From Candidatus Woesearchaeota archaeon (GTDB lineage Archaea; Nanobdellota; Nanobdellia; Woesearchaeales; ARS49), in assembly GCA_002687275.1 (NCBI GenBank), contig NYZT01000027.1:1-38741 (forward strand): a DNA stretch of 38,741 bases, read 5' to 3'. Position 1 is the first letter of the stretch. Each line of letters starts with the position of its first letter. The notes below the pieces were generated by a model, which was given only the letters and a program-made list of their open reading frames with translations, made no database searches and was not told where the DNA came from. Of this stretch, positions 1 to 38,741 are shown piece by piece. The position numbers were made by a program, and so were the translations under genes.

Positions 1-1
1 C

Positions 2-3000
2 GAGGGCAAGTGCGTCACAAAAGACGACTGTGGCGGCGTTGTCTGCCCCGCAGATGAGGAATGCGTCGAAGATGTTTGCGTGCCTGGCTGTAAAGAAACA
101 GAGACTCGTTGTGGCGACTCATGCTGCAACAAGGGCCAAGAATGCTTTGCTGGTAGCTGTATCAACAAGCCATGCCCCACACTAAAAGGAGGCAGGCCCA
201 CCACAGAATGTGAAGGCACGTGCTGTGGGCCTAATGAACTATGCGAAGCCGGAAGATGCAAGCCACTGTGTGGACAGGTAGGCAACAGCCCTGCCTCCCT
301 TTTCCCTTCACCCACCGGAGGCATGATTACGGGGATGGGTATTTTTGATCCTGTAGAAATGAAAGTGGTCTACACTGACAAGAATACGGGCGCTCCCATC
401 GCAGGCATCCCTGTAGAAGTGCACGAGGTTGAGAACTCCGCCCAAGCAGTCCCTATACGAACCTCTCGCTACTCCACAAAATCTGACGGAAGCGTTACTG
501 CCTCAGAAACACGATCAAAACTAGGCAGTGCGTTCTGGTTTGTCACAAAAGCTTCTAGCCATGTTATCAACCCTCTCCTTATCAGTCCGACAGGCGGACG
601 AGTTTCCCAATCCCAAAGCCTAGCCAAGACCGCCGGTGAACGCTTTGATACTGGCGTCTTAAAGATAACGACCTACACCAAGAATGATGGTGAGGTGGAA
701 AGATTGCGCGCAAAAGTAACCTACTTTACCAGAGATGGTCAAGAATCTTCTATAACGGCAAACGCTAACGGAATTGCAAAACTCATCTACAAGTGGGATG
801 CAAAAAACGAAATCATCAATGGAAAAAAGCTCAGATCCAATAGATTCCCCCGCCAGATACCTTCGGGACAAGTCAGAATAGAAATGCCCGGATTCAAAAC
901 CCGAACAATAGGTGCGGGAATGTTTTTGGGCAAGGAAAGCAAGGCTAATATTAATCTTGAAAAAGAGACTGCTTCCAAACCCTCCCCCCCAACCCCGCCT
1001 CCCACGCCTCCGCCACCGCCGGTTCCCACTCCCCCGCCTAGTCCTGTGCCGGAGATTCCGCCGCCTCACCTTCCAGAATTTGTTCCTGGACCAAGCATGT
1101 GCATAGTCCCAGCAGGTAACTCTGTTCCCAAATCAAAATGTGGGCTGGATGAGAATTTCGTGCTAGCAGGCTTTGAGGATTGGGAGCAAGTAACCGAGGG
1201 TGCTGGAAGTGTAGAACATACAGGAGGAAAACTTCGTGTGAATATGCAAAGTAGCGGGGGCTGGCGACCTGTAGGTCTCAAGAGAACGCTCCCCTACCCT
1301 ATGCACGATTTTGCAGTCTCCGTGAACACCCAAGGAGATTTCAAAGGAGGAGGAAGCCAGCGAGGCCAAATTATTCTTAAGGATGCCTGCGGCAAAAAGT
1401 TCACCTTACAAATCGGAAGAGATGTTGGCAAGACCTGGAAAGGAGAGGTGTGCAACCCTAGTTGTGGACATACTGAGACACGATACACTGGCGAGCCCCT
1501 TCTTTACATTTTCACGAGAAAGGGAGAAGCCTTTACCATAACCGAGAACGGCAACCAGATTTACAACGGCAAACTAAACATCGGTAGGTTGGCAAGCGTC
1601 CAACTCAGCGCGGCAGCTGCTAACGGGGCCGGAGCGTACAAAGTTGACTTTGACTATATCAAAGTAGTGGGAACATGCACGACCGAGCCAGGCTGTGATT
1701 GCGAAAACTTTGGTTCTCCACCTCCGCCTCCACCTCCGCCACCTCCGCCAGATCCTGAGCCTATGCTCGAAGAATGCGCAACGTTCCCTGACGGAACACA
1801 AACTACGGCATGCGGTGACACGTGCTGCACGGCCAATGAAGAGTGCAACCAGGGAGTGTGCGAGCCAAAATGTGACATTCAAACTACAGACTGCCCTGTG
1901 CTCCCTGGCAACAGACCCACAACAAAATGCGGCAACACCTGCTGTGGGCCCAACCACCAATGCAAGGAGGGAGTGTGCGTCAGCGGTTGTCCAGGACCGC
2001 CTGAGCCCCCTGTACCTCTCGATTGTGGCGGTGTCTGTCCGAACTATAACCGAGGCTGGCACAGCGGCGCGGCTGCCCCAACAAGCCTGCCGCAAAGTAG
2101 AGTTGGCATCAGTGTTGCCACATCCAAGAACAAGATAGCTGTTGGTGCGGTGCATAACAGAACAAGCGCCCCCTACCCCGCTAATGTCTACGTGTACGAG
2201 CGTACTAACCCGCTGCTTACCCCAACCAACGTGTGGCCCACCCCTCCGCAGTCTTACGTTGATGCAAAAGGTCCGATGTTTACCCCCTATTCGTACCGAG
2301 GTAGCGGTGCGCCTGCGAGTATAGGTAGGAGGCTATCGATGTACTTAAGACTACGCAAGGACGCATTCCGTCATGCTGAGACACTAGAACCTCCTGGTGA
2401 GAGCTATGAGCTGTTCGGTCAAGCAGTAGTCATGCACGGCGACACACTTGTCGTTGGAGCTCCAAACAGCGATGCTGCTGGACTTCCTGGTGCGGCATAC
2501 GTCTACCGCAAGAATGCCGATGGTTGGCAGATGGCCCAAAAGCTCGAGCCTGATGAGTCAGTCCACGCAGCCTTGTTTGGCAGCTCGCTTGCCTTTGACG
2601 GCAACACCCTGCTCGTGGGAGCCGTCAACAAATTGTTTGATCCTTTGAACCTGCACTGCCTGCCTGGCTTCAACTATGGGGCGGTGTACGTGTACGACGC
2701 CAACATGGAGTTTGTCCAAAAACTGGTGAGCCCGATACCACAAACCGAAGACTTTTATGGCAGCGCGCTGGACGTGGATGATGATCTTATCGCCATCGGA
2801 GCCCACGGCCAAGACTCCGTTGAGATCGATCAAGGGGCGGTGTTCGTGTACCAAAAGGTGGGCAGCCAATGGGGCCTGCACAGTCGAGTGGTTAACGCCA
2901 ATCTCACCAAAGGTGCATGGTTTGGCGCGAGTCTAGATCTCCTGGACAGAACACTTATCGTGGGCGCGCCAAGACACGCGATGGCGTACCGCAGTGAATG

Positions 3001-6000
3001 GAAACGTGACATGGGACACGTCTCAGAGTATCGCATACGAGACACATTCACGCTACTATACCGGGATTTCGAACCCCCAAGAACGTGCACCTATCCTCTG
3101 TTGTTTGGATGGAGCGTGGCCACTAACGGAAGCAAAACGTTTGTAGGAGCAAAAGCAGCAAAAGAAGATAATGGCCTGGTGTTTATCGTCAAGCATCCTG
3201 AAACAGGCGCTCTTGATCTTTCCAAGGAGTTACTCGGCAGCCAGGCAGACTACGGACCATTCGATCCGGAAGAGATCGCTAGCTTCCCGCGCCTAATAAC
3301 GGAAAGCACCCCTGTCCACTTCGGCCACGCGCTCAGCTTGGACGAGATGCTCGTGGTGGGCGCCCCCCTAGCCGGAAAGGACGAAGAGGGCGCAGCCTTC
3401 GTCTTTGCCGACGAGTTTGACAGGCATTGGGTGGATGTGGTACCGTCCGGAACCGAGCTCCTGACCGTGCTCCCCGAAGAGACGGATCAGGCAATTCCTG
3501 AGACAGAAGGTAACATGGTAACCGGGGCAGGCATCATCGACTTCTTTGAAAACTTATTCACAGGAGATCCAGGAAAGAAAGACTTCTTTGGTCCAGATGA
3601 TGATCCCTTTGCTGGCGAGCCTACAGTCGCACCCTTTACCCCCACGCCTCCGAATATCGACGACGGGCCTGCGCCTGTCAACGCTCCTGCAGACACCTGT
3701 CACTTCCCACAGTCTCCAGAACCCGCATGCAAATCTACGTGCATGGTAGATTGCGAAAACTGGAAATCAAAACTCGACCAATACGACGTCACGGTCATGC
3801 ACCAGCAATGTCTTGACGATTGTGATTCGGTGAGCGGAGAGGCCTGCGCTGACGAAAACAGGCAAAAATGTCAAGACATAACTGACGACGCAACTGCCAA
3901 AGTGGCAAAACTCAAACAACGTGTTGATAGCTATTGTCAGAGCGAAAGCGCAAGATGCGAAAACAGCTGCTGTGGCTGTGCTTCGGATAAGACCAAGTGT
4001 GGTCAGACCTGCTGCGATCAAGGAAGCACGTGTATGGCAGGAAAATGTTCTAGTCCTCCACCAGCTCCACCAGCACCTGAGGCATCATTGCTTCCTCGGT
4101 TCTGTGCACCACGATTCACAGGAGACCAACAGTTCTACTGTGGCCAATCCCTGACCGGCGTAGACACTGTTCCCATCAAAAAAGCTCTCGATGCCGGAGA
4201 CCTAACCAAACTAACCAACCTCGTGAAGTACGAATGTTGCGAGCCACCAAAACAATGCAAAGACAAGTCATCCTTCCAGGCACGCTGTGAGGCACCACCA
4301 GAATGCCAACCCGACGAGACCAAATGTCAGGATATAGAATACTCTACGTGCGTGGCAGGTAGGTGGGAGTCCCAAGGAATATTCCTAGGTCATTGTGGCG
4401 TTGATTGTGTTCCAGGAGATAACCTGTGCTCGCCTGCAAATGCTTACATAGAATGTGACAGTGTTGGCAAGTGGAAAAATCACGGACTCCAGTCCGGAAA
4501 ATGCGGCGTGGCTTGCTTGGTAGGAGAAAAGTCGTGTGTAATGGGCGAGTTGTACGAGTGCTTGAATACCAACATCTTCCAGCCAAGAGGCTTTGTTCAA
4601 GGAGAGTGCGGCACTGAATGCGACCCCGGAACAACCGGCTGTGAAGGCAGAACAGTCACTATGTGTGATGATCAAGGCAAGTGGACCAACCAAGGAACCA
4701 CGGCGGGCATGTGCGGTGAGCCGCTGACCTCTACACCTCCTCAGCCTCCACCCGGGCCACCTGGACCTTCTGATGACTCAGGATCATCTACTGGAGGGCC
4801 AGGACGATCCACTGATGGATCATGCACCCAAGACGAGTGCAGAGGCCAAGAACACTGGCAGTGCCTGGACGGAGAACTAATCCAAAGAGGATTCATCAAA
4901 GACAAGTGTGGAGTAAAGTGCTCTCCCGGCCAAGAGGCTTGCCAGGGAACCGAACTCTACAAATGTAACGACCAGCGAACATGGGAAAACCTTGGCATTC
5001 GCTTTACGGTATGTGGCAACCTTTGCACGCCTGGCCAAGAGAAGTGTGACGGTAGCATATTCCTAAAGTGCAACAACAACTGGAAGTTTGAAAACCTAGG
5101 ACCCCAACCAGGCAAGTGTGGCGTACCCGGACCCGAGGCCGGCAACGGCTCGATCATGTCTGGTGGCACGGGCTGTGCCTGTCCTGCAGACAGGCCGCTA
5201 CCGACACCTGGAACGCCAGCGTGCCCAAGATTCCCCGACGGTACAGAAACATGGCCGTGCGGTGACGTGTGCTGCGTGGAAGGTGAGAGCTGTGTTGAGG
5301 GCCAGTGCACCATGGAATGCCCGGAGTACGATGAAGATCCTCCTAAGACCTGCCCAGCAAATAAAGAAGCTGCAGAAAAAGAAGTGGGTGAGTACTTCCT
5401 GAAAGAATGCAATCAGTGCCCTGTGCTTCCAGGAGGAAGATTGACTATCTTATGTGGCAATGATTGTTGTGGTCCGAACGAGCGATGCATACGAGGTAGT
5501 TGCAAGCCTGCGTGCACGGCAAACCTAGGTGGAGGGGCGAGCCTGGTGAACGTGATCAACATCGTCAAGTACACCCAGAAGACAAACTACACCCAAGTGT
5601 TCCAAAACGTCGTCAACGTAACCCAGGTACAAAACTTCACCCAGGTACACAACGTCACCCAGGGCTGCGGAGAGGTGCCGGTGAGCGTGTTGGAGATGCC
5701 CGGAAGAATTCCTGTCCAGGGCCTAAAGGTAGAAGCAATCGACTTTATTGGGTTGTCAGCGCATGAAAGGAACGTGGCCGATTCAAAAGTGACGAACTCT
5801 CTTGGACGGGCCACCCTATTCCCTTGTGGGGCTAGCCGTTTCATTATTGAAACACAGCCGCGAATATTTAGCAAGAGCTTCGGGTTTGCCGCTCCAGGCA
5901 AGAAAATAAAAGAAGTGAACCTCTTCGTCCGTCGACCTATCGAAGGCACCACCGCAGAGACAAGCAAGATCACGGTACACGTTGATGCAGACTTTAGATC

Positions 6001-9000
6001 TGGCGTCCAACGATTTGTCCAACCCTTCAAAGGCGTTAAAGTAACGCTCAAAAATGTCCGATTCCCTACCGGAGTCAAACTACGAGAGCTTGCTGAAAAA
6101 GTAACAGATGAAAACGGCAACGTCACATTCCTCGTGGGCTTTGGCCCGGATCACATAGTGATCGATGGGAAAAAGATACTTTCCACCAAAGTCATCCAAG
6201 AAATGGACGAAAGAATAGTCTTTTCATTGTTGGCCACGAAAGAAGTGGGCGCTCGCCAACGAAAAGACTCCATAACCGTGAAATTGCCCATGCACGGAGA
6301 TTTCGTTGAGGCAAGAGTGGCTCTGAACACCGAACCAAAAACTGACAAGGGCCGGGTAGAGATACGCAAAGAACAAAAAGATCCTACGCTGGAAGATCTT
6401 GTCATAACCGTCCAAGGGCCCGGAAACAAGCCGCTAACCGGAGCACTCATCAAGGTCTACCGTGGTGACGTGCTAGTAACCCGAAGAGTGATGAGCGATA
6501 GACTACCCATAACCGTGACCCTTCCTGAAGGCAAATATAGGGTGGTTGCAGAAGCTGGTGATTATAAGAACGCGGAGATGAACGCGTCCATCCAAAAAAG
6601 GTTTGGCAAACTACGCGGAAAGCGTGTGATCCTCAGGCTGACAGAGAGCACCATTCCCTCACTGACCGGACTACTCATCAGACCACTAGAGCCCTCTCCC
6701 TTGACCCTGTTGGTAAAGAAACGACAGGGTAACAAGGTAACCGGACTAGGAGTCTTTGACTTCTTGGAAAACCTGTTTACGGTTGATCCTGGGGCAAAAT
6801 CCTTCTTTGGCACAGACAACGATCCGTTTGTGGATGAACCAGAGATCACACCTCCCTCCATGTCCATTTCTGCAGCGACGAGGATAATGCGCAACTGTGA
6901 AGAACCTGACATCCCCTGTGGAGGTTCCTGCTGCAACTGGGAAACACAAGCATGCAAGGCGGGTACGTGTGTACCGACGGCGTTAGCAGATAACCTGGCC
7001 TGGACAGAAACACCGCCTCCACCAATAAAGTCAGACACGGACGAGTGCGTCGAACTGTACACGCACCAAGGGCCCATCCCTGTGAGTGGGGGTAAGATCT
7101 TAGTGAAAGCGGGAACCCATGGAGACAAGGCCTGCCAGTACCGCGCAAACCTCCACTGTAACTGCGTCAGAAAAGGAACAGGCGAGTGCAACATAAAGTG
7201 CAACCAGCACATAGAAAGCGTCACGATAACAGGCACTCCGCCCCTAAACTACCAAGAACGTGCTGGCTGGCGCCAAGAATACATAGCCAGCTGTGGATTC
7301 TGCGAGGACAAAAAGCAAGTAAGCGAGGACAGGCCTATCGACACCTGTCCTACTGACGCAAACTTTGGCAAGCCACTAGCTCTTGATCCGGCCTCCTGGG
7401 GTAAGACACAGCCAAAGTATGGCTTCCGCGTACGCTCTGAAACCAACGTGTTAGAAATCAAACGCTTTGGATACGCAGAAGATCCTAACGTCATCCTCTA
7501 CCGAACGCTTACTGATCCTTTAGCAGACTTCAGGCTCAAGGGCAGCGTTTACGCAGTCTTTGATGGCAAACCAGTACGCGCCACCATCGTCGTCATGGAC
7601 GCAGGCGGAAGTGAGCACGCTATAGAGATAGGCAACTACCGACGCTCGCATGGAAGAACAAGACTCCTCCGTGGAGAACGAACCGGCGGCGGGTATGAAA
7701 GCGAAGCGTGGCAACACTACGTTATTGAGAAGAAAGGAAGCACGATCAAAGTGTACGAAGTCGTGGATGGCGTGGAAAAGGCTATCCAACAAATCGGCAG
7801 CAAGATTGGCGCTTTGAAGCGCATCGAACTCCGTACCTACCAAGAGGGTCTAGGCAACGTAGCACGGTTTAAGGACTTCCACCTCTCCGGCATTTGCGCG
7901 CCGCCAGTAGAGGACGTGCTCCCGATCATCGATGTCTGTGGTAGTAAAGGAACATGGACTGTGGACAAAGGAGAGCATAGTGCGATCCAGGCCCAAGGCG
8001 GTCGCATCCGTATAGAAACCGTTGGTGGCCTAGATGGCTCAACCTTCACTCACGAGCTTACCAAACCACTCATTGACTTTGACATTAGCTGGAATTCCCA
8101 GGCAGACTTTGGTTATGCAATCCCCCGTCGTGGACGCAAAAGCATGCTCACCGTAGAGGACGAGCAAGGCAGGAAGTACAGCTACGGCCTCAACCAATAC
8201 ACGTACTTCCATGGCCGCACACCACACAACAAGCAAGCGGTGGTGCACATATGCACTCCCTTTGATTGTAAAACAAACTGGAAAGACTACGACGGCAGCG
8301 TGATACGTTACCGCTTGGTAAAGAAGGGCAGCACGTTTATCCTATACGTGAACGGCGAGGAAGCAAACAGGCAAGGGGCCCAATTCTTCAAACTAAAGAA
8401 GATATCCCTAAACGCCCACGCGTGGGGAGGCTCGCCACCTTTCACTGCATGGTTCGATGGTCTAACCGTTAAGGGACTCTGCGAGTCAGAACCGCCACTA
8501 CCTGATATTGACTTCTGTGGCAATCGCGGTGGTCCAAACAATGGCTGGGTTACTGATGATAAACGTGCAATACTGAACAAGGACGAAGGAGCCCTACGCA
8601 TTGACACCAATTCAGGAATGGACGAAGCCCTCCGCCTAACACGCGAGCTCAAAACGCCACTCACCGACTTTGCCGTGTTTGGCCGCATCCGCATGGATCT
8701 TGGATTGCGACACATTGGGGACAGCAAGAAAGTAGCCATAGAAGCCTATGACGACACAGGAAAAGCGGTCTCCATAGGGCCTGGACAAAGCGTACGGCGA
8801 CATGGACGAACAAGGCATGTCTATCCCTTCCAGTACCAAGGCTGCAACCAGCAAAAGTGCATCCAACACTCAGGTGAGCTCACTGATGATTACGTAGACT
8901 ACGTCATCCGGCGTAAGGATGGCAAGACATACCTCATCATAGATGGTAAGATGACGGGCGATCAACGATTAGTCCTGGACAATCTTAAAACGGTCAAGAT

Positions 9001-10861
9001 CTACTCAGGTCATACCTCAGGTAATCCCCACACTGCCTGGATAGACCGGCTCTCTGTGTGTGGCCTGTGTGGCGATCAGGGCAACGCGTGTCCTTGCTTC
9101 CCTGGAGAGCCAGAATGTGCCGAAGTGCAATCAGAATGCGAGATCGGCGAGACAAAATGCGAGGGTACGGCTCACGTGGTTTGTGAAAGTGGCAAGTGGG
9201 TATCCAAAGGCGTACAGGAAAACAGGTGCGGAGCGGCATGCACTCCTGGAGAAAAACTTTGCCAAGAAACACAAACTGCGGTGTGCAAGGACGACGGAAC
9301 AATAGGGTTGACGGGTGTAGTCAAGGATGAGTGTGGAGCAGTATGCACTCCTGGAGAAAAGTTCTGCGATGGCACCGAACACTCGATCTGCAATGACCAA
9401 GGAACCACAGACATACTGGGTGAGGTAGCCGGACAGTGTGGAGTGATCAAATGCCCAGAGATCGAGGGAAGAGAGGTCTTGAAAGCCTGCGGCGACACGT
9501 GTTGCAGCAACACACAAAACTGCATCGATGACAAGTGCATCCCTCAATGTGCCGGCCCCATAGCGTCCCTCCTTAACAGGCTCACAGGAAACGCAGTTCT
9601 TCTAACAGGCCTAGTTGCTGCTGAGACTGGTTGTCCTCTGATGCCTGATGGATCCTCCACCAATGCCTGCGGCAGCACGTGTTGCGTTCCAGGTGAGATG
9701 TGCTCAGACGGTGAGTGCGTTGCAGACTGCCCAGAGCCAGAGATAACAATAGAATGTCCCACATTCTTCAACGGACTAAAGACACTGCCATGTGGAAATA
9801 CCTGCTGCACGCCAAGAGAGGCATGTGTGGAAGGAGTGTGCACCATAAGTTGCCCAGGAAGCTGCGGAGGCAAAGTATGCAAGCCACCACAAACGTGCAA
9901 GGATAACACTTGCGTGGATAGTTGCGGCAAAGCCATCTGTGACCCTGGAGAGATATGTGATGAGGAAGAGTGCAAGCCAGGTTGCGGCGGCGTGCTGTGC
10001 GAGCCAGGCCAAGCCTGCATTGACGAAGAGTGCTTGCCTGCTTGTGGTAATAAGATTTGCCTAGCTAACGAAGAGTGCGTGCTGGAAGAGTGCGTGCCAG
10101 TATGTGGAGACACCGTGTGTGGGCCCGGCCAGGTATGCGTGGACGACGAGTGCAAGCCAGCGTGCGGCGGCAAAATCTGCTATGACCGAGAGATCTGCCT
10201 TGACCAAGAGTGTGTGCTACCTTGCGGCCCAGAAACATGCGGTAGAAGTGAGATATGCGTGCTGGATCGCTGTGAGCCAGGAGAACCAGAAGAGAAAAAC
10301 ATCACGACCATATTCGTAACCAAGATTGTTAACCTCACCAAAGAAGTCACCATCACCAAGTTAGTGAACATCACCATCAAAGAACCAATCATCGTCGAGA
10401 AAGAGCGAGTTGTAGAAAGAGATCGGATAGTAGAGATACCTACCACCATCACCAAGAGAGTGGTTCTCGAGCGACCTATCACGGTCACAAAAGAAGTTGT
10501 GGTGGAAAAGCCAGTCCTACAAGAGACGCCGATACTGATCGAGCCCCCCACTCCTGAGACGCCACCCGTGGTGATCGAGCCACCAAAGCCTAAGGTAGTT
10601 AAAACGCCACTTGTCAAGAAGAAACGCAGCTGGTGGTGGCTATGGCTCTTATTGCTTCTGCTGCCGCTGCTCGCACTTGCCTACTGGAAGAAACTACATG
10701 ATGATCTCATGCCCTTGGTGGACTACATAATGCAGTGTAAGCGCATTGGTTATCCTGATAACCAAATACGACAGTACGTCATCCTAGGAGGGTATGATCC
10801 AAAAATGGTGGACAAGGCATTTGCCATGTCTGCAAAGGAGTTAGAAAGTGAAAAACCCTAG
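2..10861 (+). CDS. Giant cysteine-rich multidomain surface protein, 5' partial
   Basis: The reading frame is open from base 2 (CVTKDDCGG...), so the GTG at 80 is not the true start and the gene enters from outside the window. Numbering from that GTG: Ig-like segments at ~90-300 and ~1880-2190; a lectin/LamG-like sandwich at ~335-533 and three more at ~2417-2993; a seven-bladed FG-GAP propeller at ~672-1110; a cysteine helical hairpin at ~1216-1297; ten 'C-PGE--C-G' modules (~1407-1683 and ~3015-3127); at least eleven 'CG-TCC' knottin-like modules throughout; seven 20-aa Cys repeats at ~3262-3401; a Val/Thr/Lys stalk; a TM helix at ~3515-3537 (WWWLWLLLLLL); and a ~55-aa cytoplasmic tail. Proline-rich linkers separate domains. 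It is therefore a type I membrane-anchored exoprotein needing many disulfides. Role in adhesion or recognition is inferred. It overlaps the next gene by 14 nt. Confidence 0.9.
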   Translation, partial: EGKCVTKDDCGGVVCPADEECVEDVCVPGCKETETRCGDSCCNKGQECFAGSCINKPCPTLKGGRPTTECEGTCCGPNELCEAGRCKPLCGQVGNSPASLFPSPTGGMITGMGIFDPVEMKVVYTDKNTGAPIAGIPVEVHEVENSAQAVPIRTSRYSTKSDGSVTASETRSKLGSAFWFVTKASSHVINPLLISPTGGRVSQSQSLAKTAGERFDTGVLKITTYTKNDGEVERLRAKVTYFTRDGQESSITANANGIAKLIYKWDAKNEIINGKKLRSNRFPRQIPSGQVRIEMPGFKTRTIGAGMFLGKESKANINLEKETASKPSPPTPPPTPPPPPVPTPPPSPVPEIPPPHLPEFVPGPSMCIVPAGNSVPKSKCGLDENFVLAGFEDWEQVTEGAGSVEHTGGKLRVNMQSSGGWRPVGLKRTLPYPMHDFAVSVNTQGDFKGGGSQRGQIILKDACGKKFTLQIGRDVGKTWKGEVCNPSCGHTETRYTGEPLLYIFTRKGEAFTITENGNQIYNGKLNIGRLASVQLSAAAANGAGAYKVDFDYIKVVGTCTTEPGCDCENFGSPPPPPPPPPPPDPEPMLEECATFPDGTQTTACGDTCCTANEECNQGVCEPKCDIQTTDCPVLPGNRPTTKCGNTCCGPNHQCKEGVCVSGCPGPPEPPVPLDCGGVCPNYNRGWHSGAAAPTSLPQSRVGISVATSKNKIAVGAVHNRTSAPYPANVYVYERTNPLLTPTNVWPTPPQSYVDAKGPMFTPYSYRGSGAPASIGRRLSMYLRLRKDAFRHAETLEPPGESYELFGQAVVMHGDTLVVGAPNSDAAGLPGAAYVYRKNADGWQMAQKLEPDESVHAALFGSSLAFDGNTLLVGAVNKLFDPLNLHCLPGFNYGAVYVYDANMEFVQKLVSPIPQTEDFYGSALDVDDDLIAIGAHGQDSVEIDQGAVFVYQKVGSQWGLHSRVVNANLTKGAWFGASLDLLDRTLIVGAPRHAMAYRSEWKRDMGHVSEYRIRDTFTLLYRDFEPPRTCTYPLLFGWSVATNGSKTFVGAKAAKEDNGLVFIVKHPETGALDLSKELLGSQADYGPFDPEEIASFPRLITESTPVHFGHALSLDEMLVVGAPLAGKDEEGAAFVFADEFDRHWVDVVPSGTELLTVLPEETDQAIPETEGNMVTGAGIIDFFENLFTGDPGKKDFFGPDDDPFAGEPTVAPFTPTPPNIDDGPAPVNAPADTCHFPQSPEPACKSTCMVDCENWKSKLDQYDVTVMHQQCLDDCDSVSGEACADENRQKCQDITDDATAKVAKLKQRVDSYCQSESARCENSCCGCASDKTKCGQTCCDQGSTCMAGKCSSPPPAPPAPEASLLPRFCAPRFTGDQQFYCGQSLTGVDTVPIKKALDAGDLTKLTNLVKYECCEPPKQCKDKSSFQARCEAPPECQPDETKCQDIEYSTCVAGRWESQGIFLGHCGVDCVPGDNLCSPANAYIECDSVGKWKNHGLQSGKCGVACLVGEKSCVMGELYECLNTNIFQPRGFVQGECGTECDPGTTGCEGRTVTMCDDQGKWTNQGTTAGMCGEPLTSTPPQPPPGPPGPSDDSGSSTGGPGRSTDGSCTQDECRGQEHWQCLDGELIQRGFIKDKCGVKCSPGQEACQGTELYKCNDQRTWENLGIRFTVCGNLCTPGQEKCDGSIFLKCNNNWKFENLGPQPGKCGVPGPEAGNGSIMSGGTGCACPADRPLPTPGTPACPRFPDGTETWPCGDVCCVEGESCVEGQCTMECPEYDEDPPKTCPANKEAAEKEVGEYFLKECNQCPVLPGGRLTILCGNDCCGPNERCIRGSCKPACTANLGGGASLVNVINIVKYTQKTNYTQVFQNVVNVTQVQNFTQVHNVTQGCGEVPVSVLEMPGRIPVQGLKVEAIDFIGLSAHERNVADSKVTNSLGRATLFPCGASRFIIETQPRIFSKSFGFAAPGKKIKEVNLFVRRPIEGTTAETSKITVHVDADFRSGVQRFVQPFKGVKVTLKNVRFPTGVKLRELAEKVTDENGNVTFLVGFGPDHIVIDGKKILSTKVIQEMDERIVFSLLATKEVGARQRKDSITVKLPMHGDFVEARVALNTEPKTDKGRVEIRKEQKDPTLEDLVITVQGPGNKPLTGALIKVYRGDVLVTRRVMSDRLPITVTLPEGKYRVVAEAGDYKNAEMNASIQKRFGKLRGKRVILRLTESTIPSLTGLLIRPLEPSPLTLLVKKRQGNKVTGLGVFDFLENLFTVDPGAKSFFGTDNDPFVDEPEITPPSMSISAATRIMRNCEEPDIPCGGSCCNWETQACKAGTCVPTALADNLAWTETPPPPIKSDTDECVELYTHQGPIPVSGGKILVKAGTHGDKACQYRANLHCNCVRKGTGECNIKCNQHIESVTITGTPPLNYQERAGWRQEYIASCGFCEDKKQVSEDRPIDTCPTDANFGKPLALDPASWGKTQPKYGFRVRSETNVLEIKRFGYAEDPNVILYRTLTDPLADFRLKGSVYAVFDGKPVRATIVVMDAGGSEHAIEIGNYRRSHGRTRLLRGERTGGGYESEAWQHYVIEKKGSTIKVYEVVDGVEKAIQQIGSKIGALKRIELRTYQEGLGNVARFKDFHLSGICAPPVEDVLPIIDVCGSKGTWTVDKGEHSAIQAQGGRIRIETVGGLDGSTFTHELTKPLIDFDISWNSQADFGYAIPRRGRKSMLTVEDEQGRKYSYGLNQYTYFHGRTPHNKQAVVHICTPFDCKTNWKDYDGSVIRYRLVKKGSTFILYVNGEEANRQGAQFFKLKKISLNAHAWGGSPPFTAWFDGLTVKGLCESEPPLPDIDFCGNRGGPNNGWVTDDKRAILNKDEGALRIDTNSGMDEALRLTRELKTPLTDFAVFGRIRMDLGLRHIGDSKKVAIEAYDDTGKAVSIGPGQSVRRHGRTRHVYPFQYQGCNQQKCIQHSGELTDDYVDYVIRRKDGKTYLIIDGKMTGDQRLVLDNLKTVKIYSGHTSGNPHTAWIDRLSVCGLCGDQGNACPCFPGEPECAEVQSECEIGETKCEGTAHVVCESGKWVSKGVQENRCGAACTPGEKLCQETQTAVCKDDGTIGLTGVVKDECGAVCTPGEKFCDGTEHSICNDQGTTDILGEVAGQCGVIKCPEIEGREVLKACGDTCCSNTQNCIDDKCIPQCAGPIASLLNRLTGNAVLLTGLVAAETGCPLMPDGSSTNACGSTCCVPGEMCSDGECVADCPEPEITIECPTFFNGLKTLPCGNTCCTPREACVEGVCTISCPGSCGGKVCKPPQTCKDNTCVDSCGKAICDPGEICDEEECKPGCGGVLCEPGQACIDEECLPACGNKICLANEECVLEECVPVCGDTVCGPGQVCVDDECKPACGGKICYDREICLDQECVLPCGPETCGRSEICVLDRCEPGEPEEKNITTIFVTKIVNLTKEVTITKLVNITIKEPIIVEKERVVERDRIVEIPTTITKRVVLERPITVTKEVVVEKPVLQETPILIEPPTPETPPVVIEPPKPKVVKTPLVKKKRSWWWLWLLLLLLPLLALAYWKKLHDDLMPLVDYIMQCKRIGYPDNQIRQYVILGGYDPKMVDKAFAMSAKELESEKP
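9863..10282 (+). repeat. Seven tandem 60-bp units encoding a 20-aa Cys repeat
   Basis: Exactly 420 bp encode seven consecutive 20-residue units of pattern C-G-x-x-x-C-x(5)-C-x(4)-C-x-x-x, for example CGGVLCEPGQACIDEECLPA. All units keep the same length with no indels. Amino acids diverge more than the cysteines, so the array is structurally constrained. One more copy of the motif is visible at the very start of the window (CGGVVCPADEEC), so the upstream, unseen part of the gene probably carries another such array. Confidence 0.9.
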
Positions 10862-11276
10862 CGTGCTTATTGTTGGCCTGGTGGCCCTATGCGCCCTAGC
10901 CCTTGTCATGGCTGACACCATAACCGGTGATATCACGTTGCCAACTGTCAAAGTGACAGAAACCGTGTGCCACGAAGAGGACGGCGAGGAAATTTGTGTT
11001 GAGGAACAACGCATCGAGGGCATGAATCTTCCTTGGTTGGATCAGCCGGCAGTGTGGTGGGGTAGCATAATCCTTGGCCTCGTAGTATTTGCTGCCGCAA
11101 TGTATGCCTTGGTGCACTTGCGAAGAAAACTTGTGGATATCCGTCGACGAAGAAAGCAACTGCGGGAATACGTCCGGCAGGCGAGACGAGAAAACACCGC
11201 GGAAGACCGCATTGAGTACTATCTCAAAAGCATGCACTACACGGACAGAGACATCAAGCACGCTTTGAAGCGCTAA
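10848..11276 (+). CDS. Small single-pass membrane protein with signal peptide and cytoplasmic helical domain
   Basis: 142 aa. Starts at GTG 10848, preceded by a strong Shine-Dalgarno (AAAGGAG) and overlapping the giant gene by 14 nt, so it is translationally coupled to it. A signal peptide (VLIVGLVALCALALVMA) is followed by a short acidic exterior of about 45 residues with one Cys pair, a TM helix at ~67-87 (GSIILGLVVFAAAMYAL), and a basic cytoplasmic tail. The last 40 residues (EYVRQARRENTAEDRIEYYL) resemble the cytoplasmic end of the upstream giant protein: paired short helices around an 'I--YL---Y----I--A' pattern. I infer a small partner of the giant protein, perhaps sharing a cytoplasmic docking partner. 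No named family was recognised. Its 3' end overlaps the convergent gene by 23 nt. Confidence 0.8.
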   Translation: MKNPSVLIVGLVALCALALVMADTITGDITLPTVKVTETVCHEEDGEEICVEEQRIEGMNLPWLDQPAVWWGSIILGLVVFAAAMYALVHLRRKLVDIRRRRKQLREYVRQARRENTAEDRIEYYLKSMHYTDRDIKHALKR

Positions 11277-11526
11277 TTTCGTCCGGTCTCATCAGACAAT
11301 GCATTATCTGGGAGCGGCACTTCCACTCTTTCAAGAATGCCTTAACCTTCTTTTCATGCTCGGGTCTTACCAAGAGCACGGTCTTGGCAAGCTGCACGAT
11401 GCCGCACTCTTCAACAATGCCTGGCTTGTTTCCCCTACCCTTGAGCGCGTAGAAGAACCTGACCTTGTCTTTGTACACCAAGTGCTTGGTGTCATACGTG
11501 ACAATGTTCATGGGCACCAAGTTCAT
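11254..11526 (-). CDS. Small uncharacterised protein, paralog of the 83-aa protein at 22742
   Basis: 90 aa, last gene of the minus-strand giant operon. Its ATG overlaps the giant gene's TGA in an ATGA junction, which implies translational coupling. It is soluble, without signal peptide or TM segment. It shares about 55% identity over ~62 residues with the protein that opens the operon; conserved blocks are DKVRF-YA-KGR and AFLK-WKC. The alternating hydrophobic pattern suggests a small alpha/beta fold. No family recognised. Its position directly behind the giant gene, with the paralog directly in front, suggests a role tied to production or regulation of the giant protein, which is inference only. 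The C-terminal ~20 residues after the shared core are unique. Confidence 0.8.
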   Translation of the reverse strand: MNLVPMNIVTYDTKHLVYKDKVRFFYALKGRGNKPGIVEECGIVQLAKTVLLVRPEHEKKVKAFLKEWKCRSQIMHCLMRPDEISASKRA

Positions 11527-14500
11527 TTCTTGCCACCCCCAAACTTTTTCTTCAGGTCACGCAAGCGCTTTGCGTGGGTGTAGGTATGCTCTTCTTTCGT
11601 AGGGGGCTCTTTGGGCTTGTGCTTGACAACTGGTTTTGGTTTTACCTGACGTTGATAGCTCGTGCCAAGGCTTTCTCGTAAGCGGTCTAGGCTGACGTTA
11701 GTGTGGCGCTCCCGTTTCTTTACTGGTCGTGGTTTTGGCGTGGGGCGAGGCTCGGGTCGTACGTAGGATGTCTTGGTTCTGTAGCTAGTGTCAAAGCTCT
11801 TCTTTAATGATTCTAGCATGTGGCCCTTGTGCTCGTGCGGCTTTCGCTCAATCCTTTGTGGGGGTCTTACAACTTCGGGCTCTGGCTTCGTGTACTGTAA
11901 TCTGTCCTCTACTCTGCTGGCAAACTTTTGTTTGAGCTTGTCAAAGCCATACCTTGGCTTGTGCGCCGGCATGCGCGGCTTTTTCTGTACTGGCGCCACG
12001 TGCGGCTTGGCCTTTGGTGTCTGTTGCAAGTATCGCTCGTATCTTGTGCCAAACTGCTTCTTGAGCTGATGGAGTGGCTTTGGAACTTGCGCGACCTGGC
12101 CTTCTTTGGTCCACGCGCGGTGATGTCGCTTGCCCAACATCTCTTGCAATCGTTCCCCGCTCGTCCTTGGTTTGGGTTGTGGTGTTGGCTGAGGCTTGAT
12201 GCTGAATGGCTTGTACTTTACCTTTGGCAGGTCCCACTTGGGTGGTGGTAGGCTTTCTCTTCTTGGGAGTCGGATAGGCTTGAGCTTGGGAAGGCTGACC
12301 TTCAAGAATGCGTCGTGCAGTCTCTTCAATGTGGGCATCATGACTGGTTGCCTTCGTGGCTTCCAGCGTCGCAAGGGGTGAGGCATACGTGGCAAGTGTG
12401 GCATGTGGGCGTGACGGAAGAATTCGACAAGGACAGAGACAACAATCAGAGCAAGGAGAACGTAGGCAGGGACGAGAGCTTCGTACAAGTAGTGGTGGAG
12501 TCCAAGGGTGGCGCCAAGAAGCAGTGCGATGCCTACTTTGCTTAGCCTGAACAACCTTGGCAGGTCCTTGCCGTACTTGTGTCTCTTGAACTCGCCGTAG
12601 AGGATGAGTGCGATCATGGCTAGGAGGAAACCATAGATGATCATAGGTAGTAAGTTCTTGGCGTCCTTGTCGACGATCAAACAATCGCTTGGGCAGTTAA
12701 CTGAATCCTCTCCTTGTCCACATACACCGTTGCCACACTTACAGTTGAGTGGGTCTGCGACGGTTGCTTCGTCGATTTCCTGGCCAACAACGGCGTAGGT
12801 GTAGCCTGGCTGACAGTTGTTGATGTTCAACCGTACGTACTGGTTGAAGCCTAGCGTAACCTTGCCTTCTACTCTCTTCGCCACCAACCTTGCGATGACC
12901 TTTCGGGGTACTGCGTGATCGATGATCTGTCCGTGGTCGAGCTCCATCTCAAAGTAGTCCTCACACTTGTTGTTGACGTACTCGCCGCCAACGTGCTGGG
13001 CGCTCTTTACGCCTACCACGCCATCGTTGGGCTCGTCGAAGAATTGTGCGATCTGGTCTGATTCCACAGTGAACAGGGCTGTTTCGATAGAGAAGGGTCT
13101 GTTGCCCGCTAGCACCACGTACTCTTTGTCTTCCATTCGTGGGAGCTGGATTCCTTGACTCAAGGATTGTACCGCGGTGGGGCTTGCCGCGAGGAAGGGT
13201 ACGATGTTTTTCTTTGCGCCTATTCTTTTTTGTACTTTTTTGTAGATGTCGATGGCTGGGCTGCCGTCGTTTGGTGTTCCTGCAAGGATGAGCTTTCTGA
13301 GTTTTTCTTCGAATTCTTTGCGGGTCATGTCTTTGAGTACTTGTTGGGTGATAAGTCCGCCCATGCTGTGGGCGACGATGTCTACGGTGTCGAATTCTTG
13401 TAGGGTGCCTTCGATGAGGAGTCTTGTCTGTCGTGAGATTTCTTTGAAGTCGAGTGTGCTTGGGTAGGCGATGCTGTAGACTTGTTGTGGTTGTTTGGTG
13501 AGTCTGAATTCTTCTATCAGGGGTAGCCAGGTAGCTGGGCTACTCATGAAGCCGTGGATGAGTATGAGTGCCTGTCTGCTGCCACCATCATGTTCCTTAC
13601 TCATCGTAACATCGTCACAGCTATCACACCTGATGCCGTAGAAGCCGAGTACGCTGGTGGTGTTGGTCTCAAATGTTCCACTAACCGCGCTGCCGTCGTA
13701 GTTAGTGACTATGGATTGCATGTCGCCGTTTTGTCTTCTGAAGGCGGGGAATTCTCCTTCGAGTACGTTGCTGGTTCGCGGACTTTGGACGCTTATGGTG
13801 ACGGTTTGTGGTTTTCCGCTGTCTTGGGTGATTTCGATGGGGTCTACGAGTAGTGCGATGTGTTTGTCTACTTGTGGTAGGCTGAGGGCATGTGGTTTCA
13901 TGTTGAACCTGAAGGGTTTGGTGACGTCTTCGAATTCAATGGTGTAGCTTTCTACTTGGACTCTTGGTTTTTCGGGCGTGATGATAGCTTCTTTGGTGAG
14001 CACGCGTTTTCTGTCGATTTCTAGCCCTTCTTTGGAGTACTCGCTTAGCACAAGTTCGGAGTAGCTCACACCACCACACTCAAACTCTGTGGGCTTTTCC
14101 ACGCCAACAAATTCGCAACCGTCACGATTGCACTTTAGCGTGGTGATGTTTTCGTAGTTTTCTGAGACGCTCAGCGTGAGTACGACGTTGTCTCCTTTGC
14201 AGTCCATGGCGAAGGGGTCTGCGAGTATGCTGTATCCTGTGGGTACTGGTGGTGCGCCGGCTTTTTTGATCTTTACTTGGCTTCCTGCTTCTCCTTGTGC
14301 GCATGCAACTTCTTCTGCTTCGATGTCTTCTTGGCTGATGAATAGTCTGCCGATGTTGCTTCGTCTTTGGGAGGTTGCTGCGCTTACTCCTGTTGCTTTT
14401 GCTGCTGGTGCTGCAGGCGCGGGAGCTGGTGCGGGAGCTGGTGCGGGCGCCTCTGTTGCTTCTTCAGCTTTTGCTGTTTTCTTGGGTGCGCTGCTGGATC

Positions 14501-17500
14501 TGGGAACGACAATCTTGCCTGTGCCGGGGTTGGCATCTTCACCATAACTAGAGAAGCCTGTGACGTTGTACACGTGAACTCTGTTAGCAAAGCTTACCTC
14601 TGTGCACACGTTGCTTGGGCAGGTCTCAAACACGCCATCATCTTCTGGATCTCTAGTAGCGCGAGGGTTCTCAAACAGGGTGTTGAAGAAGGTGATCTGT
14701 GCTGCCACGTCAAGGTTTGATTCAAGGCTGGTGTTTGCAAGCGCGTAGTCCTCAGCAAGCACCAGGAAGCCTGAGAGATTGTTAACATTACCTGCCACGC
14801 CTCCAAACTCTATGCCGCTGGTGTTCAACTGGCCGAGTTTGAACGTGCTGTCCGTGATGATGACGGAGTGGTTGTCGTGGTATCTATTTTGGTAGACAAA
14901 CTTTACCCCTGCTGCAGTACCGTTGAACGTGGCATTTCTCACGTAGAAGAACTCTGCCTGTATCTCTGTGGAACCGTTGGTGCCAGCAAAGGTTGCACCA
15001 TCCATGATGTAGGTGCTGTTGAGCGTGACGATGGCTCCAGTACCTCTCACAACGGTGCCGGGTAGCATGGTGGCGTTGCTGATGTTGAAGTTGTTTTGGT
15101 CTACCGCGCTCCATTCCCATCCTTGGACGGCGTACAGGTGGTCGTGGTCGATGTCATACAGGCCAACCGTGCCGGTTACCCCTCCGTTGGAGCCGTTAGC
15201 GAGAAGGTGGCTGTTGTTCACCAGGCTTGTGTTGTACTTGATCATGATGCGGCCTCCGCCGCCGCCTTCTCCGGTTCCTCCGCGACCACGTGCGAGGAGG
15301 TAGCCCTGGCCGTCGATAACGTCTGTAACAATGTTGATGCTGCCCCCACTACCGCCGCCGCCTTCCTGGTCACCAAAGCCGTCTACCGACAGGTTTCCGG
15401 AGATGTTGATGAGTCCTGCTTCGATGAACACGAGTCCGCCACCTTGCGAGCCGTTAACCGTAGGAGCTGCACCTGCGCCTCCGCCCCCACTTCCTAACTC
15501 CACAGGATTGAAGGCGCTGCCATACCTTGATCCGTACGATTCTTGGACGATTTCGGGGTTGGCTGTGGATATCCATGTGGGCGCTCCAACACCTCCGTGG
15601 CTGCCGCCGCTGCCGTTGCTTTCTGATGAACCGATGGGTCCTGCGCCAGGACCGGTCTCTGCCCCAAATCCTTTTGTGGTGATGATGCTCTGGACGTCCA
15701 GGGTCATGTTGGTGGTGCTGATGTTGAGCCGGGTGACGTTGGCGATCTGTGCCATGTCTAGGAGTATGTGCTCGGCAGTGATGCTTAGGTTGGAGAGGTT
15801 TTGGCTGGGGTTGGGGATGATGCTTGCGTTGTACAAGATAAGATTGGTGACGTTTAGCGTAAGACTGTGGTTGCTGGTTGTTGCAGCCTGGGTGATGTTG
15901 ATGGTGGCATAATTCCATATGCTGAGGTCGGTGAGCACCCATCTCCATCCGCCTCTGATTTGGACGCTGCTGGCGTTCAACTCAAAGAAGGCTATGGTGC
16001 CCACTCCACCTCCAGACTTGCCAGACACGTCCGTGTTCTCGATGGATATGGTGCTGAAGTTGGTTCTTACCGTGATCATGCCTCCTGAGCTGTTGTCTGC
16101 ACCTCTTGCCTCAAAGTTTCCGTTGCCGGTGAGATTGTTGACGATGACGTTGATGGTGCCTCCGCTGCCTCCGGCGCCGATGTCTGTCCCTTGGTAATCT
16201 TCGCCAGTGGCGGTGATGTTACCGCTGATGTTAACTTGGTTGCCGCGGATGAACACCACGCCTCCTCCTGCTCCGCCTCCTTGGGATAATCTTGCTCCGC
16301 CTCCGCTTCCTGGTTGGATGGGGTTGAATGGGCTGTCATATGGATTGCCTCCTGGAGAGTTGTCCCCGGCGTCTTCGATAAAGTCTGAGCCTTTGCCGCC
16401 GTGGCCTGCTCCTGAGCCTCCGTTAGCTCCTCCAAGTCCTGCTCCTGGTCCTTGCTCTGCCCTGAACCCTGCCTTGTCTGCGGAAATGAACGAGTTTGCG
16501 GTGAGGGTGAAGTTGGGACTGGTGATGTTCATCGCGCTTGTTTTGTTGATGGTGGAGTCCATGATGAGGCTGGTGCCTGCGCTGAGTGTGAAGTTACCGA
16601 TGAAGCTCTCGTTGGTGTTGCCCTCGATGGTGCTGTTGATGAGGTGGAAGACGCTGGCTGAGATGTTGAGCGTGTCATTTGCTTTGGTGAGAGCGTTGCT
16701 TACGTTCAATAGGGTGTAGTTCCAGCTGGCTTGTTTGACCCATCGCCATCCTTGTCGGATGTTCAAGCTGTTATCGTCCAGGTCAAACATGGCGGCCGTT
16801 CCTGGCTCTGCGCCACCGTCTCCATCCACTGCTATGTTTGTTATGGGTATCTTGGTGAAGTTGTACTGTACAAGGATCATGCCGCCGCTGCTAGCGTTAG
16901 CTCCTTTTGCGGTGAGGAATCCTCCGCCGGTGAGGTTACCTACTAAAATATTAATGGAACCGCCTGCCCCTCCAGTGTTCTGTGAACCTGGAGGAGGGAG
17001 CACGCCATCAACCGTGATGTTTCCAGACAGGTTTGAAAAGGAAGAACGAATGAACACCACACCTCCTCCACGCCCGCCTAGGGCGCCGCCAGGTTCGCTG
17101 GCGCCTCCACTTCCTGCCTCTTCAGGATTGAGGGGGTTGTCGTATGGTTCGAGAGGGAAGTTCTCTCCTTGCATTCCTCTTCCGCCATGGCCTGCTCCGC
17201 TTCCTGCCTCTGTCGCTCCGGTCATGCCGAAGGCGGGTCCAGAGTCAGAGGCAAAGCCTGTGCCGTCCGAAAGAATGACGGAACCTACCGTGAGGGTGAA
17301 GTTAGGGCTGGTGATGTTGAATCTGCTCGTTCTGTTGATGGTGGAGTCCATGATGAGGCTGGTGCCTGCGCTGAGCGTGAAGTTGCCGATGAGACTCTCA
17401 TTGGTGTTGCCCTCGATGATGCTATCTATGAGGTGGAAAACACTTGCGGAGATGTTGAGCGTGTCATTTGCTTTGGTGAGAGCGTTGCTTACGTTCAATA

Positions 17501-20500
17501 GGGTGTAGTTCCAGCTGGATTGTTTTACCCATCGCCATCCTTGTCTGATGTTGAGGCTGTTGTCATTCTCGTCATACATGGCTGAGGTGCCTCTTTCTCC
17601 GCCGGAGCTGCCACTGGCGTTGAGTTTTTCTATGGAGATGGTGGTGGTGTTGTAGCCAATGAAGATCATGCCGCCTCCGCTTCTGGCCCCAGTGCCTGTC
17701 GCGTCGAGCGTACCGTTGCCTACGAGTTCGTTGACGAGGATGTTGATGCTGCCTCCGCTTCCTCCTCCTGCTGAGCCGCTTCCATCAATTCCGTTGGCGC
17801 TGATGTTGCCAGAGAGGTTGGCAAAGTTGGATCGTATGATGATCACGCCTCCTCCTCTTCCCCCCGCGCCTCCTCCGCCACTGTTTCCTCCTCCGCTTCC
17901 GTGCTCAACAGGGTTTGTTGGGTCGTCATACACTTGGCCAGAAGGTAGTGGGGGTTCTGTTGTTGCTGGCCCGCCTAGACCTCCGTGGCCTGCTCCTGGG
18001 GCATCCCCGCTAGCGGAATCCGTGCCTGCGCCTGGACCAAGACCTGCGTCAAATCCTGTGCCGTCCGAAAGAATGACTGAGCTTATAGTGAAGGTGAAGT
18101 TAGGGCTGGTGATGTTTAGCCTGCTTGTTCTGTTGATGACGGCCTCTACCAAGAAGGAGGTTCCTGCTCCGATGGTGAGATTGCCGATGAAGCTTTCGTT
18201 GTTCTTTGGTTGGATGCTCGAGTTTGTTATGTGGAAGACGCTGGCGGTGATGTTGAGCGTGTTGTTAGCTAGCGTGATTGCGTTTGTGACGTTCAACAGG
18301 GTGAAGTTCCAGGCAGACAGTTTTACCCATCGCCAGCTCTGTCTGATGTTGAGGCTGTTGCTGTCCATGTCAAACATGGCTGCGGTGCCGGGATTGCTGC
18401 CATTCGCTCCGTCAACAAACATGTTCTCTATGCTTGTGGTGGAGGTGTTGTAACGCAACATAATCATGCCTCCTCCGCCTCCTGAAAGTCCGCTGCCTCG
18501 TGACATATACTTTCCGTCTCCGTGTAGGGTGTTGACGAGTACGTTGATGCTGCCTCCACTTCCCCCTCCGCCTGGACCATCGCTCGCCCCGCCGTCTGTG
18601 GTGATGTTTCCTGACATGTTCAACCTGTCAGCTCTGATGAAGACTGCTCCGCCTCCTCTTTGTCCTCCTTTGCCTCCTCCACTTCCAAGCTCGACAGGAT
18701 TCAAGGGATCATCGTAAACTTCGCTGCGAGGCATGGGAGGAGTTTCGCCGAGTATCTCGCTGCCTGCTCCACCATGTCCTCCTGGGCCGCCAAAGGTTGA
18801 ACCGTCCATTCCTCCTCCGGGTCCTGCGGAGGCGTTGAAGCCAGAGGCTTCCAGGATGATGAAGGATTCGCTGTCAATGCTGACGTTGACCGATGTTACA
18901 TTGAATCGTGTGAAGTTTCCTATGGTCGAGCTCAGTATGGACATCTCCGTGGTGTTCACGGTGAGGTTCTTGTCTAGATCCAGACTTACGTTTCCAGCAA
19001 GAAGCAGCGTGCTGTTTTGCATGCGGAAGAACGCGCCAGAGATGTTGATGCTGACGTTGTAGGTGGCTGCCACGTTTGTTAAGTTCATGGAAAACGCGTA
19101 TACGGGTGTCTCGTCAAACGTCCAGGACTGTCGCATGTTGAACGCGCCAGTGACGAGATCCACAAATGCTAGCGAGCCCGGGAAGGCCTTTCCTCTGCTG
19201 CTCACAGAAGATCGAGTGGGGTCGAGCGTGCTGGTGTTCGCTCTGACAATGATACGCCCTCCGCCGCCTGAGGCGTTCTCATGATCTGCGGCTCCTTCTG
19301 CCTCGAGACGTCCGTTTCCTATGAGGGTGTCTACCAGGATGTTGATGGTGCCTCCGCTTCCGCCGCCGCCATCACTTGCGAGGCTGATGCCACCTGTTAC
19401 CGTGATGTTTCCGCTCATGTTGAGTGTGGATCCTCTGATGAACACTGCGCCTCCTCCTCTTCCTCCTTCTGTGGTGCCGTCGTCACCTGCTCCGCCCTGA
19501 CTTCCTGGGTTGACGGGGTTGCGTGCGCTGTCATAGCTAATACCTGCTAGTACGGGGGGGTCGCCAGGAGAGTCTAACCCTTTGCCTCCGTGTCCTGCGC
19601 CAGACCCATGGGGGTGGCCGGCTGTGTCGTCCTGTCCTACTCCTGGACCGCCATAGGCAGAGCTGTTTGCCTCAATGTTGGCCTGCTCGTCGATGGTGAT
19701 GTTGACGCTGGTGATGTTGACAACAAGAAAATCGGCGAGTATGCTGTTTTTCATTTCCATGTTGGTGGCGTTCATGGTTAGGTTGATCGTTTGATTTTCC
19801 AGCGAGCCCTCAATCGTGGCGTTGACCATGCTGAACACGTCCACGCTAATGTTGAGAGTGTCATTCATGGTCACGTTGACCCCTATGATGCGCAGGCTGC
19901 CTATGTCTTGTAGGCTTGCAGAGGGGAATCTGAAGTCTTCGATCAGGTAGACAACGTCGTCGTCCACGTCCAGCAGGAACAGTGTGCCGGGCTTTGCGTT
20001 GGGCCCGCCTCCTAAGACGTCATAGTTATCGTGGGTGAGGCTGGAGTGATTGTACTCGATACGCATTCTTCCGCCTCCGCCGCGGCCACCTCCACCTCCT
20101 CCCCTGGCGGTGATGTTTCCTGTACCATTCATGTGGTTTGTGATGATATGGACGGTGCCTCCTCCGCCTCCGCCGCCAATTCCGGAGCCACCGCTTTGGA
20201 TGCCTGAGGCGCCGTCTGCGCTTATGGTGCCGTTAACGATGAGCACGTCTGCCTCGAGCTTGAGAATGCCTCCTCCTGCTCCAGCCAAGCCGTCATCAGT
20301 ACTGCCTGCGTGGCCTCCTCCATCGCCTGGCTGGAAGGGATTCACAGGGTCACCGTAGGCAATACCTCCGGGGTTGATGGGGTCTCCTTTGCCTTCTCCA
20401 CTACCTCCGTGGCCTCCTCCAGGCCCGTCGGTAGAATCATCGTCTGAGTCTGAGAGTTGGTTGACGCCCTGATTGGCCTGGTAGCCCGTGCCGTTCAGCA

Positions 20501-22751
20501 GAATGTCTCCTTCTACGGTGATATTCTCTGCTTTGATGAGTATGCTTTCGTTGCCTATACTCGTGGCGTTAATGATCATGATGGCTCCTGCGCTAACGTT
20601 GATGTTGTCGCAGGTCTTGTTGCTCGTTACGTATTCTGTGCCGGTGATGACCCAGTTGGCGCTCGCGGCAGGACAGCTCGCAAATTTGGTGACATTAAAC
20701 TCGAGATAGATGCTGTGGTTTTTGTTGTTGGATGTGTCATTCGCCAGTATGGTGAGGTTGTACTCCCCTGGTGTGTCGGTCGCTAGCGTTACCAAGGTAT
20801 TGTTGAACTCTGTGCCTGACTTGTTGAACAATTGTACTAGCACGTTGCTACCGTTGGGGATGGTGATGTTGGCGTACACGGTGTCTGTGATGTTGTCATC
20901 CGTGACGTTGACCTCGATGGTGGTGGTGTTGCCCCGCTGGAACTGTCGAGGCGTGACGTTAAGTTTGGTTACTTCGGGGACCTCGACGTCCGACGTTAGC
21001 GTGATTTCGTACTGGATGGTCAGCACAGGATAGTTGGTGATGTTGGCGTCTTCTTGCATCACGATCTCTGCGGTGGAGTTGGATTCGTTATGCTCCAACG
21101 TTCGTATGCCAAAAGTGAACATGTCGCCTCCTGTCAGCACGCTTTCGATGTCATCTGAGGCGTTAAGGCTTAGTTGCTGAGTGGCCTTCCAGTAGCAGCC
21201 AGAAGAGGTAAGGCACGTATCTTTTGTCTCATGCCCAGCAACGTTGCACCCGTCCACGTGATCCTCACACGCGGATCCGGCCCATGTGCAACCGGCGTTG
21301 ACGCTACACGCTGGTTCGTCTCCTTGTTCGGCACAGTTATCTCTGAAGCCCCTGCAAAGGCTCCTGTCGTTGGTGAAGTTAGTGCTGCCGTGGAAGTAGA
21401 TGTCGATGCTGCCGTTGGTGCCGTTGTAGAGGTCGTTGTTGCCTTGGGCGTTGTCTGTGTAGTCTGCTGCGGGTTTGGAGATTCTAGCAACCGTGATGTT
21501 GTCCTCATCGGTTATTTCTACTGCTGTTAGCGTGAGGTTCACCAGTGTTATGTTGGCGTTGTCAGGAATGATGGTGGTGTTGAAGTCCAGGAAGAGGCGA
21601 TAGCTTGCGTGTTTTGTGTCGCCCCAGGTGCACGGTGTTTGGGAGGTACAGTCATCTTCGAGGGTTAGGTTGGTGCATGGCTCGACCGTGCCCTCACAGC
21701 TGTCTCCGTCCCAGGTGCAGCCTCGCTGGGTGTTGCAGCTACCTTCATCACCGATATCGCCGCAGGGAGTGGGAGTTCCTGAGCAGCCGGGCATGGTTTT
21801 GTTGCCAAGGGATGCGTTGGAGAAGGTGGTGTCTCGGGTGTATTGGGTTATGTTTTCACTGGTCTCGTTCCTAAGGGTGTACCCGTCCAGCGTGAGGTTG
21901 CCTCCGTCTAGCGAGACGACGGTGATGGAGACTGCTTGTATGAGGAGGTCTCCTTGTTGTTGAACAGGAGCAACAGAGAAGCCTACGGCCTCTCCTGCCG
22001 ATCTGAACAGGGTGAAGTGGTCAACGGTAAAACTAACGTCTCCGTTGTCGTACTGGATGTTGGTACAGCTAGGGTTGGTCTGGTCGTCACAGGCCGCCCA
22101 GGTTGTTCCGTCATCGCTGTACTCGATCTTGCTCCCTATTGCGCCGTTGATGGTGAGGATTGCTGTTTTGTTGAGATGGATGCACTTGGTCGTGTCCAGC
22201 CCGAGGAGATTATCCTCAACCGTGAGACACTCGTGGATGCCGGTGTAGTTCAGTTTGCCACCGAAATCAATCTTTCCAAGATCGCCGCTTATGCTGCCGT
22301 CTTCCTGGATTTGCATACCTTTCGGTATGAGCAAGAAATTGTAGTTGAGGATTGCAGCATCATCCTCTTCGTCCGCTGCGTCCTCTAGCGTGGTTGTGTC
22401 TTCGATAAGACTGGGAAGGTCTGTAAGGTCTGGGATGTCTTCGATGGTGGGTGCACCAAACTCGTAAAGTAGCGTCTGTTGAGAGATGTTGGAGCCCACG
22501 AGTAAGGATACCGTAAGCTCCACCTCTCTTACTGTTGCGTGGTTCTTGGTTAGCGTTAGTAATTCTCCATCAACTTCTGTTGTGACGTTTTCGTGCGTCT
22601 GGACGAGGAAGGTGTCTGCCGGGCCTAGGAGCTCGGTGAGGTTTAGCGTGGTTGTTGGCAGATCTAGACCGAAAAGTCCTGTGATCGTGCCTCCGGCTAT
22701 CCCGAGCCCGGCGATGACGATGAAAACGGCGAGGAGCTTTCTTACTTCCAT
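11523..22751 (-). CDS. Giant Gly/Asn-rich repeat surface protein with C-terminal lipase-like domain and cytoplasmic repeat tail
   Basis: 3,742 aa from the ATG at 22751, chosen over the tracked GTG at 22781 because GGAGG precedes it and a signal peptide (KLLAVFIVIAGLGIAGG) begins at once. Order: signal 1-24; beta-rich region; two Cys clusters with C-W-G motifs (~320-374, ~465-520); Ig-like domain (~594-685); seven Gly/Asn-rich ~265-aa repeats (~700-2550), each with a GHGG motif and about a dozen N-x-S/T sequons; Ala-Pro linker (~2770); alpha/beta hydrolase (~3050-3280) with LILIHGF, nucleophile motif AHSMGG, and candidate acid and base in NDGVVGV and LDHGQ; CGNGVCGQGE Cys motif (~3335-3353); about three TM helices (~3360-3460); a basic cytoplasmic tail of six ~43-aa repeats. 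The hydrolase would sit just outside the membrane. Substrate unknown; lipase, esterase and PGAP1-like amidohydrolase are all possible. Confidence 0.9.
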   Translation of the reverse strand: MEVRKLLAVFIVIAGLGIAGGTITGLFGLDLPTTTLNLTELLGPADTFLVQTHENVTTEVDGELLTLTKNHATVREVELTVSLLVGSNISQQTLLYEFGAPTIEDIPDLTDLPSLIEDTTTLEDAADEEDDAAILNYNFLLIPKGMQIQEDGSISGDLGKIDFGGKLNYTGIHECLTVEDNLLGLDTTKCIHLNKTAILTINGAIGSKIEYSDDGTTWAACDDQTNPSCTNIQYDNGDVSFTVDHFTLFRSAGEAVGFSVAPVQQQGDLLIQAVSITVVSLDGGNLTLDGYTLRNETSENITQYTRDTTFSNASLGNKTMPGCSGTPTPCGDIGDEGSCNTQRGCTWDGDSCEGTVEPCTNLTLEDDCTSQTPCTWGDTKHASYRLFLDFNTTIIPDNANITLVNLTLTAVEITDEDNITVARISKPAADYTDNAQGNNDLYNGTNGSIDIYFHGSTNFTNDRSLCRGFRDNCAEQGDEPACSVNAGCTWAGSACEDHVDGCNVAGHETKDTCLTSSGCYWKATQQLSLNASDDIESVLTGGDMFTFGIRTLEHNESNSTAEIVMQEDANITNYPVLTIQYEITLTSDVEVPEVTKLNVTPRQFQRGNTTTIEVNVTDDNITDTVYANITIPNGSNVLVQLFNKSGTEFNNTLVTLATDTPGEYNLTILANDTSNNKNHSIYLEFNVTKFASCPAASANWVITGTEYVTSNKTCDNINVSAGAIMIINATSIGNESILIKAENITVEGDILLNGTGYQANQGVNQLSDSDDDSTDGPGGGHGGSGEGKGDPINPGGIAYGDPVNPFQPGDGGGHAGSTDDGLAGAGGGILKLEADVLIVNGTISADGASGIQSGGSGIGGGGGGGTVHIITNHMNGTGNITARGGGGGGRGGGGRMRIEYNHSSLTHDNYDVLGGGPNAKPGTLFLLDVDDDVVYLIEDFRFPSASLQDIGSLRIIGVNVTMNDTLNISVDVFSMVNATIEGSLENQTINLTMNATNMEMKNSILADFLVVNITSVNITIDEQANIEANSSAYGGPGVGQDDTAGHPHGSGAGHGGKGLDSPGDPPVLAGISYDSARNPVNPGSQGGAGDDGTTEGGRGGGAVFIRGSTLNMSGNITVTGGISLASDGGGGSGGTINILVDTLIGNGRLEAEGAADHENASGGGGRIIVRANTSTLDPTRSSVSSRGKAFPGSLAFVDLVTGAFNMRQSWTFDETPVYAFSMNLTNVAATYNVSINISGAFFRMQNSTLLLAGNVSLDLDKNLTVNTTEMSILSSTIGNFTRFNVTSVNVSIDSESFIILEASGFNASAGPGGGMDGSTFGGPGGHGGAGSEILGETPPMPRSEVYDDPLNPVELGSGGGKGGQRGGGAVFIRADRLNMSGNITTDGGASDGPGGGGSGGSINVLVNTLHGDGKYMSRGSGLSGGGGGMIMLRYNTSTTSIENMFVDGANGSNPGTAAMFDMDSNSLNIRQSWRWVKLSAWNFTLLNVTNAITLANNTLNITASVFHITNSSIQPKNNESFIGNLTIGAGTSFLVEAVINRTSRLNITSPNFTFTISSVILSDGTGFDAGLGPGAGTDSASGDAPGAGHGGLGGPATTEPPLPSGQVYDDPTNPVEHGSGGGNSGGGGAGGRGGGVIIIRSNFANLSGNISANGIDGSGSAGGGSGGSINILVNELVGNGTLDATGTGARSGGGMIFIGYNTTTISIEKLNASGSSGGERGTSAMYDENDNSLNIRQGWRWVKQSSWNYTLLNVSNALTKANDTLNISASVFHLIDSIIEGNTNESLIGNFTLSAGTSLIMDSTINRTSRFNITSPNFTLTVGSVILSDGTGFASDSGPAFGMTGATEAGSGAGHGGRGMQGENFPLEPYDNPLNPEEAGSGGASEPGGALGGRGGGVVFIRSSFSNLSGNITVDGVLPPPGSQNTGGAGGSINILVGNLTGGGFLTAKGANASSGGMILVQYNFTKIPITNIAVDGDGGAEPGTAAMFDLDDNSLNIRQGWRWVKQASWNYTLLNVSNALTKANDTLNISASVFHLINSTIEGNTNESFIGNFTLSAGTSLIMDSTINKTSAMNITSPNFTLTANSFISADKAGFRAEQGPGAGLGGANGGSGAGHGGKGSDFIEDAGDNSPGGNPYDSPFNPIQPGSGGGARLSQGGGAGGGVVFIRGNQVNISGNITATGEDYQGTDIGAGGSGGTINVIVNNLTGNGNFEARGADNSSGGMITVRTNFSTISIENTDVSGKSGGGVGTIAFFELNASSVQIRGGWRWVLTDLSIWNYATINITQAATTSNHSLTLNVTNLILYNASIIPNPSQNLSNLSITAEHILLDMAQIANVTRLNISTTNMTLDVQSIITTKGFGAETGPGAGPIGSSESNGSGGSHGGVGAPTWISTANPEIVQESYGSRYGSAFNPVELGSGGGGAGAAPTVNGSQGGGLVFIEAGLINISGNLSVDGFGDQEGGGGSGGSINIVTDVIDGQGYLLARGRGGTGEGGGGGRIMIKYNTSLVNNSHLLANGSNGGVTGTVGLYDIDHDHLYAVQGWEWSAVDQNNFNISNATMLPGTVVRGTGAIVTLNSTYIMDGATFAGTNGSTEIQAEFFYVRNATFNGTAAGVKFVYQNRYHDNHSVIITDSTFKLGQLNTSGIEFGGVAGNVNNLSGFLVLAEDYALANTSLESNLDVAAQITFFNTLFENPRATRDPEDDGVFETCPSNVCTEVSFANRVHVYNVTGFSSYGEDANPGTGKIVVPRSSSAPKKTAKAEEATEAPAPAPAPAPAPAAPAAKATGVSAATSQRRSNIGRLFISQEDIEAEEVACAQGEAGSQVKIKKAGAPPVPTGYSILADPFAMDCKGDNVVLTLSVSENYENITTLKCNRDGCEFVGVEKPTEFECGGVSYSELVLSEYSKEGLEIDRKRVLTKEAIITPEKPRVQVESYTIEFEDVTKPFRFNMKPHALSLPQVDKHIALLVDPIEITQDSGKPQTVTISVQSPRTSNVLEGEFPAFRRQNGDMQSIVTNYDGSAVSGTFETNTTSVLGFYGIRCDSCDDVTMSKEHDGGSRQALILIHGFMSSPATWLPLIEEFRLTKQPQQVYSIAYPSTLDFKEISRQTRLLIEGTLQEFDTVDIVAHSMGGLITQQVLKDMTRKEFEEKLRKLILAGTPNDGSPAIDIYKKVQKRIGAKKNIVPFLAASPTAVQSLSQGIQLPRMEDKEYVVLAGNRPFSIETALFTVESDQIAQFFDEPNDGVVGVKSAQHVGGEYVNNKCEDYFEMELDHGQIIDHAVPRKVIARLVAKRVEGKVTLGFNQYVRLNINNCQPGYTYAVVGQEIDEATVADPLNCKCGNGVCGQGEDSVNCPSDCLIVDKDAKNLLPMIIYGFLLAMIALILYGEFKRHKYGKDLPRLFRLSKVGIALLLGATLGLHHYLYEALVPAYVLLALIVVSVLVEFFRHAHMPHLPRMPHPLRRWKPRRQPVMMPTLKRLHDAFLKVSLPKLKPIRLPRRESLPPPKWDLPKVKYKPFSIKPQPTPQPKPRTSGERLQEMLGKRHHRAWTKEGQVAQVPKPLHQLKKQFGTRYERYLQQTPKAKPHVAPVQKKPRMPAHKPRYGFDKLKQKFASRVEDRLQYTKPEPEVVRPPQRIERKPHEHKGHMLESLKKSFDTSYRTKTSYVRPEPRPTPKPRPVKKRERHTNVSLDRLRESLGTSYQRQVKPKPVVKHKPKEPPTKEEHTYTHAKRLRDLKKKFGGGKK
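11530..12165 (-). repeat. Six ~43-aa basic repeats encoding the cytoplasmic tail
   Basis: After the last TM helix the protein carries six copies of a motif L--LK--FG(T)-Y/R-R, for example LHQLKKQFGTRYERYL, FDKLKQKFASRVEDRL and LDRLRESLGTSYQRQ, centred near 12150, 12063, 11935, 11806, 11681 and 11552. Short amphipathic helices are separated by Lys/Pro/Arg-rich linkers. The strong positive charge agrees with a cytoplasmic location. Confidence 0.75.
15100..20650 (-). repeat. Seven tandem ~790-820-bp repeats in the giant gene
   Basis: GHGG-type motifs recur near 20410, 19590, 18775, 17985, 17190, 16402 and 15592, giving a period of 788-820 bp (about 263-272 aa). Each unit has an Asn/Ser/Thr-rich beta region (NISASVFHL-type), a GHGG loop, a Y-D-P-NP-E-GSGGG segment, a GGGVVFIR strand block, NLSGNI, a GG-GGSINILV block and a closing RQGWRWV block. 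The regular beta pattern suggests a solenoid or stacked sandwich stalk. Units 5 and 6 are nearly identical in their shared core, while the outer units are more diverged. Confidence 0.85.
16660..16729 (-). repeat. 70-bp exact copy shared with 17449-17518
   Basis: These 70 bp are identical to 17449-17518, exactly 789 bp (263 codons) away in the neighbouring repeat unit. The preceding ~110 bp on the + strand (from about 16543 and 17332) is also close to identical. Identity at the nucleotide level, including synonymous sites, points to recent duplication or gene conversion between adjacent units. Confidence 0.85.
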
Positions 22752-22993
22752 ACAGCCCTCCGTGTGTAGCTGCACTTCCACTGCTTGAGAAATGCCTCTA
22801 CGGTGTTAGCGTGTTGTTTCTTAACCAAGAGTGCGGTTCTGCCTAGTTGTTCAATTTTTAGGTCTTGGATGATTCCAGATTTGCCATCTCTGCCCTTGAT
22901 GGCGTAGTAAAATCTGACCTTGTCAGAGTATTTTAGATGGGTGGTCGAATAGGTAAAAACGGCAAACTCGGTGTGACTACTACCAACAACCAC
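22742..22993 (-). CDS. Small uncharacterised protein opening the giant operon
   Basis: 83 aa, GTG start at 22993. It is soluble, with no signal peptide. It is homologous to the 90-aa protein at 11254-11526 (shared DKVRF-YA-KGR, QL--T-LLV and AFLK-WKC blocks), so two paralogs bracket the giant gene. The stop codon lies 10 nt inside the giant gene (TAA at 22742-22744, giant ATG at 22751), which couples their translation. The TATA box is about 31 nt upstream of the start codon and leaves a leader of only a few nucleotides. Function is unknown. A regulator, assembly factor or ribosome-associated factor for the giant protein are possibilities that the sequence alone cannot separate. Confidence 0.8.
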   Translation of the reverse strand: MVVGSSHTEFAVFTYSTTHLKYSDKVRFYYAIKGRDGKSGIIQDLKIEQLGRTALLVKKQHANTVEAFLKQWKCSYTRRAVWK

Positions 22994-23035
22994 GCTGTTA
23001 AATAATTTAACAGCAGTGGTATTTAAAGCTTTCGG
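22994..23035 (-). promoter_or_regulatory. Promoter (BRE/TATA) with 21-bp palindromic operator for the giant operon
   Basis: On the minus strand the sequence reads CGAAAGCTTTAAATACC, a good archaeal BRE plus TATA box (about 23020-23035). It is followed by GCTGTTAAATAATTTAACAGC (22994-23014), a perfect inverted repeat of 10-bp arms around one base that ends at the start codon. The palindrome covers the expected transcription start, the usual position for a repressor site. The binding protein is not known from the sequence. Confidence 0.75.
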
Positions 23036-23112
23036 CGCTTCTCGTCGAAAACTTCATCACCACTCGTTTGGGTCAAAAACCATCAGAAACCTGCTGGTAT
23101 AAATTATTACCG

Positions 23113-23358
23113 CTACAACTCGTATCTCGTAACCGCGCCGCAATCCCCGCAGGTTTGGACCAGCACGCCCTTTCGGATACGTTTTTGCCATCGTGCAAGT
23201 GCAAAACACTCCTTGCAGTACGTCCGCTTGAGTTCTGGAGAGAGGTCTAGTCTTTTCTTTAATCTGAGAAGGTGCGCCTTTCGTACGAGCTTTCGCTCGT
23301 TAGCCTTGTCCTTGCTTGCTTCCACCAAAAGTTTTTGGAACTCGTCAATGGCTGCCAC
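23113..23358 (-). CDS. rnp4: RNase P protein component 4 (Rpp21/Rpr2-type zinc ribbon)
   Basis: 81 aa, GTG start at 23358. An N-terminal helical region of basic helices (RKLVRKAHLLRLKKRL) is followed by a zinc ribbon with two Cys pairs, YCKEC and TCGDCG, and a terminal aromatic-basic end (VTRYEL). This is the architecture of archaeal Rpp21 homologs, which bind the catalytic RNA of RNase P with Rpp29 and help process tRNA 5' ends. It is somewhat shorter than most family members. The TATA box lies about 26 nt upstream, so the mRNA is probably leaderless. The gene is transcribed divergently from the coiled-coil gene at 23428 using the same TATA element. Identification rests on Cys spacing and length, without a database search. 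Confidence 0.72.
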   Translation of the reverse strand: MAAIDEFQKLLVEASKDKANERKLVRKAHLLRLKKRLDLSPELKRTYCKECFALARWQKRIRKGVLVQTCGDCGAVTRYEL

Positions 23359-23378
23359 GACGGTGCTAGACTTGTTTT

Positions 23379-23390
23379 GTATTTAAATCA
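23379..23390. promoter_or_regulatory. Palindromic TATA box probably shared by divergent genes
   Basis: ATTTAAAT (23381-23388) is its own reverse complement and is the only TATA-like element in the 69-bp gap. It sits 26 nt from the rnp4 GTG on one side and about 44 nt from the ATG of the coiled-coil gene on the other, so one TATA box may direct both transcripts. Confidence 0.6.
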
Positions 23391-23427
23391 TGCCCATCTT
23401 AATAAGCTCAACATAGATTGCAAGGTC

Positions 23428-24564
23428 ATGGGATGGCGTGATTGGTTCCGTCGAGAGACGGAGATTCCTGCTGCAGAACTAGAGGCCTGGCTCAAGGAAA
23501 AGGCCGAAGAAAGGAGAGAGGAACAGAAAGAGCAGGCCAAAGCCTTCGAAAGCAAGCAAGACGAGAGTCGGAAGAGCATCCAAAGTGCCATAGAAGCTCT
23601 CGAAGCCGCAGAGCTCAACAACGACAAGATCCCTATCAAACATAAGCATTTCATGGAAGGGAATCGAGAGACCTTCATCAAAGTGATCAAGAACGGGCTA
23701 GAAAGCAACCGCCTGGATGATCTAGGAACAAAACTCCAAAGATCCATGACCATCCTGAACGAGTTTTTCCAAAACGAGGTCATGGCGGTGCTCGAATCTG
23801 TCCGAAATTTTGAGCACGCACGAAAAGAACAGTTATTGTTGGAGGAAGCCAACGAGTTTGAGGTAGTTCTAGAACGATTGGCGCAGTACCAACGAGGTAA
23901 GAAAGAAAAGTCCCACGTAGAAAACCAGCGAGCCGTGCTTTCCAAGGAAGTAGAAAGCATTGAACAGCAATACAAAGACCGCGAGGAGCGTGCCACCAAC
24001 CGATTGTTAGAAAAAGATTTTTTGGGAGCCCAAGAAAATGCTGAAAAATTAGGGGCTGCAAGCAAGCGCATGCGCGGAGAGATCGCAGACCTGTTCTCTC
24101 CGTTACGAGATGTGTTGAAAAAGTACGGCCACGCACGTTTCCACCACAAACAACTAATGGACCAATACCTCGACGACGCTAGCGTTGCTCTTAGCACAGA
24201 TATTGATCTGGAAGTGGTGGACGCACTAGCCTATGCCAAGGGCATGATCGGAAAAGGCGAGATCACGTTCAAGGATGACGGGAAAAAGCAAAGGGCGCTA
24301 GATGCCATTGATTTCATTTCTAAGGAAGAACTTACCGTGATGTTGCGCGAGTACGCATTGTTGAGCAAGCAGGCAAAGGACGCAGATCGTGCAAGCAAGG
24401 AACATGATGCTATCAAAATCTCGCAAAAACTGTCTGAAGAGGCAAAAAAGTTACAAGAAAAGTTGGCAGACAAGACAAAAGCCCTGCGTAGGGTTGAGGA
24501 CATCAACGTCGAGGTTGAGTACCCTCATGAGCTTCTAGAAAAGTTGAAAGTTAAAGTGGTTTGA
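23428..24564 (+). CDS. Coiled-coil protein, function unknown
   Basis: 378 aa from ATG 23428. The tracked start at 23272 is rejected because it would run through the divergent rnp4 gene and lie upstream of the TATA box; the ATG also has AAGGT just before it. The protein is soluble and strongly charged, with long helical segments: a Glu/Lys-rich helix at ~15-60, a middle region ~70-160, a predicted coiled coil at ~150-230 (VLSKEVESIEQQYKDREER), a hinge around 240-290, and a final coiled coil at ~320-365. There are no Walker motifs, so it is not a complete SMC or Rad50. A structural or adaptor role is possible, but no family was recognised. Its end overlaps pgk (convergent) by 14 bp. Confidence 0.75.
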   Translation: MGWRDWFRRETEIPAAELEAWLKEKAEERREEQKEQAKAFESKQDESRKSIQSAIEALEAAELNNDKIPIKHKHFMEGNRETFIKVIKNGLESNRLDDLGTKLQRSMTILNEFFQNEVMAVLESVRNFEHARKEQLLLEEANEFEVVLERLAQYQRGKKEKSHVENQRAVLSKEVESIEQQYKDREERATNRLLEKDFLGAQENAEKLGAASKRMRGEIADLFSPLRDVLKKYGHARFHHKQLMDQYLDDASVALSTDIDLEVVDALAYAKGMIGKGEITFKDDGKKQRALDAIDFISKEELTVMLREYALLSKQAKDADRASKEHDAIKISQKLSEEAKKLQEKLADKTKALRRVEDINVEVEYPHELLEKLKVKVV

Positions 24565-25669
24565 GTGCGGGTAGCTGTTTTCCTTCTATCACCATGAGCA
24601 TGGCGCCTCCGCCAGTGCACACGTGGCTAAACCCCTTAATCTTGTACTTGTCCACGACCTCTAATGTTTCGCCGCCGCCAACCACGCTCAACCCTTTTGT
24701 TTTCGCGATGGCCTTGGCGATCTTTTTGCTGCCAGAAGAAAATCTTTTGTCTTCAAACATTCCCATCGGCCCGCTCCACAGGATTGTTTTTGCCCTCTTG
24801 ATAACTTCCTCAAAAATCGTGGTGGTTTGAGGCCCGTTGTCTAGACACCTTGCGTCTTTTGGGATCGCTTCAACACCAACAGTTTTTGTTTTCCCTTTGT
24901 GCAGGATCTTGAAATCTACGGGCAGCATTATTTTTTTGGATTTTAGTAATTCCTTGGTGGGGTAGTCTTCTCCGACGGTGATACCGATCTGCTTGCCCAT
25001 GTTTTTGTAAAACGTCAGCGCCATCGCCCCGCCAATCAGGATGGCGTCGGCCTTTTTTAGCAATTCTTTAATGACGGCTGCCTTGTCCTTGACTTTTACG
25101 CCGCCTAGAACGACGACAAACGGTTTTTTTGGATTCTTTAGTGCTTGCAACATCCGCATCTCGTGCTCCACTTGTAATCCCGCAGCAGAGGGTAGTAGTT
25201 TTGGCACGCCCGTCATGCTGGCATGGTCTCGGTGTGAGTTTGAGAACGCGTCCTCAACAAAGACCTGGGCCTGGCTTGCTAGTTGCTTGGCAAAAACTGG
25301 ATCGTTTTCTTCCTCACCTTTGTGGTAGCGAAGATTTTCTAGCATGAAAATGCTGCCGGGCCCTGCATGGGAGACTATCGGTCCCACGCCAACGCAATCG
25401 TTGAGGTGGGTGACTTTCTTTTTTAGCAAGTGGCTTAGTCTTTCTGCGATGGGGAGCGTGCTCACGCTTTTCAATTTTTTTCCGTGCGGCCTGCCAACGT
25501 GACAGATGATGAGGATGATCGCTTTCTGTTTGAGTAAATACTTTATGGTGGGCAGCCCCTCAACTACTCGCTTGTCATCGGATACCTTGCCGTCCTTGAT
25601 CGGTACGTCAAAGCCCGCTCTCAGAAGCACTCGTTTGTTCCTGACGTCCAGCTGCTTGAGCGTTCGCAT
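24551..25669 (-). CDS. pgk: Phosphoglycerate kinase
   Basis: 372 aa, near the short end for PGK. Catalyses phosphate transfer between 1,3-bisphosphoglycerate and ADP in glycolysis/gluconeogenesis. Recognisable motifs in order: N-terminal RVLLRAGFDVP, CHVGRPHG, SHRDHASMTGV, LPSAAGLQVE, GGVKVKDK, GGAMALTFY, TILWSGPMGMFE, GGGET and HVCTGGGAM. Several positions differ from textbook PGK: RVDFNVP becomes RAGFDVP, WNGP becomes WSGP, GGGD becomes GGGE, and STGGG becomes CTGGG. Both domains are intact and there is no frameshift, so the enzyme is probably active, but its substrate contacts are unusual. It lies 24 nt behind an unknown gene, yet has its own TATA box (CATAAATAC) overlapping that gene's stop codon. 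Confidence 0.92.
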   Translation of the reverse strand: MRTLKQLDVRNKRVLLRAGFDVPIKDGKVSDDKRVVEGLPTIKYLLKQKAIILIICHVGRPHGKKLKSVSTLPIAERLSHLLKKKVTHLNDCVGVGPIVSHAGPGSIFMLENLRYHKGEEENDPVFAKQLASQAQVFVEDAFSNSHRDHASMTGVPKLLPSAAGLQVEHEMRMLQALKNPKKPFVVVLGGVKVKDKAAVIKELLKKADAILIGGAMALTFYKNMGKQIGITVGEDYPTKELLKSKKIMLPVDFKILHKGKTKTVGVEAIPKDARCLDNGPQTTTIFEEVIKRAKTILWSGPMGMFEDKRFSSGSKKIAKAIAKTKGLSVVGGGETLEVVDKYKIKGFSHVCTGGGAMLMVIEGKQLPALKPL

Positions 25670-25687
25670 ACGTGCAGCGGGGCTTGG

Positions 25688-25698
25688 ACGTATTTATG
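25688..25698 (-). promoter_or_regulatory. TATA box of pgk overlapping the upstream stop codon
   Basis: Minus-strand ACATAAATACG is centred about 24 nt before the pgk ATG. The TAA inside it is also the stop codon of the upstream gene. The spacing suggests a leaderless pgk transcript. Confidence 0.5.
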
Positions 25699-26605
25699 TG
25701 TTTTGTTCGTCTAGGTAACCCGTAAACTTCTGATCCACTAAGTACAAAATTTCGTTCACAGCGTCTTCACTATTCTCTGCTGGTTCTGGACCGTCGGTGA
25801 TGTCGAGAAGCGGCGCTCGGTTCCCTTCAAAGCGCATCGAGAATAAGTCTCCTGAAAAAGTCACTTCAACACACCCTTGTGTTTTTTCCTCTTGAACATC
25901 GAGCACCACGCGCTCCTCCATGCTCGCGCCAGCTGTCGCTTCGGGACTAAGGACTTTGCTGCAGTCTCGGTATAGAGACACCGTGGAAAGAGGCGTGACC
26001 GAATGATTCATGACGTACAGGCCGGGTCGTTCTTCTTCAAAGACTCCGTTGAGATTTAACTGTCTTATGAGATAACTTGTCAGCAACTCGCCGGGCTTCC
26101 TTTTTCTATTGCGGGCCCAGCTAACTAGATCCTCGAGATCCCACTGTGCCACAACAATTGCGTTTTCTACTGGCTGTTGTGGCGATGGAGGATTGCTGTA
26201 CTCGTGTCCTTCTATTCTCCCTTGTCGGGTATACCAGTAATCTTCCGAGAGGTGAGGGGTGTAGAATTTCTGGATGTGCTGGACAAAAACATCCGCGAGA
26301 TCTTTGTAGCTCGAGTACTTTTTTATTGGTGATTCCTGTCCGCCTTCGCCCCTCCCGGGAAGGTCTAAGCTGATCCAGATCCCAACTCCGCCGAAAACAG
26401 GTATCCAAATCATGAAGTAATTATCGCACTGTCCGCTGTAGTCATCAACAGAGAATCCCTCTTTTTCCAAGGCGTGTATGAGTCTCGTGGCATAAAGAGG
26501 AGCGTCTAGAGGATCTTCTGTACGCGTAGCTGGTTTGGAGGGTTCTTCTTGCCCCTTTTGTTCTGGATCTGGCAGATTCAAATCTATCCCCATATTCATA
26601 TGCAT
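25694..26605 (-). CDS. Soluble protein of unknown function
   Basis: 303 aa from ATG 26605, preceded by a GGTGAG ribosome-binding site. There is no signal peptide or TM segment. The N-terminal ~35 residues are acidic, Pro/Glu-rich and probably disordered. Next is an alpha/beta region (~40-110) with Gly-rich hydrophobic strands (IWIPVFGGVGIWISLDLP), then a helical region (~150-200), then a beta-rich C-terminal half ending in an acidic helix (EDAVNEILYLVDQKF). No family was recognised. It is divergent from the trmB-like gene across a 97-bp gap that contains that gene's operator, and could be controlled by the same regulator. pgk follows 24 nt downstream. Confidence 0.75.
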   Translation of the reverse strand: MHMNMGIDLNLPDPEQKGQEEPSKPATRTEDPLDAPLYATRLIHALEKEGFSVDDYSGQCDNYFMIWIPVFGGVGIWISLDLPGRGEGGQESPIKKYSSYKDLADVFVQHIQKFYTPHLSEDYWYTRQGRIEGHEYSNPPSPQQPVENAIVVAQWDLEDLVSWARNRKRKPGELLTSYLIRQLNLNGVFEEERPGLYVMNHSVTPLSTVSLYRDCSKVLSPEATAGASMEERVVLDVQEEKTQGCVEVTFSGDLFSMRFEGNRAPLLDITDGPEPAENSEDAVNEILYLVDQKFTGYLDEQNT

Positions 26606-26635
26606 ACATTCTCACCTAGCAGTGATAGCCTTGCA

Positions 26636-26648
26636 GCATTTATGAACT
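26636..26648 (-). promoter_or_regulatory. Probable TATA box for the gene at 25694-26605
   Basis: Minus-strand TTCATAAATGC is centred about 36 nt upstream of the ATG, leaving a leader of roughly 10 nt. It is the best TATA-like element for this gene in the divergent gap. Confidence 0.4.
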
Positions 26649-26672
26649 TGTGTTGTCCCGAAATGGGAAAAC

Positions 26673-26701
26673 ATTAATATAGTCTGCAGTAATAACTGCA
26701 G
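26673..26701 (+). promoter_or_regulatory. TATA box plus palindromic operator of the TrmB-family gene
   Basis: ATTAATAT (26673-26680) is centred 27 nt before the ATG at 26703, so the mRNA is probably leaderless. Directly after it, CTGCAGTAATAACTGCAG (26684-26701) has perfect 7-bp arms around AATA and ends one base before the start codon. Occupation would block transcription initiation, which suggests autoregulation by the encoded regulator. Confidence 0.7.
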
Positions 26702-26702
26702 T

Positions 26703-27428
26703 ATGGATACGTCGCTGCTTGCGGAAGTGGGCCTCACGCCTCGAGAGATAGAGATCTATCTGGCCTTGTTGAGGCATGGTCCCTGTCTTGCAAACAAGCT
26801 CTCCAAGCACTCTTCAGTGTCAAGAACACACATCTACGAGGCACTGAACATGTTAAAAGAGAAGGGACTGGTGTCTTCGGTGGTGCAAGACTTCGCCCAC
26901 GTTTTTTCTGCTACTGCCCCTGACAATATTTCTGCGTATCTGGACAGGAAGAAAGCAGCGATCGAACAACAACAGCTACGAGCAAAGGTCTTAGAGACAG
27001 AACTCAAAAAGTTGCGGCAACCCATGATGTCAAAGCCAAAGATCGAGGTGTATGAAGGCAGGGAGGGCGTGAAGCACCTGTTTGTGGACGTGCTCAAGCA
27101 AAGAAAGGAACTCATGGTGATCAACGTAGCCGAACATACCAAAGACGTGTTAGGTCCGTATGCACAACGCTTTTTTGCTGAGAAGAAAAAACGAAAGATT
27201 CCCAGCAGAATTATCTTTTCCAAAAAGTTTCCTTTCCTTGACCCAACGGCAAAGAAGCGATTCATGCTTCGCAAGGATACTGGCCCGGCCATGACTGCCA
27301 TCTACGGTGACAAGGTGGTTTTGGTGTTGTGGCTCGAGCAGCCCGTTTCGGTCGTTATTGAAAGTAAAGAAGCTGCACGAGAGTACAAGGAATACTTTGA
27401 GGTGTTGTGGAAGGCAAGCAAGAGCTAG
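26703..27428 (+). CDS. TrmB-family transcriptional regulator
   Basis: 241 aa. The N-terminal winged helix-turn-helix (~1-75) matches the TrmB pattern: L-E-VGLTPREIEIYLALL, then SVSRTHIYEALNMLKEKGLV. A coiled-coil dimerisation helix follows at ~80-105 (RKKAAIEQQQLRAKVLETEL), then a small alpha/beta effector domain (~110-241) opening with KIEVYEGREGVKHLF. It lacks the longer C-terminal sugar-binding region of the founding TrmB, so the ligand is unknown. In other archaea such proteins control sugar uptake and central carbon metabolism; nearby pgk would fit, but that is inference. A palindrome overlaps its own promoter. Its stop codon overlaps that of the convergent lspA gene. Confidence 0.88.
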   Translation: MDTSLLAEVGLTPREIEIYLALLRHGPCLANKLSKHSSVSRTHIYEALNMLKEKGLVSSVVQDFAHVFSATAPDNISAYLDRKKAAIEQQQLRAKVLETELKKLRQPMMSKPKIEVYEGREGVKHLFVDVLKQRKELMVINVAEHTKDVLGPYAQRFFAEKKKRKIPSRIIFSKKFPFLDPTAKKRFMLRKDTGPAMTAIYGDKVVLVLWLEQPVSVVIESKEAAREYKEYFEVLWKASKS

Positions 27429-27823
27429 TGTTTTTTCCGGAACTCATCCCAGATGAGTCCGATAACGCCAACGGTTATCGCTGCGTCTGCGATGTTGAAG
27501 ACGGGCCAGAAGTGGAGGTTGATGAAGTCGATGACGCCGCCGTAGAGTATGCGGTCGAGGATGTTTCCTGCCGCGCCGCCAACGACAAGGGCGAGCATGC
27601 GCTCGCACCACTTGTTCTTCATCATGCTTTTGCGATAGCGCCAGATGCCTGCGAGGATGGCGACGCTCACGCCGAGCCATACTAGGTTGTTGCTGCCCAT
27701 GCCGAACAGCGTTCCTGTGTTCTGGATGGAGTGCTCTGCAAAAATATATTTGGTTAGTCTGTCAAGGACGAGTACGACTAAGGCGATATGGAGAAAGCTA
27801 CCACTTGACTTCTTTTTTGTCAT
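27425..27823 (-). CDS. lspA: Signal peptidase II (prolipoprotein signal peptidase)
   Basis: 132 aa, slightly short for the family. Aspartyl membrane protease that removes signal peptides from lipid-modified prolipoproteins. Family motifs are all present: DRLTK in the first helix, NTGTLFG, GAAGNILDR carrying one catalytic Asp, GGVIDFI, and FNIADA carrying the second. Four hydrophobic helices are visible. LspA is standard in bacteria but absent from most archaea, so this copy suggests ancient or recent transfer from bacteria. It overlaps the upstream proline-rich gene by 26 nt, has no obvious ribosome-binding site, and ends at a CTAG shared with the convergent regulator gene. No Lgt homolog is visible in the window. 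Confidence 0.93.
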   Translation of the reverse strand: MTKKKSSGSFLHIALVVLVLDRLTKYIFAEHSIQNTGTLFGMGSNNLVWLGVSVAILAGIWRYRKSMMKNKWCERMLALVVGGAAGNILDRILYGGVIDFINLHFWPVFNIADAAITVGVIGLIWDEFRKKH

Positions 27824-28184
27824 TGGATTTTTGCTCTATCCTTTCCAAGCGTTGCAAAACATTGTCTAGCTGTGCGCGCAGGGTGTCTAGCTTTGCTATC
27901 ACCACCTGGACGTCTCGCTCAAGGTTCATGCCTGTGGGGGTGGGTGCCACCGGGCTTGGCTCGGGCGGTCCTGCTGGCGTGGTGAAGGGTTGGGGTGGCT
28001 CAATCTGTCCAGGGCCCTCCATGGGTTTAGGATCGACCAATCCGCCATGGGTCACCCCTACAAGGGGTTCTGGATCTAGTGATTGGGGGATGTCTGCTGC
28101 AGGTGGCGGGTTGTCTGGCTCTGGCAGGTCTAACTCGTGCTTTTTTCCCAGATGAAAATGTTTCAACTTGTCTAGAATGCCCAT
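27798..28184 (-). CDS. Proline-rich protein with C-terminal coiled coil
   Basis: 128 aa from ATG 28184. The tracked TTG at 28196 is only about 11 nt from the TATA box and would not be transcribed. A short basic amphipathic N-terminus (MGILDKLKHFHLGKK) is followed by ~75 disordered Pro/Glu-rich residues, then a heptad-patterned helix (VIAKLDTLRAQLDNVLQRLERIEQ) and a basic end. The N-terminal helix could bind the membrane surface and the C-terminal helix probably oligomerises. It overlaps lspA by 26 nt, so the two are co-transcribed. No family was recognised and function is unknown. Confidence 0.72.
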   Translation of the reverse strand: MGILDKLKHFHLGKKHELDLPEPDNPPPAADIPQSLDPEPLVGVTHGGLVDPKPMEGPGQIEPPQPFTTPAGPPEPSPVAPTPTGMNLERDVQVVIAKLDTLRAQLDNVLQRLERIEQKSNDKKEVKW

Positions 28185-28202
28185 GCGCTCGTGCAAGAAC
28201 TA

Positions 28203-28212
28203 CTCTTATAAT
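28203..28212 (-). promoter_or_regulatory. TATA box for the proline-rich gene and lspA
   Basis: Minus-strand ATTATAAGAG is centred about 23 nt before the ATG at 28184, consistent with a leaderless transcript. The rest of the gap 28185-28278 shows nothing else recognisable. Confidence 0.5.
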
Positions 28213-28278
28213 AATGTTAGCATGTGCAAACCCTGTCAGGGTCAGAAGGGTGTGGGATGATTTCCACGTTGCCAGGGG

Positions 28279-28689
28279 CTAGTCTTGGGAGGGTGGGATC
28301 TGGTCGTGGGTTGGGGTCGCGTTGGAACGCGCTATCTGTGGGCGCAGGCCTTGCGGTCTGCTCTGCTTGGATTTGAGAAGGTGCTTGCTGATGGCCTCTC
28401 TTGTCGTGCGTACGCCTTGATCCTGTCTTCGTTCTACGACGTTGTCGATAACTCTTCCGGTAACGGCAGGAACGGTCTGCCCGACCTCTATGCCGGTCTC
28501 CACGCCGCCCTTGACGAGGTTGAGGAAACTCACACACGTTGGGCATTCCATCACGACCATGGTGCAGCCTCCGCCTGCTAAGACAAGGACCGCGATGGCT
28601 ATGACTATGGTTCTCCCGAAAAATCTTCTACCTGCGTATACAAAAACAGTGACTGCTATCAACAACGCGGCTAGTTCAAAGCCGATCAT
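28279..28689 (-). CDS. Small membrane protein with two N-terminal hydrophobic segments
   Basis: 136 aa from ATG 28689, with GAGGAG just upstream. The first hydrophobic helix spans ~3-19 (GFELAALLIAVTVFVYA). After a short basic loop (GRRFFGRT) a second one (~27-41) ends in LVLAGGGC, which resembles a lipobox but has Gly rather than Leu at -3. Cys residues follow at CTMVVMECPTC. The remaining ~80 residues are polar, with a Gly/Val-rich stretch and a disordered Gln/Pro-rich tail. Two TM helices would keep the tail cytoplasmic, while lipoprotein processing at the second would place it outside; the sequence does not decide. lspA lies downstream on the same strand. No family was recognised. Confidence 0.65.
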   Translation of the reverse strand: MIGFELAALLIAVTVFVYAGRRFFGRTIVIAIAVLVLAGGGCTMVVMECPTCVSFLNLVKGGVETGIEVGQTVPAVTGRVIDNVVERRQDQGVRTTREAISKHLLKSKQSRPQGLRPQIARSNATPTHDQIPPSQD

Positions 28690-28710
28690 GTCACTCCTCT
28701 AAGATTACGT

Positions 28711-28720
28711 CTATATAATG
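28711..28720 (-). promoter_or_regulatory. TATA-like element upstream of the gene at 28279
   Basis: Minus-strand CATTATATAG lies about 26 nt before the ATG. A Shine-Dalgarno-like GAGGAG sits between them, so either the transcript starts closer to the box than usual or the SD is fortuitous. Confidence 0.45.
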
Positions 28721-28729
28721 CTTGTGCCC

Positions 28730-29062
28730 TTACCTGCACTCTTGGAGCGAGGCTTGGCCATCAAAACAAGTCTTAAAGCAGCCTGACTTGCGATCAAACA
28801 CGGTCTCTCCAGGGCCCATTCTCCAGGTGCACGGCACCTGGTTGCCGTCAGAAGGACACGGGTCAGGAGCTGCCACGCACTTTCTGAGGGTGGACTCGCA
28901 CAGCGTGCTTAGGGGTAGTTTTGGCGACTGGCCCTGTAAGGTGTACACCTTGCCCACATAGGTTGGTTTCTGGGCAAAATACACCAGCGCACCTCCTAGT
29001 ATGAACACGCCTAAGAAAATAGCCATCACCGCTTTTGACACGATACCTGCCTCGACGACCAT
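28730..29062 (-). CDS. Small anchored protein with secreted Cys-rich domain
   Basis: 110 aa as tracked. An N-terminal hydrophobic segment at ~10-30 (AVMAIFLGVFILGGALVYFA) acts as signal or anchor. The ~80-residue exterior has six Cys residues (LCESTLRKCVAAPDPC, VPCTW, GCFKTCF and a final EC) and a GPGETVFDRKSG turn, implying a small disulfide-bonded domain. The start is uncertain. The ATG at 29062 abuts a TTTTTATATA box, so if that box drives this gene, the GTG at 29041 or ATG at 29026 would be the start; either still includes most of the anchor. No family was recognised. Confidence 0.65.
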   Translation of the reverse strand: MVVEAGIVSKAVMAIFLGVFILGGALVYFAQKPTYVGKVYTLQGQSPKLPLSTLCESTLRKCVAAPDPCPSDGNQVPCTWRMGPGETVFDRKSGCFKTCFDGQASLQECR

Positions 29063-29092
29063 ATATAAAAACCTACCGGAAGTACGTACTTC
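29061..29092. promoter_or_regulatory. Divergent promoter region with TATA box and 14-bp palindrome
   Basis: ATATATAAAAA (about 29061-29071) is a strong + strand TATA box. About ten bases later GAAGTACGTACTTC (29079-29092) is a perfect 14-bp palindrome, located where transcription would start. A second TATA-like element (CGTTATACC, ~29105-29113) lies closer to the downstream gene. Confidence 0.5.
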
Positions 29093-29143
29093 ACGTACGG
29101 TAACACGTTATACCCTTTCTTCTGCACAACCTATGAAGATACC

Positions 29144-29557
29144 ATGTCAGTAGCAAAACCTGGTGAGAAGCGCATTGTCTCCTTTCAAAGAGATAGTTTT
29201 CCAGACGACAAACCTGACGCGCCCATCCCCTTTCCAGCTCCTCCTACCCAGCGACGATTGCATGAGTATGAAAACACCGGCACAGAAGGGCCAATTCCTG
29301 AACCCAGACCTGACCGGCGAGAGTACGATAGACCCGATCCTCAAAGATACAACGACCCTGGCGCGGCAATCCGCGCGCAGAAAGCCATCGAAGAGTTTCG
29401 CGAAAGCTACGACGACGAGGCTGCTGCGCAAGCGCTAGAATACACTAAAAAACTAGCTCGTCAAACTGCAGATATCGCCAGAGGCGTGGCAGGAAGTCGC
29501 AGCATTCCCCCATCCTATTCGAACAGAAGCCTTTGGACCCCCAATGGACCCGAGTAG
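29144..29557 (+). CDS. Soluble protein of unknown function
   Basis: 137 aa from ATG 29144. The first ~70 residues are charged and Pro/Arg/Asp-rich (PEPRPDRREYDRPDPQRY), so probably disordered. They are followed by a single helical region (~72-115; AAIRAQKAIEEFRESYDDE) and a polar tail. There is no signal peptide or membrane segment. The composition suggests a nucleic-acid- or protein-binding linker, but nothing specific is recognised. The stop codon lies 8 nt before the ATG of the next gene, so the two form an operon. Confidence 0.65.
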   Translation: MSVAKPGEKRIVSFQRDSFPDDKPDAPIPFPAPPTQRRLHEYENTGTEGPIPEPRPDRREYDRPDPQRYNDPGAAIRAQKAIEEFRESYDDEAAAQALEYTKKLARQTADIARGVAGSRSIPPSYSNRSLWTPNGPE

Positions 29558-29565
29558 AAGAAGGA

Positions 29566-30036
29566 ATGGGAGGAGTTACCCAAGCAGCAGCAGACTTACT
29601 TGCAGATCCAAAGACCGCTGCACGACAGATGGAGATCGTCAGCAAACGCATACAACAATATCTAGAAAGCGGTGATTTCGGCGAGAACAGCAGCGTGCGC
29701 CATCACGTCCACAACTTCGTCACCACAAGCCTCAGAATCCTACAGCAAGGCCAAAGATACCTGCGCCACAACATTGACGGCGCCTATGCTGTCAAGGTGT
29801 TCGAGCTGTTCCATTTCGCAACCTCCCGGTTGATAGAGGCCCAAGACTACCTATCCAACACCATGCAGGGCCCTGACGAGCACAAAATGCTCAAACAACT
29901 CGCAAACTCCCTCTACACAAGAAGCGAAACCGTGCTCGAGAAGGGCATCGTTGTGGACCGGTCCTTAGAAGGAACCGTGCGCACAGAGGAACTCGTTCAG
30001 GGTAGTAGCTACGGACAACCTCCAAAGAACTACTGA
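29566..30036 (+). CDS. Helical soluble protein of unknown function
   Basis: 156 aa from ATG 29566. The tracked TTG at 29533 lacks a ribosome-binding site and would overlap the upstream gene; the ATG follows a purine-rich AGAAGAAGGA. The protein is almost entirely helical, with blocks such as AAARQMEIVSKRIQQYL and AVKVFELFHFATSRLIEAQDYL, resembling a small helical bundle. It has no signal peptide, TM segment or Cys. It is co-transcribed with the 137-aa gene immediately upstream. No family was recognised. Confidence 0.65.
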   Translation: MGGVTQAAADLLADPKTAARQMEIVSKRIQQYLESGDFGENSSVRHHVHNFVTTSLRILQQGQRYLRHNIDGAYAVKVFELFHFATSRLIEAQDYLSNTMQGPDEHKMLKQLANSLYTRSETVLEKGIVVDRSLEGTVRTEELVQGSSYGQPPKNY

Positions 30037-30061
30037 GATTATCCACTCCTAAGGGTACCAC

Positions 30062-30073
30062 AATATATTTATA
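30062..30073 (+). promoter_or_regulatory. TATA box for the gene at 30102
   Basis: AATATATTTATA lies about 35 nt before the ATG. A GGGGG ribosome-binding site (30094-30098) is in the short leader. The gap 30037-30101 holds nothing else obvious. Confidence 0.55.
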
Positions 30074-30101
30074 CTACCTCGGTGGCATCAGCCGGGGGAC
30101 C

Positions 30102-30710
30102 ATGAGAGTAGTAAACAGCGAATGGGAAAGAGACTTTGACAGACCTACAGACGCCACGCCCTATGCTGGCCAGCTGTACGGACTGCTCGGCGAGCCCTTT
30201 TTTCTCGCTTTCCACGACGAGGATGCCGTGCGCCATGTCGGCCTGCTTTTGAAAGGCCTCCCCACAGAGACCCAGCTCATCCACACCGGACGCGCAAGGA
30301 GCGACTGGACAGGAAAACTATACCACGAGAGCGCCCAGGACGTTTTCGCGCTGGCCTACAAAACACCCCATGACATCAGCGACAGGATGCGCGAACTCAT
30401 CCTTTCTGATCCTGCCTTCCAGGGCTATGAGACTTTTGTCCAAGGCATGCTTGATCGCCTACGGCCCACCAAGACCGTGGTTGAGCATCTGGCAACCGTC
30501 GACGGACAGCCAGGAGCCCTACAAGCAGTGCGACAGGGACTGCAAGAGCACACCGGTCGTATCGTTTGGGCACGAGCCGCCTACACCGCAGAACGGCTCG
30601 GCAACGACGTTGTCTACGGTCCTCCCACCATCCAGGTTGTGGATGCACTAGAGGCCGCGCGCAAGCACGCCATCAACCCAGGCAAAGGCGAGTATGTGGG
30701 CGCAGCATAA
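30102..30710 (+). CDS. Soluble protein of unknown function
   Basis: 202 aa from ATG 30102, which is preceded by GGGGGACC. Mixed alpha/beta in the first ~70 residues (PFFLAFHDEDAVRHVGLLLK), then mainly helical. No signal peptide or TM segment is seen. There are no recognisable catalytic motifs. Aromatic, Arg and Asp content is high and Cys is absent. It has its own promoter and lies between an unknown two-gene operon and the SpoIIM-like gene, so context gives no clear job. No family was recognised. Confidence 0.7.
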   Translation: MRVVNSEWERDFDRPTDATPYAGQLYGLLGEPFFLAFHDEDAVRHVGLLLKGLPTETQLIHTGRARSDWTGKLYHESAQDVFALAYKTPHDISDRMRELILSDPAFQGYETFVQGMLDRLRPTKTVVEHLATVDGQPGALQAVRQGLQEHTGRIVWARAAYTAERLGNDVVYGPPTIQVVDALEAARKHAINPGKGEYVGAA

Positions 30711-30711
30711 T

Positions 30712-30722
30712 GCTTATATAGC
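30712..30722 (+). promoter_or_regulatory. TATA box of the SpoIIM-family gene
   Basis: GCTTATATAGC is centred 26 nt before the ATG at 30743, the distance expected for a leaderless archaeal transcript. Confidence 0.65.
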
Positions 30723-30742
30723 TGTAACCTTCTTCGCGGGTA

Positions 30743-31594
30743 ATGGTTCTCGAGAGCCTCACCAATCCCTTCAAGGCAGAACAAAAACCTTGGGGCTTGT
30801 TCGGAATAGGATTCTTGTACGCAGCCATCGCGGTGTTTGCTAGCCTATGGATTTTCCGAGAGCAGGCAAGCATGGTGATGGTGTTCTTTGCCGTCATAGC
30901 AGGCCTGCCATTATTCTACCACACCATGCAGGTTGAGGAGAAGAAGGATCTAAAACTGTTGAAGGAGATGCAAATGCTTCGCGAGCACGCAAAAGCCCTG
31001 CGCTTCTTTATCTTATTTTTCTGCGGGGTTACCGTGGCCTTCACCGCCGCGTACGTCATCCTGCCTGCAGAGACAACGTCGGCTCTTTTTTCTGCCCAAG
31101 AGACCACCATCGTGACGGTCAACCAGAAAGTCACGGGTAACATGTTTTCCTTAGATATCCTAAGCAAGATTTTTTTGAACAACATCAAGGTCATGGTGTT
31201 CTCCTTGCTGTTCTCGTTCTTGTACGGGACAGGCGCGTTGTTCATCCTCATGTGGAACGCTAGCGTGTTGGCTGCTGCTGCAGGAAACTTTTTCAGATCA
31301 CACCTTGCAGAATATGCCGCAAGCTCTGGTTTCGCCCAGGTGGGTGCGTACTTTGCGGTTTCTTCATTCACGGTGTTACGATACGCCATCCATGGCATCC
31401 CAGAGATACTGGGGTATTTTGTGGCAGGACTCGCAGGTGGCATACTGAGCGTGAGCATCATGCGCAAGGACTACCAAAACCATGAGTTTGAGAGAGTGCT
31501 GCTAGACGTCTCCGACCTCGTCGTCCTCGCCGCCTTGATCCTCTTCGCAGCAGCCATACTAGAGGTATATGTTACTCCGTTGTTCTTCCTCTAG
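30743..31594 (+). CDS. SpoIIM-family (DUF95) integral membrane protein
   Basis: 283 aa with about six TM helices: two near 20-60, one at ~85-107, and three or more from ~150 to the end. Family-like features are FLNNIKVMVFSLLFSFLYGTGALFI followed by a conserved small-residue WNASVLAAAAG loop, then RYAIHGIPEILGYFVAGLAGG (HG-PE motif) and a final hydrophobic helix. Bacterial SpoIIM works with SpoIID/SpoIIP in peptidoglycan remodelling during sporulation. Archaeal homologs occur widely without sporulation, and their role is not established; membrane transport or envelope organisation are guesses. It is a single gene with its own promoter and leaderless start. Confidence 0.85.
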   Translation: MVLESLTNPFKAEQKPWGLFGIGFLYAAIAVFASLWIFREQASMVMVFFAVIAGLPLFYHTMQVEEKKDLKLLKEMQMLREHAKALRFFILFFCGVTVAFTAAYVILPAETTSALFSAQETTIVTVNQKVTGNMFSLDILSKIFLNNIKVMVFSLLFSFLYGTGALFILMWNASVLAAAAGNFFRSHLAEYAASSGFAQVGAYFAVSSFTVLRYAIHGIPEILGYFVAGLAGGILSVSIMRKDYQNHEFERVLLDVSDLVVLAALILFAAAILEVYVTPLFFL

Positions 31595-31604
31595 GTTTAT
31601 AAGC
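31595..31604 (+). promoter_or_regulatory. TATA box of the gene at 31625
   Basis: GTTTATAAGC starts directly after the SpoIIM stop codon and is centred about 26 nt before the ATG at 31625, again giving a leaderless transcript. Confidence 0.65.
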
Positions 31605-31624
31605 CGTCCGTCGATAGAACTCCC

Positions 31625-32398
31625 ATGTTACACTTTTTTAAAATAGCCATCAACGGCGGTCCGGAAGTGGAGGAAGAATTCCTCCTCCTCGGCACGGATC
31701 CCAAAGAAGGGGAGGTCTCCCTTCTGGTCAAAGCTGTTGATCACCACCTCACCCAGGCTGCAGAGGAAGTAACCTGCCAAAAGAAGGGACCAGAACACAC
31801 GATAGGCATCAAGCCAAGCAACCATCACTATGTGTGTCAAATCGGATACGGCGCCAGCCTCCTACAAGGGTTTGGGGACATAACCGTCCAAGACAACCGA
31901 ATGCTAGTGCCGGATGGCAGGATCATCTATCAATCCTTAGAGGGCTGGCTTGCGGACTACGGCGCGAGATGCCACCACGCGCGAGAGCAAACCTCGCCCG
32001 GTCTTACTCTGTTCCTAGAGACCGTCCAGCCAAAGGGCCTTGGCGAGATCGAGCGGGAGGACCATCCAGAAGCATGGACGTCGTTCCACGTCTCGCAGGG
32101 ACCTCACCTGTGCTACGACTTCAAAACCACGCCTCGAGGGGTACGGACAGAGGAGCTAAGATTGTACGGTACGGAAACTGACAACGGGGTAGAACTGCTC
32201 GTTGTTGGCGCCCAAAGTTTTTTGCGTGTGCACCCTGGAGAGCTGGTCAATGCTGCCTTTTTTGAGATGATCCGTGGAGATCCTGGCGCCAAAGAAAAAC
32301 ATGCCGCAGCTGACGAGATCCAGGCACACTACGCCCGACAACTTCTCACAGCAGAGGCCATACCGATGATTGTGGACCTGGCAGCGCAACATATTTAA
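31625..32398 (+). CDS. Soluble protein of unknown function
   Basis: 257 aa from ATG 31625. No signal peptide, TM segment or recognisable catalytic motif. The first half mixes beta strands and short helices with four Cys and several His residues (HHLTQAAEEVTC, NHHYVCQIGYG, GARCHHAREQ), which might bind a metal. The second half has a beta-rich region followed by a C-terminal helix (ADEIQAHYARQLLTAEAIP). The last codons encode the TATA box of the next gene. No family was recognised. Confidence 0.7.
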   Translation: MLHFFKIAINGGPEVEEEFLLLGTDPKEGEVSLLVKAVDHHLTQAAEEVTCQKKGPEHTIGIKPSNHHYVCQIGYGASLLQGFGDITVQDNRMLVPDGRIIYQSLEGWLADYGARCHHAREQTSPGLTLFLETVQPKGLGEIEREDHPEAWTSFHVSQGPHLCYDFKTTPRGVRTEELRLYGTETDNGVELLVVGAQSFLRVHPGELVNAAFFEMIRGDPGAKEKHAAADEIQAHYARQLLTAEAIPMIVDLAAQHI

Positions 32399-32400
32399 AC
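32390..32400 (+). promoter_or_regulatory. TATA box of the gene at 32423, embedded in the upstream stop codon
   Basis: CATATTTAAAC is centred about 28 nt before the ATG at 32423. Its TTTAA contains the TAA stop codon (32396-32398) of the upstream gene. Confidence 0.6.
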
Positions 32401-32422
32401 CAGTACGATTGTCCAGCGTTGG

Positions 32423-33265
32423 ATGGGAAGCGTACAAGACTTCGTTAAAGCATATTATGAGGCGCAGACGTATCTTGACGATCACGACGTCGAGAAGGCC
32501 ACTGCCTCGTACAAAGAATTGCTAGGCCTATACGAAGACATCAAGACCGAGGGCACAGAGCAGGACAAGGCGGTAGCGCACGAACAAATATGCAAGTTAT
32601 ACTACAAGCTACAGCAACCCACGAGGAGCGTCGCTCCCTACTTTGCAGCAGGCTTGCTCGTCGTGCTACTAAGCTTCGTGGCCGTCGTCCAGCCATCCAT
32701 AGTGGGACTGCCCATCTTTCCCGAGACCATCTACCAAGACGTCAACGTGGCCACGAGCAGGACAGGATTCCTCAACGTCACGCTAGAGGGCATTCCTACG
32801 AGCATCCGCTTGAAAGGGGCTGGCCAGGGCAAGGTGTATCTAGTCCAAGGCAAGAACCTCATCAAGGTATGGGAAGGCGGGCCAGGGTATGAATGCGTTG
32901 ATAGCTGTGTCATCGACGGTATTGACACCAACAAGGTCGTTCTACTAATAGAACCAAAGGGTGGCCAGCTCAAGCTCGAAAAGGTCAAGTACACCGCCAG
33001 ACCCCTGCCCAACCACGTACCTGCCTGGACAGGCACCAAGACCACGTTTGCAGCACCTTTTTCGCTAAACCTTAGCGACCTATTCCAAGACGAAGATGGT
33101 GATGACCTGGTGTTCTTATCCAGCAAGCAGGCAGGATTGGTGGTGTCTATAGAGAACGACATGCTCTCTGTTTCTGCAGAGGAGCCAGGCGAACGCCAGA
33201 TAACAGTATACGCCTCTGATCTTAAGGGTGTGACAAGAATACCGCTCACTGTTACTGCTGAGTAG
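32423..33265 (+). CDS. Single-TM protein: cytoplasmic TPR-like helices, Ig/cadherin-like exterior
   Basis: 280 aa from ATG 32423. Residues 1-65 form TPR-like helices (YLDDHDVEKATASYKELLGLYEDI) with no signal peptide. A TM helix at ~73-95 (YFAAGLLVVLLSFVAVVQPSIVG) follows. The exterior has a beta-sandwich (~105-190) with one Cys pair (YECVDSC) and a C-terminal cadherin/putative-Ig repeat (~200-280) with FSLNLSDLFQDEDGDDL and a closing ITVYASDLKG strand. This is a type II orientation, with the helical domain inside and Ig-like domains outside. It could link cytoplasmic partners to the cell surface. The S-layer- or pilus-like operon begins 72 nt downstream under its own promoter. Confidence 0.78.
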   Translation: MGSVQDFVKAYYEAQTYLDDHDVEKATASYKELLGLYEDIKTEGTEQDKAVAHEQICKLYYKLQQPTRSVAPYFAAGLLVVLLSFVAVVQPSIVGLPIFPETIYQDVNVATSRTGFLNVTLEGIPTSIRLKGAGQGKVYLVQGKNLIKVWEGGPGYECVDSCVIDGIDTNKVVLLIEPKGGQLKLEKVKYTARPLPNHVPAWTGTKTTFAAPFSLNLSDLFQDEDGDDLVFLSSKQAGLVVSIENDMLSVSAEEPGERQITVYASDLKGVTRIPLTVTAE

Positions 33266-33300
33266 TCTCTTAAAAGGGGGCTTGTTCTTATTAGCGTCGG

Positions 33301-33315
33301 TATATTTATATAATA
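33301..33315 (+). promoter_or_regulatory. TATA box of the KGQ-protein operon
   Basis: TATATTTATATAATA lies about 30 nt before the ATG at 33338. The leader is at most a few bases. The rest of the gap 33266-33337 contains no clear terminator. Confidence 0.6.
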
Positions 33316-33337
33316 GTACGGTTGCGAATATCTCAGC

Positions 33338-35476
33338 ATGTTTAAGGGGCAGGCGACACTGTTCGTCATACTTGGAGCACTATTGCTCATCACTATAGCT
33401 AGCGCCGCCTATTTTGTCAACCAACGTCAGGTCCAACTCTCAGAAGGACAGCTGCCAACACTACAAGAGGTGCCCGCAGTCGCCCAACCCGTGGTGGAGT
33501 ACTACCAAAGCTGCATCCGTCAGGTGGGAAGAGACGCGCTACGCCTCGTGGGCCTGCACGGAGGCTACACCTCGTCGCAAAGCCTACGTTCTAACCCTTA
33601 TGATCCCACAGGAGCAAACAACGACGGCGTGCACTTATTCCAGGACACAGACCTCGTGGCAGCATACTGGCACTACCTAAAAAGCCCGAACAACTGCGAA
33701 AAGCTCGGCGAGTGCGTGTATGATACAAAAAGACCTCCCCTGCGAGGCAGGGATTCCATCCAAAGCGATCTTGAGGACTACGTAAGCGCAAACCTGCCCT
33801 CGTGCCTACGTGACTTCCCCATGGAGGGGGTAACCGTCAAGCAAGACGATGACATTGACACCCGGGTCACGATAACCTCCCAGAACGTCCAGTTCCTCGT
33901 CAACCACGACCTCGTCATCCAGCGAGGAGGAGAATCATACCCCCGCGACCAGTTCCTCTACGTAGAAAACCTCAACATAGTTGAAATATATGATCTAGCC
34001 ACAGAGATAACCAACCTAGAACGACAGTTCAACTACCTCGAAAAGATGACCAAAGAGCTCATCTCCTCTTTTTCGGGAAGAAGCAGAAACAGGATGCCAC
34101 CCATAGCAGACTTTGAGGTTGCGCTAGCCGCGCCACGCTTCTGGACCAAGTTCGACTCAGAACGCATCTTCAGAGACGTCCTAGGAACCCACGCCAGCCT
34201 CTTCCAGGTGCTGAACACACGCGCCTACAGCCCCATCATCGCGCCTGCCGCAGTCGCAGACCCAGAACTCTTCGAACTCATCTACAACCGAATGTTCATC
34301 GTTCCCGTACAGACAGAATATCCAGACTTGACTGCAGACTTTGTCTATCTCGACTGGAAGCCATACTTTGACATCAACTGTCCGGGCCAGGTCTGCCGCC
34401 CAGAGGGCTTTGTGGCAAACTTCCTACCCCTTCCCTTTGGCTTCCACAGAACACGATTCTTCTACGACGTCAGCTACCCCGTCATGGTGGAGCTAAGCAA
34501 TCCAGACGCGTTCAACGGCCAAGGCTACAGCTTCAGATTCTTCCTCGAGGCAAACATGCGTAACAACAACCCGCTAACATCAGAGTACGTTGAGCTAGCA
34601 GACCCTGGCCTGCCCCAGCCATCCGAGTATTGCGATCCAACACGATGGCACACGCCAGCAAAATTCAAGGTAACCAATGGCTTTACTGGCAGAGCCGTGC
34701 CCGAGGCAGCCATAAGCTTCAACTGTGAGCCAGAAGAGTGCATGCTCGGCACTACAGACGACCAAGGAGTGTTTGAAGGGCTCGTACCTTCCTGTATAGG
34801 AGGGACCGCAACCGTGCTCCACAGAGACTATGCAAGCGTAAGCAAAGACGTAGACTCTGACCTGCCCTTTGAGGAAACCTTAGAATTCTACCCCTACGTC
34901 AACGTAGACTTCGAGGCAGAAAAATTACGCATACGAAAGACAGGAAACAACTTCTTCCTCGACGTTGTAAACCCTGCACCTCTGCGACCTTTCGAGCAGG
35001 CAGCAATACTATTAACCCGGAAGACCGAGGGCACAGAGCCAACCTTCACCGCCGTGGCAGAGATCCAAGGAGACCCCTTCAAGCCATCCCAAAACGAAAA
35101 CATAAGAATGGTGCCTGGCACGTACGAAGTACGCATCATGGCCTCGGCAAGTCCAGATCCTGCATGGGTGATCCCTCCACGCGAGAGATGCTTTGACGCA
35201 GGATTCTTCGACGAAGAATGCGTCATGCTGCCAGACGAAGAGATCAAGTTTGACAAGGACCAACCCTTCCCTACCGGAGACCACACCATGGAATGGGAGC
35301 TAACGCCAGAGAACCTCAAGGGCGCAAAAAGCATAACGTTCCGGTATGTCAGCTACGAACTCAGCCCCAACAACGACAACACGTTAGAGGACCTAGACAA
35401 GATCAACCTGCCAGCAGAGCTAACCGCAAGAGCAGAGACCCAAGAAAAACTACAACCGGTGATATTCTATGGCTAA
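33338..35476 (+). CDS. Large secreted protein with class III (KGQ) pilin-like N-terminus
   Basis: 712 aa from ATG 33338. The N-terminus MFKGQATLFVILGALLLI fits the archaeal class III signal, in which a prepilin peptidase of the EppA/FlaK type cuts between G and Q and leaves a hydrophobic helix (~5-26) that can assemble into a filament or stay in the membrane. The exterior is far larger than a normal pilin: a Cys-containing mixed domain (~40-200), helical and beta regions (~200-430), a carboxypeptidase-regulatory/Ig-like domain (~445-510, FTGRAVPEAAISF), and a second beta-sandwich (~515-690). First gene of an overlapping operon; its last 8 nt overlap the next gene. A surface-filament tip or anchor is possible, but this is inferred. 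Confidence 0.82.
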   Translation: MFKGQATLFVILGALLLITIASAAYFVNQRQVQLSEGQLPTLQEVPAVAQPVVEYYQSCIRQVGRDALRLVGLHGGYTSSQSLRSNPYDPTGANNDGVHLFQDTDLVAAYWHYLKSPNNCEKLGECVYDTKRPPLRGRDSIQSDLEDYVSANLPSCLRDFPMEGVTVKQDDDIDTRVTITSQNVQFLVNHDLVIQRGGESYPRDQFLYVENLNIVEIYDLATEITNLERQFNYLEKMTKELISSFSGRSRNRMPPIADFEVALAAPRFWTKFDSERIFRDVLGTHASLFQVLNTRAYSPIIAPAAVADPELFELIYNRMFIVPVQTEYPDLTADFVYLDWKPYFDINCPGQVCRPEGFVANFLPLPFGFHRTRFFYDVSYPVMVELSNPDAFNGQGYSFRFFLEANMRNNNPLTSEYVELADPGLPQPSEYCDPTRWHTPAKFKVTNGFTGRAVPEAAISFNCEPEECMLGTTDDQGVFEGLVPSCIGGTATVLHRDYASVSKDVDSDLPFEETLEFYPYVNVDFEAEKLRIRKTGNNFFLDVVNPAPLRPFEQAAILLTRKTEGTEPTFTAVAEIQGDPFKPSQNENIRMVPGTYEVRIMASASPDPAWVIPPRERCFDAGFFDEECVMLPDEEIKFDKDQPFPTGDHTMEWELTPENLKGAKSITFRYVSYELSPNNDNTLEDLDKINLPAELTARAETQEKLQPVIFYG

Positions 35477-38400
35477 CCTCCGACCAGCACTAGTGATGAT
35501 CGCGCTCATACTCAGCCTGCCCCTCGCCCAGGCGCAACTACTCAACGTCGTTGAGTTTGGCGGCTCAGACAATGTCGTGGGCTTCATCCGCGACGGGGAA
35601 AGCCTAAGAGCGGTCGTCCAGGCAAGCATCCCTGGCGAGGACGTCATTGACGACCAGCAGATACGCATCGTGTTTGGAAGCACCTTCCAAACCATGGACT
35701 CATGCGCAGACAAAGGAGGCGGGTTGTTCGAATGCACGTTTACGAGAAGCCAACCGCCCTTAGGAGACTACACCGTCAAGCTAGTGGATGACGCCAACAA
35801 GCTCAACCAAAACGCTCCGAGCGTGCTCGAAAAAGACGTAACCCTGGGCCAGGACGGCCTACCTCCCGCAGTGTTCGTGAGCGTCACCCCCACGCTAAGC
35901 AGAGACGGCCGAGGCACGGTAAGCGTACGCGTGGAGGACTACTCCACCGCTGTTGGAGACACCAATGCCTGCTCCGGTATCAAAACAGCCACGATAAAAG
36001 CCGACAGCACCACCGTAGGCAGTCTCAGTGGCAATCCAAGCGAATGCATACTTACCAGCACAATAGACCTCCAAGAGACCGCCACAGGATTCAAGGACGT
36101 CCAGATCTGCGGCACTGCAGAAGATTTTGTTGGCAGGACAAGCCCGGAAAAGTGCACCACCTTTAGCATAGACAACAACCCGCCAGTAATAGGAAGTCTT
36201 GAGATACGGAACAACATCGGCACGATAACCCACCTGAAAAGCGGAAGTCCACAAAGCGTAAGCGTAGCCGTCCAGGTAACAGGAGACAACGACGACCTCG
36301 TAGAGATCAAAGCAGACCTGACATCTTTGGGAGGCAGCATACGCAGCCCTGACAGTAGCTCAGGCAACAGCTTTGTCTGGAACACCGCCCTCACGCCAGA
36401 CGCAGCCTGTAGCATCAGCGTTGAGGCAACAGACGCACTAGGCAACCGAGCCACCAAAAACTTTGATTGCAAACTCCCACTCGATGACGAGGGTCCTGCC
36501 ATCAACAGCGTGGTATCCGCGGTGCTAGACGGAGAAACATTAGTGCTGGGCAAAAAAGCAGACATCCTCATCGCTGTTGAGGACAAGGACAACGCAGGCA
36601 GCAAAGGTGTGGGCGTGGCGGGCGGCGGCGTGTTCGTCGATACCAACCAGCTAGGAAAGGGCATAGTCCAGGTCGAAGAATGCAAACCAAGCGGTGCCAC
36701 TTTTGTCTGCAGACTACGCTTCAAAAACACAAGAGATGTGACCACCACCATAGAAGTGGTGGCAGCCGATGATCTCGGTAATGAGGGCGCCAGCGTCACC
36801 AAAAACGTTCGCGCAAAAGTACAAGGGCCAAAAATCATCCAGATCAGCCCCATCAAGGTCTTGCTAGGTGAAGAAGGTGATACTGGCGTGGTGGCCACCC
36901 AAGGAAGCGTGCTAGAAATCAACGCAAACGCAACAGGATTCACCACGACCATGGCCAACTTTAACGGCACCGACGGTGGCGAGGTGGCAGGAGGCTGCGA
37001 AGGAAACGCTTGCTTATTCCAATCCACCATCCAGAACACCGGGCCATTTGAGACAGAGATAACCGTGAGCTTCTTTGACGAGGTGGGCAACGAAGCCAAG
37101 AAAATCCTACCTCTTACCGTAGCAGGAACAAAGGATGTAGAGAATCCTAACTTCTGGGGAAGCGAGATCAGCTGCACACCCGAACTCATCGACAGAGACA
37201 CGGCAAGCATGATCAGCCAGAAAAGATTCTGCAAAGTCCAACTCACGCCAAACAATGAGGGACAGAAGCCAAGCACGGTCGCCATCCAACTCGACAAGAC
37301 ACAATGCACCGGCACCTTTGAGGGCGCGCTGGCAGACCTCCAACTCATCAACAACGTCCAGGGAAGCACCTCCCCCATCATGGTCTACACACTAGATGCC
37401 AAAGACTTCGAGGTTGATGACTTGTTGATAGAATGCCCGCTACTCATCCGAAGCACGGTAGGAACAGGGAACAAGACCCTTCTCGTCAACCAGCCAGAAA
37501 GCGAGATGGTCAACACCACCATACTCTTCTACAACCAGCCCTTCGGCACCATGTTCAAGAACCAGCAAGAAGAGATCGACAAAGAACTCGAAGATGCTGA
37601 GGACGCCATGAAATGGGTCGGCGCGCTGAACAAGATAGTCAAGATCGCAGAGGCCATATGCAAACTCTACCACATGGTCAGCCAGCTACTCGTGACGCTG
37701 ACCACCGCCACCGTCGTGCTGAAGAACATCGGCGAGAAGACCTTCCCATTCGGAGCAGGGGTAAAAGCAGCCGGCGACGTCATGTGCGGCAGCGTAGAGA
37801 CCGGCAGGAAAACGTTAGAAGATAAACTCTATCCCAAATTCTTCAACCCCTTCTGCAGCTTTGTCAACTGCCAATACACCAGCACAGACGCACTTGACGA
37901 GGACAAGTTCACCGGAAAACTAGCAAAAGCAACAGGCGGAGGAAGCGGAGGCCTAGGCAACATCTGTACCAAGGTGAACGCCTTCCTAGCTGCAAACACC
38001 GGCGCGCTAGGCAAGTTCGCCCTAGGCGCGGACGGCCGAAGCATCAGCCTCGGCCAAGAAGTGGGTGCTGCGCCAGCACCTGGCGGCAAGATACCCGAAG
38101 GCGGCATCATCAAAGGTAGCACCAAAGGTGTGGAGAAGAACTGCGCAAAACTCTCCAAAGATACAGGGGTGGCGGACGCGTGTAGCGTGCCACTCAACGT
38201 GATCAACGTCAAGGATAGCCTGTTCTGGAGCAGCATATGCTTATGCTTACCTGGCGTCATCAAAGGGTTGGAAAGAATACGCCAGATCAAATGCCAGTAC
38301 GGCGTATGTATAAAGAAGGATGTCGTCCAAGGAGGCATGCCACTTACGTACTGCAAAGACCTCAAATCCTACCTCACCTGCACGTATGTTGTGGGAGAGA

Positions 38401-38720
38401 TCTGGAACGCCATTCCCTTCTCAGCACTCATGGACCGGCTAACCAGCGCGATAACAGACGTGCTCACGCTAAACCCTGGAGCCATCGCAGCACTAGGCTT
38501 TGGCGTGGTGTGCGCGTGCCCACAAACCGCAGAGTTATGGCAGGCATGCGCCCTGGTAAAGATAACCTCGCAACTGTCAGAGGCAGCCTTCCAAATCAAA
38601 CAGATGTTCGCGGCAGAGAGCTTCTTCAAAGACGCCCTAGGCATCACGGACCAAGGAGATTATTGTGCAGAGCTCGAAGAACTCGACGAAGGAACCACCA
38701 GCACCGGAGCGAGCCCATGA
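35469..38720 (+). CDS. Large secreted Ig-like protein with Cys-rich hydrophobic C-terminal region
   Basis: 1,083 aa from ATG 35469, which follows a GGTGAT ribosome-binding site and overlaps the upstream gene by 8 nt. Signal peptide 1-~22 (MIALILSLPLAQA, cut before QLL). Residues ~25-690 form several Ig/cadherin-like sandwiches, each opening with a -PP-I or GPAI motif (DNNPPVIGSLEI, DDEGPAINSVV) and carrying Cys pairs. An acidic helix (~700-720) leads into a mostly helical, moderately hydrophobic region with many Cys (~730-1070; SICLCLPGVIKG, CQYGVC, VVCACPQ). This C-terminal part may contain membrane helices. It shares an operon with the KGQ protein and the next gene (ATGA overlap), so the three probably form one surface complex. 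Confidence 0.82.
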   Translation: MANLRPALVMIALILSLPLAQAQLLNVVEFGGSDNVVGFIRDGESLRAVVQASIPGEDVIDDQQIRIVFGSTFQTMDSCADKGGGLFECTFTRSQPPLGDYTVKLVDDANKLNQNAPSVLEKDVTLGQDGLPPAVFVSVTPTLSRDGRGTVSVRVEDYSTAVGDTNACSGIKTATIKADSTTVGSLSGNPSECILTSTIDLQETATGFKDVQICGTAEDFVGRTSPEKCTTFSIDNNPPVIGSLEIRNNIGTITHLKSGSPQSVSVAVQVTGDNDDLVEIKADLTSLGGSIRSPDSSSGNSFVWNTALTPDAACSISVEATDALGNRATKNFDCKLPLDDEGPAINSVVSAVLDGETLVLGKKADILIAVEDKDNAGSKGVGVAGGGVFVDTNQLGKGIVQVEECKPSGATFVCRLRFKNTRDVTTTIEVVAADDLGNEGASVTKNVRAKVQGPKIIQISPIKVLLGEEGDTGVVATQGSVLEINANATGFTTTMANFNGTDGGEVAGGCEGNACLFQSTIQNTGPFETEITVSFFDEVGNEAKKILPLTVAGTKDVENPNFWGSEISCTPELIDRDTASMISQKRFCKVQLTPNNEGQKPSTVAIQLDKTQCTGTFEGALADLQLINNVQGSTSPIMVYTLDAKDFEVDDLLIECPLLIRSTVGTGNKTLLVNQPESEMVNTTILFYNQPFGTMFKNQQEEIDKELEDAEDAMKWVGALNKIVKIAEAICKLYHMVSQLLVTLTTATVVLKNIGEKTFPFGAGVKAAGDVMCGSVETGRKTLEDKLYPKFFNPFCSFVNCQYTSTDALDEDKFTGKLAKATGGGSGGLGNICTKVNAFLAANTGALGKFALGADGRSISLGQEVGAAPAPGGKIPEGGIIKGSTKGVEKNCAKLSKDTGVADACSVPLNVINVKDSLFWSSICLCLPGVIKGLERIRQIKCQYGVCIKKDVVQGGMPLTYCKDLKSYLTCTYVVGEIWNAIPFSALMDRLTSAITDVLTLNPGAIAALGFGVVCACPQTAELWQACALVKITSQLSEAAFQIKQMFAAESFFKDALGITDQGDYCAELEELDEGTTSTGASP

Positions 38721-38741
38721 GAAAACTCACCAGCCTCATAC
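38717..38741 (+). CDS. Start of a third operon gene, truncated by the window edge
   Basis: ATG 38717 overlaps the upstream TGA in an ATGA junction and has GGAG a few bases before it. Only MRKLTSLI is visible, which looks like the basic start of a signal peptide. Product unknown. Confidence 0.55.

Follow-up and report, generated by a model that had tools for sequence, protein, structure and literature searches.

What reads the palindrome at the promoter of a giant-protein operon in a Woesearchaeota genome, and what happens to transcription when it is read? The question arises from a window of 38,741 nucleotides (the whole stretch of DNA that was analysed). The original prediction described a perfect 21-bp palindrome between the TATA box and the start codon of this operon, where a bound protein would block initiation, and suggested that a TrmB-family regulator encoded nearby might be the protein that binds it. 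Here, we take the palindrome, its conservation, and its candidate readers in turn.

The palindrome and its operon

The palindrome GCTGTTAAATAATTTAACAGC is perfect over its 21 bp (22994-23014), with two 10-bp arms flanking a single A, and it is placed as predicted; the interval first reported, 22994-23035, also covers the TATA box. The core that is shared family-wide, TGTTAA-N5-TTAACA, occupies 22996-23012 and defines what we call the type I operator. Reading along the minus strand, a BRE-like AAAGC stands directly upstream of the TATA box TTTAAATA (23027-23020), which is followed by 5 bases, the palindrome, and a GTG at 22993, the base directly after the palindrome. The first T of this TATA box is 15 bp before the operator core, an offset that is the same in nearly all relatives. 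From the TATA position and the typical archaeal TATA-to-start spacing, transcription on the minus strand is predicted to start at about 22997, inside the palindrome (22994-23000), and the giant-operon transcript would be leaderless or nearly so.

On the BRE side of the promoter is a second dyad, TTTCGGCG-cttct-CGTCGAAA (23030-23050), at approximately the position of the upstream type I operator of many relatives. The pattern TTTCGGCG-N5-CGTCGAAA is perfect in a same-genus relative (G001, contig C12, 74685-74705) and is the only such site in both genomes; it is possibly the operator of another regulator.

The GTG opens an 83-residue ORF on the minus strand (22742-22993), the first gene of the operon and our proposed autoregulator. 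The giant gene (11523-22751, minus strand) is second in the operon, not first. It overlaps the end of the 83-residue gene and encodes a secreted or membrane protein of about 3742 residues, counted from an ATG at 22751 (the mechanical ORF runs from a GTG at 22781), with a hydrophobic signal or anchor segment at its start. Towards its C-terminal part (11523-13781) we noted an alpha/beta hydrolase domain (PF12697) and then a tail with repeated LKxxFGxxY-like motifs. Paralogs of the 83-residue protein also follow the giant gene: one of 90 residues in the window (11254-11526, minus strand), which overlaps the end of the giant gene and for which no promoter or operator of its own was seen, and two in G001 (C12:62572-63143; L025 and L031), one of which terminates in the RLRELKKKFGGGKK-type tail also seen in the giant protein.

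The size of the palindrome is, by itself, weak evidence. It is the only inverted repeat in the window with arms of at least 10 and a gap of at most 5, and dinucleotide shuffling gives 0.27 such repeats per window, with at least one in 5 of 30 shuffles. Because comparable repeats arise in roughly one in six shuffled windows, the significance of the palindrome turns on its conservation. The 21-mer is absent from 100 shuffles when up to 3 mismatches are allowed. The genome-wide search that had been proposed to look for further promoter copies returned a single other match at this threshold, on contig C44, and it was rejected as a promoter site since it falls in coding sequence (QLLNYLTYLN). The same coding segment, in a winged-helix protein, holds a perfect type I operator in G000, G001, and G015 (L002:1503, L057:1820 and 2114, L062:1571), and G001 has a further copy at a promoter.

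Conservation and co-variation of the operator

Homologs of the 83-residue protein are found across Woesearchaeota and in some other Nanoarchaeia. The original prediction staked itself on conservation of the palindrome in close relatives, and the palindrome is kept in close and distant relatives alike. Within 300 bp upstream, TGTTAA-N5-TTAACA is matched at all 12 bases in 22 of 37 homologous loci and in none of 669 control windows drawn from the same loci as the 37 promoters; at 11 or more bases, the counts are 29 of 37 and 7 of 669. Operators also come in pairs exactly 40 bp apart around the TATA box (18 pairs), and the upstream copy, where present, often ends 8 bp before TATA. At four loci without a clear site (L124, L126, L132, and L140) the 83-residue-type gene lies directly behind another gene, as it apparently does at L138, and one locus (L139, in G044) has a type I promoter without any recognisable operator. 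It is this conservation of the core in the promoters of relatives that makes the palindrome significant, and the sequences support its designation as a conserved operator at the promoter of the giant-protein operon.

At one and the same place in the promoter, each divergent subfamily of the 83-residue domain has a palindrome of its own. Type I proteins (FYYALKGRDG) go with TGTTAA-N5-TTAACA (17 bp), type II (LFGYALKGR) with TGTTGAT-N-ATCAACA (15 bp), type III (RFVYALKGR) with TGTTAA-N4-TTAACA (16 bp), type IV (SHALxGTGG) with TGTCAA-N3-TTGACA (15 bp), type V (LRELQGY) with CTGTTAT-NN-ATAACAG, and type VI (LFNYALLGRRG) with GGTTTAT-N-ATAAACC. In a leave-one-out classification, where the operator models were trained on other loci and only on those with a domain <80% identical, the protein type was also the best operator type in 73 of 75 promoters, a figure to be read with the operator patterns having been taken from most of the promoters later classified, related genomes not being independent, and types III and IV having four promoters each. 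The two types agree in 5 further promoters. One genome (G052) has both types I and II, and another (G155) has type I and type III paralogs, each with its own operator, so the difference between operators cannot be put down to the genome as a whole. Paired operators of types I to IV all have an inner gap of 23 bp, despite operator lengths of 17, 15, 16, and 15 bp. As operator sequence co-varies with protein subfamily, we read this most simply as binding of DNA by the domain itself.

The order of genes is kept as well: relatives have the 83-residue gene followed by a large protein gene, and in most type I loci a gene for a large secreted or membrane protein overlaps or abuts the 83-residue-type gene. 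The same arrangement, with the large-protein gene as the next gene, is seen in those type II, IV, and V loci that were examined. Type VI genes (among the rows listed, L226, L229, and L231) precede a gene that resembles the CDC48 N-domain at its start, a name that comes from reading the sequence only. It was also observed that type V genes (L250, L253, and L254) precede apparent relatives of another gene in the window, at 33338-35476 (MFKGQATLFVILG...). The 83-residue family may control several kinds of cargo.

Presence of the site also follows presence of the gene. Sites were counted in 238 genomes of the order, of which 30 have a standalone 83-residue gene; these contain 59 exact sites versus 14 for a reversed-pattern control, and the 208 without it contain 99 versus 89, which is chance level (Fisher p=7e-7 for site presence versus standalone gene). 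Sites exceed chance only in genomes with the 83-residue gene, and therefore the element tracks that gene; no other gene was found to be consistently linked to the operator. Individual copies are found at other promoters, namely before the uL3 ribosomal-protein gene in G008, G011, G012, and G036 (as 40-bp pairs in G012 and G036), before a RIO1-kinase-like gene in G015, near a TruD-like gene in G035 (both names are from sequence reading with no family search), and before a conserved wHTH gene in G001. The G011 assembly lacks a standalone copy, but the place where one would be expected, behind the Rpr2 gene at the end of a contig, has two operators. As a separate observation, an element like CAGTACAG...GCAAAAGGC recurs in the long leader of the uL3 gene of many Woesearchaeota (L149, L151, L155, L157, L165, L168, and L174). 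It had no Rfam match in the 6 loci scanned and is a possible ribosomal-protein leader RNA.

Candidate readers of the operator

The AlphaFold2 model of the 83-residue protein, built with 35 homologs, is a ferredoxin-like beta-alpha-beta-alpha-beta fold (pLDDT 93), and that of a tandem homolog (L148) is beta-alpha-beta-beta-alpha-beta twice over (pLDDT 92). The protein has no match in Pfam, NCBIfam, PADLOC, or PDB sequences, the model has no HTH fold, no HTH family profile in Pfam or NCBIfam matches it, and the predicted fold is not that of a known DNA-binding family. Foldseek returns weak, generic matches such as Cas2 and ACT domains. The Cas2-type matches (E 0.05-0.3, TM approximately 0.5-0.57) reflect a weak likeness of ferredoxin-like folds with no sequence relation, and are not evidence of membership.

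Another parallel may be drawn with the papillomavirus E2 and EBNA1 domains, which are ferredoxin-like (beta-alpha-beta-beta-alpha-beta) and whose dimers read short palindromes through helix alpha-1. The L148 model has this topology (monomer models only were compared), whereas no sequence similarity was found, no strong match appeared in the PDB or BFVD lists for the monomer models, and an E2 fragment was only a weak BFVD match (E 0.36). The invariant residues of the 83-residue protein (K25, F28, Y29, Y30, K33, R35, and D36) are concentrated on helix alpha-1 and the loop after it, and the residue preceding YAL (Y29 here) varies by subfamily, being Y, G, V, S, L, or N in types I to VI. By analogy with papillomavirus E2, helix alpha-1 is likely to be the recognition helix. 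Other members of the domain family are fused to nucleotidyltransferase-like domains, in operons that lack the palindrome. The domain would thus have another role there, and its history is probably broader than regulation. Our literature search found no description of the operator or of the 83-residue family, which does not prove that none exists.

Autoregulated two-gene operons such as type II toxin-antitoxin modules offer another comparison, as their small first-gene product is taken to act on the operon through a promoter palindrome. The present operon shares both the small first-gene product and the palindrome over its own promoter, but its second gene encodes a giant secreted or membrane protein rather than a small toxin, and PADLOC has no match for the 83-residue protein. 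At one locus (L113:4222-5278), a winged-helix nucleotidyltransferase and a possible HEPN partner lie between the 83-residue gene and a secreted-protein gene, and resemble an inserted toxin-antitoxin module.

Which protein, then, reads the operator? The TrmB-family protein (26703-27428) is a neighbouring regulator, with a promoter palindrome of its own, CTGCAGTAATAACTGCAG (26684-26701), just before its gene. The original prediction pointed to the CTG...CAG ends that the two palindromes have in common; these outer bases are indeed common to both, but nothing else is shared, and CTGCAGTAATAACTGCAG may be the TrmB gene's own autoregulatory site. TrmB, TrmBL1, and Tgr of Thermococcales resemble the present case in having palindromic operators at the BRE/TATA or the transcription start; they repress by blocking polymerase recruitment, as is proposed here, and the TGM (TATCAC-N5-GTGATA) resembles type I in its 6-bp half-sites and 5-bp gap (PMC4158304). 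The sequences differ, however: the published TrmB-family motifs TACT-N3-AGTA, TATCAC-N5-GTGATA, and TACT-N7-8-GAGTA (PMC4158304) do not match TGTTAA-N5-TTAACA. TrmB proteins are built from a winged helix and a sugar-binding domain, unlike the 83-residue ferredoxin-like candidate, and here no TrmB tracks the operator. There are 18 TrmB-type matches in the genome, and G001, of the same genus, keeps the operator although its best match to the window TrmB is 31% identical and no ortholog; G003, G036, and G052 keep it with no TrmB homolog at E<=1e-10. With the ortholog absent from G001 and the motifs different, TrmB was rejected as the general reader, the idea that one TrmB regulator reads both palindromes does not hold up, and repression of the giant operon by TrmB through this palindrome is very improbable.

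The remaining alternatives differ in weight. That a separate transcription factor, for example of the winged-helix class, reads the operator, and that the 83-residue protein is co-regulated cargo or a cofactor, we regard as unlikely. Half-sites of 6 bp with centres about one helical turn apart would suit an HTH dimer, a winged-helix nucleotidyltransferase adjoins the 83-residue gene at L113 and L132, and the same operator stands before other genes, including those for uL3 and the wHTH protein mentioned above. The linkage of sites in excess of chance to the 83-residue gene, and to no other consistently, argues against such a factor, and with six subfamilies and six operator types several factors would have to track the paralogs. 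Nor does the wHTH candidate follow the operator, as 55 of 57 genomes have it whether or not the operator is there; the winged-helix/nuclease-like protein of L002 was rejected as regulator on the grounds that it is near-universal in the order irrespective of the operator, and the wHTH-nucleotidyltransferase neighbours on the grounds that they occur at few loci only and resemble inserted MNT-HEPN modules. An RNA hairpin, as leader or terminator, would have a perfect 10-bp stem if the repeat were transcribed whole, but the predicted start inside the repeat would leave the transcript without one arm, copies also occur upstream of TATA, and what is conserved is the sequence TGTTAA rather than pairing alone, so that we give this explanation very little credence. 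Chance is the least credible of all, as the observed conservation refutes it: repeats of this size do occur in shuffled windows, as noted, but it would have to account for the excess over control windows, the 40-bp pairing, and the fixed TATA offset.

We conclude from the sequence comparisons that the palindrome is rather likely to be the autogenous operator of a regulator-and-cargo operon, read by the 83-residue protein. This protein is most likely the autoregulator of its own operon, and probably a repressor. Two features of autogenous repressors are matched, a palindrome over the regulator's own promoter and an operator that co-varies with the regulator subfamily.

Proposed mechanism and its meaning

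In the mechanism that we propose, a dimer of the 83-residue protein would bind the TGTTAA half-sites, with helix alpha-1 and the KGRDGKSG loop that follows it as the most likely points of contact. Lying over the region of initiation, 15 bp downstream from the start of TATA, the dimer would block TFB or RNA polymerase and so repress both the 83-residue gene itself and the giant surface-protein gene behind it. Many relatives have a second operator, exactly 40 bp further upstream, where another dimer would sit on the opposite side of the BRE/TATA; in the genus of the window the second dyad described above occupies this place. Given the fixed TATA offset, the predicted start falls inside the downstream operator, which is the geometry of a steric repressor, and it is from operator position that we infer repression rather than activation. 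The placement, 15 bp from TATA and abutting the GTG, fits the original suggestion that a bound protein would block initiation.

The genomes of DPANN archaea are reduced, hardly any of their transcription factors have been characterised, and it may be their large surface proteins that govern how they make contact with other cells. We think it probable, to much the same degree as the reading of the palindrome itself, that the 83-residue domain founds an undescribed DPANN family of sequence-specific transcription regulators. Such a family would be ferredoxin-like rather than HTH, with at least six subfamilies each having its own palindrome of 15-17 bp, and would be wired in cis to large surface-protein operons (in one subfamily, to a CDC48-like gene), with a 23-bp inner gap around TATA in four types and a reach extending to the uL3 promoter in some genomes. 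Tests of the proposed regulator need no cultivation, only small recombinant proteins and short DNA duplexes, and the series of subfamilies and operators is a data set for the recognition code of a non-HTH DNA-binding fold. If the proposal is true, the operator can be read from the genome in many genera, and would give a handle on when DPANN cells deploy their large surface proteins.
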